Shown: positions 1 to 42,719 of the stretch, piece by piece
How positions within the stretch are numbered: the first letter of the stretch is position 1
How the letters are laid out: every line of letters starts with the position of its first letter
Virus record (IMG/VR): IMGVR_UViG_3300030838_000405
Location: 1 to 42,719 of that record
Origin: a virus
Length of the DNA stretch: 42,719 nt
Direction: 5' to 3' (one strand)
Position numbers and translations under genes: made by a program
Notes under the pieces: model-generated
Seen by the model: only the letters and a program-made list of their open reading frames with translations
Database searches by the model: none
What the model was told of the DNA's origin: nothing

Positions 1-578
1 ATCCTCCCTTACCTATTTGGGAAATACGATCTACATAGATACAGGCTGCTCCTTTGACGACGGAGCGTTAACCCTCATAGAACTAACGACTCAGACGGCT
101 ACAAACGTTTCCATGCAAGCAATGCACTAAAGAGACGCCAGGGTCAGGCCACGATATCCGACACAATCATTGATTGAGGATCCTCACCGTGTCCCCTGTC
201 GCTTGAGACGGTGAAGAGCGCAAAACACCCCTGATACATCCCTGATAAACTAGGCCACTCGCCTCGTTGACTCAGATTCCCAATGTCCCTACAAACAGCT
301 CCACTCTCCCGCCGCTTCTCCGTTGCCCCGATGATGGATCGGATCGCCAAAGCCTGATTCCATTGGCCGTTACCATGGTCGTGTACATTCTGTGTGCAGG
401 TATCGATACCGCACTTGTACCCAAATATCCAAATTATTGGACAGACTGGTTGGACTCAACGCTGATTTCTGCCCATCCAATCCTGGCACTACCGACTGAC
501 ACTACCCATTTTTCCCTGGCTCACCTGGTGTGATCGTCGGCCTGAATTTCTTACCCTGGTCACCACGCTGACCTGCCA
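1..578. other. Region without a supportable gene
   Basis: I see no convincing gene here. Two short overlapping open frames lie on opposite strands (144-350 minus, 267-533 plus). Neither has a good ribosome-binding site, a recognisable motif or a protein-like composition. The stretch lies upstream of the iteron array, so it may be the 3' flank of a replication gene outside the window, or spacer. I found no tRNA-like or terminator-like structure in it. Confidence 0.5.
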
Positions 579-748
579 TGCCGTTTTCGCAAACACCCAA
601 AGCGAATTCGCAAGAGCACACTGCGGTTTCACTATCTACTACTGCGAAAGTCACACTCACTGATTGCGAATTCACTCTAGTGACTTGCGATTTCGCACTC
701 CCTTACTGCGATTTCGCATTCACACCTTGCGAAAGTTTAGGTATACAA
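579..748. repeat. Iteron-like array, probable plasmid replication origin
   Basis: Direct repeats with consensus TGCGAWTTCRCA begin at 601 (first base A), 622, 643, 665, 686, 707 and 728, with a weaker copy at 579. Spacings are 22, 21, 21, 22, 21, 21 and 21 bp, about two helical turns, so all copies lie on the same face of the DNA. An AT-rich stretch (about 734-766) follows directly, as an unwinding element would. This is the usual form of an iteron-type oriV bound by a plasmid Rep protein. No Rep gene is visible in the window, so the initiator must lie outside or be unrecognised. An alternative is an operator array for a repressor or a partition site. Confidence 0.75.
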
Positions 749-766
749 ACAAATAAATAAAAATAT
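734..766. other. AT-rich segment beside the iterons (possible unwinding element)
   Basis: This stretch is nearly all A and T and lies immediately after the last iteron. It is followed by a small hairpin with stem GTGC/GCAC at 767-779. In iteron plasmids such a segment is where the strands open. The role is inferred from position and composition only. Confidence 0.45.
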
Positions 767-779
767 GTGCAAAAAGCAC

Positions 780-929
780 TAGAACCACCTAAAGCTCCAT
801 TTGCATAATAAGTCTAGAGCTTGTTTATAGCCAGTTGTGTCTATGTCAGACAAGTAAGGTTAGATACTCACATCCCTTCGGGTGTTGCGTTAAGAGGCTC
901 GATAACTAGAATAATAAAGATGGGTCAAG
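780..929. other. Probable oriT region upstream of the mob genes
   Basis: This non-coding interval separates the iterons from the mobC-like gene, where oriT usually lies in MOBP mobilisation modules. On the minus strand, positions 835-827 read ACTGGCTAT, close to the ACTGGCTTA nic site of ColE1/pBR322. Nicking between 831 and 830 would transfer the origin side first and the mob genes last, as is usual. An imperfect inverted repeat (CATCCC and GGGTGT around TTC) lies at about 871-885. There is also a weak promoter-like TTGCGT (884-889) with an AT-rich -10 near 908-915. The location is better supported than the exact nick. Confidence 0.45.
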
Positions 930-1223
930 ATGAAAACTATTGAGAGGCAAAACAAAGAATCCCGCATTACTTTGCGCCTGAATAAAACTGAGCTCGACAC
1001 CATGAATGCAAAGATGGCTGAAGCAGGCTACAAGTCCGCAGGCGCGTTCATCAGAGATTTCGTTGCCACTGGACAGGTCAAGCCTAAAGTCGGGCAGGAC
1101 GTCGTCCAGATCGCCCGCGAGCTGATGAGCCTGGCCTCGATGATCAACGCCGACCGCCCAGGCAGCGAGCTCTTGGAAAAGGTGAGGTACATCGCTCAGG
1201 TAAACCTGGGAGGTGTTGCATGA
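930..1223 (+). CDS. MobC-like mobilisation accessory protein
   Basis: This 97-residue protein begins with a basic segment containing RITLRLNKTELDTMNAKM. That is the ribbon-helix-helix-like start typical of MobC proteins, followed by a helix containing AGYKSAGAFIRDFV. In mobilisable plasmids MobC binds oriT and helps the relaxase open the DNA. Its stop overlaps the relaxase start by ATGA, so the two are translationally coupled. The ribosome-binding site is weak. The family call rests on sequence pattern plus neighbourhood. The C-terminal part (ELMSLASMINADRPGSELL) is less typical. Confidence 0.8.
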   Translation: MKTIERQNKESRITLRLNKTELDTMNAKMAEAGYKSAGAFIRDFVATGQVKPKVGQDVVQIARELMSLASMINADRPGSELLEKVRYIAQVNLGGVA

Positions 1224-2374
1224 TTGGCAAGATCTTTCCCAAGTCAGCAGGCTCTTTCAGGAACCGAATTCGGTACATATTTGGCTGCACCAAGCACGAC
1301 CATGAAATCTCCAGCATCCGGACGATCAGCCACAACACAATGAGCAAAGACCCCCTGCCGGGAGTGCTACAGGGAAACGAAGCAGACCTCACTGATATGA
1401 TCAAGGAGTTCGACCAGGTGGAGACCCTCAGGCGCTTCGCTATCGACTCTGATAAGCCCATCAAACCCGTCTTTCATGCGATGCTGTCGCTGCGCCCCGG
1501 AGAGTCCCTGACAACCCCGCAATGGCGTCAGGCGGTCACGAAGTACATGACAGACCTAGGCTTCGACGAAACGACTCAGTATGTCGCTGTAATGCACCAA
1601 GACAAAGATCACCAGCACGTCCACATCGTAGCGAACCGCATTAGGCTTAATGACGAATTCAGCATGGTAAAAGACAGCAATGAGCGAAGCATCAGCCTTG
1701 AGTCAGTGTCCAGCATCGAAGACCGCTTCAACCTGTCGAAAGCACCGAAGCCAAAGGACACATGGGGCGTCTCGATCACTCACGCAGAGCTCCAAGCTTC
1801 CATCCGCGACAATGATCTACCTCTGAAGCACAAGATGATCGCAAAGATCGCGGGCGCTATCGAAGCCACGAACGCCGTCGACGGCGATATGTTCACGTTC
1901 ACCCGACTACTGAGAAGGCAGAAGGTCTACATCAACCTCTCCCTGAACGATGAGGGCCAGCCCAAAGGCATCAGCTTCGAGTTTGACGGCAAACACATCA
2001 GTGGCAGGCAGCTCAAACGCTCAAGGTTGACGTGGCACAAACTAATTACACAAGAAGGAATTAACTATGACCCAGAAACCATTTCAGAACTTCAGAACGA
2101 GATTGCAAGAAGAGATCGCGAGGAGCAAGAAAGAGCTCGAATCTACTACTATGAATTCATCGCAGTCAGCGGTCGCAGAAGAAAGCCTGTCTACGTCAGA
2201 TTCACGGCAAAAGACTACGAAGTTCAGAAATTGATTCAGGAGATTCTTGAGCTGCTAGATGCGATATTTGATGCTCTGTTCAAGCCGAAAGAGTGCAGAC
2301 TGAAGCGCAACTACATTGAGTTTACTCCGGGTGCACCATTAATTATTCCAGAAGAAGATGAGCTTACGCTTTGA
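1220..2374 (+). CDS. MOBP-type relaxase (mobilisation nuclease)
   Basis: This 384-residue protein is expected to nick one strand at oriT, stay linked to the 5' end through a tyrosine and pilot the strand into the recipient. The key evidence is HQDKDHQHVHIVANRI at about residues 133-148, the HxDxxHxHxHhxxN metal-binding motif III of MOBP/VirD2-type relaxases. The N-terminal FPKSAGSFRNRIRYIFG places a likely catalytic tyrosine at residue 19. The length is modest: it is a relaxase domain plus a basic and acidic C-terminal tail, with no primase or helicase domain. No coupling protein or mating-pair genes are seen, so transfer would need a helper conjugation system. Its 3' end overlaps the convergent exonuclease gene by 11 bp. 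Confidence 0.9.
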   Translation: MIGKIFPKSAGSFRNRIRYIFGCTKHDHEISSIRTISHNTMSKDPLPGVLQGNEADLTDMIKEFDQVETLRRFAIDSDKPIKPVFHAMLSLRPGESLTTPQWRQAVTKYMTDLGFDETTQYVAVMHQDKDHQHVHIVANRIRLNDEFSMVKDSNERSISLESVSSIEDRFNLSKAPKPKDTWGVSITHAELQASIRDNDLPLKHKMIAKIAGAIEATNAVDGDMFTFTRLLRRQKVYINLSLNDEGQPKGISFEFDGKHISGRQLKRSRLTWHKLITQEGINYDPETISELQNEIARRDREEQERARIYYYEFIAVSGRRRKPVYVRFTAKDYEVQKLIQEILELLDAIFDALFKPKECRLKRNYIEFTPGAPLIIPEEDELTL

Positions 2375-2831
2375 GATACTTCTTGTAGTAATGCATTAAC
2401 AGCCTGGCGTCGAGCAACGCATGATGCGGAAGCTCAGGCGCATCTTCTACCTGAATACTTGTTTCGTTATATAAGTCGATCAGGTTGACCGGCCTATTAG
2501 ATACATTGCCAGGCCACTTATTCTTGTAATAGGCAATTTCGCAGAAGAACTCCCAGTCCCACAGCGGAGCATCAGACATGATTTGCACGAACTCAAACTT
2601 TGTCAGAAAAGCCTGTAGCTTCTCCTGCGCGGAAGCAATAGTGCATGCTGCATGACCTCCATCCAGTTGCGGAATTACATGTTCTATAACGAAAGCACTA
2701 CAATCCTCAACTTGGTAGTTGTCACTTAGCTCAAAGTAGAGCTCTTGGGCATCTTCAGCAACCAAGGCCATTGAGATAAGTCTAGAGTTCGCATTGAGCT
2801 GGGTGAATTCGCAGTCCACAACGATTTTCAT
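2364..2831 (-). CDS. DEDD-type 3'-5' exonuclease (Rv2179c-like exoribonuclease fold)
   Basis: This 155-residue protein has the three Exo motifs of the DEDDh/RNase T superfamily. Exo I is VVDCEFT (D6, E8), Exo II lies around SDAPLWDWEFF in the middle, and Exo III is HHALLDARLL near the C-terminus, with the histidine five residues before the aspartate. These acidic residues would bind two metal ions and remove nucleotides from 3' ends. The compact form resembles small 3'-5' exoribonucleases often carried by phages and plasmids. The gene overlaps the next upstream minus-strand gene by ATGA, suggesting a two-gene operon. The substrate (RNA or DNA) cannot be decided from sequence. Confidence 0.8.
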   Translation of the reverse strand: MKIVVDCEFTQLNANSRLISMALVAEDAQELYFELSDNYQVEDCSAFVIEHVIPQLDGGHAACTIASAQEKLQAFLTKFEFVQIMSDAPLWDWEFFCEIAYYKNKWPGNVSNRPVNLIDLYNETSIQVEDAPELPHHALLDARLLMHYYKKYLKA

Positions 2832-3487
2832 AGCGGCTTCCCACGTGCCAACTGGTGTTTAACTATCATATCCATCTCGACCTTCCAGCACCGCACAAAC
2901 TTCTCCCAGTCGTACGCATAGCTCCCACGGATCGTAGCCGTCGATCCAGTGCTGGCTTGTGAGAAGCGCTCGCACCAAGGCTCCGGAATGTCGTCGTACG
3001 CAATGTAGTCTATCCACCCAGGCACTGACGTAATGGGCACCATCCCAAACACCTCATCAATACTAAGCGCCCAGGCCTCCCCGATAGGATCAGACTCGTC
3101 CAACTCAGCTATTGCAGCGAGAGATTCGAGAAATGGCTCAGCTGTTTTTGAACTTGGCTTTATCGCTTCCAGTCGCCAAATCGCGTCCCGCCGATCACGC
3201 TCTCGATCATGTAGCCTGCGCCAAACAACCCTGAACTCATCGAACTCATCCTTGACGCCCTGCGTGGTCTCTTTATCGGCCAGCAGGAGGCCAACAACGT
3301 CTTCGAGTCTGAAGTCAGTAATAGAATCAAGGCTATTCGGATGTACGCTTCGGAGTGCCAGAGTGAATGCAAACCTTGCCAACTCATCTGATACTCCAGC
3401 TCTCTTACTTATGCCGTCAATCGACTTGTTTTCAAGATATAACTGAGCTACATGTTGCGCATTCAAGATGCTTCTGAAACCCTTCAT
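2828..3487 (-). CDS. Hypothetical protein, operon partner of the exonuclease
   Basis: I do not recognise this 219-residue protein. Its N-terminus (NAQHVAQLYLENKSIDGISKRAGVSDELARFAF) could form a helix-turn-helix-like unit, but no clear DNA-binding family is evident. The middle is charged and helical (RRLHDRERDRRDAIW). The C-terminal third is rich in W, Y and D. The start has GGAG nine bases upstream. It is the first gene of the pair with the exonuclease, which it overlaps by four bases, so the two are probably co-expressed. Confidence 0.6.
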   Translation of the reverse strand: MKGFRSILNAQHVAQLYLENKSIDGISKRAGVSDELARFAFTLALRSVHPNSLDSITDFRLEDVVGLLLADKETTQGVKDEFDEFRVVWRRLHDRERDRRDAIWRLEAIKPSSKTAEPFLESLAAIAELDESDPIGEAWALSIDEVFGMVPITSVPGWIDYIAYDDIPEPWCERFSQASTGSTATIRGSYAYDWEKFVRCWKVEMDMIVKHQLARGKPL

Positions 3488-3587
3488 TTCCTGCAGCTCC
3501 TTAATCCCATAATCCTGATGTTAGTGTTTGCTGGCAAACCTTGCAAGCAGTACAATGTAGGTTATTGGTCTTGGGTCTATTTAATTC

Positions 3588-3827
3588 ATGGGTAGTAAAT
3601 ATAACAGCGTGGCAGATCAGGTTTTGGCTCTAGCTGAGGGGCATGGAATTACCGCCGAACTGGGTCGCATTGACAACATGGCCAATACCTTCTCAAGGCT
3701 ATCTGGAGATGATGTGAAACTTGATAAAATCGAAGTTCTGCTAATTCACTTAGTGCGGAAGGAAGCCATCAGTCAGGAAGAGATGTTTTCTTTGCTCGAA
3801 GGATACATGGATGAGTCGAAGTCATGA
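3588..3827 (+). CDS. Hypothetical small protein
   Basis: This 79-residue protein is mostly helical and acidic and matches no family I know. It opens a tightly packed plus-strand set of three genes: its last codons overlap the next start by ATGA at 3824. No strong ribosome-binding site precedes the ATG. The gene is supported mainly by the coupled downstream frames. Confidence 0.55.
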   Translation: MGSKYNSVADQVLALAEGHGITAELGRIDNMANTFSRLSGDDVKLDKIEVLLIHLVRKEAISQEEMFSLLEGYMDESKS

Positions 3828-4108
3828 GTTCAAGATCTCTTATCTATGAGGCGGTTGTTCGCGAAGTGAATCATGAAGTCTATGTTGAGGGGCTCGTTTT
3901 CGGCATTGTCGACGACTCAACGAAAGACGGCGACCGTATGACTACCCACCGAATCCGTAAGGCCTGGGTAGATGGTGACGGCATCGGCGCTGTCGACAGC
4001 CAGGGGAACGAATTCCTCGTAATCGACGTTGATCAGACTCATCCATCGGCTCCGACTAGCCTGCATCGGTTGTTTGCGCTCGCGTATCTCAGCCGGAGGG
4101 AATCATGA
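3824..4108 (+). CDS. Hypothetical protein
   Basis: This 94-residue soluble protein is beta-rich in composition (YEAVVREVNHEVYVEGLVFGIV) and of unknown function. It is coupled by four-base ATGA overlaps to both the preceding and following genes, so the three products are probably made together. The next gene encodes a membrane protein whose soluble domain also reads like a small beta-rich module, so the pair might interact. That is inference. Confidence 0.6.
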   Translation: MSSRSLIYEAVVREVNHEVYVEGLVFGIVDDSTKDGDRMTTHRIRKAWVDGDGIGAVDSQGNEFLVIDVDQTHPSAPTSLHRLFALAYLSRRES

Positions 4109-4530
4109 GAATCAACTGGGCGGTGCCCTTACGAGCGCTCTGGGGCCTACTGCGCTGGTTCATCAGACAGATCAACACATGGGGAGGCATTTTGATTTCT
4201 ATTCCGCTGATCCCCCTGATCTGGTTTTTCGTAATGATGATGAAGGGAGCTCGCCGTGTGGGCAGAATGATAAAGCGGGCTTTCAGCCCTTCTGACCACG
4301 TGCTCAGCGAAGTCGTAGCGGACGAAGCTGGCTGGATCTATGGCCAAGTGGACGGCGACACGACTGCTTTCGGGCTTTTCGCAGAGATGCACGTCGAAGC
4401 ACGCTTGGTCAAAAAAGGCATGGTGCTCCGTGACCGCAACGGCAAAACCTTACTCCTAACGCACTTCGAAAAAGGCCAGAAACCTGCGCCCCTGGCCACA
4501 CTGCTTGCTGAGTCGTTTTTACGAGAGTAG
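4105..4530 (+). CDS. Hypothetical single-span membrane protein
   Basis: This 141-residue protein has a strong ribosome-binding site (GGAGGG, six bases before ATG). The first 50 residues hold an amphipathic stretch and a hydrophobic segment (about 29-47, containing ISIPLIPLIWFFVMMM) followed by basic residues. This fits an inner-membrane anchor with a cytoplasmic C-terminal domain. The rest is a compact beta-rich domain with no family match that I can name. The 3' end overlaps the convergent 4519-4965 gene by 12 bp. Confidence 0.65.
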   Translation: MRINWAVPLRALWGLLRWFIRQINTWGGILISIPLIPLIWFFVMMMKGARRVGRMIKRAFSPSDHVLSEVVADEAGWIYGQVDGDTTAFGLFAEMHVEARLVKKGMVLRDRNGKTLLLTHFEKGQKPAPLATLLAESFLRE

Positions 4531-4965
4531 ATGCCTCAACTGCACGCTTGAGAGACGCATAATTTCAGCCACTGAATAGACCTTGCGGCGCACCAGCGTC
4601 TTCGCGAGGTCGTATGCGTCCATGTCACCTCCAATGCTGCCTACGGCGCCCATAAGAGCCAACTGGTCATACTCCGATAGCTGAGCCTCACCCAATGCTT
4701 GCTCGGCCTCCGCCTTAGCCAGCTTCGCTCGAACTTCTATATCCAGTTCATCCGCTCGCCTTTCTGCACGATTTGAAAGTGCGCGTAAGCCGGCTTCGCC
4801 GAACACTTCGATTACATCAAGAGTAATATCAATCAACTCCTGAAATTCCTGTGCATCATCATGCTCATATGAAAGCCCGCACCCACAATCTTCTCTATGC
4901 AAATCACCACTTTTAATAAGTGCGTCAGCGATAGCCTGGTGATTAACTGAAATCTTGATACCCAT
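4519..4965 (-). CDS. Hypothetical protein
   Basis: I chose the ATG at 4965 because AGGA lies about eight bases upstream. A longer frame starting at 5040 lacks a ribosome-binding site. The 148-residue product is acidic, with a short cysteine-containing segment EDCGCGLSYEH and a long charged helical region (about residues 55-100, including AKLAKAEAEQALGEAQL). I do not recognise the family. It is encoded opposite to its neighbours, so it is an independent unit. Confidence 0.6.
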   Translation of the reverse strand: MGIKISVNHQAIADALIKSGDLHREDCGCGLSYEHDDAQEFQELIDITLDVIEVFGEAGLRALSNRAERRADELDIEVRAKLAKAEAEQALGEAQLSEYDQLALMGAVGSIGGDMDAYDLAKTLVRRKVYSVAEIMRLSSVQLRHLLS

Positions 4966-5083
4966 TATTATTTTCCTTTTTGGCTGGGACTTATAAACAT
5001 AATATTGAATTGGACTCGCCCACTCAATAAATAAATGCAATCTATATGAAGGTAGTTTGATGTCAAATAGCCCGCCGACGCTA

Positions 5084-5111
5084 TTGCACTGCCTGGAACC
5101 CCTTATATAAT
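5084..5111 (+). promoter_or_regulatory. Sigma70-type promoter for the 5141-7177 membrane operon
   Basis: TTGCAC at 5084-5089 and a perfect TATAAT at 5106-5111 are separated by 16 bp, 29 bp upstream of the ATG at 5141. A GGAGC ribosome-binding site lies between them and the start. This is one of the best promoter matches in the window. Confidence 0.7.
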
Positions 5112-5140
5112 GGGCTTATACAGAGATTTCGGAGCTCAAG

Positions 5141-6121
5141 ATGAGCAAAAAGCTGTCGGCATTACTTGTCGCAATCGCATTCCTTTTGTCTAGCGTAACT
5201 GCAATTTCTGTTGCGCTTGCAATGTACGCATTGATTGAAGACAAGAACCTGGCGCTTCTTTTTGCGTCTGCAGCCGTGCTTCTGGATATTTTCAAGTATC
5301 TGGCGTGGCCTGTTGCCATTCGTGTTTTGCGTGGCACAAGTGCAGTGCTGACAATTGCATGCGCCCTGATGCTTTCGGGTGTTAGCGGTTGGGCCACTTA
5401 TGATCGACTCATGACTTCGATTAGCGTCAGCAAAGCAACTCACGAAGTAATGACTACTGACCGTGTTAGTGCATTGATTGCCATGGCTCAGAAAGACTCA
5501 GCACTGATCTCACAGCTTGATAAAGAGATCGCCGATGCGGGGTTACAGGCTAATGATCTGCGTGCGCGTGGAATGGTTTCCAAGGCCTTGGAGCTTGAAG
5601 AGTCAGTAAGCTCTCGTGCGTCAGCTCAGCGCGCTCAGGCACTAGCACGCCTTAATGAAGGCTCCCTGGAGATCGCGCACATCAAATCTGGTGTTGCTAA
5701 AGCGTCGAGCCTGCCTCCGCTGCTTGCGCAGTTTCTGTGCCTCGGCTTCGCAATGTCCCTGGAGATAGTTCCGGCACTCATCCTAGCTGGCGTCAGAAGC
5801 TCTGGACGCTCTAGCACGGGTGTTGTAGCCTCAGCGGCTAGCGAAACGCCATCATCGGAAGTTAAGGTGACTGGCATGCCAGAGGGAGTGACAGAAACGC
5901 CAGAAACCGTGAAAAACCCAGAAACCCTGCTCGACTCGAACGCAGAAATCCTGAAAACCCTGGTTGTTCACGCAAAAACTCTGGAACCCGGCACCCCCGT
6001 TCGGCTCAAGGTTTTTGCGAAAAACGCCAGAATCGGGAACCTCCGAGCTGGTGAGATTTTCAGGAACGCAGAGGGTTTGGGCGTTATTAGAAAAACCACA
6101 ATTGGGTATGTAACTGCGTAG
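5141..6121 (+). CDS. Multi-span membrane protein with central coiled coil, unknown function
   Basis: This 326-residue protein has three N-terminal hydrophobic segments (about residues 6-31, 36-60 and 66-86). A charged, probably coiled-coil stretch follows (about 100-180), then a fourth hydrophobic segment (about 193-220). A soluble tail rich in P, E and T leads into a small basic domain (about 280-326, containing KVFAKNARIGNLRAGEIF). Its job is not recognised. Similar shapes occur in plasmid-borne membrane proteins near mob genes. It opens a three-gene set behind a clear promoter. A role in mobilisation or exclusion is possible but unsupported. Confidence 0.7.
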   Translation: MSKKLSALLVAIAFLLSSVTAISVALAMYALIEDKNLALLFASAAVLLDIFKYLAWPVAIRVLRGTSAVLTIACALMLSGVSGWATYDRLMTSISVSKATHEVMTTDRVSALIAMAQKDSALISQLDKEIADAGLQANDLRARGMVSKALELEESVSSRASAQRAQALARLNEGSLEIAHIKSGVAKASSLPPLLAQFLCLGFAMSLEIVPALILAGVRSSGRSSTGVVASAASETPSSEVKVTGMPEGVTETPETVKNPETLLDSNAEILKTLVVHAKTLEPGTPVRLKVFAKNARIGNLRAGEIFRNAEGLGVIRKTTIGYVTA

Positions 6122-6189
6122 TAAAAACGCTTTTCACGCTAGTTGCCTGCACGTAGCATTGATGCAAACTTAAAGAGCAAGGGAGTTGT

Positions 6190-6531
6190 ATGCGTATCTA
6201 TCGAGTGGTGTGGGCAATATTTATGTTTAGCGTCGTCGCGCCAGGTTTTCTACTCGCGTCTGCGACTGAGCTTCAAACATTCAGCGAGACAGTAATTTCT
6301 GCACGCAATTTGCTGCACGGCTATCACGCCCCATCTCTAGTTATGGATTTACTCGGATATCCAATTGCGATAATGGCAACGATCCTACCTGGCTCCAGCA
6401 CATTACTACCCTTCCTGGGTGAGATGATTTGGGAAAATGTCGGAGTATTCCTCCTTGGCGCTGCACTGCTTAATGTTGAGCCCCCATTTTATAAGCGTGA
6501 AGCTGAGGAGTTAGAACATGCTGCGGCGTAA
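6190..6531 (+). CDS. Hypothetical membrane protein
   Basis: This 113-residue protein has GGGAG seven bases before its ATG. The N-terminus (about residues 5-24) is hydrophobic and could be a signal peptide or first span. Two further hydrophobic stretches lie at about 50-68 and 78-97, and a charged C-terminal tail ends in EELEHAAA. Its last 14 bases overlap the next gene, so the two are coupled. The family is unknown. Confidence 0.65.
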   Translation: MRIYRVVWAIFMFSVVAPGFLLASATELQTFSETVISARNLLHGYHAPSLVMDLLGYPIAIMATILPGSSTLLPFLGEMIWENVGVFLLGAALLNVEPPFYKREAEELEHAAA

Positions 6532-7177
6532 AAATTTCGCTAAGTTCTTTGCTTTTATGTGTGTGTTCTGGGTTATCGGAGAGATTTTTCTTGGCTATAA
6601 CAGGACGCTAATGGCCGACACATTCACTGGCAACGTGTATCTCTACACTCAAAATAATGGAGCAAAGCTGCTAACCCCACTCCATGCAAAAATCAAGGTA
6701 GATATAATCGACAAGGGTTTCATCTACGACAGAGTCAGCGATATCTCAAAGTCAGGACTTCGAATTAAGTTTACCGGCGATACAACCGTCTTGAAGCAGT
6801 ACGGAATTGATCCCGGCATGATGATGGAGGACTCTCAAGGTGGTCTCTGCGAAATCAGAAAATCCGACTCAGGGGTTCAGCAACCACTTTTCCTTGCAGG
6901 CATGAAAACTGAGCATGTGGCTTGGGAGACAAATTATAAGTCCGCACATCACCTGACGTTCTACAAAATCCAAAAAGATGATGTTGACTGCAAGACGATA
7001 CACCTGGGCATTCTAAACTCAACAAGTATCCAGATCGTAATGGACAACCTGAACGGACAAGGAATGATCTTTGCGGATCTAGAACGCGACAGTCATATAC
7101 CATTCATTCAGCGAATGGTGATGAAGCTTCGCTCCGGTTCAGACGGTGAGCAAGCCAAGTTTTTAGTCAGAAACTAA
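6518..7177 (+). CDS. Membrane-anchored hypothetical protein
   Basis: This 219-residue protein has a strong GAGGAG ribosome-binding site inside the preceding gene. Residues 8-27 (FAFMCVFWVIGEIFLG) form one N-terminal membrane segment after basic residues. The remaining 190 residues look like a beta-rich domain, probably periplasmic, with four cysteines. I do not recognise it. It ends two bases before the convergent tail tip gene, with no clear terminator between them. Confidence 0.65.
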   Translation: MLRRKNFAKFFAFMCVFWVIGEIFLGYNRTLMADTFTGNVYLYTQNNGAKLLTPLHAKIKVDIIDKGFIYDRVSDISKSGLRIKFTGDTTVLKQYGIDPGMMMEDSQGGLCEIRKSDSGVQQPLFLAGMKTEHVAWETNYKSAHHLTFYKIQKDDVDCKTIHLGILNSTSIQIVMDNLNGQGMIFADLERDSHIPFIQRMVMKLRSGSDGEQAKFLVRN

Positions 7178-7179
7178 CC

Positions 7180-9543
7180 TCACCTTGTTACGCTGACTCT
7201 GGTGACAGCTGAATCAGCAAACCCTGGCTTTTGAGCGCTGATCTCGAAAGCCAGACTGCTGTAGTAAGTACCACTGTTCAGTGCCGTCTCGTCAGCAAAC
7301 ACCCAAGATTCCCCGGATATCCCGCTGACAGTCTTGACGACAGTGCTCCCCGATTTCACGACCACTTGATACGTCGAAGCACTCACCTGACTCACGTCGT
7401 CACCGTTGAATACAACTGCAGGCAACGACCCATCACGCTTCCTCCAGGTCACAGTTGCAACACCCGAGATCTGCCCACCTTCGACGCCATTCACACGTAC
7501 ACGCCCTGGTGCCCAAGGAGCCAGGTTCGCCCCTGCAACGCTATACGAATGAATGACAGCATCATCGACATCGAGCACCCCGGTCTGAGTCCTCGGAAGC
7601 ATCCTGAGCGACACAGACTCACTCTTCGCATACTGCCAGTCGGTAACCCCGAAACCCTCGGAAACAGCCCATGCTCGGGCCCCTGCAGGGTGAGCCAGCG
7701 GCTTCGTATTGAACAAGCCCCGGTTGATCAGGCCAAGGGTCACAGTAGTGGAGTTGCCCAGTGCGGCGGTTTGGTAAGAGATCCATTCCTTCCCGACAGC
7801 ACTAACAATCAGCATTAGTCCAAGCCCCTGGCGAACCTCCTCCGGCGTGTGCGACGAGAGCTCCGCAGAAGGCCCCGAAAGCACCAGATTCGTGTCAGTC
7901 CATCCAGTCCCCATGACCTTCGTGGTCGAGAAAAGAGGCGTGAAAGGCATCGCCCCTGCGTCGACGTACCCGCTATCAACACCCCCTTTGACCTGCAGTT
8001 GGTAGTCCAGCGCAACGCCAGGATTTTCAGCAACAACGAGCACGCTGCTCACCGTTTGGTTTGTCGTCAAAATCGTCGGAGCGTCAATAATGTCAAAGCG
8101 TGTGATGTCGACAGGATCAAATGATGGTTTGACCCATACGCGCTCAGATCCATCTGCATATACGCTGAGGAACACACCAAATACGTCTTGGACGAGCGTG
8201 AGGCGTACAGCGCCGTCCTGAGGAGCACCCAGGTCAACGCCGGTAACGCGCATTACCATGTTTTCGACACCGAGATTGGGCCACGTGAGCCTAAGTACAT
8301 CTCCGACCTCGGAGTGAGCTGGTGCCCTTGTGCATTCAGCTGTACAGGTTGCTAGGGGCACAGATATTGCGGTCATCTCCCGCATGGCGACCTTGGCAGC
8401 GTTATCCCTGGTGCTGATCATGCTCATAGTCATCGTTTGGGAGTCACTGTCTCCTTTGTGGATGCGCAGGCCGTTGTTTTGGGCAATGACGGTGCGCTCG
8501 GTGAAGTCATCCTCAATACTTGTGAACTTAACCTTGAGCTCATTTACTGCGGTTTCCAGAGACCCCCTGGTGAACCCACTTAGGTTTTTCACGATAGAGG
8601 GCGTCAGGACTGGCAGGTCGTCAACAACATAATCATTACGTATCAGCTTGAGTTTTAGAGCGCCTGTAGCGGGGTCGGTATTGTGTGAGCCTTGGATGAC
8701 TTTCAAGACTTCGTCCACGACATCACCAGCCGAGCTTGAGGAGTCGATGGCCACCGAAATTCCTAGGCCTTCATCGTGCAGGATCTTGGCCGCTGCTGTG
8801 ATGGAGGCCACATCGATGGAAGTGAATCCTAGGTCTGCACCATACATCCCGTTGACGAGCATCTCGTAAATGAAGAATGCGGGGTTAGCATCAAGACCGA
8901 TTTGCTCGTACTCGCTATATCGATCATCTGGGGATTTCGGGAACCTGCTTACGTCGAACGCAACGGCTTGCGGGCTCGATGAGTTGCCGATATACATCCC
9001 TTCCAAGACCGCGTAAGACACGCCCCGGATGGGCGACACGAGTTCCGCACCAACCTGGTCGATCAGATAGTCACTTGGAGCTTGAGTCAGAGTGCCCGAG
9101 TAGAACCTGAGCGTGCCTGAAATTCCCCCAGAGCCATTTTCGTCACCACCAAACAGAGTTGGCTTCTCAATTAGAATGGCACCGCCTGTAGAGCTACCAG
9201 TCCATGCCATTTTGTCTCCGACCCTAATCCCCCTGAGAATAACGTCGGGCCCATGGCAGATACCCAGCTGGACGCCCATGTAATATCGATATCCAACGGT
9301 TGTTTTTTTTGAGCTAAATCCAGACTTGGTAACTTTTTTGATAGGCGATGTTTTTAGATCTCCATACCAAAGAACATTAGGCCCAGAAATCCGACGCGTC
9401 CCTGCAAGAACTTGAATAGGTCTCTCCGCAGCGGTGGGAAAGCTGAAGTCTTCAAGACCGGCTGCCTTTGGCTTGGATAACTTTGTTTTGATAAATGCGA
9501 CGGTCAGAATAAAAAATACGACCATTGCGGCTAGTTGCCACAT
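7180..9543 (-). CDS. Tail tip/hub protein (Phage-tail_3-like), host-specificity protein
   Basis: This 787-residue protein ends the tail operon, where siphovirus tip or receptor-contact proteins usually lie. The central part (about residues 210-480, including NPAFFIYEMLVNGMYG and EVGDVLRLTWPNLG) reads like the Phage-tail_3 domain of putative tail tip proteins. The C-terminal 300 residues look like fibronectin/Ig-type beta modules (WAPGRVRVNGVEGG, STYQVVVKSGSTVV). An unusual feature is an N-terminal hydrophobic segment (about residues 3-19) followed by KTK, which could be a membrane-active or signal-like tail tip sequence. AAGG lies upstream of the ATG. Confidence 0.8.
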   Translation of the reverse strand: MWQLAAMVVFFILTVAFIKTKLSKPKAAGLEDFSFPTAAERPIQVLAGTRRISGPNVLWYGDLKTSPIKKVTKSGFSSKKTTVGYRYYMGVQLGICHGPDVILRGIRVGDKMAWTGSSTGGAILIEKPTLFGGDENGSGGISGTLRFYSGTLTQAPSDYLIDQVGAELVSPIRGVSYAVLEGMYIGNSSSPQAVAFDVSRFPKSPDDRYSEYEQIGLDANPAFFIYEMLVNGMYGADLGFTSIDVASITAAAKILHDEGLGISVAIDSSSSAGDVVDEVLKVIQGSHNTDPATGALKLKLIRNDYVVDDLPVLTPSIVKNLSGFTRGSLETAVNELKVKFTSIEDDFTERTVIAQNNGLRIHKGDSDSQTMTMSMISTRDNAAKVAMREMTAISVPLATCTAECTRAPAHSEVGDVLRLTWPNLGVENMVMRVTGVDLGAPQDGAVRLTLVQDVFGVFLSVYADGSERVWVKPSFDPVDITRFDIIDAPTILTTNQTVSSVLVVAENPGVALDYQLQVKGGVDSGYVDAGAMPFTPLFSTTKVMGTGWTDTNLVLSGPSAELSSHTPEEVRQGLGLMLIVSAVGKEWISYQTAALGNSTTVTLGLINRGLFNTKPLAHPAGARAWAVSEGFGVTDWQYAKSESVSLRMLPRTQTGVLDVDDAVIHSYSVAGANLAPWAPGRVRVNGVEGGQISGVATVTWRKRDGSLPAVVFNGDDVSQVSASTYQVVVKSGSTVVKTVSGISGESWVFADETALNSGTYYSSLAFEISAQKPGFADSAVTRVSVTR

Positions 9544-9560
9544 GTTAATACGCCTTAAAG

Positions 9561-10361
9561 TTAATAGACTTGGAAAGGGTTATCCGCTGGTATCGTTAAG
9601 AAGCCCAGAAAGTTATCGAAGTTATCAAAAGAATGACACGACACTGCTGAGTGATCGCACCCTTTAGCTACTTGAATAGCATCTCCAACCTTGAGCCCAT
9701 CAATCGGAGACATTAGCTTGAATGCATTACCTTCACACGAGGTGATCATGCGGAAATCACTTCCGTCCTTTGATAACAAGCCTGTGATGTAGTAGTCGTC
9801 TTCGTTTTGCTTGCTGGCTACTTCGACGGTGAAGCCGTTGTCTTTGATGGCCGTTACCCTGGTGTCTTCTTGCCAATCCTGGATTTGCAGGCCGCAGCGC
9901 GTGTCGTAGAGGTGGTGATTGCATTGGCTTTGATAGCCGCAGCGCAGCACCTGGCGCGTCAGGGATCTGGAGACAGGGTTGCACGCTAGGGAGGCGATGG
10001 AGTTGTTCCAGGTGACGCTGGTTACCTCTCCAGCGAAGATGTTAATCGACTCACCGGGCAGGTCGCGCTGGGTCTGAAAAACCTTGATGCTGACGTGGTT
10101 TGACGGCAAATGTGACCGGAATAGCAGGGGTACTGGTGAGTCACCAGGCATGTCCAGGGTCAACTGATTCTTGTAATCCTCGGCGGTACGCTGGACTTTG
10201 CCGCGCTTCAAACTCAGCGGTTTGTAGATCAAGCCATCAGTGTGAAGGTGCTGACGACTGCCGGATGTGTATGCGTATTTGTCCGTCCCGTGCTCAAAAA
10301 GAAAGAGTTCGATGGGTCTAGATAGTGATAGCGCTTTCTGTATCGATTGCAGTGTCAGCAT
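9561..10361 (-). CDS. Phage BR0599 family tail protein
   Basis: This 266-residue protein shows the signature end of the BR0599/DUF2163 group: a cysteine pair in GCDHSAVSCHSFDNF followed by NFLGFLTIPADNPFQ. It also has a middle cysteine cluster (RCGYQSQCNHHLYDTRCGL), suggesting metal binding like related tail hub proteins. Members sit just before the tip protein in siphovirus tail operons, as here. They form part of the distal tail hub. The start codon lies 44 bases inside the preceding gene without a strong ribosome-binding site, so translational coupling is likely. Confidence 0.82.
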   Translation of the reverse strand: MLTLQSIQKALSLSRPIELFLFEHGTDKYAYTSGSRQHLHTDGLIYKPLSLKRGKVQRTAEDYKNQLTLDMPGDSPVPLLFRSHLPSNHVSIKVFQTQRDLPGESINIFAGEVTSVTWNNSIASLACNPVSRSLTRQVLRCGYQSQCNHHLYDTRCGLQIQDWQEDTRVTAIKDNGFTVEVASKQNEDDYYITGLLSKDGSDFRMITSCEGNAFKLMSPIDGLKVGDAIQVAKGCDHSAVSCHSFDNFDNFLGFLTIPADNPFQVY

Positions 10362-11850
10362 AAAGTAGTTGTCTTATATTTTTAGTTATAGTCGACACTT
10401 CGCTGGTGTCGAAGATGTAGCGAAAATCATCATGGTTAAATCTTGCGAGATAGAGCGGCACGATTGTATCGAAGTCGCTGATTTTCAGGTTATTCGTGAG
10501 CTCTTTTGTTGTGATTGTTTCTGTGCCATCAGGGTTTTTCGTGGCGCTCAGAATAGTTCTGTAAATAGTTGCTCCATCATACAGCTTTATTGCCACTATT
10601 TGGGCGGGCGAGTTGCTGCTAGCAGAGTTAGTGTATCCACTGCTTTTGATCTTGAATTTGTATGTTGGGCCGATGATGTCTTCACTAAGCTCAAACGCTT
10701 GGCCTGGGCCGGTAGCATAGAACTCACCCTGAGCTCCGTTCATCAATTCAGCGAAGTCCTCAAAGCGTTGACGCTCTTGTTCAGAGAAGAACCTGAACGT
10801 CTGACTTAGAATTTTCACCGCCCCTTTGATCCGGTCGTATCGGCTACGCACACCAATCAGGGGGTCATGCGTTTCGCGAAGGCGGCTGTACTTCGTGGTG
10901 ATGTCGTTAGACCAGTCAGGGTTGAATGGGAAGATTGGCCTGCTATCGAGGTACTCGAAGTCGTCGACTGGCGTTGGTTTCTGGATCTGTGCCTCGTCGA
11001 GGTCGAAGGTGATCGAGTGCTGATCGAAGCCGCGCAGGAGCGATGTGGCATTTGACTCATCGGATGGGTAGGCGACTCGGGCTGGGATCACTACCGCATT
11101 GGTAGAGAAGGTTTTCTTAGCCAGAGTATTTAAGGTCACGACCCTGTCGGCAACCGACTCGACACTGACTATTTCGGACTCATCCCCCTCAGAGATCAAA
11201 AGCGTGTCGGATGCCATCACGTGTGCATTGATCGTCTCCAGTGCAACAGATGTATCTCCCGCCGAGACTGCTCGCGACAGCTGACACTGCAGCGGCCACA
11301 ACGGGACAATCATGCTGCCGGTCGACGTAGCTATCTTGTTATCAAACAGGTACTGCTGCCCGTCAGTCATGCTGTACATATAGCTGAGAGAGCATCTAGG
11401 GGTGTCACGCAGGGCTATGCGTTGCTCTGTGCCGTCAAAGGACTCGATGACCTCTGTCAGGTACTGAATACTCATCTCGGGTTGGGTCGACCAGTCAATG
11501 CGCTCAGGCATCACCAACGCCATTGATGCCGTCAGGCTAAAGCTGTACGCAGACCCGGTGCCGAAGTCAAAGGCTGCCGTGTAGTCGATAAGCCCATTTG
11601 CTTGGCTCAGAGAAACGCCGTAGGCAAAGGAGGTAAAAGCGTACAAAGCCCCTGAGGTAGCACCATTGAGCTCAACCCCGAATGCCCCGGTTTGAGTAAC
11701 ACCAGCTAATACCTTCGCATCGACGAACGAATGCCAGAGCTCGAACGAAAATTCTGCACCAGGCACAACTACCCCCGCATCAATCCGCTCTGGGGTTAGA
11801 AACACGTTATCGAAGAAGAATGAGCCGAAGCTCTTGGCAATCTGATTCAT
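10318..11850 (-). CDS. Tail protein (distal tail, unknown subtype)
   Basis: This 510-residue protein follows the tape measure and two paralogous tail proteins and precedes the BR0599-type protein, so it belongs to the distal tail assembly. The sequence is beta-rich. Its middle contains SRAVSAGDTSVALETI and a later stretch SRYDRIKGAVKILSQTFRFFSEQERQRFEDF, with an EFYATGP turn. I know comparable proteins only as unnamed phage tail proteins. It overlaps both neighbours by four or more bases, which supports co-translation. Confidence 0.7.
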   Translation of the reverse strand: MNQIAKSFGSFFFDNVFLTPERIDAGVVVPGAEFSFELWHSFVDAKVLAGVTQTGAFGVELNGATSGALYAFTSFAYGVSLSQANGLIDYTAAFDFGTGSAYSFSLTASMALVMPERIDWSTQPEMSIQYLTEVIESFDGTEQRIALRDTPRCSLSYMYSMTDGQQYLFDNKIATSTGSMIVPLWPLQCQLSRAVSAGDTSVALETINAHVMASDTLLISEGDESEIVSVESVADRVVTLNTLAKKTFSTNAVVIPARVAYPSDESNATSLLRGFDQHSITFDLDEAQIQKPTPVDDFEYLDSRPIFPFNPDWSNDITTKYSRLRETHDPLIGVRSRYDRIKGAVKILSQTFRFFSEQERQRFEDFAELMNGAQGEFYATGPGQAFELSEDIIGPTYKFKIKSSGYTNSASSNSPAQIVAIKLYDGATIYRTILSATKNPDGTETITTKELTNNLKISDFDTIVPLYLARFNHDDFRYIFDTSEVSTITKNIRQLLYADTAIDTESAITI

Positions 11851-12788
11851 GATGTTGTGTCCAAGAGCACGGCAATGCCCAAGTTGAAATGCGGGTAATC
11901 CCGATCAGCCGGAAAGGCCTTGGCGTATTGCGGAAACACAAGAAACCGGTGAGTCCCGAGCACGTACTCGGCACTAGGCTCGAAGGAATCCAGTGGCACC
12001 AGGAAAATCTCTGGTAGCTCAGCAAACGGAGCAAACCCGCCGCCGAACTCTGTGAATACCGTAACGGGCACCAGACCATCCAGGCCGCCGATCAATCCCT
12101 TTGCACGTGACACGGTGCCAACGTTCCCGTAGCTCGTGCCGTTTTGGTGAAAGTGCGGAACGCCGATCAGAGTCCCTTGGCCACTGGGGCGAAGTGGCCC
12201 CCAGGTACGAGCACCCACATCCCAGCCCGTCCACTCTGCGTGAGCGAGACGAACACCGAAGGTCGCGTAAGCATTCGAGAATAGCGACTGCTTCTGTGTG
12301 CTCAGGTAGCTCTCAGTAGACGTCACAAACTGGCCACCCGTTCCAGGAGACAGAACTGGCAATACGCCGAACGACAGGCACGAATACAGCCCACCTGCGC
12401 GCTCAGTTACGAACATCACCAAGTCATCACTGACGAAGAAATGGCATGTGCCAGCACCTTCGCCGGACTCGATACAGCACTTTGGAGACGACTGAAAACC
12501 TGGCTGAGTGATGAAGCCTGCGCTATCGCTATAGCCACTCGCAGCAGAAACGATCACGCCATGTTGGCCGATGCTGCTTGCTGCGTAGTAGTCGACGTAC
12601 GGGCTTGATTCACCAAAGCTCCGCAGGCAAAAAAAAGCGCCGCCCTTGGAGATCATGAGCTGGATGCCGATGCGAGGATCATCAAAACCCCCGTACCGAT
12701 TTACAGTCCAACCCTCAATCTCCAGGCGCTGTTTGATCACTGCTACGAGGTCGTCTGCTGACGTGTATCGTGACGAGTAGTGCTTCAT
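11847..12788 (-). CDS. Tail-associated virion protein, paralogue A
   Basis: This 313-residue protein has an N-terminal helix (SADDLVAVIKQRLEIEGWTVNRYGG), then a beta-rich body with many G, S and aromatic residues, ending in HRFLVFPQYAKAFPADRDY. The next gene upstream has the same plan: helix, W-V start, body, and a C-terminal YLIVPNVAKASE. Both look like products of an old duplication. They sit between the tape measure and distal tail genes and probably form a tail-tip ring or fibre-like structure. No enzyme motif is seen. Confidence 0.65.
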   Translation of the reverse strand: MKHYSSRYTSADDLVAVIKQRLEIEGWTVNRYGGFDDPRIGIQLMISKGGAFFCLRSFGESSPYVDYYAASSIGQHGVIVSAASGYSDSAGFITQPGFQSSPKCCIESGEGAGTCHFFVSDDLVMFVTERAGGLYSCLSFGVLPVLSPGTGGQFVTSTESYLSTQKQSLFSNAYATFGVRLAHAEWTGWDVGARTWGPLRPSGQGTLIGVPHFHQNGTSYGNVGTVSRAKGLIGGLDGLVPVTVFTEFGGGFAPFAELPEIFLVPLDSFEPSAEYVLGTHRFLVFPQYAKAFPADRDYPHFNLGIAVLLDTTS

Positions 12789-13657
12789 GACAACCTCAAC
12801 CCGTATGTCTCAGATGCCTTCGCCACATTCGGCACGATCAGGTAATCCACACCATCAACAACAATCAACGACTCAGTAGTACGCCCCTGCGGGACTGCGA
12901 CGACACCATCCAGATAGCCGAGCCACACCCCATCATCCGCATTCAGCACATCGGTATCAGACCCACTGCCAGAGCTAACAACCAAGGACGGGTAAACGAC
13001 TGCACCGCCGTCGATTTTCCCCCTCAGTCGATGGTATTTACCGTCAAACGGGTGGATAAACGAGTACGAATATGAGTACGGAAATTCGCTGGTGAATGAC
13101 GAGGAGCCGCCCGAATTACCCCCGACGATCTGCCACGCGCCGGTCGGCAAACAGACCTTAGGGCAATACTGATTACCCCCCGACATAAACGGGTAGGCAG
13201 ACTCCTTGGAGCCACCGATCTCGCCAGATCCACCGATAAAGCACGGGAACGGATAAACCCTGTTCGAGCCGAAGGGCAGGATCAACCCAGCGTAAAACGA
13301 GTAGTACGTCGACGCCGTCTTGATGACTCCACACAAACGCCTGGAATTCACCACTGTCCATACCTTCACCGAGCCAGATGGCAGGACAAAGCGCGGCAGG
13401 AATGGCGAGTACGCATAGCTAAACCCAGCAGCCTGGGCGGACACAGGTTGGTCAGGATCGAAAATGGGGAATGCCTGAATCTCTACAATCCCAGCACCAA
13501 TCACAAACGCGACAAATCCTGCGCCGCCAGGTAGTCCAAATACTTTTTCCGAAGAAGTATCTCGAACTACCGACCATTGGTTTGACGGCAAAAGATCAGT
13601 ACAAAGAGATGTAAGCCAGTCTGCACCACTGGCATAATTTGATATAGCTACTGTCAT
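12785..13657 (-). CDS. Tail-associated virion protein, paralogue B
   Basis: This 290-residue protein is the first gene after the tape measure. It begins TVAISNYASGADWLTSLCTDLL and ends with the YLIVPNVAKASETYGL motif shared with its neighbour. The body is rich in glycine, serine and tyrosine (YPFMSGGNQYCPKVC, FPYSYSYSFIHPFDGKYHRL), fitting a beta-structured virion protein. An extended -10-like TGATAATAT on the minus strand (13687-13695) lies 30 bases before the ATG, so a promoter may restart transcription here. It overlaps the next gene by ATGA. Confidence 0.65.
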   Translation of the reverse strand: MTVAISNYASGADWLTSLCTDLLPSNQWSVVRDTSSEKVFGLPGGAGFVAFVIGAGIVEIQAFPIFDPDQPVSAQAAGFSYAYSPFLPRFVLPSGSVKVWTVVNSRRLCGVIKTASTYYSFYAGLILPFGSNRVYPFPCFIGGSGEIGGSKESAYPFMSGGNQYCPKVCLPTGAWQIVGGNSGGSSSFTSEFPYSYSYSFIHPFDGKYHRLRGKIDGGAVVYPSLVVSSGSGSDTDVLNADDGVWLGYLDGVVAVPQGRTTESLIVVDGVDYLIVPNVAKASETYGLRLS

Positions 13658-13692
13658 TATTTTAATTCTTATTAGTCAGTAGCTATATATTA

Positions 13693-16467
13693 TCACATGT
13701 TCTTTATCTCATTCCTGTTCGCACGAATAACGTTCATGATTGCCGCCTCGCCATGACTTCCCTCCATAACGTTTGCGATGGACATTGAGTCGATCATGTT
13801 ATTAACAGTAACTCGCGGTGCCTGGCTGGTCTGACCGTTACTTCCCTTACCAATATTGTTGCGATGACGCGGATCACTTGCTGTAAGCATTTCCTCACCT
13901 TTTTCCGCGATGATCGGAACTTCATTGGGTTTCAGTCCCATGATCCCACCTGTGTGATAACGAGGGGCGTCCTGGAAAAAGCTCCATGGCACATTCCGCG
14001 AGCGACCCGCATCACCGATGCCCCCACCACCATGTTTAACACCGGCACCCACCATGCTCATCAAGCTACCAGCGCCTGCACTGGCACCACCGGTATAGGC
14101 CGAAAGCATCGACTGGATGGCAAGCTGGATGAGCAGCTTAGCGATGATCTTCGCAACCTCACTCAAGACGCCCTGAGCGAAGTCAGCGAAGGCCTCCTTA
14201 GCTGACTTGGTGCCAGAAATGAAGTCGGTAAACAGGCCCTCAAGGCCACCCTGGAGACTCGTCGAAACGTTGTCCGTTAGCGTCTGCAGGTCGAACACTT
14301 CAGCGCGAGCGTCCTGCGCAGACTTCTTCACTTTGTCGAGATCTGCAGGATTTCCCGTGACCTCAGCGGCTTTCGTTCCGCGTTCTTCGAGCTTGTTCGC
14401 CTGGTCGAGGTAGTCCAGCGGCGAGATCTGATGCTTCTCCAGCTTTGACTTCAAACTGGCGTACTGGCGCTCGATCTCTTGCATCTCTGCCTGAGCTTTC
14501 TTCGCGGAGATGAGCTTCTGGATTGCCGTGGAGTCGTCGCCCAATGACTCCATGTTCTTAATTGTGTCCTTGAAATCCGACTCGATCTTTTTGATGTCAG
14601 CGCTGAATTGATTGCCGCCAATTGCGAGCAGCTCGATTTGCGCGTCAGCTTTGATCTGAGCTAACTGCTCTTTTATCTGACCAACCTGGGCGGCACGGTC
14701 GGCTTTCAGCAGCGCCGACTGGTTGACGAGCTCTGCGCCAATCGTTGCCTGATCTGCTTTTTTGGAAGTTATGTCTGCTTCGAGCTGGTTGATCGTTGCG
14801 AGGATGCCAGGACGGTCATTGAGGTTCTGAGTCGCGCCAAGGAGCTTTTGTTGGCCTGCGAGACTGCCCTGCAGGGCTTTGATGTCGACTTCGAGAGAAC
14901 GCTTTTTCTGCTCGCCTAGCTTCTTTGCAGCCTCCATTTCGATTCTGAATTTTTCGTCCGCGATCTGTACGGCTGAAAGGTTTTCGAGGCGCGCACGCTC
15001 CTGCAGGCCAGACAGTTCCACCTGTTTTTTCGTGTCGATCTTCGAGATCGTGATGTCGATTTCTTTCTTAGTGAGGTCGGCCTGGAGCTGAGCCTGTGTT
15101 GCGGCGATTTGAGCTGATGCAGCGGCGTTTTTGGTTTGAAGTTTTACGATTTTGTCCTGGTCGGACTTGTCCTTTCGTCTCGCTAACTCAGCATTTGTTT
15201 TGTCTTCATTCTCAAGAATCTTCGTCTTGACTTTCGCCATCGTTTCTTCGGTTTGCTTCTGGTAGTCACCATCATTCCAAACCTTGAAATTCTCTAGCCC
15301 GGACTTGTGAGCCTCTTCTTTCAGTACCTGAAGCTGCTTAATTGTCTCGCCAATACTTTTATTTTCAGTAGCGACCTGAATTGGTTTGCTTGACGACTCC
15401 TGAAGCCCAGTTAGAACACCCTGAAATTTTGATATTTGGCTGGCAGCTCCATCCAGGTTGAACGTTGCAGCAAACTGTTTCATTGGCTCAATGAATGTCG
15501 AGTTCAGGAACTCAAGGTTCTTTGCGAAAGCCGCCCGGAAGATATTGACGAGGCCGTTTGCGCTCTTTGTATAAATAGAGTCAAGGAATTGGAACTGCTT
15601 GAGGTTGAACGTAGCGAAAGACAAGACCACTTCTTTCATCGCGCTGTACGCAACCACGAACGCGTTTTTGACCTGGAGAGTGAAGTTCAGACTAGCTACG
15701 ACGCCGGAAAAAACATCCAGGAACGTTTGGCCAATGTCTTTGACAGGCGCTTGGGTATCTTTTGAGATGCCAACTATGGCTTCAGTAACCATCTCCGTCA
15801 GAGCGGTTAACTCAGGCGCGATATCGGCAACGATCTTGCTGAATGCAGTGCTACCAACTTTTTCAAGTTGAGCAAATGACTTCCCCAGTTGGGAAACAGT
15901 CAGCGTATCTACATCCGACAAAGTAAGATTTAGCCGTTCAGCCTCAGCGCGAAGCCTTTTGAACTCAGCTCCACCGTTTCGCAGAACTGGAAGCAGATTG
16001 CGCAGGGAATCAGACCCGATTTGGTCAAGGAAAGTGAATGCTGAGTTATCAGACATTCCTTTTATCGTCTCTGAGATTTTGTCTAGCTGCTCTAGCGGAT
16101 TGAGCTTGTTAAATTTCTCGGCAGAGATGTTGAGGACTTCAAAGAAGTCGACTGCGCCGCCAGAGCCGATGGAACTGAATTCCTCAACTTTGATCCGGAC
16201 TTCGTCCAAAGCATCCAGAAACTGATCAGGTTTGACGTTCGCCCCGTTAAATGCCGCGTACTGCGCAGCAGTTAGATCTTGCATAGTTACGCCCAAGCGC
16301 TTCGCAGCAAAGTCCAACTCAGTCATTTGCTCAATGGCATCATGAAACTTGAATGCCAGGCCGACGCTAGCAGCCAGTGCCGTAATTTTACTGAAAGAAC
16401 TTGTGAGTATGTTGGATGCTTCGTCCTTAGCTTTAAGGACTAAATTGATTACAGCATTACTAGCCAT
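13693..16467 (-). CDS. Tail tape measure protein
   Basis: This 924-residue protein sets tail length, with assembly chaperones bound before the tube forms. Evidence includes its size, the second-longest-gene position in the tail operon directly after the chaperone pair, and a typical N-terminus (NLVLKAKDEASNILTSSFSKI). It also has very long coiled-coil stretches (about residues 390-720) and the common C-terminal motif FISGTKSAKEAFADFAQGV followed by a hydrophobic segment (about 755-800). At roughly 0.15 nm per residue it would imply a tail of about 140 nm. That figure is an estimate from the general rule, not a measurement. Confidence 0.93.
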   Translation of the reverse strand: MASNAVINLVLKAKDEASNILTSSFSKITALAASVGLAFKFHDAIEQMTELDFAAKRLGVTMQDLTAAQYAAFNGANVKPDQFLDALDEVRIKVEEFSSIGSGGAVDFFEVLNISAEKFNKLNPLEQLDKISETIKGMSDNSAFTFLDQIGSDSLRNLLPVLRNGGAEFKRLRAEAERLNLTLSDVDTLTVSQLGKSFAQLEKVGSTAFSKIVADIAPELTALTEMVTEAIVGISKDTQAPVKDIGQTFLDVFSGVVASLNFTLQVKNAFVVAYSAMKEVVLSFATFNLKQFQFLDSIYTKSANGLVNIFRAAFAKNLEFLNSTFIEPMKQFAATFNLDGAASQISKFQGVLTGLQESSSKPIQVATENKSIGETIKQLQVLKEEAHKSGLENFKVWNDGDYQKQTEETMAKVKTKILENEDKTNAELARRKDKSDQDKIVKLQTKNAAASAQIAATQAQLQADLTKKEIDITISKIDTKKQVELSGLQERARLENLSAVQIADEKFRIEMEAAKKLGEQKKRSLEVDIKALQGSLAGQQKLLGATQNLNDRPGILATINQLEADITSKKADQATIGAELVNQSALLKADRAAQVGQIKEQLAQIKADAQIELLAIGGNQFSADIKKIESDFKDTIKNMESLGDDSTAIQKLISAKKAQAEMQEIERQYASLKSKLEKHQISPLDYLDQANKLEERGTKAAEVTGNPADLDKVKKSAQDARAEVFDLQTLTDNVSTSLQGGLEGLFTDFISGTKSAKEAFADFAQGVLSEVAKIIAKLLIQLAIQSMLSAYTGGASAGAGSLMSMVGAGVKHGGGGIGDAGRSRNVPWSFFQDAPRYHTGGIMGLKPNEVPIIAEKGEEMLTASDPRHRNNIGKGSNGQTSQAPRVTVNNMIDSMSIANVMEGSHGEAAIMNVIRANRNEIKNM

Positions 16468-16469
16468 GC

Positions 16470-17182
16470 TTATTGCTCTCCGGCAATTTTCATCATCAGA
16501 TCATTAAAGGGTTTCGAATCCCCCGTGACGCAAGATATTCGGCTCAGGTGGTCGCCATACATTTTTGCGAATAGCTGCTCGCGGCTAAGTTCTTTTTGAA
16601 CTACAGCAACACTGAACAGCTTTCTGATTGAGTATTTGTATGGGTTAAGATTTGGGGTGTTATGTCCCTTGGAGATCAGGAATTCACAGTTAGAAACGAG
16701 GACGCCTACGAACTTATCTAACTCGTCACCATCCTCAGCGCTCTCTTTGCGTTTCCTCTCTGCTTCAAAGTCTTTTACTTTTTCAGCAGCTGTACGATTG
16801 TCGGCCCGAGTTTGATCAGACTTTTTTTTAGACCGTCAGGAAAAGTAAGCGAGAAAACTGCAGCAAGCAGTTCAACCTGGGTCATCAGGGGGAGGTTTCG
16901 TACGTGCGCAGCAGCATCAGGTTCTTTACAGCCAAGAGCGATACACGCAGCACCAAAGCCTGGAAACTGAAGCATGATGCCCTTCGAGTTGTCGGTATCC
17001 TTGAGGTCTTCTTTGGCATTCTGCAAGAAGATAGCGCCCAGGATTTTGCCGTGGCTATCCACCAAGCGGACAAAGTCCTCAGTGGTTAACCCATACACAT
17101 CGAAGGAAACTTCAGGTTTGTCTTCGGACGCCTGAGTAATGACAACTTTCTTAAATGGAACAACGAGGTCGAGCAAAGACAT
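16470..17182 (-). CDS. Tail assembly chaperone, long form made by -1 frameshift (gpGT-like)
   Basis: Reading the minus strand in the 0 frame gives a 135-residue protein. At codons 119-120 the sequence CT AAA AAA AAG (slippery A AAA AAA at 16829-16823) allows a tandem -1 slip. The -1 frame is then open for 117 more codons and stops at 16472-16470, two bases before the tape measure ATG. The product would be about 237 residues, with a second domain rich in E, K and R at first and then containing DKFVGVLVSNCEFLIS. This is the lambda G/GT arrangement: the T-like extension has no start codon of its own. It is well supported by layout and slippery site. Confidence 0.85.
16775..17182 (-). CDS. Tail assembly chaperone, short form (gpG-like)
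   Basis: This 135-residue protein is the first gene of the tape-measure operon. It is expected to coat the tape measure protein during tail assembly. The body is helical and soluble (LTTEDFVRLVDSHGKILGAIF, with FPGFGAACIALGC). The end of the gene carries the eight-A slippery run. The stop lies downstream of the slip site by 15 codons, so most ribosomes make this short form. A TGATATGAT element 36 bases upstream and an AATAATAATAAG leader precede the ATG. Confidence 0.82.
   Translation of the reverse strand: MSLLDLVVPFKKVVITQASEDKPEVSFDVYGLTTEDFVRLVDSHGKILGAIFLQNAKEDLKDTDNSKGIMLQFPGFGAACIALGCKEPDAAAHVRNLPLMTQVELLAAVFSLTFPDGLKKSLIKLGPTIVQLLKK
16822..16831 (-). promoter_or_regulatory. -1 ribosomal frameshift slippery site
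   Basis: On the minus strand the run CTAAAAAAAA is read CTA AAA AAA A in the 0 frame. It fits the heptamer A AAA AAA for tandem -1 slippage by lysyl-tRNAs. It joins the short chaperone to the 117-codon open extension. Runs of eight A are rare in coding DNA of this GC content. Confidence 0.8.
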
Positions 17183-17217
17183 ACGAGGGCCTTTCTTATT
17201 ATTATTCTTATATAGCT

Positions 17218-17226
17218 ATCATATCA
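17218..17226 (-). promoter_or_regulatory. Extended -10-like element before the tail chaperone operon
   Basis: The minus strand reads TGATATGAT, matching TGnTAnnAT, 36 bases before the ATG at 17182. The same pattern lies at a similar distance before five other minus-strand genes. No good -35 is seen, as expected for extended -10 promoters or for one needing a phage activator. Confidence 0.45.
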
Positions 17227-17290
17227 TTTCGATTGACACAGATGGGCCGGCAGTCAAGAATGCTTTGAGCTCAAACGGCATGAGGCCATG

Positions 17291-17635
17291 ATGCAGAAAA
17301 TTTCAGAATTGACGCTTGCTGAACGTGATGATTATGTTTGCCGTCAAAGTGTGGCTGTGCTGCAAGTTAGCGGGTATGACATGCCGTTGGAAGTTGCACT
17401 GGATTACTTGCTGGATTCTGAATCGCAGGATGGTTATCGATTTGATGTTCTGGACTGCGTGTTCAACTGTATTTCTTTTGCTTTAGAGCACAAGCGCGAT
17501 GACACAGAGGTGAAGGAAGCCATGGAGAACATGCTGATGCAGGTTGGTGCGGAGCATGTGCATCGGTTGACTGACCAGTTGTTCAAGATTGCCGAGGCTG
17601 CGGCCAAGGGCGAGCTGGAGCCGGTCGTATGCTGA
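17291..17635 (+). CDS. Hypothetical protein, cargo inserted in the tail operon
   Basis: I chose the ATG at 17291 because GAGG lies five bases upstream; an ATG at 17288 is possible. The 114-residue product is acidic and helical and I do not recognise it. It lies on the opposite strand to the tail genes and overlaps the histidine phosphatase start, so the pair is coupled. A TTGACA at 17234-17239 with AAGAAT 17 bp later may be its promoter. This marks the start of a cargo insertion between tail chaperone and tail tube genes. Confidence 0.6.
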   Translation: MQKISELTLAERDDYVCRQSVAVLQVSGYDMPLEVALDYLLDSESQDGYRFDVLDCVFNCISFALEHKRDDTEVKEAMENMLMQVGAEHVHRLTDQLFKIAEAAAKGELEPVVC

Positions 17636-18237
17636 CAGTTCATTTCGTGCGTCATGGTGAGAGCGCTGCGAACGCTGGTAATGCAACATCAGACCCGGCG
17701 CTGATTCCGTTGACTGAAAAAGGCTGGGCGCAGGCGCGGGCTGTAGCGGATTCGTTCGATGTAGCGCCCGATCTGATCGTGATGTCGCCGTTTGAGCGTG
17801 CTCAGGATACTGCGCTGCCGACCATCCAGAAATTCTCAGATTGTCCGGTTGAGATCTGGGCGGTGGAAGAATTTACTTACCTTTCCCCAACGCGTTGTGC
17901 CAACACGACTGCTGCTGAGCGGAAGCCTTGGGTAGACGCCTACTGGGGTTCGGCTGACCCGGACTTCAAGGATTGGCCTGGTACAGAGTCGTTCAGCCAC
18001 CTGATAAAGCGAGCAAGGTCTGTGCTAAGTCGCCTAAATGGCATGACGGGTAAGGTGGTGGTCTTTGGGCATGGGCAGTTTATGCAGGCTGTGAGGTGGC
18101 TGGTGGTAGCGACACCTCATCGCATAGACTCCGATGCTATGCGCTCATTCAGAGCTTATGACATGTCTAACCCGATTAAGAATGGGGAAACTCTGTCTTT
18201 AGATCATGATGGGCAGCGATGGATTTACAACCAATAA
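17629..18237 (+). CDS. Histidine phosphatase superfamily protein (phosphoglycerate mutase-like)
   Basis: This 202-residue protein has the catalytic RHG motif in HFVRHGESAANAG (H9), a following TEKGWAQARAVA helix, the active-site acidic region EEFTYLSP, and the second histidine in VVFGHGQFMQAV. These residues remove phosphate through a phospho-histidine. Substrates in the family range from sugars and nucleotides to phosphoproteins and signalling molecules, so the target is unknown. GGAG lies eight bases before ATG. A free-standing phosphatase of this kind in a phage tail operon is unusual and suggests a lysogeny-time (moron) function. Confidence 0.88.
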   Translation: MLTVHFVRHGESAANAGNATSDPALIPLTEKGWAQARAVADSFDVAPDLIVMSPFERAQDTALPTIQKFSDCPVEIWAVEEFTYLSPTRCANTTAAERKPWVDAYWGSADPDFKDWPGTESFSHLIKRARSVLSRLNGMTGKVVVFGHGQFMQAVRWLVVATPHRIDSDAMRSFRAYDMSNPIKNGETLSLDHDGQRWIYNQ

Positions 18238-18277
18238 TATAGATTTTTGACCACGTCCCTAGTACATGGAGAGTTGT

Positions 18278-19657
18278 GTGAGCGAAGACATTAAAATCAC
18301 ACGGATAGACCTCAAGAGGTTCACCGCATTAGTTGGCCCATCGCGAAGTCCTCGCGCAGCCTTCTTTAGTGAAGAGATAGATTGGTTTAGCAATGCCGAT
18401 GAGTCAGTTCTTGGCGTGGTGCTACTTGACACTACAGATAATGACTATGTCTGGCTTACACTAGGGCGTGATGAAATTGGTCGATACAGAAACTTCGCTA
18501 TAGAGGCTTGTATTGAAACCCAAGCAGAAGCTGAAAAGCAGTTAATCTGCAAAATGCAGGAAATTACAAAAACCGGACAAACCGTTTTCCCACAGGGAGA
18601 CAAGGGGCAAGCACTGGATCTCTTCAAAATTATCGTTACTGAGCAGAAGATCCACCCATTTTTCAGGCGCCTCTGTGAGGAACCATCCTTCTCATCCGCC
18701 AAAGGCATTATTGGTGAGATGATGCCGCACTATGTTGACATTGACGGAAACTTTGTAGAGCAGTTTCAGTCAGCGGGTTTTGATGCTCGCATCTGGGAAC
18801 TATATCTTAATTCCTATCTGATTGAGGAGGGGTTTGAATTTGATAGATCCCACTATGCTCCAGACTTCAACGTCAACAAATACGGCTACAAGGTTTGTAT
18901 AGAAGCCACTATTGTCGGACGCAAAAAACCGATGGGAGAAGATGAGGCTCGTATACCAGCAGAAAACTACACTAAGGAGCAGATATTAGAAAAGTCTATG
19001 GATGAGATGCCTATAAAATTTGGCAGCCCTCTCTACACTAAGCTTCAAAAAAAATATTGGTTGCACGAGCACGTACAAGGACATCCCCTTGTGATCGCCA
19101 TTGCTGACTTCCATGACAAACAAACCATGTTATGGAGCTCCACTTCGTTACCTAATTACCTTTACGGTGTACGTCACGAATCTCATTACGATGAGAATGG
19201 CAAGCTGGTAATAGACCCAATTAAAATCGACACTCACAAATTTGGCGATAAAGAGATTCCTTCGGGATATTTTTTTCAACCCGACTCTGAAAATATTAGC
19301 GCTGTGATGTTTTCAAATAGCGGCACAATTTCTAAGTTTAACAGGATGGGTAAACAGTCTGGTTTCGGCGCCAAAAACGTAATGTTATTCCGCACCGGCT
19401 TCTGTCATGACCATGATGAAAACGCATCAATGCCTAAAACATTTTCATTTGAAATAACTGGCGAGTCAAACGAAAGCTGGGCTGAGGGGTTATCTATGTT
19501 TCACAACCCAAATGCACTTCACCCGGTACATCCCGGTCTTTTTCCGTCAATAGCTCATCACTATTTTGACAATGGGCAAATTATAAGCAATCTCCCAGAC
19601 TTCTATCCCTACTCTTCAACTACTAATATTATAAATGTCGTGGATGGCGACAAATAA
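18278..19657 (+). CDS. Nuclease-like protein with WELYL...PDF...EAT motif, putative defence cargo
   Basis: I chose the GTG at 18278 because GGAG lies six bases upstream; an ATG at 18266 has no ribosome-binding site. The 459-residue product contains, near residues 172-211, RIWELYLNSYLIEEGF, then SHYAPDFNV, then KVCIEATI. This spacing of E, PD and E fits the PD-(D/E)xK nuclease fold, although the lysine of ExK is replaced (EAT). Many bacterial unknowns share this segment. The role is unproved: the context (moron on the opposite strand, before a terminator) and the motif suggest DNA or RNA cleavage in host or phage defence. No membrane segment is present. Confidence 0.6.
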   Translation: MSEDIKITRIDLKRFTALVGPSRSPRAAFFSEEIDWFSNADESVLGVVLLDTTDNDYVWLTLGRDEIGRYRNFAIEACIETQAEAEKQLICKMQEITKTGQTVFPQGDKGQALDLFKIIVTEQKIHPFFRRLCEEPSFSSAKGIIGEMMPHYVDIDGNFVEQFQSAGFDARIWELYLNSYLIEEGFEFDRSHYAPDFNVNKYGYKVCIEATIVGRKKPMGEDEARIPAENYTKEQILEKSMDEMPIKFGSPLYTKLQKKYWLHEHVQGHPLVIAIADFHDKQTMLWSSTSLPNYLYGVRHESHYDENGKLVIDPIKIDTHKFGDKEIPSGYFFQPDSENISAVMFSNSGTISKFNRMGKQSGFGAKNVMLFRTGFCHDHDENASMPKTFSFEITGESNESWAEGLSMFHNPNALHPVHPGLFPSIAHHYFDNGQIISNLPDFYPYSSTTNIINVVDGDK

Positions 19658-19677
19658 AAAGGGGGCGCTAGCCCCCA
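19656..19677 (-). terminator. Rho-independent terminator of the tail tube operon
   Basis: A perfect stem GGGGGC (19661-19666) and GCCCCC (19671-19676) with a GCTA loop is followed, on the minus strand, by TTTTTATTT. It lies 24 bp past the tail tube stop codon. In the plus direction there is no immediate T run, so it acts mainly for minus-strand transcripts. Confidence 0.85.
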
Positions 19678-19700
19678 ATGCAAAATTGGTTTTGCAATTG

Positions 19701-20474
19701 TCAGGCTACGACATGTTCTTCCTTGAACATCTTAGACAATCCCGATCCAGTGACAGCCCTAGAGACCTGCAGGGTTCCCTTGATCTCTTGGTCTGCGTAG
19801 TCACTCGACAAGAGCTGACGCTGGGCGGCTGGTGACAGGGCAACTTTGTGGTATGTGACCTTGACCGGCGTGTCGCTCTCAGCCAGGTTTACTCCATCGA
19901 AAACGATCATCACGTTGACCCCAGTATTCACCATGCCTTCGATTCTGCGAACGGCTGCCTTGTCGTACACGACATCAACAATGTCACCATCCGCAACGCT
20001 AGATGTCGACGGGAAGTAGATAGAGCCGTTTGAGACAACGTAGTCAGCGCCAAGCACCAAGGGGTCGCCCTCCCCGGTTACCTTGATGCTCGTTACACCA
20101 GCAATGATGCCTTCAACGATAATGCTGCGCCCCTTGTAGGCCTTTGCTTTAGCAGTGGCGCCAGTTTCAGCGATGTCTTCAGTTACCTTTCCGAAGAGTG
20201 CAAGCTCCATTACCTCTGGTGAAAATGACCGTAGGTTAATTGTTGCTTCTGCAGAGTTCTTAATTACTTTGGATTTGGCAACACCTAGAGTGCCATAAAC
20301 CATATCTGGCATCTCTACCTTGTCGCTGGACAAGGCCAATACAGCGGAAGAGGCCTGACCCACAGTAAAAAATCCACCTACAGGTTGGTCGTTGGCATCA
20401 AGCTTCGAAATGAGTAGCCCACCGTTTGCAATCCAGCCGATGGTTGTATCTGGTGCATTAAATCCTAAAGACAT
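19701..20474 (-). CDS. Major tail tube protein
   Basis: This 257-residue protein should polymerise into the tail tube. It starts MSLGFNAPDTTIGWIANGG and is beta-rich with the alternating composition typical of tube proteins. A middle insertion resembles a small Ig-like module (GITSIKVTGEG-type region, about residues 120-165). Position supports the call: it lies after the neck genes and before the chaperone and tape measure, with a strong terminator after it. AGG lies eight bases before the ATG, within a leader nearly identical to that of the major coat gene. Confidence 0.8.
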   Translation of the reverse strand: MSLGFNAPDTTIGWIANGGLLISKLDANDQPVGGFFTVGQASSAVLALSSDKVEMPDMVYGTLGVAKSKVIKNSAEATINLRSFSPEVMELALFGKVTEDIAETGATAKAKAYKGRSIIVEGIIAGVTSIKVTGEGDPLVLGADYVVSNGSIYFPSTSSVADGDIVDVVYDKAAVRRIEGMVNTGVNVMIVFDGVNLAESDTPVKVTYHKVALSPAAQRQLLSSDYADQEIKGTLQVSRAVTGSGLSKMFKEEHVVA

Positions 20475-20481
20475 GTCTTGT

Positions 20482-20512
20482 ACCTATTATTATTATTGTT
20501 ATTGGTATTTAG
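20482..20512 (-). promoter_or_regulatory. AATACCAATA...(AAT)n leader of the tail tube gene
   Basis: The minus strand carries AAATACCAATAACAATAATA followed by further AAT repeats and AGGTA just before the start. The same layout precedes the major coat gene (29627-29657). Both genes encode the most abundant virion proteins, so this may be a shared promoter or translation-enhancing leader. Confidence 0.5.
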
Positions 20513-20519
20513 TTTGAGC

Positions 20520-20966
20520 TCAAACAAGCACGATTCGTTGCGACCAGATAACTGACCAGGCGCTAAAGTCTGACTTGCCGTCAGTGACGCCATTAAATGC
20601 TTCTTTGACTAATTGTAACACGGGGATCTTGGTATTTGTTTTAGGGTCGCCACGGAAGTTCTCAATCATCTTTGCAATCTCTACGGCGGTGTCAGCAGCG
20701 ATAGATGACATTCCGTGCGTGGCTGGATCTATCTTGCCGATGACCCAGGCTCCAAACATTGCGTCGAGTTCCAGTTTCACCCTGGTATTTCTGTCCGGGA
20801 CGTTGCCTCCGCCGCAGGAGAGAAGTATGTACGGGCGTTTGCCATCAAGCTTTAGGTTCTTGAGATCATCTACTTCAAGTTCGCCTGAGAAGAATTTGAT
20901 GGTTGGTTTTGACGGCAAAGATTCCAGCTGGGTTTTGATTAGTTCAAGGTGATCGGAGATATTCAT
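20520..20966 (-). CDS. Mu gp37-like protein (DUF1834), tail/neck component
   Basis: This 148-residue protein resembles the DUF1834 group. It begins with a short helix (DHLELIKTQLESL) and has a central RPYILLSCGGG strand. The C-terminal WSVIWSQRIVLV is typical of tail completion proteins that handle the terminator ring. It overlaps the upstream morphogenesis gene by ATGA, in the Mu-like order gp36-gpG-gp37. In such phages this set lies between head and tail tube genes, exactly as here. Confidence 0.75.
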   Translation of the reverse strand: MNISDHLELIKTQLESLPSKPTIKFFSGELEVDDLKNLKLDGKRPYILLSCGGGNVPDRNTRVKLELDAMFGAWVIGKIDPATHGMSSIAADTAVEIAKMIENFRGDPKTNTKIPVLQLVKEAFNGVTDGKSDFSAWSVIWSQRIVLV

Positions 20967-21436
20967 GCGAGTGCCTTTTCGACATTTCTTATTAGTATTT
21001 TAACGTACTCATTTTTCCACTTATCCGGCAGTCCACGCTCTTTGCTTGGCAGGAACATGCGCTGTTTAACTTTGATCCCGTTTTGGTGGGTGTCTGCGTA
21101 TTCCAGTGGTGATCCCAGGACGATGCTGAGTCCACGAACTTCGCCGCTGATGCTGTTGCGGAGCATCCCGGTGTCGATCAGCGGCTGGCCCTGGCGGTGT
21201 TTGATGTCCGCCCATTTTTCGCCGTATGGGTTCACGGATTTTCGAAAATTGGATTTGATCCTGTTTTCCCAGAGCGCCGCCACTTCCTGCAGGCCTGCGC
21301 GGATGTGATGGTTGTTCGGGCCGAGCTTCTTCACTTTTGCAGCGAGTTCTTGGAGCTGCTTCGTGTTCGCTACGAGCTCGACAGACCTGTCGCCGGATGA
21401 CGATGCTGCCAGAGCTCTGGCTATGACCGGGATCAT
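20963..21436 (-). CDS. Phage virion morphogenesis protein (Mu gpG / P2 gpS-like)
   Basis: This 157-residue protein contains NPYGEKWADIKHRQGQPLID followed by TGMLRNSI, then EYADTHQNG and RMFLPSKE. This is the usual series for the virion morphogenesis family, which completes tail or neck assembly. The family typically has about 150 residues, matching this length. The gene lies in a compact set with DUF1320 upstream and DUF1834 downstream. Confidence 0.88.
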   Translation of the reverse strand: MIPVIARALAASSSGDRSVELVANTKQLQELAAKVKKLGPNNHHIRAGLQEVAALWENRIKSNFRKSVNPYGEKWADIKHRQGQPLIDTGMLRNSISGEVRGLSIVLGSPLEYADTHQNGIKVKQRMFLPSKERGLPDKWKNEYVKILIRNVEKALA

Positions 21437-21438
21437 GA

Positions 21439-21804
21439 TCAGGCTCGGAAAAGGCGGATATTAGTGAGCTTCGAGCCCGTGGTGGTTTGGCCCTGCGAGA
21501 CAAGATGGATCTTGCCCGTGGCGACACCTTCAAGGAAAGCCAGGGCGTCTTCGTAGCGCTTTCGGAGGTTCTCGCTGTCCGTGTCAGGCCATGCGTTGTA
21601 TCGAGCGATATCGAGCACTGAGCCGCGTACATCAGCTATTGCAACTGGGTCGACCAGAGGAACATTGATGCCATTTGATCGAATGTACGTGTCAGCCAAG
21701 CGAGATGCCCGGTCGATGGCCCTGACAACCCTGATTTCCGCATCGTCAGGGAGATCATCGTCACCGAACTCATTTCTAAAGTCTTCGTAGCTTGCGTAGG
21801 TCAT
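21439..21804 (-). CDS. Mu gp36-like protein (DUF1320), head-tail joining
   Basis: This 121-residue protein shows the DUF1320 pattern: an N-terminal YASYEDFRNEFGDDDL, a helical RAIDRASRLADTYIRS, and VDIARYNAW-like text (VLDIARYNAWPD), ending with a polar beta tail. Such proteins form part of the head-to-tail connector. Only a weak AAGAGAAA ribosome-binding site precedes the ATG. The upstream gap (21805-21924) contains a long-range inverted repeat. Confidence 0.83.
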   Translation of the reverse strand: MTYASYEDFRNEFGDDDLPDDAEIRVVRAIDRASRLADTYIRSNGINVPLVDPVAIADVRGSVLDIARYNAWPDTDSENLRKRYEDALAFLEGVATGKIHLVSQGQTTTGSKLTNIRLFRA

Positions 21805-21861
21805 AAAAGCAGTTTCTCTTAATCATTATTTTGTTTTGATCCTTGCTGCCGCTGCCTTGCT

Positions 21862-21920
21862 ACCCCATCTACCCTCCGAATTTCTTTTTCTTCTTAAATA
21901 AAGAGGCAGGTAGGTGGGGT
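21862..21920. repeat. Imperfect 12-bp inverted repeat between minor head and gp36-like genes
   Basis: ACCCCATCTACC (21862-21873) can pair with GGTAGGTGGGGT (21909-21920), with one G-T-type mismatch and a 35-nt A/T-rich loop. No T run follows on the minus strand, so it is not a standard terminator. It may be a regulatory or processing hairpin in the operon mRNA. Confidence 0.45.
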
Positions 21921-21924
21921 GGAA

Positions 21925-22878
21925 TCATGTCTGATTCAGAAAAACTTCTTTTGATCTCAGCTCGTCTAGGGGGATCACATGATGCGTATCGAGATCCACA
22001 AAGCTTTCCAGCGGTTGTCCCGACTTCCATAACCTGTACCGCGCAGGCCCAAGGATCGCCTCCTGTTCGCCGGCACTCTGCTTTCCAAGCCAATCTTCAT
22101 ACCCATCAGCAAATGCAGGTTCATCATCACTCACAGCGATCATCACGGTGCGGCAGCCAGGGTGGAAAGGAGGCACCTTGCGGCCCTTGTCCGACGTCTT
22201 GTAGATCTTTCCGTCCAAGGCCCTACACACAGGCGTGGTGCGTGAGTCCAGCACAGCACTGAGCTGATACGACCCGAAACCAACCCGCTCAAAAGTTTTC
22301 AGCGAAGCTTGCGAAGTAACATGTGCAGACGCAGTCCGAACCATAATTTCAGCGTTGCGCTTAGCACCCTGAAACGGATTACCCGGCTCTGCATACAGCG
22401 CATCAACGATCTTCGAGTTTGACAGGCCATTCAACACACCCAGGCGAATGGTCTGCTTCACTTTGATCTGCGTAGCAAGCCGCTGCTCATCGAGCCACTC
22501 GCCCAAGATTTTGCCGTCAAACGGGTCGCTGCTGACAATCGACTCAACCAGCTTTTCAGTGACTAGGTTGTTGCTGAAGTCGAAGCCAAGAAGCCTGCTC
22601 GTGAATTCCGACTCATAGGCGAACAGGTCGCTGAGCTCCGTTTTGAGCGTTCCGGACATCAGCTCGTACTCATCCGCGATGAGCTTGTCGATTGTCACGA
22701 ACGTCTTTCGCAAGCGTGCAACGGCGTTCCAGTTACGGGCTGTCATCGACTCGTCAAGCTCAGCTTTCACTGACGCCTTCAGCGCCTGGAGGTGCAGCGC
22801 AGCTTGCTTGGCGATCCGGGTGAACTGGCCGCGCATTGCGATCTGATGCTTAATCGTTTTGTTCGCAAGGGCTGTCAT
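21925..22878 (-). CDS. Minor head protein (Mu gpF / SPP1 gp7 family)
   Basis: This 317-residue protein carries the family segment VLDSRTTPVCRALDGKIY followed by PPFHPGCRTV, with a cysteine and histidine pair. The C-terminal WLGKQSAGEQEAILGPARYR is seen in Mu F-like proteins. These are minor capsid components near the portal, sometimes packaged in small numbers. It overlaps the Rz stop by ATGA, so it is transcribed with the lysis genes. That is an unusual neighbour: this gene normally follows the portal, which here lies 15 kb away. Confidence 0.88.
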   Translation of the reverse strand: MTALANKTIKHQIAMRGQFTRIAKQAALHLQALKASVKAELDESMTARNWNAVARLRKTFVTIDKLIADEYELMSGTLKTELSDLFAYESEFTSRLLGFDFSNNLVTEKLVESIVSSDPFDGKILGEWLDEQRLATQIKVKQTIRLGVLNGLSNSKIVDALYAEPGNPFQGAKRNAEIMVRTASAHVTSQASLKTFERVGFGSYQLSAVLDSRTTPVCRALDGKIYKTSDKGRKVPPFHPGCRTVMIAVSDDEPAFADGYEDWLGKQSAGEQEAILGPARYRLWKSGQPLESFVDLDTHHVIPLDELRSKEVFLNQT

Positions 22879-23333
22879 TGTTTGGGCCCCCGAACAACCT
22901 GTCGGATGTAGTCCTGAAGTCCCTGCAGCTGAGCTTCGGTCGTGACTATTTGCTCTCTGAGACGTAGATAATCTTGTCGAGCAGCGGCTGTAATCTCGGG
23001 GTTTCTTGCATCATCCACGCTGGTGGGGCTGGCAGCGGCTGGCACTGCTGGACAGGTTGCACGGACGAGCACGCGCTTAGTACCAACAATAAGCTGATCA
23101 CGCAGAATCTCGATTTCATTCTTTGCATTCGTCATTTCCTCGAAATTCTTCTTGTCCAGGTCGTCCCGTGCAAGTACGGCCAATCGTGCTGACTCTGCCT
23201 GCGCTTTGAGCTGTACAACCTCCGCAGAGGAGGCAGCTAGGTCGCTCACCAACTGATCACGCTCATGCTTCATAGCGAGCAAAACAATAAGAGCCGCCAA
23301 GGCGAATACGGCGATTAGCAGGTACTTGTTCAT
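22875..23333 (-). CDS. Rz: Inner-membrane spanin Rz
   Basis: I chose the ATG at 23333, which overlaps the endolysin stop as ATGA and has GAGG eight bases upstream. A start at 23348 would add MRGRA. The 152-residue product has one N-terminal membrane segment (YLLIAVFALAALIVLLAM) and a long helical periplasmic part (HERDQLVSDLAASSAEVVQL). This is the i-spanin plan. It would join Rz1 to fuse inner and outer membranes in the last step of lysis. The nested Rz1 frame confirms the call. Confidence 0.88.
   Translation of the reverse strand: MNKYLLIAVFALAALIVLLAMKHERDQLVSDLAASSAEVVQLKAQAESARLAVLARDDLDKKNFEEMTNAKNEIEILRDQLIVGTKRVLVRATCPAVPAAASPTSVDDARNPEITAAARQDYLRLREQIVTTEAQLQGLQDYIRQVVRGPKQ
22946..23128 (-). 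CDS. Rz1: Outer-membrane spanin lipoprotein Rz1, nested in Rz
   Basis: This 60-residue protein lies wholly inside Rz in another frame. It has a short basic start, a hydrophobic signal (FCVISLLLVL) and a lipobox LSAC with the lipidated cysteine at about residue 20. The mature part is short and proline-rich (PLPAPPAWMMQETPRLQP), as usual for o-spanins. A start at the internal MKSRF is possible. Confidence 0.88.
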   Translation of the reverse strand: MQRMKSRFCVISLLLVLSACSSVQPVQQCQPLPAPPAWMMQETPRLQPLLDKIIYVSESK

Positions 23334-23794
23334 AGCCCGACCTCGCACAGCTCACGCTCTTCAGCACGCCTAGTTACGAGGCCTCTAAGCTTGACACCAC
23401 CTGCGTACACCCAGCGACTAAGCTCAGCGCACGCACCGTGAGCATCCCCGGCATTTAATTTCTTTAGCAAAGTGGAGCTACCGAACTTCGTACCGCCGAC
23501 GTTGTAAACGAAATCAACAAGTGCAGCCCGTCGCTCAATAGTAAGTTCAACCTTAACCCTGCTTTCGACGTCAGCAATAGCGATTAGCAAATCTTCATTT
23601 AGCAGCTTTTTACATTCAGCTGTAGTTTTGACCTGTCCAATCTTGGCTGTTGCAGTATGCCCGTAACAGTTCGTTGGAATTCCAACAGGATCAAGGTAGG
23701 TTTTATTTTCAAGCCCCTCATGGGTTGTCGCGAGGGCACCAGCTAATGCTAGCGTTGCCGTAAAAGTGGCTGCAAGGACGCTCTTATTCGTCAT
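23330..23794 (-). CDS. SAR endolysin (GH24, T4/P21-type lysozyme)
   Basis: This 154-residue muramidase cuts the glycan strands of peptidoglycan. The catalytic triad E-8aa-D-5aa-T is visible as E26, D35 and T41 in the segment from HEGLENKTYLD to GIPT. FVYNVGGTKFGSSTLLKKLN and SRWVYAGG are further GH24 motifs. The N-terminus (SVLAATFTATLALAGALATT) is weakly hydrophobic and rich in A, T, L and G, fitting a signal-arrest-release domain rather than a cleaved signal. That would tether the enzyme until the holin collapses the membrane potential. It overlaps the holin gene by 11 bp. Confidence 0.92.
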   Translation of the reverse strand: MTNKSVLAATFTATLALAGALATTHEGLENKTYLDPVGIPTNCYGHTATAKIGQVKTTAECKKLLNEDLLIAIADVESRVKVELTIERRAALVDFVYNVGGTKFGSSTLLKKLNAGDAHGACAELSRWVYAGGVKLRGLVTRRAEERELCEVGL

Positions 23795-23999
23795 CGGAGG
23801 CCTCTTTCATTCTTGCTTTATGAAACTCCTCATCCCGAATATTTTTTCTGATACCGAAAAAGATGTGAAGAACGGCAGATACAAGGGTAAGTGCCAACAC
23901 CGCATCACTTAATGTGAATCCCCACAAAATTAAACCAGACACCGTTACATGTGGCGTGGCCTTCGTAGCTTCGGCGGCCACGTCCTGAATAATTGACAT
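23784..23999 (-). CDS. Holin (small two-span, possibly pinholin)
   Basis: This 71-residue protein begins the lysis cassette. It has two hydrophobic stretches (about residues 18-32 and 34-50, containing SGLILWGF and VLALTLVSAVLHIFFG) and a charged C-terminus (RKNIRDEEFHKARMKEASDDE). Size, plan and position before a SAR endolysin resemble phage 21 S, where small heptameric holes only depolarise the membrane. Whether it is a pinholin or a large-hole holin cannot be decided from sequence. A TGATACAAT element lies 38 bases upstream. Confidence 0.75.
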   Translation of the reverse strand: MSIIQDVAAEATKATPHVTVSGLILWGFTLSDAVLALTLVSAVLHIFFGIRKNIRDEEFHKARMKEASDDE

Positions 24000-24036
24000 T
24001 AGACTTTCTTCTTATTACTATGTGAGTCTATTATTT

Positions 24037-24045
24037 ATTGTATCA
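24037..24045 (-). promoter_or_regulatory. Extended -10-like element before the lysis cassette
   Basis: The minus strand reads TGATACAAT 38 bases before the holin ATG, followed by AATAATA and AATAAGAAG. It sits in the gap between the lysis operon and the divergent 24060 gene, where a promoter is needed. Confidence 0.5.
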
Positions 24046-24059
24046 CTTTAACCGGATAA

Positions 24060-24323
24060 GTGTTTATGAGCGTCAAATCCGCAGTTGCAAAAGCCCTTGA
24101 AAACTTCGACCCTGCGACCCCATTCCACGTCGCGTTAAAGAAGCACGGTGAGTACAACTACGTTCGAGTGATTGAGCGGGCTACTGAATATCAGCGTGAA
24201 GCAATTGCCAACGGCCAACCCATAGTTGATATTGCTGATGCGGTCAAACAAAAGGCCCTGGAACTCTTTGCAGACGAGAGACGAATGCGGGGAATGAAGC
24301 TCGAAGAAGACTTAGGTATCTGA
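24060..24323 (+). CDS. Hypothetical small protein
   Basis: This 87-residue protein (start at 24060, or at 24066 as MSVKSAV) is helical and charged, with no motif I know. The upstream gap has no clear ribosome-binding site: the best is the weak GGATAAG about three bases before. It is the only plus-strand gene among the late minus-strand genes between fibre and lysis blocks, hence a likely moron. Its 3' end overlaps the convergent 24312 gene by 12 bp. Confidence 0.5.
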   Translation: MFMSVKSAVAKALENFDPATPFHVALKKHGEYNYVRVIERATEYQREAIANGQPIVDIADAVKQKALELFADERRMRGMKLEEDLGI

Positions 24324-24509
24324 GCCAGAGATAATCTTTTTGACCCGCACTTTCCTGGCAGGCTTCTCAGCAGGAGCCTCAGGTTGGTCAGGCGCAATAG
24401 ATCCAGGCTCACCATAACCCAGCCCCCGCCAATACCCCTCAGCAGCACTCCCTACGTCTACGAATACTCGATCAATACCTAACTCAAGCCACACTGCATT
24501 CTTACTCAT
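24312..24509 (-). CDS. Hypothetical small protein of the fibre operon
   Basis: I chose the ATG at 24509, which overlaps the preceding stop and has GGAG upstream; a longer frame from 24542 is less likely. The 65-residue product starts MSKNAVWLELGIDRVFVDVG and ends in a basic, proline-rich tail (EAPAEKPARKVRVKK). It may assist fibre assembly, judged only by position. Confidence 0.6.
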   Translation of the reverse strand: MSKNAVWLELGIDRVFVDVGSAAEGYWRGLGYGEPGSIAPDQPEAPAEKPARKVRVKKIISGSDT

Positions 24510-24888
24510 TTTTTGTCTCCAAGGTTGGCCAAGCCACGACAAATGGGTCTTGTAGCGTTACGTCGCGCAATGCCTGTCTGTAAACGGCCAGTCGCTGCCT
24601 TCCCTCAGTGTCGATAGTGCCGGTGATGTCCTCACTATCGAGCAGTCTCACGCGAAGCACATCAGACTCAGCAAGCAGCTCATCACGAGCCCTCACGACT
24701 TCTTTCAGCTTCTCTTCGCGAGAGACCTCGATCACCAGCTGGCCGTCGACGATGCGCAGGGACTTGCGGCTTGAGAACGCCTGGAGGGCATCTTCAAAAT
24801 TCTGGACTTCAACGAACTGGGTTCCCGGCAGGTCGCCGTACCCATACACGTAGCCGGAGTCATCGTAGTGCAGCTTATTTTTTGACAT
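24502..24888 (-). CDS. Tail fibre assembly-like protein
   Basis: This 128-residue protein ends with YRQALRDVTLQDPFVVAWP, a segment common in small proteins next to phage fibres (XkdW/tail fibre assembly type). The middle is a charged helix (REEKLKEVVRARDELLAESD). The N-terminus MSKNKLHYDDSGYVYGYG has a short beta-like start. It overlaps the upstream fibre gene by 14 bp, so the pair is coupled. It probably helps fold or attach that fibre. Confidence 0.7.
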   Translation of the reverse strand: MSKNKLHYDDSGYVYGYGDLPGTQFVEVQNFEDALQAFSSRKSLRIVDGQLVIEVSREEKLKEVVRARDELLAESDVLRVRLLDSEDITGTIDTEGRQRLAVYRQALRDVTLQDPFVVAWPTLETKNE

Positions 24889-26212
24889 AAAACCTGTACC
24901 CCTCGCATGCCCCGGTCACGAGAGGCAATTTGAAATAGTTGTTATCAAGCAGTGTCAGCTGATGAATCTCTACGTTTCCTGAGGAGCCGTCAGCAGATCC
25001 CACCGTGCCGAAGTCGCCGAAGTACACGGCTTTGTGAGCGACTGGATCAATCAGCATTCCAGCAAGCTTTGTGTTGAAGGCCGGTAGCTTCATGAACGTA
25101 TTCCCATAGTCGAACGACACGTAGCCGAAATTGTTGGCCGTAGCACGGAGACCATTCACAAAAAGGAAGTTGTTATGGCAAGCGATGCTGTGTGTGACAG
25201 CGGTAGCGTTGACGAAATATGGCGATGTGACCGAGGTGACTCGATCCGTCCTTGCGTTCAGCTTGTACTGTATGCCGGCAACGCCGAAATACACGAAATC
25301 ACCGGCACATTTGATCGTGTCAGGCCCAGGGTAAATAGACTGAACAAGCCTGGCAGATGTGACGGTCGCAACCGCAGTATCGAGGAACATCTCATACAGG
25401 CCTGGCGCTGAAGCTCCATACGTACCGACGAAGAAAATGCGACCACTTTCTGTCTTCACTATGGTGCTTCCATGGTCGAGCCCGCCAATCGAGAACACGC
25501 CAGAAAGGTTTCGCTTTGTGTTTGTTTTGGGGTTGTACAGGCGACGCAGGGAGATCCAGCAAAACAAATCTTCATCGCCCGTCACGCTAACCGCGCTGAA
25601 TCCGCCGTTCGTCGATTGCGAAGATTCACCAGTGTAAGCAGCCGTAACAGCCGATCCATTTACTTGGACGCAATAGATGTTGTAGCTGCTATTGAGGAAG
25701 TACAGAGCGTTATCTGTAACCACCAGGCGCTTGTGACCTAATGCCGACGCATTGGAATAAACCAAGTTGAAAGTCGAGTCGTAAGCTGTGATAAATGGAG
25801 CAACACTATTTACCGTAAACAGCAGGCCTCTGAAGTAAACAGCATCCAGGACTTCGCCAGTTGTCAGCGACTTACGGGCAACACTACTCGAAAGGATGCT
25901 TTGATACTTTGGCGCACCACCATTGATAATGCCAGCAAGCTCGGAGGCTAAAGCACTATCCCTGATACTTCCATCGCACTCGAAATAGTCAGTGTATGAG
26001 CCCTCAGGCAGCATGACAATTGTGCCTGTTTCAATACGGGATACAGGTGTTTGTTCGCCCGATTCAGGTGCCGTAATGGATGCTAAAACTGCATCTACTA
26101 TCTGTGCAATGCTAGCTGATTGTGAGTTGCCGGGGCGATACGCATGTAACTTCGCAGTTTTGTTACCATCCCAGACTGGAAAGTCATCTGGATGTTTTTT
26201 ATTACTAGCCAT
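24875..26212 (-). CDS. Tail fibre/receptor-binding protein with Asp-box beta-propeller
   Basis: I chose the ATG at 26212 (AGGA upstream); a longer frame begins at 26239. The 445-residue protein has a polar N-terminus with a conserved-looking GTIVMLPEGSYTDYFECDGS, which resembles the tip of phage tail collar proteins. The rest reads as repeated beta blades (GRIFFVGTYGASAPGLYEMF, NNFLFVNGLRATANNFGYV). The last blades contain SFDYGNTF, an Asp-box. It probably binds the cell surface. The C-terminus resembles that of the larger 26262-28046 protein. Confidence 0.7.
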   Translation of the reverse strand: MASNKKHPDDFPVWDGNKTAKLHAYRPGNSQSASIAQIVDAVLASITAPESGEQTPVSRIETGTIVMLPEGSYTDYFECDGSIRDSALASELAGIINGGAPKYQSILSSSVARKSLTTGEVLDAVYFRGLLFTVNSVAPFITAYDSTFNLVYSNASALGHKRLVVTDNALYFLNSSYNIYCVQVNGSAVTAAYTGESSQSTNGGFSAVSVTGDEDLFCWISLRRLYNPKTNTKRNLSGVFSIGGLDHGSTIVKTESGRIFFVGTYGASAPGLYEMFLDTAVATVTSARLVQSIYPGPDTIKCAGDFVYFGVAGIQYKLNARTDRVTSVTSPYFVNATAVTHSIACHNNFLFVNGLRATANNFGYVSFDYGNTFMKLPAFNTKLAGMLIDPVAHKAVYFGDFGTVGSADGSSGNVEIHQLTLLDNNYFKLPLVTGACEGYRFYVKK

Positions 26213-26255
26213 GAATAGTCCTGTTTGCTTTGAATGCAAATCTTGTTATGTGGAT

Positions 26256-26264
26256 ATTGTATCA
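26256..26264 (-). promoter_or_regulatory. Extended -10-like element before the fibre gene
   Basis: The minus strand reads TGATACAAT with its TGA being the stop codon of the upstream gene, 44 bases before the fibre ATG at 26212. It is identical to the element before the holin. The overlap with a stop codon weakens this single case. Confidence 0.4.
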
Positions 26265-28046
26265 CTCTTCGATGAGTTGATATTCAAGCATGTCGAAGTC
26301 TCGAAAGTTTCTCGTAACCAACAGAGATGAGTCTTCTACATCAATCCATTTGAGGCTTGAGTCGCCGTCGACTGGGAATACTTTTGAGAACGTCTTACCG
26401 GCATCGTAGGTAACAGTTAGCGACACATCGCCGTTGACGAATATTGCGAAATCTCCTCGCGAATAACCATGGGACAAAGCGCTATCCAATGAGGCTCTCC
26501 GAATGTTGCCGGTGGAAAGACTGATGACCCGTAGATCTACGCCGCTCATTACGTGAAGGTAGGTGTTCCCGGCAACGACCTTTCCACCATTCTCGCTGAC
26601 CAGACTGTGAGCCGACTCAGTGAACTCGAATACTGCGGAGCTCTGATTGCTTGTGCGTTTTGCGCTTGCGAACACACGCCCATTCGACGATGCCACCTCG
26701 GCACCCGATCCCTCGATCTGAAGGCTTACGTCGCTGAAAACTGGGCCAGGCCTGACAGCGAGGGTCACGGGATTGATCAGGTAAGAGATGGAGAAGTCAG
26801 TGTTCACCAACCAGTCTTCGTCACCTAGGCTCGCCATTGTTGGCAGCTTCAAATCTCCGAATGAGCCTGCGATGTCGAGAGCAATCGTGGTGTCGGCTCC
26901 GTCCATTCTGGTAAGCCGGTCGAGTCCATTGTCGCTGCGCAGGTAGTAAGCCGTGTGCTCCGTTTTGAACACGTCGCAAGCCCGGTCTGAGATGTAGTTC
27001 TTCTCGACAATCCTGGCGGTTCCCTGCGTCAGTTCGTTCTCGCTGTCGAAGATCACGTACTGCGCATCGAATGCCGCGATGAACGTGCTTCCGGATTTCA
27101 GGATGCGCTTTGGAAGCCCATAGGCACCACCAAAAGTGATTGAGCGGCTCGCTGTAGTGTTGATGCTGGTAATCCGTTTTAGCTGCTCAATGAACTGTTC
27201 CCAGGAGATATAGCTGCCGTCGTCTGCGACCTCAACGAACTCCAGGCCAGCAATGTCGGCATAGATTGCGTCCGGCGCAGATACAGATCCAGCCATGGGA
27301 TCAGGCTTCGCTACAACGACAACATCACCTGGTTTGGTTCCAGGATCTTGCGCACCTGGTGACACGACAGACCAGTCGCCGTTGTCATCTGCAGTGCCGG
27401 TGCCCGAGCTGCCATCAGGAAACGTGACAGTGACCTGGTCGCCCGGATTCGCTCCACCACCACCGACGGTCACTGAGCCATCCGGATTTGGCGTTACATC
27501 GCCGACGACAGGCTCACCAGGTTTCGGGGTCGTGACGACACCTACGTCACCAGGCTCTAGGTTTGGATCATGAGGAACATCAGGAAACTCGACCTCCCAA
27601 TCACCATCTCCATCAGCTTCTCCAGAACCCGTTTCCCCGCCCGGTAGCGTGACTTCTACATCATCACCAGGCGTAGCACCCCCACCACCCACGACAGTGC
27701 CGCCACCTTCACCAGGCTTAACTTCACCAGGCTCAGGAACGGAAGGTTTGTCGGGCGTAGGAACTTGATCAACGATGAGATCAGGCGCACTCGGTACTGG
27801 CGTCACAGCACCAGGCGATGTCACCGTCCAGCCACCACCATTGCCCACAACACCAGTACCGACAGTGCCGCCAGGGAACGTGATGACAATGGTTTGCCCA
27901 GGAGTGCCGCCGCTACCACCGACCGTAACCGACCCATCAGGATTTACCACGATGCCATCGATCACTGGAGAGCCGATCACCAACTGCACGACACGACGCA
28001 GGTGGTAGACAGTGAGCGACAGGAGATTCCGACCCAGAATATTCAT
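26262..28046 (-). CDS. Large virion adhesin: three Ig-like repeats plus beta-propeller
   Basis: This 594-residue protein has a basic N-terminus (residues 1-25), then three similar blocks at about residues 27-79, 107-154 and 181-231. Each contains a VGGxGxxPG turn, a VTFPGG-type strand and GDW-type ending. They are joined by proline- and glycine-rich linkers, like bacterial Ig-like adhesin repeats. Residues 255-594 form a beta-rich body with a TYDAGKTF Asp-box, probably a propeller. It should extend from the virion and bind host glycans. GGTGAGG lies before the ATG. The repeats are GC-rich against their surroundings. Confidence 0.7.
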   Translation of the reverse strand: MNILGRNLLSLTVYHLRRVVQLVIGSPVIDGIVVNPDGSVTVGGSGGTPGQTIVITFPGGTVGTGVVGNGGGWTVTSPGAVTPVPSAPDLIVDQVPTPDKPSVPEPGEVKPGEGGGTVVGGGGATPGDDVEVTLPGGETGSGEADGDGDWEVEFPDVPHDPNLEPGDVGVVTTPKPGEPVVGDVTPNPDGSVTVGGGGANPGDQVTVTFPDGSSGTGTADDNGDWSVVSPGAQDPGTKPGDVVVVAKPDPMAGSVSAPDAIYADIAGLEFVEVADDGSYISWEQFIEQLKRITSINTTASRSITFGGAYGLPKRILKSGSTFIAAFDAQYVIFDSENELTQGTARIVEKNYISDRACDVFKTEHTAYYLRSDNGLDRLTRMDGADTTIALDIAGSFGDLKLPTMASLGDEDWLVNTDFSISYLINPVTLAVRPGPVFSDVSLQIEGSGAEVASSNGRVFASAKRTSNQSSAVFEFTESAHSLVSENGGKVVAGNTYLHVMSGVDLRVISLSTGNIRRASLDSALSHGYSRGDFAIFVNGDVSLTVTYDAGKTFSKVFPVDGDSSLKWIDVEDSSLLVTRNFRDFDMLEYQLIEE

Positions 28047-28053
28047 GAGAACC

Positions 28054-28365
28054 TCACCTTACTTCATGAATCCAGACGTTCGCTGCATCCTCACCAGCCA
28101 GCAACCTGACGCTGATCTGCTTGCCCCTGTTTGCATTCAAATAGACACCGCCTCGGGCATCGATTGGTGCATCGGAGTCAGTGACGGAGGTGCCTTCAGC
28201 AAGGTGGATTAACGACTTACAGAAAACGTAGATAGCCTGGCCCTGGATGACCTGGGTTGTGAATGTCGCGCCTTGAGTCAGGCTTGATTTCCCCTTGGAC
28301 GCGCCGGGGGTGACGATTGGCAGGATGCCGCCGTTTCGTTCGATTGTTGCGGTTACTTCGCTCAT
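28054..28365 (-). CDS. Hypothetical small virion protein (possible decoration or fibre base)
   Basis: This 103-residue protein is beta-rich (GGILPIVTPGASKGKSSLTQ, GGVYLNANRGKQISVRLLAG) with no cysteines apart from FCKSL. It lies seven bases before the large adhesin gene and just after the terminator of the coat gene. Size and position would fit a decoration protein or a fibre anchor. I do not recognise it with certainty. Confidence 0.6.
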   Translation of the reverse strand: MSEVTATIERNGGILPIVTPGASKGKSSLTQGATFTTQVIQGQAIYVFCKSLIHLAEGTSVTDSDAPIDARGGVYLNANRGKQISVRLLAGEDAANVWIHEVR

Positions 28366-28380
28366 AAACTGCTCCTGAAA

Positions 28381-28420
28381 TTAAAAGCCCCCGCAGCTTG
28401 TGCAGCAAACGAGGGCTTTG
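28381..28420 (-). terminator. Rho-independent terminator after the major coat gene
   Basis: AAAGCCC (28384-28390) pairs with GGGCTTT (28413-28419) around a 22-nt loop. On the minus strand the stem is followed by TTTTAATTT. It lies 35 bp past the coat stop codon and separates it from the small virion gene. Confidence 0.72.
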
Positions 28421-28454
28421 GGTGTTGCGGGTGGGCTCCGGAGAGCCCGGTGTA

Positions 28455-29618
28455 TCAGTGACTGCCGACGCGGATTGCACGTTCTGGAGCTACTGCTTTG
28501 CATCCGAACAGGATTTCCAGCTTCCAGTGGGTCGACTCCGTAGCGAAGTTGTACGAGCTGAGCAGACGCATGGTTACGCCAGTCGCGGGGTCTGTCATAG
28601 ATCCCATGGTTACGCCAGGAGCGTTAGCAGGGGTTTCAAGCTGACGGAATGCGATGACAAACGCTGACTTCGAGAAAGCGATGTTGAAGCCGTGGTCTTT
28701 CGCTACAGCGACAGCAGCACCTGCAGGAATATCCGTTTTGATGGCTTCGTGGATCGTGACGATTGCTGAGCCAGTGCCATCTGCAGCAACGTCTTTAGCA
28801 ACAGAGAAAGGACTCTCGACACCAGCTACCTTGATAACGTCACCCCTAACGAAGGTCGCAGCAGGATCGAGGCCCTTGATCACAAGTACACTCGTACCAA
28901 CGGAGGCGGCGGTCGAGATGGTGGCGGACTGGCTTTCTGAAGCTGTGCCTGCAAAGTGGAACGGTGCCTGGATATCGCTGTAGCAGTTGAGGCCGAACCT
29001 ACGCCCGATTACGCCTTCTTTCTCAGCCACCTGGTCGCTGCCAGTTGTGAACACACCCAGCAATTCAGCCTCACCGTCGGAGGTCAGGACGAATGTCTTC
29101 TCTCCCAGCACTTTGGCGTTGTGAAGTGTTTTGCGCGCATTGATAACGTCTTTTTTATCTAGTGGGTTGATCGACCCAAGAACGCCAGAGTGATACGGAA
29201 CTTCTTTTACGAGATCGAAGATAGCTTCGTTGATGGTTCGGGCAAGGACGTCCACTGCGGCACCGAGAGCATCAGGAATAACACCAGGCTGCATGCCCGT
29301 GAATTCTCGGTCGGACATCTTGAATTCTTTATAGATATGTCGATCCAGCTTCAGGTCGACCTTCTCGACTTCGAGATCTGTAGCAACCGATCCACCAACG
29401 CCATGTTCGTCTGCTTCATCGAACTCAACAGGCTTGTTGATCCGAATCGACTCGCCGACCTTTTTCGACTCGTCCGCCGTGTTTACGGTAATCAATCCGG
29501 GCATAGTCAACTGACCACGAAGGCGTGACATAGCTACAGGGAGGATAGTTTCGTTGATCAGTGCTTCAAAATCGTTCCCATAAGCTGGAAGAACAACGAG
29601 TGCATTACTTTGCGTCAT
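28455..29618 (-). CDS. Major capsid protein (P22-type coat)
   Basis: I chose the second ATG (29618), eight bases after AGG; the ATG at 29624 is only two bases from it. The 387-residue protein resembles P22 coat proteins: DREFTGMQPGVIPDALGAA followed by INEAIFDLVKEVPYHSG, SINPLDKKDVINARKTLHN, and a C-terminal HWKLEILFGCKAVAPERAIR. It should form an HK97-fold shell with the scaffold made just upstream. The middle (about 225-290) has a beta-rich insertion, matching the I-domain place. The rest of the head (Mu-like gpF) has a different ancestry. Confidence 0.9.
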   Translation of the reverse strand: MTQSNALVVLPAYGNDFEALINETILPVAMSRLRGQLTMPGLITVNTADESKKVGESIRINKPVEFDEADEHGVGGSVATDLEVEKVDLKLDRHIYKEFKMSDREFTGMQPGVIPDALGAAVDVLARTINEAIFDLVKEVPYHSGVLGSINPLDKKDVINARKTLHNAKVLGEKTFVLTSDGEAELLGVFTTGSDQVAEKEGVIGRRFGLNCYSDIQAPFHFAGTASESQSATISTAASVGTSVLVIKGLDPAATFVRGDVIKVAGVESPFSVAKDVAADGTGSAIVTIHEAIKTDIPAGAAVAVAKDHGFNIAFSKSAFVIAFRQLETPANAPGVTMGSMTDPATGVTMRLLSSYNFATESTHWKLEILFGCKAVAPERAIRVGSH

Positions 29619-29626
29619 TTGCATAC

Positions 29627-29657
29627 CTATTTATTATTATTGTTGTATTGGTATTTT
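29627..29657 (-). promoter_or_regulatory. AATACCAATA...(AAT)n leader of the coat gene
   Basis: The minus strand carries AAATACCAATACAACAATAA, then AAT repeats, then AATAGGTATG. It is nearly the same as the leader of the tail tube gene, 9 kb away, although the coding sequences differ. Confidence 0.5.
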
Positions 29658-29788
29658 TGAGGTATCTGTTGCTCACAGAGCAAAACAGTCGCTGGCCCGA
29701 CCAGCTTGGGAACTGGAGCTCAGGGTGAGCCCCAGATACTACCTTGGTGGATGCAGAGGAAGTTAAACCACCTAAACATCCGTACTCC
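29658..29788. other. Structured intergenic region between scaffold and coat genes
   Basis: No gene is seen in this interval. On the minus strand GGGGCTCA can pair with TGAGCTCC around CCC with one mismatch, and GCTGG can pair with CCAGC shortly after. No T run follows either, so these are possible mRNA processing or attenuation hairpins that could raise coat over scaffold expression. Confidence 0.45.
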
Positions 29789-30589
29789 TTAGCTCACTAC
29801 GATTTCGCCCTTAGATCTTTTGGCGAACAGATCGGACTGCTCTTGGGCTGTACCCAGCATCAATTTCTGCTGCCACTCTTGGCGAGTCATAGTTTGTGCG
29901 TTACCACCTGAACCCTGCTTGGCGCCACTACCTTTTAATTCTGGGAAGTAGTGAGGGTATTCTTCTTCAAGGCTGGAAATCCATTCTTTAGGGGTCAGTG
30001 CGCGTCCTGTTTTTCCGAGAATCACATTGCCGTGTTGATCTCTTGCAACGAGTTCTCCAGAGTCTGCAAGATCCCAGATATCTGGAGCCAGCTTCAGTAC
30101 ATCTTTCACTGCGGTTGGTGCGAGGAATTGGTTCTGAAGTGCTGCATTTCCGACAAGTTGTTTAATCTGAAATTGTTTCAGTCGACCTTTCTCTGCACCA
30201 ATCTCTTTGCGGAGCTCTTCTTTCTCTGCTTGTTCGGCCTGGAGACGCTCTTGCCAGGTTGCATTTGCAGCATTTACACGCTTATCCATAAGCGCCTGCC
30301 AATCCAGTTTGCCGGACTTCAGGGCAGCCTGATCTTCTGCATCCTCAGCTTGAGCAAGAAAGGCATTCAACTGCTCTTTAGCCTTTCTGTTCTCGGCGAT
30401 CAACTCAGAGTTCTTTGACTTCAAACCGCCAGTTTCGGCAGCGAGTGCCTTGGCTAGTTCGGCTTTGAGGGTTTCTTGGAATTCTGGCGTTGCGGTGATT
30501 GGTACTGGTTGAGCCCCTGGCTCTTGTGTTCCGCCATCTTCTTCGCCGTAAGCCTTGAAAACAACGAGACCACTGTTCTGCTTCAACAT
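29789..30589 (-). CDS. Capsid scaffolding protein
   Basis: I chose the ATG at 30589, six bases after GGGGA; an ATG at 30610 has no ribosome-binding site. The 266-residue product is highly charged and helical in the middle (AELAKALAAETGGLKSKNSE, then LQAEQAEKEELRKEIGAEKG). The C-terminal part contains RQEWQQKLMLGTAQEQSDLF, a basic and helical tail typical of coat-binding scaffolds. Position directly before the coat gene supports it. It should leave the shell before or during DNA entry. Confidence 0.87.
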   Translation of the reverse strand: MLKQNSGLVVFKAYGEEDGGTQEPGAQPVPITATPEFQETLKAELAKALAAETGGLKSKNSELIAENRKAKEQLNAFLAQAEDAEDQAALKSGKLDWQALMDKRVNAANATWQERLQAEQAEKEELRKEIGAEKGRLKQFQIKQLVGNAALQNQFLAPTAVKDVLKLAPDIWDLADSGELVARDQHGNVILGKTGRALTPKEWISSLEEEYPHYFPELKGSGAKQGSGGNAQTMTRQEWQQKLMLGTAQEQSDLFAKRSKGEIVVS

Positions 30590-30636
30590 TCTTAATCCCC
30601 CGAGGATCATTTATTGTTTTTATATGTTGTGAACAC

Positions 30637-30645
30637 ATAATATCA
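30637..30645 (-). promoter_or_regulatory. Extended -10-like element before the scaffold-coat operon
   Basis: The minus strand reads TGATATTAT 48 bases before the scaffold ATG, followed by GTGTTCACAAC, a small inverted repeat that could be an operator. It matches TGATAnnAT seen before other late operons. Confidence 0.45.
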
Positions 30646-30691
30646 TAAAAAATGGTCTGGGGGATTTAGTGCAAAATAATCCTTGACTATC

Positions 30692-31024
30692 TTAAACAGC
30701 TTTCAGAATCGCATATTTTGTATCTTGATCGAGACTCTGAACTCTTTCGACGAACTCGCTGAGAATGTCGAAGCTACCAGCTTTAGCATCTTTGAGAATG
30801 TCGGGAATCAATCCAAGGTCGAGAATTGTGAGAAACAGTTCATCTGAGCCACGCCCCCCATAAACCGAGGATTCCCAAAGCTCGTACAACTCCCTGGCAT
30901 TGGGCTTAACGACTCCATTGGCGAGCAGGAAGAGTGTTGCACTCAAGCCTTCAGTATTCCTTCCGGCCTTGAAGGCTTCATGCGCTTTCATGTACATGTC
31001 GAACTGTTCTACAAATTTGGTCAT
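30692..31024 (-). CDS. Hypothetical protein upstream of the scaffold gene
   Basis: This 110-residue protein is helical and acidic with no motif I recognise (YMKAHEAFKAGRNTEGLSAT, ELYELWESSVYGGRGSDELF). An excellent ribosome-binding site AGAGGAGA lies upstream after an AATAATAATAAG leader. It could be a head assembly helper, but no direct evidence exists. Confidence 0.6.
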   Translation of the reverse strand: MTKFVEQFDMYMKAHEAFKAGRNTEGLSATLFLLANGVVKPNARELYELWESSVYGGRGSDELFLTILDLGLIPDILKDAKAGSFDILSEFVERVQSLDQDTKYAILKAV

Positions 31025-31043
31025 CGTCGTTCTCCTCTTATTA

Positions 31044-31382
31044 TTATTCTTCTATGATCTGCGCCAAGACTTCCCAGACGAGATACTCCAAACTGCTTGG
31101 CTCAGAAAAACTCTGTACGTTGAAAACATACCTGACACCATCAAACACGAGATCATCTGCTCGAACCAACTCACCGATGATAAAGTTTTCAATGGTTCTG
31201 ACGGACAAAGCGCAGCCGACTTCGGCATAGTCCGCAATCAACTCAAGCTGTCGTTTGTTCTCAAGCCTTAGCAAGTCGAGAGCAGGATAGTGTTTCCTCT
31301 CAGAGTCGAAACCACCAACAAGGCGAATTGCGCAGATTTCTTCGGTTTCAGGTGTGAGTTTTCGGACAGTGATTGTCTGCAT
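31044..31382 (-). CDS. Hypothetical protein
   Basis: This 112-residue protein is mixed helical and beta (RKLTPETEEICAIRLVGGFD, then LVFDGVRYVFNVQSFSEPSS). I do not recognise it. It is the first gene of the short minus-strand unit ending in scaffold and coat. A TGGATACAAT element lies 41 bases upstream. Confidence 0.55.
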   Translation of the reverse strand: MQTITVRKLTPETEEICAIRLVGGFDSERKHYPALDLLRLENKRQLELIADYAEVGCALSVRTIENFIIGELVRADDLVFDGVRYVFNVQSFSEPSSLEYLVWEVLAQIIEE

Positions 31383-31422
31383 GGTGAACCCGAGGCTTTT
31401 GCCTTCTTCTTATAATGTATTT

Positions 31423-31432
31423 ATTGTATCCA
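31423..31432 (-). promoter_or_regulatory. Variant -10-like element before the 31382 gene
   Basis: The minus strand reads TGGATACAAT, one base longer between TG and TACAAT than the other sites, 41 bases before the ATG. It is followed by ATTATAAGAAGAAG, like the leader before the holin. Confidence 0.4.
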
Positions 31433-31547
31433 ATGAGCTTGACATGGAGCAATAAGTATTTAACGGTATCCCCGCAGCATACTAACTCCAACTAATAGTC
31501 ATCGCTGTTAATGGTGAGCGAAACCGCACAAGTCTTAGCCCGTGATA

Positions 31548-31576
31548 TTGAAGAGCCATTATAGTTATGGTATAAA
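31548..31576 (+). promoter_or_regulatory. Sigma70-type promoter for the lipoprotein gene
   Basis: TTGAAG at 31548-31553 and TATAAA at 31571-31576 are separated by exactly 17 bp, 29 bases before the chosen start. An AAGGA ribosome-binding site follows. It would allow expression of this cargo independent of the late genes. Confidence 0.65.
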
Positions 31577-31604
31577 GTTGTCTCACATCAAAGGAATGCA
31601 GTTC

Positions 31605-32144
31605 GTGAAAAAACTGGTACTCGCGTTGTCTATTGTTATGCTCGCTGCGTGTGGCGAATCGAAAATCACCAAAGTTGACGGCAGCAGCCTGCTGACAGCT
31701 GATCAAACACTCAAAGCTATGGGTAAAGATCTCAGCCAGGGTGAATCCATCAATTACCTGGTCGACGTTCGCATGCTGCATACCCGCTACAGCAATGCTG
31801 AGTTTGGGAAGAAGCTCGACGGAATGGACATGGAAGAAGTCCGCAAGGAAATGGCGAGCACAAAGGCCTATTTCATCGACCTCAACCGCAAGCGTTTCAT
31901 CAAAATTGAGCAAGACGAGATTGATCGTCTTAACGCCAAGGTTGCAGCGGTCAGCGCGCTGCGTAGCACGGATAAGGATTTCGATCCTGAGACAAGTGTT
32001 TGGACTGCCCAGGATATTGCCAGGATCAAAGAGCGTCAGCGCCGTCAGGAAGAATATCGCACTCAAACTGATGACGAGTTCTTCAGTGTTCACGGATGCG
32101 GCTGCGAAGCGGCGTCGATGCCACCGACTGCAAAGTTCATGTAG
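31605..32144 (+). CDS. Small outer-membrane lipoprotein (possibly DUF6694-like)
   Basis: I chose the GTG at 31605, nine bases after AAGGA; the ATG at 31596 touches that site and is less likely. The product begins (M)KKLVLALSIVMLAACGES: basic residues, hydrophobic core and lipobox LAAC with the lipidated cysteine at residue 16. No aspartate follows the cysteine, favouring outer-membrane sorting. The mature part is helical and charged, with DGSSLLTADQTLKAM, faintly like DUF6694 proteins. Phage lipoproteins made in lysogens often block receptors, so superinfection exclusion is possible but unproved. A strong terminator follows. Confidence 0.75.
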   Translation: MKKLVLALSIVMLAACGESKITKVDGSSLLTADQTLKAMGKDLSQGESINYLVDVRMLHTRYSNAEFGKKLDGMDMEEVRKEMASTKAYFIDLNRKRFIKIEQDEIDRLNAKVAAVSALRSTDKDFDPETSVWTAQDIARIKERQRRQEEYRTQTDDEFFSVHGCGCEAASMPPTAKFM

Positions 32145-32151
32145 CCTGACC

Positions 32152-32181
32152 AGCCCCTCTCTACATTGCGAGAGGGGCTTT
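32152..32181 (+). terminator. Rho-independent terminator after the lipoprotein gene
   Basis: A perfect 10-bp stem AGCCCCTCTC (32152-32161) and GAGAGGGGCT (32170-32179) with an eight-base loop is followed by TT and then A. It lies eight bases past the stop codon. Confidence 0.85.
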
Positions 32182-32193
32182 AGGAAATGACGA

Positions 32194-32724
32194 ATGCTGT
32201 TATCCCTGCCGCATGGTTACAACGCTTCGCAGTCAGTACACAGTGACCGCACTGATATCAGCGTTCGTCACGTGGACTCCGGCGACCTCGTCTACCATTG
32301 CTCCCTCCACAAACTTCATGGCACAGGCATCGTCTATCCCGTCGCGCCAGTGCTGCCGCTTGCTCCAGACCACCGCAAAGCTCTGCCAGACCTCAAGCTT
32401 CGGATGCTCGAACACCTCCTGCATCACCACCGCGCAATCCTGATGAGCGCCGGAAACGAAACAACCGGTGGCCGGTTCTCTTGGCAAACGCAGCTCGAAT
32501 ACGCGATGAGCCGTGGCTACAACGCATGCCAGCTCACCGGCACCTCGATCATCAGGTTTGACGACAAAGCCTTGCAGAGCGCACTAGCGAGACCCTGGAC
32601 TGAACGCCTGCCGTTGGTGCTGCTGTCTGAGCGCGAGCTGCCCCTGGACGTGGCTTACGAGATTCCGGTCGATTACGTACATTCGCTCGACAGGATTGAT
32701 GCCAGAGACGCAGCTGGGTTTTGA
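32194..32724 (+). CDS. Hypothetical protein
   Basis: This 176-residue frame has AGGA seven bases before ATG. Its C-terminal half looks protein-like (EYAMSRGYNACQLTGTSIIR, then LPLVLLSERELPLDVAYEIP). The N-terminal half is rich in histidine and less convincing. I do not recognise it. It ends directly against the convergent 32725 gene. GC content is higher than in its neighbours, suggesting a bacterial chromosomal origin. The alternative is that only part of the frame is coding. Confidence 0.5.
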   Translation: MLLSLPHGYNASQSVHSDRTDISVRHVDSGDLVYHCSLHKLHGTGIVYPVAPVLPLAPDHRKALPDLKLRMLEHLLHHHRAILMSAGNETTGGRFSWQTQLEYAMSRGYNACQLTGTSIIRFDDKALQSALARPWTERLPLVLLSERELPLDVAYEIPVDYVHSLDRIDARDAAGF

Positions 32725-33204
32725 TTAGCTCTGAGTCGAAAGCCATCGCTCAGCACGATCAAGTTTTCCGACCTCACGAAGCCCAGAACTGCCAACCGCC
32801 AGCAGTTCAAGGAAGCGCTGCCGATCTTCATCAGCTGGAAACCAGTCCGCTATCTCCACGCTGCAATGCTGAGACTCGCTCAGAGCCCATCTAGCAACTA
32901 GATCCGCTGCGGCCCTAAAGTGATCGGCCATCCAGACAGCATTTCCTTCAGCATGCCACCCACGCTCAGCTAACAGCTTGGTTGAATCCAAGATCCCTGC
33001 GTCACCAAAGAACGCCGTCGTGTCTGGAAAATGAATCCCCGCGAGCGACACTTTGCACACTCCTGACTCACGATCCCAGTACGCCAAAACATGCCACCCA
33101 CCAGTGGTCACGCCCGGAAATGGGAAATTGATCGCAGCTTTACCGGTGATGTAGTGCTCACGGGTAACACGCGAAAGGTCGAGGTCGAACAGTGGCTGGG
33201 TCAT
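32725..33204 (-). CDS. Hypothetical protein
   Basis: This 159-residue protein is compact and soluble (REHYITGKAAINFPFPGVTT, then WHVLAYWDRESGVCKVSLAG), with many W and H residues. It resembles hypothetical proteins I associate with Pseudomonas plasmids and phages, but I cannot name a family. It is convergent with the preceding gene (no gap) and divergent from the DUF4238 gene. GC content is relatively high. Confidence 0.6.
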   Translation of the reverse strand: MTQPLFDLDLSRVTREHYITGKAAINFPFPGVTTGGWHVLAYWDRESGVCKVSLAGIHFPDTTAFFGDAGILDSTKLLAERGWHAEGNAVWMADHFRAAADLVARWALSESQHCSVEIADWFPADEDRQRFLELLAVGSSGLREVGKLDRAERWLSTQS

Positions 33205-33296
33205 CCGGGCAACCTACCATCGAGCCCACCCCCAGGCAACGCTGTTTGACTCCAAACCGGGCCGCAGACAAGATGCCTTCAGGACAAGGAGCGAAG

Positions 33297-34223
33297 ATGG
33301 ACATCAAACGTGGCAATCACTACATCTGGGCGCATTACCTTCGTGGTTGGTCACATAACCAGAGGGATGTCTTTCATCGAACAAAGAAGGGCAACATCCA
33401 AGCCGTGAGCACCAAAGGGCTTGGTCGTGAATATGAGTTCTACAAGCTGACTCCGCTAGACAATATCGATGTCGAGTTTCTTGAATATTGGATAAGCCAA
33501 TGTACTCCTGCGACACGGCCACTCCATTATGGTTTTCTAAAGAGGATGATCGTCTATTCATGCCTTCTTGGCGTGCTTGATCCAATCAAAGATAAAGCAA
33601 AGCGCGATGAGATCACTTTCAACACAATCGAAGAACTACACACGACGATTGAAAATGACGTTAGGCCGACGCTCGACGCATTACGAGCTGGTAATTTTTC
33701 AGCTTTGCATGAAGTAAACGCGTTGAACAACTTGATCAGCTATATGGGCCACCAGTTCTCCCGAACAAAAGTTTTCCGTAACATTGTTGACTCATCGGCT
33801 CGCTCAGATAATCAGGTGATCAACGACCTGATCAAAAAAAACAACTGGTTTATGGCTATCCTCGTAGGAGTCAACATGGGCTACAGCACCGCCATGTACT
33901 ATGAGACAAAAAACGTGGTTTGGCTCATCAACAACACGGATACCCGGTTCATTACGAGTGACAACCCGGTGATCAACGTTCATCCCTCTGTGCTCAATCG
34001 TAAACCTAATGGCATACCACCCTTGCATACAGACCTATATTTCCCCATTTCCCCAACCCTTGCCTACATGGTGAATGACTCAGACAACTGGGGTAATGGC
34101 AAAGTAGAAGCTACCAACGAGACAGTCGTGGCGCTCAATAGACAGATACTCATCAGGTGTGATGAAACCGTGTATGGGGACAGCATGGAAATCATAAAGC
34201 AGACAAAGCTTCCGAAAGCGTAG
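33297..34223 (+). CDS. DUF4238 domain protein
   Basis: I chose the ATG at 33297, six bases after AAGGAG; a longer frame from 33192 adds a proline-rich stretch of low quality. The 308-residue product starts MDIKRGNHYIWAHYLRGWSH, the N-terminal DUF4238 signature. It later has RFITSDNPVINVHPS, the other conserved segment, and PISPTLAYMVN. The biochemical role of DUF4238 is not established. Members are scattered on mobile elements, so toxin or defence roles are plausible. It ends in its own terminator, making it a self-contained cargo unit. Confidence 0.85.
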   Translation: MDIKRGNHYIWAHYLRGWSHNQRDVFHRTKKGNIQAVSTKGLGREYEFYKLTPLDNIDVEFLEYWISQCTPATRPLHYGFLKRMIVYSCLLGVLDPIKDKAKRDEITFNTIEELHTTIENDVRPTLDALRAGNFSALHEVNALNNLISYMGHQFSRTKVFRNIVDSSARSDNQVINDLIKKNNWFMAILVGVNMGYSTAMYYETKNVVWLINNTDTRFITSDNPVINVHPSVLNRKPNGIPPLHTDLYFPISPTLAYMVNDSDNWGNGKVEATNETVVALNRQILIRCDETVYGDSMEIIKQTKLPKA

Positions 34224-34246
34224 GCCCTCCAGGGCCTTTTTCTTTG
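34222..34246 (+). terminator. Rho-independent terminator after the DUF4238 gene
   Basis: AGGCCCT (34222-34228) pairs with AGGGCCT (34231-34237) and is followed by TTTTCTTT. It begins inside the stop codon. Confidence 0.85.
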
Positions 34247-34432
34247 CCCTAGGTTTGTTAGCAAAGCAACTGCGGAAATTATTTAAGAGTATGCCGCCGA
34301 GATACGCATCTGTGTTTTCAGGGGCTATGGGATTATACAGCGATAAAGTTCACTACTGATCAAATATCCATATATACGCCACGCAGTCTCCTTTTGCATA
34401 ATACAAGCATTAAGACTCATAAGGGCAGCGTC

Positions 34433-34708
34433 ATGGATATCATCGAAAGTTACAGCAGGATTCAAAACGATCTTCATGTGCTAAATGGAGGCAGAACCTC
34501 CTGCATCTTTAAGGCTCTGGAGCAGTTCAACTCCGAAGATCGCAAGGAAATCGCAAGCCGACTCCATGAAGTCTTCAAGTTCAACTTTGAGAGCACTTCT
34601 GTACAAGATTTGGTCAGACGAAATCTCAAGTCGATGTGCCCAGACGCTGACTTGTCGTGGATTCCGGACTGGAGAAAGGATTATGAAGCTCTTCTCGCGT
34701 CGAACTAA
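34433..34708 (+). CDS. Hypothetical small protein with DLSWIPD motif
   Basis: I chose the ATG at 34433, with AAGG nine bases upstream. The 91-residue product is helical and ends DADLSWIPDWRKDYEALLAS. The same DLSWIPDxxxxxYxAL segment occurs in the 37410-37820 product, encoded by different codons, so the two share a small domain rather than a recent copy. The function is unknown. It overlaps the next gene by 26 bp. Confidence 0.6.
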   Translation: MDIIESYSRIQNDLHVLNGGRTSCIFKALEQFNSEDRKEIASRLHEVFKFNFESTSVQDLVRRNLKSMCPDADLSWIPDWRKDYEALLASN

Positions 34709-34874
34709 GACAGTCTGGGAGATCCAGGAAGAGCAGTTCATCTTAGCCGCTAACTCCCTAAAAACCCTCCAAGTCCCGCTTCGAGGCTGCATGAGCATCG
34801 ATCCGGAAGAACTTCGCGACCAGATAATTACTGCAAGAGAGCAATACAAAAGCCTGGTGCGGTGGGATGATTAG
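34683..34874 (+). CDS. Hypothetical small protein
   Basis: The start at 34683 follows GGAGAAAGG and lies inside the previous gene. The 63-residue product (MKLFSRRTKTVWEIQEEQFI...) is helical, with a basic first ten residues. It is too short for recognition. A longer frame upstream is a shadow of the preceding gene. Confidence 0.5.
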   Translation: MKLFSRRTKTVWEIQEEQFILAANSLKTLQVPLRGCMSIDPEELRDQIITAREQYKSLVRWDD

Positions 34875-34914
34875 TTTGACAACAAAACCATAACAACAAT
34901 AAAGGTGATGCCGT

Positions 34915-35430
34915 ATGAATAACCATGTTTACTTAGAGATTGACGATCTAGAGTTTGATGATCTTGCATCCGATCTTATAGATCAAGGGAGTAATGCCTT
35001 CTATAACTGTCACTATCGCAAGGTATTTCCTGACACAATCATCGAGCTTACAAGGAAGGGCCTCCTGTCCAAGCGCAAGCTTTCGAAGCTTCTGCCTAAG
35101 CTAGAAAACGGAAAGTTTGAGGTGCTTCCAGATGATTCATTTACGGTTGACAGCTTTCCGAGCCTCACTAACGACAGAACTGGTCAGCGACTCAAACTAT
35201 ATGAGCCAACACGGCGCAGGGACATGGGGTCTTACAGAGCCATTCTGAGTCACTTTAAGACCTACTACGTTAAAATGTCTGCTGAAGAAGAGGCTGCTGT
35301 CAGAAGAGGTCAGGCTCGTTTTGAGGAGCTTTGTAAGCTTGGGGTCATTGACGAAGTGGCCAAGGCCCTTAGCAGGAGGATCTCTGAGATTGCGGGTTTA
35401 CGTACCCCATTAATCGTGATCGACGAATAA
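34915..35430 (+). CDS. Hypothetical protein
   Basis: This 171-residue protein is soluble, acidic at its start (EIDDLEFDDLASDLIDQG) and basic in the middle (RKGLLSKRKLSKLLPKLENG). A long helical region follows. I recognise no family. The leader AACAACAATAAAGGTGATG gives a fair ribosome-binding site (AAAGGTGA). The same A/C/T-rich AACAATAA leader precedes the next gene. Confidence 0.6.
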   Translation: MNNHVYLEIDDLEFDDLASDLIDQGSNAFYNCHYRKVFPDTIIELTRKGLLSKRKLSKLLPKLENGKFEVLPDDSFTVDSFPSLTNDRTGQRLKLYEPTRRRDMGSYRAILSHFKTYYVKMSAEEEAAVRRGQARFEELCKLGVIDEVAKALSRRISEIAGLRTPLIVIDE

Positions 35431-35510
35431 AATACCTAAGGATTAATTTGCTTGCCAAGTAGCTCCCTGAAATAATGAATCTACAACAACAATAACAAAA
35501 GGATTCCACC

Positions 35511-35795
35511 ATGCAAGAAGCTTTTTTTACAGTTGCACTGGTCTTGATGATTGGATTTGCTGGCTGGAAAATTACTTATTTAATCACAGCGGCTGTGATG
35601 GATAGCTTGTTTCATGATCGCGGAATATGCGCATTGTTCGTGCTTAACACTCTATCCCTAGGGGCTATTCCAGCAATTCTGGCTAGAATCAACACAGGTT
35701 TTTTGTTCAACTACTATGTTGCGGCTGTGTCAGTTAGCACGTTGGGCGTTGCGGCCTACATCTTTTTCGCATTCAAAGTTATCGGGAGACGCTGA
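35511..35795 (+). CDS. Hypothetical membrane protein (three spans)
   Basis: This 94-residue protein has three hydrophobic stretches (about residues 5-26, 42-58 and 67-88). AAAGGA lies before the ATG. It ends as TGATG over the start of the next membrane protein, so they form a coupled pair. Small paired membrane proteins on mobile elements are often exclusion or toxin units, but nothing specific is seen. Confidence 0.6.
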   Translation: MQEAFFTVALVLMIGFAGWKITYLITAAVMDSLFHDRGICALFVLNTLSLGAIPAILARINTGFLFNYYVAAVSVSTLGVAAYIFFAFKVIGRR

Positions 35796-35992
35796 TGCTT
35801 GCCTTTGCCTTTAGTTTGATTATCTTACCTGCTGCAATAATATCATTCAGATCATTGCGCTGCGAATACCTGGCAAAAGCAAAGCAAGGAGACTACGACA
35901 TTGATACATATCATTTAATGCACCTCAGTGGACTATTGCTTTTCCTTGTATCCTTGCAAATTGCAGCTTCTCTTTATCGGCTCATCTGGTAG
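35795..35992 (+). CDS. Hypothetical membrane protein (two spans)
   Basis: This 65-residue protein has hydrophobic stretches at about residues 2-18 and 44-62, separated by a charged loop (KAKQGDYDIDTYH). It is translationally coupled to the previous gene. A GC-rich hairpin 35 bp downstream (36027-36042) may end the transcript. Confidence 0.55.
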   Translation: MLAFAFSLIILPAAIISFRSLRCEYLAKAKQGDYDIDTYHLMHLSGLLLFLVSLQIAASLYRLIW

Positions 35993-36020
35993 TGACTAAT
36001 TTAGTATTGAGTGGCGATCA

Positions 36021-36046
36021 ATAAAAGGGCCCCGCAGGGCCCATTT
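36021..36046 (-). terminator. Terminator, copy 1 of a repeated cassette
   Basis: GGGCCC (36027-36032) pairs with GGGCCC (36037-36042) around CGCA. On the minus strand TTTTATTG follows, ending the 36127 gene. Just before it the minus strand has TGAGTGCAAATGGG, shared with two other copies. It may also stop plus-strand transcripts weakly. Confidence 0.75.
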
Positions 36047-36126
36047 GCACTCATACTACAATCACTGCGATTGGGGGCAGGTTGACAGCGTGTCTACATT
36101 TACTGGTTCAGCCTGTAAGGCATCAA

Positions 36127-37365
36127 TCAATCGGATGTTGTTGAGTCCGGCTGCTTGAATAATTTCAATCCCTGAAAATACCCCAGGAAATTTTCCCTCA
36201 TAAGATGATTGGGCTCTATATGGCTAATCTGTTCATCAATCCAATGAGCCATAGTTTTCAGGTACTTCAATTTTGACTCTTGATGTTTCTCGTCCGACAG
36301 CCTCAGAAACTTCGGTCGATTATTCTCATCGAAAACTTCATAGCGGTTAGCCCAGAAGAGACCGGCCATGAGTGACGACCTTTTACTTAAATACAACATT
36401 CCGTCGACCATGGCCCCCTTCGTAGCTATGTGCCTTCTTTGGACTAATGCATCAAGAATAAAATGGACTGAGTACGCTTGCACGAACTCACTCCTTATTA
36501 TCGGATTTGGATGCTTTAAATCAGGGATGTCAAAGTTGTCAGGGTATATAACTGCAAATCTTTGGAACATTATCTCCTGAGCGCAAAGCAACATGTAAAT
36601 GCTTGGCACCGAAAGAAGATTTTTTCCGATCATGTATGTTACTGCGAGCCCAACTCCCTCCAGGTCTGCCAATATTTCACGAGCCTGAGACTTAAGAAAG
36701 AAGTTCTCGTCAGTGTCCTTGGAGTGTAGAGCGAGATCATCTTGGGCTTCGCTAATCGACGAGATGTCTTCATCGCCATCAATCACCTGAAGTAGGTAGT
36801 GTCGCTGAATCAAATGGCCTAATTCGTGGCAGAACAGCCAAACAGTCATGAGCTCAAACATTAGAAAGCGCGAGGCCAACATGTCATCAGTCAGCTTCTC
36901 ATGTCTATTTTTGTCATACAAAGGCTTCAATAACTTGAAGAGCTCAGTCTGCTGACTCACGGGAACACGAGGCACGCCTGATTTGAACGTGTAACCTAGA
37001 TTCTTAAAGATTTTGTTAAAGTTGCTAATGGTAGACGAGTCTTCTGCAATTATTTGCGAAATCAATGGAAATACAAAAGCGTCTCTATAAATCTCCCTAA
37101 GCATCCCCACATGCATTCTGATGGTTGGATTCATAGGATCACTGGGTCTCGTGATTGCCCATGCTTCTGCACTCTCCTGAAGCCGGATCTCCAGAGTAAT
37201 GCGACCTTTATATTTCGAGTACACAGTGCTGTTCGCCCATTCCGTAAGTTCCGTAAGAATGGGTGTGGCTATTTTTTCAATATAGTCGAGCGACAGGTTT
37301 TCGTTTTCTTCCCGTATGCTCTTTATCTTTTCTTTTGATATGTGGGGTGGAATCAAGCTAATCAC
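36127..37365 (-). CDS. Zinc metallopeptidase-like protein (HExxH), possible Lit-like exclusion factor
   Basis: This 412-residue protein has FCHELGHLIQRH, with HELGH at residues 180-184, the zinc-binding HExxH motif. About 46 residues later QAREILADLEGV offers the third ligand (E230 or D234). A later HPNPIIRSEF resembles conserved text in Lit/U49-type peptidases. Lit of prophage e14 cleaves EF-Tu and blocks T4, so an anti-phage role is a reasonable hypothesis. Target and activity are unknown. The gene is AT-rich and bounded by terminators on both sides, consistent with recent gain. Confidence 0.72.
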   Translation of the reverse strand: MISLIPPHISKEKIKSIREENENLSLDYIEKIATPILTELTEWANSTVYSKYKGRITLEIRLQESAEAWAITRPSDPMNPTIRMHVGMLREIYRDAFVFPLISQIIAEDSSTISNFNKIFKNLGYTFKSGVPRVPVSQQTELFKLLKPLYDKNRHEKLTDDMLASRFLMFELMTVWLFCHELGHLIQRHYLLQVIDGDEDISSISEAQDDLALHSKDTDENFFLKSQAREILADLEGVGLAVTYMIGKNLLSVPSIYMLLCAQEIMFQRFAVIYPDNFDIPDLKHPNPIIRSEFVQAYSVHFILDALVQRRHIATKGAMVDGMLYLSKRSSLMAGLFWANRYEVFDENNRPKFLRLSDEKHQESKLKYLKTMAHWIDEQISHIEPNHLMRENFLGYFQGLKLFKQPDSTTSD

Positions 37366-37375
37366 TCCTTTGATA

Positions 37376-37412
37376 AAAAAGAGCCCCGCAGGGCCCTAGT
37401 TGTTTGTACTCA
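37376..37412 (-). terminator. Terminator, copy 2 of a repeated cassette
   Basis: On the minus strand TGAGTACAAACAACTAGGG leads into a GCCC/GGGC stem (AGGGCCCTGCGGGGCTCT) and then TTTTTT. The TGA is the stop codon of the 37410 gene. It shares sequence with copies 1 and 3. Confidence 0.8.
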
Positions 37413-37820
37413 AATCGTGGCGCCATTGCCACCAGGTGGTTCGTAACCAGAAACCTCCTCAAGCGTGGCGGCGTAGAGATCGTCGATCCGGTCGACAGCC
37501 TCATTCATCAAGGCCAAATAGCTTTCCTTAGACTGATGATCAGGTATCCAAGATAAATCTGTCGGGTCGCGCTGATAGTCTTCCACTAACCCTTTAACCT
37601 TTCGGTAGATAGCCAATCGACTTAGGATTCTCCCAGGTGGGGATTGACTCCCGAGCTCCCCAGCGAGGCAATAGCCCACTAGGAACGTGTTTAGGTCGAC
37701 CCCAGCCTGAGCCGCCTGATCCCTTAGATCGGCTAGTTCATACGCAGAATCGAAAAGTTCAGGTCGACCTGCGAGCGCCCAAAGACCGGAGAATTGTTCA
37801 GCATCTTGTGCGTCGCTCAT
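37410..37820 (-). CDS. Hypothetical protein with DLSWIPD motif
   Basis: I chose the ATG at 37820 after GGAG; the frame extends to 37859 but that part overlaps a terminator. The 136-residue product is acidic and helical, with LAIYRKVKGLVEDYQRDP followed by DLSWIPDHQSKESYLALMNE. The DLSWIPD segment also ends the 34433 gene product. I do not recognise the family. It lies between two copies of the terminator cassette, as an exchangeable unit would. Confidence 0.65.
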   Translation of the reverse strand: MSDAQDAEQFSGLWALAGRPELFDSAYELADLRDQAAQAGVDLNTFLVGYCLAGELGSQSPPGRILSRLAIYRKVKGLVEDYQRDPTDLSWIPDHQSKESYLALMNEAVDRIDDLYAATLEEVSGYEPPGGNGATI

Positions 37821-37833
37821 ACGTACTCCATAG

Positions 37834-37875
37834 CAAAAAGGCCCCACGGGGGCCTTCATTTGTACTCAAACAGTC
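37834..37875 (-). terminator. Terminator, copy 3 of a repeated cassette, after the mvaT-like gene
   Basis: On the minus strand TTTGAGTACAAATGAAGG leads into AAGGCCCC/GGGGCCTT and TTTTG. It lies just past the MvaT stop codon and before the ATG of the next gene. Confidence 0.82.
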
Positions 37876-38247
37876 TTACTTAGCCAACCAGGATTCCACA
37901 GTGTCGGAGCCGTATTCCGATTTCCAATCCTTCAGGATCTTGTGGTTGCCGCCCTTGGTCTCAACGACTTCGCCCGAGTGTGGGTTCTTGTAGATTTTCA
38001 CCTGGCGTGGCTTGCGGGTGCCTGCCTTGGATTCGCTTGCAGCAGGAGCGCGGCGAGTGGAGGCCTGCGGGTCAAGGATGGCGATGACATTGCGCAGGCT
38101 GTAGCCATATTTGGCAAGCAATTCACGAAGCTTGGTCTCGAACTCAACTTCCTTTTTAAGGCCTTCATCGCCTTTCATGGCTTCGAGGGCAGCCAATTGC
38201 TCGGCTAGGTGTTTTTCAAGCTGACGGAATTCTGCAAGACGAGACAT
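37876..38247 (-). CDS. MvaT/TurA-family H-NS-like xenogeneic silencer
   Basis: This 123-residue protein has the MvaT plan: an N-terminal oligomerising coiled coil (about residues 1-55), a linker, and the C-terminal DNA-binding domain. That domain contains RKPRQVKIYKNPHSGEVVE and TKGGNHKILKDWKSEYGSD, with an ending like ESWL. MvaT proteins coat AT-rich DNA and silence it, and can co-polymerise with the host MvaT and MvaU. Copies on plasmids (such as Pmr) help an element enter without upsetting the host. Finding it here points to Pseudomonas. It lies right after the portal gene in the same direction. Confidence 0.93.
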   Translation of the reverse strand: MSRLAEFRQLEKHLAEQLAALEAMKGDEGLKKEVEFETKLRELLAKYGYSLRNVIAILDPQASTRRAPAASESKAGTRKPRQVKIYKNPHSGEVVETKGGNHKILKDWKSEYGSDTVESWLAK

Positions 38248-38284
38248 TTGAAGCTCCTGTATTTAGTGGTTCAAGTATAGGACA

Positions 38285-39601
38285 TCATGCCAGCTCAATC
38301 GAGAGACGGTCAGCGTTGTCAGCCAGGCTGAAATTATTCCTGAGCAACCCACGACGCTTGAGCTCTTGGAGATAGTCCTCTTGAGATAGGTCGCCCATTG
38401 TCCTCGCATTAGCCAGTGCAGTGAACTCTTCAGAAGAGGTGTTGATTCCGTACTCGGTGTTGATGTCGACGTGAAAGTCAGGCTCGGAGATCTTGTTGAA
38501 GTACGCAATCCAGCCAAAAACCTTCTCGATTGCCGAAGCCAGGTTCAGTGCCATCATCGCAATTCTGTTGTTGTTCTCTCCGGCGTTCAGGGCTCGCCCG
38601 GTTGCGGTCTCCACGGCCCCGGAGTTCTCAAGAAGATCCGAGCCAAAGGACTGCATTTTGGCTTCAAGGTCTCTTAGCGAATCACGTCCAGAGCCAATCG
38701 CAGCCCCGGAGTGCTCGACATACTTGAGATCAGCATTCACATCACCCTTGATCGCATATTCAGAGCCGATAGCGATCTCAGCATCATCCGCCACCCCGGA
38801 CGCAAACAGGATCGGGCACTTGGCGATCTTCAGGATGTTCGACTGATCCGAAGACTCTTGGAAATGCTGAATATTCATGTAGACCAAGTCTTTGAGCGGT
38901 GGATTCGCAAAAAGCTCGCCACTTGAGATAACAGCAGCTGAATGCACGGCTACCACAGGTATTTCTTTGAGTGCAAACGGCTGGTCAAGGACGATAGCAG
39001 CGTCAGTTCCTTCATCGCCGTCATATAGAGACCAGGTCACAACCTCTCCGTCGCGCTTAAACACCCTGATGCGAGAAACTTCTTTCTCTCCCCATGCTCC
39101 ATCTGCAACGATGGCTTTCTCCTGTATGCGTATTTCGGTGAGCCTGTCATCTTCATCAAGTTTGTAGCCAAGGATGTTATCGCCGCTCAAATGGTATGCA
39201 TAGGGACGACCACCATCAACGGCAGCATCAATCGCAATGAATGACGATCCATTCCACAGTGCGTCCTCGAATGCTGTAGAGCACAATCCATTAAGATTAG
39301 ACCCCTTACCATCTACAGCTTTCATGTATTGATCAGCAAGATCCTGATACTTCTCACTTTTTACAACAATAGGCCTAGTGAAGGGTTTCGATGCCAGATT
39401 TCGAGCGGTTTTGTCTGTGTAATTGGACAGGAATGATCGTGCCAGTCTGCGCTTGTAGGAATCAGCAGTTTCCCCAGGTTCTCTTGGAAGGTATTTTGTT
39501 CCAGCAGCCCGAAGCGTATCGGTGCCACCCCGAACAGCACGAATCATTTCACGGTCTTGATAGTATTTCTGGCAGCGCAGAGTTCTGGTTGAAACGGACA
39601 T
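38285..39601 (-). CDS. Portal protein (DUF4055-type)
   Basis: This 438-residue protein matches DUF4055 portal-like proteins: an N-terminal RAVRGGTDTLRAAGTKYLPR, then ARNLASKPFTRP, a middle HLSGDNILGYKLDED, and a helical C-terminal part (SDLLENSGAVETATGRALNA). It should form the dodecameric ring for DNA entry at one capsid vertex. AAGAGG lies nine bases before the ATG but inside the 3' arm of a 12-bp inverted repeat, which could regulate its translation. In most phages this gene directly follows terL. Here another gene intervenes. Confidence 0.87.
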   Translation of the reverse strand: MSVSTRTLRCQKYYQDREMIRAVRGGTDTLRAAGTKYLPREPGETADSYKRRLARSFLSNYTDKTARNLASKPFTRPIVVKSEKYQDLADQYMKAVDGKGSNLNGLCSTAFEDALWNGSSFIAIDAAVDGGRPYAYHLSGDNILGYKLDEDDRLTEIRIQEKAIVADGAWGEKEVSRIRVFKRDGEVVTWSLYDGDEGTDAAIVLDQPFALKEIPVVAVHSAAVISSGELFANPPLKDLVYMNIQHFQESSDQSNILKIAKCPILFASGVADDAEIAIGSEYAIKGDVNADLKYVEHSGAAIGSGRDSLRDLEAKMQSFGSDLLENSGAVETATGRALNAGENNNRIAMMALNLASAIEKVFGWIAYFNKISEPDFHVDINTEYGINTSSEEFTALANARTMGDLSQEDYLQELKRRGLLRNNFSLADNADRLSIELA

Positions 39602-39607
39602 TTGAAT

Positions 39608-39651
39608 GCCTCTTATAATTAAATATCGAAATATTATACATTATAAGAGGC
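39608..39651. repeat. 12-bp perfect inverted repeat covering the portal ribosome-binding site
   Basis: GCCTCTTATAAT (39608-39619) and ATTATAAGAGGC (39640-39651) are exact reverse complements separated by 20 nt. In the minus-strand mRNA the 3' arm contains AAGAGG, the ribosome-binding site of the portal. A TATAAT on the minus strand lies in the loop region. Confidence 0.8.
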
Positions 39652-39662
39652 TTTATGTTTGA

Positions 39663-41381
39663 CTACGTCGGAATGGGTTCTGGTTCGAATGGTGCGTTAC
39701 TATCTGCATCAAGTTCGACATCGACACGGCGAAATAAAAACTTAGCTTTGTTCTGATCGAAGACGTAGATGGCTGCCAGTGGGATTGCAGTTATCAATAC
39801 ACCAGTAAGCACGTCCGCCACTGAATGGCTGAATAAATTTAAAAGAGGAACGCCCATCAGTGCCTTAGATAAGGTGTTTGCAACATACAATCCTATAACG
39901 GTGGACGCTGCACCAAACAAGACTACTGATATCCTTTCGTATTTATCAGTTGCATCACTGATCATTACACGGACACAGCGCACCGTAGAAAGGGTGCACT
40001 CTCTAATAATCGATAGCACTAGAGCTGGCAACTTGACGAGCATGGAGATAAGTATCTGCGGTATCGCGCTAAGCACACCAGCAACACCACCCTCAATGCC
40101 AGCAGTCTTCGCTTGTTCCATAATTTTTCGCTCTTCAAAACGAGCACTAAGCTTTGCTGACAAACTAATCCTGCGCTCATCCAGTCCTTTGAGCACACCT
40201 TGCTTGTCAGTAATTAGTCCCTTTTGTGTTATGTCCTTGATCTCATCAACAAATATGTCGACGGTTTCAGCGACAATGACGCCAACGACTTGCTGTGCAG
40301 CCATCCTGGCTCCTGCGTCAGCTACAGAGAGGCCTATCTCTTTTAGTGCCTGCATCCGGATTGATGCGAGCTGCTCTTGGGCTTTCTCATATTTTTCAAG
40401 TGCGTCTTTTTCACTGATCGTAACCTCCTTGTTGCTCTCTCCGATGATGAAGGTGATCGTATCTGGATCATTTGGATCGCGGCGACCATAGCGCTCGATA
40501 TAAGCGATCAAGTCTCTGTCGCTCTTAGAGCCGTTCAAGGAGTCATCAGCATAGATTAAGTTTTGTTTGAAATTAATTGCGTCAACAATGCCGTCATCAT
40601 TAGTTGCAATTCGCAACAATAAGTCGTTGTATATCTGCTTTTTGGGGATGATATGTTCAATATCTGTAGACCATGGATCTAAAGTATTGTTGGCACTTGT
40701 GTCGTATCCGTTTGGCAGCCATTGGAACGTATCCCGAGCCTCAACACGTCCATCGTTCATATCTGCGAAATTTTTATGGTCATGCAGGTTATTTTCTTTC
40801 TTGAAGTCCTTATATTCAACAGAGAGGTTGCTATACTTCGCCTCGTTAGCCTTATCCAGCCCAGTCATGACTGGCGCCAAGCAAAAAGAAGCAATTGCTC
40901 GACGTAGTGCTTCCTGTTTAGTTTGCTCAAATATATGATCAACGTCCTGAGGCCTCACAGGAAGCTTGCTTCTGACCTCGGAGATAATTTGGTCTGTATC
41001 TTTGTCAACTTCCATCGTCCGTGAGAAGTATGTGGAGACCTTTTCCGCACTAAAGCTTGCATATCCCTTCATCTTCTGAGATGAACTGTCGTAGAAAGCC
41101 GACGACGAAGCACTGACCTGAAGGTATTTCGCCTTGGTGCCGTCAGAAAGAAGAGATAATTGTTCCTTGCTAGAAACAACAAAGTTGCTATTGGCGGTGG
41201 AGTCAGCAACTTCACACGCCTTATCTTTTGTGACTGAATAGGCATCAGTTACGCCATCTGCGACTCTTTTGGAATAATCGACAGTTTTTTCCTTGGCATC
41301 AACCAGAGCTTCCTTTCCGCTCGATACGGCATCCGAGACAATGTTACTGAGAGACTCAAATTTTCCCTTGAAAAAACTCAT
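39663..41381 (-). CDS. Membrane protein with HNH-like motif, unknown function
   Basis: I chose the ATG at 41381 (GGAG seven bases upstream); the frame extends to 41426. The 572-residue product has three parts. Residues 1-125 are repetitive, amphipathic and helical (KEALVDAKEKTVDYSKRVAD), like LEA or coiled proteins. Residues 235-290 contain TDIEHIIPKK, QNLIYADDSLNGSKSD: an HNH-type nuclease pattern with H243, N274 and K286. Residues 430-542 hold three or four membrane spans. It sits between terL and portal, which are normally adjacent. This suggests cargo, perhaps a membrane-tethered defence or exclusion nuclease. Function unknown. Confidence 0.6.
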   Translation of the reverse strand: MSFFKGKFESLSNIVSDAVSSGKEALVDAKEKTVDYSKRVADGVTDAYSVTKDKACEVADSTANSNFVVSSKEQLSLLSDGTKAKYLQVSASSSAFYDSSSQKMKGYASFSAEKVSTYFSRTMEVDKDTDQIISEVRSKLPVRPQDVDHIFEQTKQEALRRAIASFCLAPVMTGLDKANEAKYSNLSVEYKDFKKENNLHDHKNFADMNDGRVEARDTFQWLPNGYDTSANNTLDPWSTDIEHIIPKKQIYNDLLLRIATNDDGIVDAINFKQNLIYADDSLNGSKSDRDLIAYIERYGRRDPNDPDTITFIIGESNKEVTISEKDALEKYEKAQEQLASIRMQALKEIGLSVADAGARMAAQQVVGVIVAETVDIFVDEIKDITQKGLITDKQGVLKGLDERRISLSAKLSARFEERKIMEQAKTAGIEGGVAGVLSAIPQILISMLVKLPALVLSIIRECTLSTVRCVRVMISDATDKYERISVVLFGAASTVIGLYVANTLSKALMGVPLLNLFSHSVADVLTGVLITAIPLAAIYVFDQNKAKFLFRRVDVELDADSNAPFEPEPIPT

Positions 41382-41445
41382 CCAGTAGCTCCATTTTTCA
41401 TTGAACCAATGGCGGCAGTATGCCATCTACTGAGAATTAATCCAG

Positions 41446-42719
41446 CTAGCGCAAGCCTTCACGCACTACGGTCACCGGTCGCTTCCAGGTCAGCCTGTAG
41501 GCCAACGCATCCCATGCATGGTCATCAGGGCCCTTGCCAACTGCGTCAGGCTGATCTTCGTCTCGATGCAAGTTAGGTAGGGTTTTGAGAGCAAACTTGC
41601 AGGACTTGAAAAAGTAGATATGAGGCTTACTCGGGTCTTGAGTTTTCGTGGCATGAAGCCTGTCGAACATCAACTGGGCCGAGGTCACGCGAGAGCCAGG
41701 GCTTTTGTCGGAGTTTACGAACTCCATGCCAGCGGCTTTGAGCTCCTTTGCGACTGTAGGAGCATTGCCGTGGTCAACCTTGCTGCCGTTGTGGATTTGG
41801 TTGTCTGCCGGGCCCGGCTGCACCTTTGAGTGATTTTTGAGGACGGTTTCCAACAGCTTGTTTTCGCGTGTTTTCAGGCGCTCACCAATCTGTTTAGCGG
41901 ACAAGTAGAGGCCAGCATCTGACTTCGTTTGCTTGCCGGTCTTAGCATCAATCTCAGTACCGTAGTCCTCACCAACCACGATCAGCGACCCCTTTGGCGG
42001 GCAGAATGGCTTTCCATTGATGGTGATTGCTTCGCCGTTGGTTTCGGCGTACCAAAGGCAGCAGAAAGGCGTGGATTGGCCGAAGTCGAACGACCTGTCA
42101 GTTTTCCAGTGTGGCGGGATCTCGAATGGGTCAAGGATCAGGTTCTCTGCAGACCACACTGGGCCGAACATCGCGCTCATGTCGATAGCTTCCCAGTCTC
42201 CATGCAGCCAGGCAGCCTTGAGGGCCGGGTCAGCAATCTGATCCAGGTAGTTAGTGATGTAGCTCTTGCTGATGTAGGTGTTCTCAAAGATCGTGCCGAA
42301 GACAGCACACCGTTGCCGCGAACCGTCTTTGTTGTAGGTGATCTCGCCAGGCCGTTTACCTTCAAGAAAACGCTCGTATACCCACCATTTCCCGGCCCCG
42401 AATGGGTTGGTCGTTGACCTGACCTGCAGAGGCGGCATGTTGGGTTGTCGCTTGGTAGGAATGAAGGCAGTACGCAGGGTCGACATCATCGCTTCATAGA
42501 CGTCAGGGTCGCGCCAGGTTGCCAGCTCGTCCCATCCGATAAAGGCGTACTCGTGCCCGTGGTACTTGTTTTCGTAATCCTCCATATTCTTGATGTGACC
42601 GAAATACAGTACCTCACCGGTGGCGAACGTCCATGAGCATTCAGACTTGTTCCACACGGCATCAGGGAAGATCCTTGGGATGATCTTCCTTGAGGTGGCA
42701 ATGAGGTTGCGGAGTGGCA
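41446..42719 (-). CDS. terL: Terminase large subunit, 5' end beyond the window
   Basis: The reading frame stays open to the window edge, giving 423 visible residues, with the N-terminus and Walker A outside. The Walker B is YAFIGWDELATW, and RSTTNPFGAGKWWVYERF is the usual segment after it. The nuclease domain has RSFDFGQSTPFCCLW (first acidic residue) and DDHAWDALAYRL near the end. The enzyme packages DNA into the prohead through the portal and cuts concatemers. The motor type (cos or pac) cannot be assigned here. A GTG at 42657 is an internal codon, not the start. Confidence 0.92.
   Translation of the reverse strand, partial: PLRNLIATSRKIIPRIFPDAVWNKSECSWTFATGEVLYFGHIKNMEDYENKYHGHEYAFIGWDELATWRDPDVYEAMMSTLRTAFIPTKRQPNMPPLQVRSTTNPFGAGKWWVYERFLEGKRPGEITYNKDGSRQRCAVFGTIFENTYISKSYITNYLDQIADPALKAAWLHGDWEAIDMSAMFGPVWSAENLILDPFEIPPHWKTDRSFDFGQSTPFCCLWYAETNGEAITINGKPFCPPKGSLIVVGEDYGTEIDAKTGKQTKSDAGLYLSAKQIGERLKTRENKLLETVLKNHSKVQPGPADNQIHNGSKVDHGNAPTVAKELKAAGMEFVNSDKSPGSRVTSAQLMFDRLHATKTQDPSKPHIYFFKSCKFALKTLPNLHRDEDQPDAVGKGPDDHAWDALAYRLTWKRPVTVVREGLR

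Follow-up and report, generated by a model that had tools for sequence, protein, structure and literature searches.

Hotspots of defence genes in P2 phages and P4 satellites are said to have been described by Rousset and colleagues and by Vassallo and colleagues in 2022. PD-T7-1 was found and validated as an anti-phage protein by a functional selection in E. coli, where it protects against T-even phages more strongly than against T7; prophages as well as defence islands carry homologues of it (Vassallo et al. 2022, PMC9519451). Two other reports place Tab between terminase genes and Tai, for the most part, upstream of the packaging module (PMC10884400, PMC11364771). We analysed a window of 42,719 bases, the whole of a phage record whose late genes lie on the minus strand, and compared a three-gene locus of its tail operon with these systems.

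Three plus-strand genes in a tail operon and their products

The earlier note on this DNA had described three plus-strand genes interrupting the minus-strand tail operon between the tube and chaperone genes. We observed that the three frames (17288-19657) are open and that the flanking genes indeed belong to the tail-tube and pre-tape-measure (chaperone) families (Table 1). Since all three frames are conserved in relatives, we regard them as real genes. The first two, which the note had called coupled, overlap by 7 bp (17629-17635). The separate start which it had placed 40 bp further on for ORF3 fits a GTG at 18278, whereas the ATG at 18266 leaves a gap of 28 bp; because a GGAG lies just upstream of the GTG, the latter is the likelier start. 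The strong minus-strand terminator reported at the end of the locus is also real, as a hairpin followed by a T-run, but it belongs to the tail-tube gene, because it directly follows the stop of that gene and has an equivalent in a relative whose slot is empty (L022); the same equivalent led us to reject it as a part of the cargo. The terminator may mark a site at which an insert is only a small burden on the tail operon. An Rfam scan of 16700-20600 gave no match. ORF3 has 43.0% GC (GC3 44.0) and the adjoining genes 48-54%, ORF1 and ORF2 having a phage-like composition.

Table 1. Features of the locus and its borders in the window.
Feature	Position	Strand	Basis
Pre-tape-measure protein (tail assembly chaperone), left slot border	16775..17182	-	Pfam PF23789 8e-21; PHROG 5260
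Promoter-like site (TTGACA, 17 nt, AAGAAT) of the slot operon	17233..17261	+	TTGACA in 14/16 aligned ORF1 upstream regions, by eye
Perfect palindrome TTTGAGCTCAAA, at the expected ORF1 transcription start	17264..17275	+	Exact 12-mer in 13/16 ORF1 loci; one change in the remaining 3
ORF1, small acidic all-helical protein, first slot gene	17288..17635	+	115 aa; predicted pI 4.4; AF2 pLDDT 93.8
ORF2, histidine phosphatase superfamily branch 1	17629..18237	+	202 aa; PF00300 1.4e-21; motif residues conserved in alignment
ORF3, PD-T7-1 family anti-phage protein	18266..19657	+	463 aa; PADLOC PDLC04073 E 1.4e-196; GTG 18278 is the likelier start
Intrinsic terminator of the major tail protein gene, right slot border	19661..19676	-	Hairpin GGGGGCTAGCGCCCCC and T-run; counterpart in L022, a relative with an empty slot
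Major tail (tube) protein with Ig-like domain	19701..20474	-	phrog_807 9e-34; less conserved in identity than the genes upstream, as is the cargo
Second copy of TTTGAGCTCAAA, upstream of the tail-tube gene	20513..20524	-	Borders the right flank, where identity is high

Among 50,697 phage records there is no close relative of the phage family, and none covers 80% of the tape-measure protein; the matches to the tail-tube protein in these records are 24-31% identical. The window also encodes, at 1220-2374 (+), a MobA/VirD2-like relaxase (PF03432, 6e-22), a gene carried here by a phage. Fourteen loci from 13 genomes or contigs, most of them more distant members of the phage family, have homologues with approximately 42-58% identity, and the gene possibly points to phage-plasmids or to a relaxase-based replication. 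Between the portal and terminase genes, a 587-residue protein (39663-41426, minus strand; 45.1% GC) fits PDC-M40B, a candidate defence model of PADLOC (1.5e-19); the head operon may have a second cargo slot here. A DUF4238 gene at 33192-34223 (PF14022, 2.6e-18), on the plus strand amid minus-strand late genes, is possibly another insert.

Judged from its sequence, ORF3 is a clear member of the PD-T7-1 family. Its residues 12-457 match positions 2-448 of the 452 positions of the PADLOC profile, which is near full length (652 bits, 446 residues covered), and the PD-T7-5 model is clearly more distant (181 bits, residues 117-442). The PDF...EAT motif pointed out earlier corresponds to P199-D200-F201 and E213-A214-T215; we observed that P199-D200-F201 and I212-E213-A214 are invariant in 12 of 12 aligned homologues, with identities down to 35%, and that EAT takes the place of the classical E-x-K with its lysine. 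In the AlphaFold model (mean pLDDT 81.6), E178 is part of a helix and the strands that carry F201 and E213 adjoin each other, an arrangement expected for a PD-(D/E)XK fold. Fold searches with this model gave rows that are weak and mixed overall; among the weak ones are XisH (2okf; Z 5.5, rmsd 3.5, 120 residues aligned), BspD6I (6qnz; Z 4.5, rmsd 6.4, 164 residues aligned) and, by Foldseek, Hjc (4tkd; E 0.46), all of which we take to be PD-(D/E)XK proteins. Residues 15-106 match weakly the WGR domains of PARP (Z about 6). Compared with PDB sequences, ORF3 and three other cargo proteins gave no match at E 0.001. From its family we infer that ORF3 defends against phage. The suspicion that the locus has a defence role is thereby strengthened, the family being one that a review table lists, together with PD-T7-5, under PD(D/E)XK nuclease (PMC10952713).

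ORF2 belongs to branch 1 of the histidine phosphatase superfamily, with 77.5 bits against Pfam PF00300 (His_Phos_1; cut-off 21.7). Residues R8, H9, G10, R57 and H148, which we take to be the catalytic ones, are invariant in 7 of 7 aligned phage homologues and, judged by them, the phosphatase is intact. We rejected its identification as a CobC/alpha-ribazole phosphatase, the best NCBIfam model reaching 48.7 bits against an equivalog cut-off of 162.9; ORF2 stayed below the cut-off of every NCBIfam model that it matched. Neither ORF1 nor ORF2 found a match in sequenced phage isolates (50,697 records). Relatives of ORF2 elsewhere in Pseudomonas genomes are mostly 48-63% identical and have varied neighbours (30 loci, in two of which, L082 and L108, ORF picking missed the phosphatase). 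Among the chromosomal relatives we noticed a 383-residue version with a conserved C-terminal extension (L096 1501-2652, L101 405-1433), often beside a gene for a PPP-type (NinI-like serine/threonine) phosphatase; these two genes possibly form a phosphatase island.

For ORF1, searches of Pfam, PHROG, PADLOC and NCBIfam gave nothing better than E 0.01, and its membership in any of their families was rejected; among PDB sequences there was no match at E 0.001 and one at E 0.99. When the ORF1 model was compared with known structures, the top nine rows were all Fic proteins (best 4x2d; Z 10.1, rmsd 2.4, 110 residues aligned), above the next unrelated row (Z 5.8), yet below the Z of about 13 under which matches can be due to chance for helical proteins. 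Foldseek gave no significant match (best E 1.0), and the Fic catalytic motif, HxFx(D/E)GN(G/K)R, is absent by eye from 16 of 16 aligned ORF1 sequences. For these reasons the Fic fold is a lead rather than a finding, and the resemblance of the model to it is weak. A first scan of genome contigs with ORF1 gave no match. ORF1 is present in 3 of 398 Pseudomonas genomes (strain TH31, G186 and G203), as the sole gene of the slot in G186 and after a relaxase gene in G203, and all 14 viral loci found by an ORF1 profile belong to the phage family of the window. In G203 (L136, 6350-8012) the ORF1-like gene is directly downstream of a relaxase related to that of the window, and no tail genes were detected in the 16 kb of this locus that were covered.

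The slot and its cargo in related phages

We anchored the slot on a profile of the tape-measure protein, which is independent of the cargo. The 32 loci thus found come from one Pseudomonas genome (strain TH31, L014) and from 31 viral contigs (L015-L045). The pre-tape-measure gene is present in 29 of them, which with the window gives 30 slots; L021 and L025 run into contig ends, so that 28 slots are complete, and L043-L045 (tape-measure protein at 23-32%, flanking genes absent) were excluded from the census. We observed that 27 of the 28 complete slots are occupied, by 0.8-2.5 kb, the empty one (L022) having 131 bp between its two tail genes. ORF1 is the commonest resident, with 16 of the 30 slots; it accompanies the phosphatase in 11 of 11 phosphatase slots and stands without it in the other five.

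PD-T7-1 homologues were found in four slots, namely those of the window, of TH31 (91% identity) and of L018 and L032 (61%). The third gene of L016 and L020 encodes a protein of 349-361 residues with a PDYS...EVK motif, and such a protein directly follows ORF1 in L023, where the phosphatase is missing. In L017, L019 and L037, the phosphatase is followed by a protein that we read as GIY-YIG-like, two scanned homologues of which (228 and 418 residues) match PF13455 just below the cut-off. L015 has the phosphatase and no third gene, and in L021 the next gene is cut off. In L024, L031 and L038 the cargo consists of two minus-strand genes, a DNA methylase and a restriction gene, whose lengths agree between the three slots; in L024 these are an Eco29kI-type endonuclease and a C5-methylase (PF09517 1.7e-62; PF00145 6e-61), a complete restriction-modification pair. 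More distant phages have other genes in the slot, mostly unannotated: that of L042 has pentapeptide repeats, and the protein shared by L028, L029 and L039 has an RNHIAH stretch which, we assume, resembles a HEPN motif. Related phages carry differing defence cargo (PD-T7-1, Eco29kI restriction-modification) between the same conserved flanks, as in a defence hotspot. The best explanation suggested by these comparisons is that the position between the tail genes is a swappable phage-defence slot. Because several cargo families are unannotated, this designation rests on two clear defence cargos and on the motif-level resemblance of two more.

We also compared the window with seven relatives by sliding identity, and observed sharp changes of identity in several of them. 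L016 is 97-100% identical to the window through the 5' part of the phosphatase gene, at most 71% from approximately 18000 and again 94% at 20500; for L018, the values are approximately 80-95% on the left, 39-75% between 18000 and 20500 and 82-100% on the right. Near 18000 these two relatives drop from 95-98% to at most 75% identity, and they are back at 91-94% at 20500. The second TTTGAGCTCAAA and the start of the tail-tube gene lie at the right edge, and therefore the cargo and the tail-tube gene appear to have been exchanged as one block. Joint exchange is not universal, because in TH31 ORF3 is somewhat closer to that of the window than the flanks are, with no sharp breakpoint, and because L037 has a different cargo and yet a fairly similar tail-tube gene (73-86%). 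An apparent exchange of a defence gene together with a tail-tube gene would couple immunity to virion structure.

The exact 12-mer occurs twice in the window, where sites with at most two mismatches number 12, against 2.98 expected. Before the tail-tube gene, its 10-bp core is present in 11 of the 14 ORF1 loci that include this side and as a one-base variant in L037, with nothing found in L020 and L023; the core was found there in none of 12 inspected loci devoid of ORF1, L041 having a one-base variant. Paired copies are largely restricted to phages with ORF1. Their natural reading is a candidate operator, and shared descent could explain their association with ORF1.

Interpretation of the locus

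We propose, with a probability of about 0.8, that a family of temperate Pseudomonas siphophages has in this region a slot for defence cargo. In this reading PD-T7-1 acts alone, the operon has a promoter of its own, the phosphatase and ORF1 are translationally coupled residents, and the cargo is swapped by recombination. The plus-strand operon, with its predicted promoter, would be opposed to the late tail transcript, between the tail-tube terminator and the pre-tape-measure gene, and would probably be expressed in the lysogen while the tail genes are silent. ORF3, with its PD-(D/E)XK-like core, would attack the nucleic acid of infecting phages on its own, and this cleavage would protect the lysogen, hence the prophage, from other phages; the role of the two resident genes would be a separate one. 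New cargo would probably arrive by recombination at the conserved ends, one formed by ORF1 with the 5' half of the phosphatase gene and the other by the gene upstream of the tail tube; the cargo and the tail-tube gene would thereby be exchanged together.

The phosphatase and the nuclease-like protein had instead been proposed to form a two-part defence or signalling unit, in which, for example, a signal made or removed by one would license the other. The two genes are adjacent and co-oriented in four slots, and phosphatase relatives exist elsewhere in Pseudomonas, twice at 17-24 kb from a PD-T7-1 relative (G058, G339). However, the gene after the phosphatase is PD-T7-1 in four of the 11 phosphatase slots, the PDYS...EVK nuclease-like gene in two and the GIY-YIG-like gene in three, with none in one and a cut-off gene in one, so that the phosphatase precedes other cargo or none in six of 11. 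We viewed approximately 1.5 kb on each side of PD-T7-1 homologues, for 30 of the 37 matches from 33 genomes. Within the stretches thus covered, a phosphatase was present at 1 of 30 genome loci, the TH31 prophage, and at 2 of 11 viral loci, and all three belong to the phage family of the window. ORF3 relatives were also found in 13 annotated phage records; in the two whose neighbourhoods were viewed, from a Morganella and an Escherichia phage, they are opposed to the direction of the adjoining genes, with no annotated phosphatase nearby. The earlier note had suggested looking for the same pair in other genomes: PD-T7-1 homologues occur in 33 of 398 Pseudomonas genomes and the phosphatase clade of the window in 36, and five genomes have both, which is at chance level (3.0 expected, p 0.17), adjacency within the viewed stretches being confined to the phage family of the window. 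On the strength of the slot census, the PD-T7-1 neighbourhoods and the genome co-occurrence, with which composition agrees, we rejected an obligate pair; the phosphatase looks like a separate passenger, not the partner of the nuclease, and joint action of the two is very unlikely. This corrects a tempting misreading, since neighbouring genes in such slots need not be partners.

We give next to no credence to a neutral or decaying insertion devoid of function, in favour of which the cargos vary widely and the slot of L022 is empty, but against which the three frames are intact, the motif residues conserved and the operon kept across many phages. Another reading adds to the defence slot rather than excluding it: ORF1 and the phosphatase could be an active resident unit, with ORF1 as regulator or adaptor, serving host signalling or counter-defence, and the third gene as an independent passenger. 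The overlap of the two genes, the constant presence of ORF1 in phosphatase slots, the invariant phosphatase residues and the recurrence of the ORF1 promoter palindrome before the tail-tube gene speak for such a unit, but 5 of the 16 ORF1 loci lack the phosphatase, and ORF1, being acidic, is not an obvious DNA-binding protein; we hold this reading to be a tentative possibility, somewhat short of an even chance. That ORF1 is a non-catalytic regulator derived from a Fic fold, controlling the defence operon and the tail-tube gene via the paired TTTGAGCTCAAA, seems to us unlikely. If it were true, defence would be on in the lysogen and switched against tail production on induction, and the cargo and tail-tube segment would be a dedicated exchange cassette with built-in control.

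Comparison with described systems

A limited literature search found no publication on this slot. ORF3 adds to a known family and the slot to a known kind, the phage defence hotspot: with it, the tail operon joins the known positions for cargo, here in a Pseudomonas phage family that is uncharacterised, and it offers, several of its cargo families matching no known model, a place to look for new defence genes. In another locus (L002), a PD-T7-1 homologue lies next to an RT-protease gene (3675-5360; a reverse transcriptase-trypsin fusion, PADLOC RT-Protease_XI, 3.1e-190), in a position that we take to be a defence hotspot of the P2 type. Like the P2 and P4 hotspots, the slot has a fixed place between conserved phage genes and an exchangeable defence cargo. 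Unlike them, it belongs to another phage family and lies between the tail-tube and pre-tape-measure genes, a part of it is made up of residents, and the cargo seems to take the tail-tube gene along when it moves. With the prophage morons Tab of Pseudomonas phage JBD26 and Tai of phi80 it shares the location of temperate-phage defence genes among late or structural genes; it differs from Tab and Tai in that these interfere with tail assembly. Compared with the PD-T7-1 of Vassallo et al. 2022, ORF3 is alike over nearly the full length of the profile, but it comes from another host genus and phage family, lies within a tail operon behind a phosphatase, and has an anti-phage activity predicted from sequence.

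Follow-up and report, generated by a model that had tools for sequence, protein, structure and literature searches.

SNIPE is a membrane-bound GIY-YIG nuclease that acts on DNA entering the cell at the membrane (PMC13190303). GmrSD and BrxU are type IV restriction enzymes of the DUF262-DUF1524 kind, with an HNH domain at the C-terminus. Superinfection-exclusion morons of the HK97 gp15 type are accessory membrane protein genes located among phage late genes, gp15 itself being a small membrane protein without a nuclease motif. PDC-M40, a PADLOC candidate, is a three-gene set made up of an SMI1/KNR4-like gene (A), a B gene and a coiled-coil gene (C), and a literature search for PDC-M40 found no paper naming it.

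We analysed a viral DNA of 42,719 nucleotides (the whole stretch is hereafter the window) whose minus strand encodes, at 39663-41381 and adjoining the terL and portal genes, a protein of 572 aa. This gene is a single-gene variant within a known but uncharacterised PDC-M40B-like family. The homology with PDC-M40B covers the HNH region and the membrane part, but the window gene differs from PDC-M40 in having no adjacent A or C gene and in carrying an N-terminal extension. It resembles SNIPE in plan, as a single gene for a protein with a predicted membrane anchor and a putative nuclease domain, the location of which could spare the chromosome; however, SNIPE combines GIY-YIG, DUF4041 and one N-terminal span, whereas the window protein combines an HNH-like motif with a predicted C-terminal multi-span anchor, has no Pfam match to GIY-YIG or DUF4041, and shares no detected sequence with SNIPE. 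With GmrSD and BrxU it has in common the H-N-N register of the HNH domain, yet it lacks DUF262, is predicted to be membrane-bound, and scores under the cut-off of Pfam GmrSD_C. Like the gp15-type morons, it is an accessory membrane protein gene among phage late genes.

An accessory gene between terL and portal

An earlier note on this DNA had placed the gene at these coordinates between terL and portal, and both were correct (TerL and portal match phrog_2 and phrog_145); the amphipathic N-terminus, HNH-like motif and C-terminal spans that it had described were all present in the product. The minus-strand frame is open from 41426 and ends at 39663, with the ATG at 41381 as the best start, since GGAG stands 7 bases upstream and the MSFFKGKF start is conserved in homologues. 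The features are as follows.

41446-42717, minus strand: flanking terL gene, cut by the window end (phrog_2, E 2.9e-25)
41389-41392, minus strand: GGAG tetranucleotide resembling a ribosome-binding site, 7 nt before the ATG (sequence)
39663-41381, minus strand: complete gene, 572 aa, with amphipathic N-terminus, HNH-like centre and C-terminal membrane spans (ORF, start choice, full-length homologues)
41010-41381, minus strand: residues 1-124, amphipathic helical N-terminal extension confined to the window's clade and similar to the amphipathic repeat in the c3 partners described below (profile comparisons)
40716-41009, minus strand: residues 125-222, conserved region preceding the HNH, with F166, L168 and the invariant D176 (alignment)
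40482-40715, minus strand: residues 223-300, HNH-like (DUF1524/GmrSD_C-like) motif region with Y226, H243, N274, N283 and K286 (alignment, profiles)
40653-40655, minus strand: codon of H243, the predicted catalytic histidine (invariant in 37/37)
40002-40058, minus strand: predicted membrane span 1, residues 442-460 (hydrophobicity)
39876-39932, minus strand: predicted membrane span 2, residues 484-502 (hydrophobicity)
39759-39815, minus strand: predicted membrane span 3, residues 523-541 (hydrophobicity)
39608-39651, no strand: 12-bp perfect inverted repeat GCCTCTTATAAT / ATTATAAGAGGC between the gene stop and the portal start, a hairpin without a T run
38285-39601, minus strand: flanking portal gene (phrog_145, E 1.8e-94; DUF4055)

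Purifying selection on the frame was strong (pS 0.83-0.88 against pN 0.19-0.23), indicating a real gene. Its G+C content was 45%, against 54% and 50% in the neighbouring genes. A search for a promoter-like site on the strand of the gene found none, so that it may be transcribed only together with the late genes, which would fit poorly with exclusion at the lysogen stage. The inverted repeat is a possible operator, or an mRNA hairpin overlapping the portal leader.

Comparison with the closest phages showed that the gene is accessory cargo, probably mobile and moron-like. In L079 (TerL 93% and portal 96% identical) and L080 (portal 81%), terL runs straight to portal across a gap of 68-69 nt; in L081 (portal 83%) a different, small gene of 65 aa lies between them on the opposite strand; and no homologue of the 572-aa gene was found elsewhere in these three records. 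The L081 gene, together with the DNA ligase gene that precedes portal in a Pamexvirus, indicates that this junction accepts cargo. As L079, so close in both flanks, lacks the gene, a requirement in virion assembly is unlikely. The earlier note had proposed a membrane-tethered nuclease suited to cutting incoming DNA or to an abortive response. A membrane-tethered HNH protein that the phage carries as cargo, and that the virion probably does not need, gained support from L079, from the invariance of the motif and from homologues lying among defence genes; either of the two putative activities would agree with all the evidence.

Other genes of the window were also recorded. At 37876-38247 (minus strand) the phage encodes an MvaT-type xenogeneic silencer (PF22055, E 1.2e-23), likewise found after portal in L081; this silencer and the nearest cellular relatives point to a Pseudomonas host. 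The gene at 33192-34223 (plus strand) encodes a DUF4238 protein (E 2.6e-18) with a 52% identical copy in L079, and is possibly a further accessory gene. Probable further cargo is the gene at 36127-37365 (minus strand, G+C 43%), the 412-aa product of which shows a zinc-peptidase-like motif (FCHELGHLIQRH) and matched no family; a weak match to PtuB (E 0.0095) was treated as chance. Finally, 930-2374 (plus strand) contains two mobilisation genes, a small one for a MobC-like protein of 97 aa and, after it, one for a MobA/VirD2 relaxase (PF03432, E 6e-22). Relatives of the relaxase in the phage collection were few and distant, and a phage with head and tail genes plus a relaxase is possibly a mobilisable phage-plasmid.

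The HNH-like motif and the membrane part

The stretch DIEHIIPKK...NLIYADDSLNGSK aligned with GmrSD_C/DUF1524 HNH domains in H-N-N register, and H243, N274, N283, D176, Y226, G367, G435 and R460 were invariant in 37/37 aligned homologues, E461 being near-invariant. When the HNH-region profile was compared with GmrSD_C domains from Pseudomonas genomes, hhalign scores of 22-30 were obtained in the same H-N-N register, against 8-11 for column-shuffled controls. The best PDB match was BrxU (7p9k), again in register, at an E of only 0.52. Against Pfam GmrSD_C the window protein reached 11.1 bits and its best sister (L050) 18.9 bits, both under the gathering cut-off of 23. AlphaFold models had low confidence, with a pLDDT of 39 for the full protein (alignment of only 3 rows) and 48 for residues 123-350 (alignment of only 4 rows). 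Taken from the motif and from weak profile scores, these data support a putative HNH-type site of the DUF1524 kind.

The three hydrophobic spans of the C-terminal part were confident, and this part is under the strongest purifying selection of the protein (pN 0.08-0.12 versus 0.13-0.34 in the other parts). Such constraint, together with the invariant G367, G435 and R460 and the near-invariant E461, suggests that the membrane part has a role beyond anchoring. At the other end, the N-terminal region is amphipathic and has no proline until residue 140, with a mean helical moment that only mildly exceeded that of shuffled sequences (p about 0.045).

A single-gene branch of the family

Homologues were mainly cellular or plasmid-borne. 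The nearest came from Pseudomonas brassicae (72% identity), genome G376 (67%), Pseudomonas sp. (66%) and a Cupriavidus megaplasmid (50%), and distant ones, at about 20%, from Klebsiella, E. coli, Variovorax, Photobacterium and Clostridioides plasmids. Across all model libraries PDC-M40B (PDLC04630, E 1.3e-19) came closest, and it matched residues 181-531 over most of its length (75-427 of 547). The earlier note had known of no named family with this order of parts. This holds for the three parts together, as the PDC-M40B relatives are without the N-terminal part, but not for the order HNH-then-membrane, for which those relatives are already modelled as PDC-M40B. A search with this model found a family member in 25 of 398 Pseudomonas genomes; across the phylum the family was rare (6/398, counting the already known G001 and one weak partial match).

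A maximum-likelihood tree of 37 members, rooted by midpoint only, separated the window's clade of seven (100/100, long stem) from thirty others, and the window protein branched outside the partner-bearing B proteins of PDC-M40. Nearly all of the thirty adjoin a same-strand partner gene, with neighbours called by a simple script and a few of them perhaps misread. The partners were of several types: c1, a membrane hairpin plus helices, often accompanied by a YkgJ-like cysteine-cluster gene; c3, which has an amphipathic repeat, a membrane segment or both, and whose C-terminal domain marginally resembles TerB/DUF533; c6 plus c7, which are PDC-M40A and C; and c8, a coiled coil with a C-terminal span. 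No conserved partner or neighbour gene was found beside the clade of seven; a membrane protein gene follows on the same strand in L051 alone, and A (SMI1/KNR4-like) and C (coiled-coil) genes were absent beside the sisters L009, L010, L002, L050 and L054. In one c1-type upstream partner (L007:4686-5771) a hydrophobic segment was weakly like TMP_N, the N-terminal domain of tape measure proteins (E 7e-4, under the cut-off), which is a lead toward possible mimicry of injection proteins.

The two branches also differ in the length preceding F166, about 140-175 residues in the window's clade versus mostly 25-120 in the others, and the additional N-terminal sequence resembled a partner. The repeat reads VSDAYGSTRDTVSEAADKV in c3 partners, VTDAYSVTKDKACEVADST in the window protein and ASELYDSTREKVGEVVEST in a sister. 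By hhalign, the N-terminal profile matched the c3 partners with a probability of 89% (E 2.2e-6, score 48.6); no shuffle or other partner type scored above 16, and the reversed profile scored 28.6. Searched against 2830 ORFs, it recovered, after its own members, exactly the five repeat-bearing c3 partners (E 1.7e-5 to 5.5e-3), the next match standing at 0.28. A search of eight whole genomes placed the partner as best match in 3 of 4 partner-bearing genomes at weak E values (0.013 to 1), and 1 of 4 control genomes gave a match at 0.37. As sources of the N-terminus, c1, c7 and c8 were rejected, there being no similarity (scores 12-16). Since the window's clade stands alone with an N-terminal extension that resembles a partner repeat, these comparisons suggest fusion of, or descent from, the c3 repeat, by which a two-gene system may have become one gene; amphipathic repeats can converge, and convergence could also produce the likeness.

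No homologue of the 572-aa protein was found in the annotated phage collection, and scans of viral contigs found no window-clade member in other viruses and one relative from the partner-bearing clade. The latter is a c3-type pair directly 3' of a tail-chaperone-like gene, on a contig (L093) whose head and tail genes were recognised by eye. The partner (4682-5650) is built of numerous amphipathic SDAYGSTRDTVSEAADKV-like repeats and has a C-terminal region marginally like TerB/DUF533, and the HNH protein gene begins at 5662 and is cut by the contig end. At least two different, unrelated phages therefore appear to carry family members within late structural operons.

Several of the closest cellular relatives lie near defence genes. 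Near L002 are a ThsB-like TIR protein (E 1.6e-63), homologues of PDC-S06 and PDC-S20, and a gene annotated as AbiEi; an LmuA-like MBL protein plus a caspase lie near L010; L050 adjoins a PtuA-like ATPase; and L054 shares an island with an integrase-like gene and an AlpA-like regulator. We report this proximity as an association.

Proposed exclusion of incoming DNA and competing explanations

Our best reading, to which we give an even chance on the basis of sequence comparisons, is a mobile accessory gene for a membrane-tethered HNH-motif nuclease that would restrict incoming DNA. Since the family is found chiefly on plasmids and in the defence islands of bacteria, the gene probably helps the infected cell to exclude rival DNA. 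The product would sit in the inner membrane and bear an HNH-type nuclease motif, as a member of the single-gene branch of the PDC-M40B-like family. Its N-terminal amphipathic repeat would lie along the membrane or bind proteins, acting in cis as the equivalent of the partner repeat in trans, and the HNH domain would nick or cut DNA entering at the membrane, be it a competing phage genome or a mobile element. The incoming DNA would be excluded and the chromosome spared by location; for such a mode of action by a nuclease at the membrane, SNIPE is the precedent (PMC13190303). That the protein is an active nuclease, how it lies in the membrane, what it targets, what triggers it and how the phage benefits are all inferred. 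A more specific version, which we hold tentatively, is a one-gene SNIPE-like membrane HNH nuclease in which the partner repeat was fused to the HNH-membrane subunit, phages, plasmids and islands having spread the gene, and phages using it from their late operons to destroy entering rival DNA.

Rather less probable, though a serious competitor, is an abortive-infection effector in which the membrane bundle, on sensing infection or a disturbed membrane, frees or activates the HNH domain, or in which the bundle itself leaks, leading to cell death. The constraint on the membrane part and its conserved glycines, arginine and glutamate keep such a sensor-triggered model alive, and the separate coiled-coil or TerB-like partners of many relatives could be sensors; but for the phage, a toxin made from a late operon without a companion gene would be a hazard, and no conserved immunity or antitoxin gene adjoins the members of the window's clade. 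It is improbable that the gene excludes conjugating or mobilised plasmids and not phages, on behalf of a phage that itself carries mobilisation genes: the relaxase gene following the small MobC-like gene, and the many family members on plasmids, speak for this, but the family is also common on chromosomes.

Two readings that start from the position of the gene received low weight, the sister phages being without the gene and the protein having membrane spans. Phage HNH proteins encoded beside terminase genes are known to assist packaging, and the gene adjoins terL, but a packaging-associated protein of the HK97 gp74 kind aiding the terminase is very doubtful, given its absence from the closest phages (L079, L080 and L081), the membrane spans and long helical N-terminus, and homologues that lie on chromosomes and plasmids, apart from packaging genes. 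Least probable of all is a homing endonuclease self-inserted at the terL-portal junction, where the HNH motif and the precise intergenic insertion at a common location of homing genes are outweighed by the three membrane spans, by the cellular homologues found in defence islands and by the operon partners that most family members have.

Should the protein indeed cut DNA as it comes in at the membrane, HNH would become, next to the GIY-YIG of SNIPE, a nuclease type that discriminates self from non-self by location, and if the fused-repeat HNH reading is true it would supply a second, unrelated nuclease fold for defence at the site of injection. The three-gene PADLOC candidate family would then gain a simple one-gene representative, testable by moving one gene, and the carriage of this family in phage late operons would bear on competition between phages.
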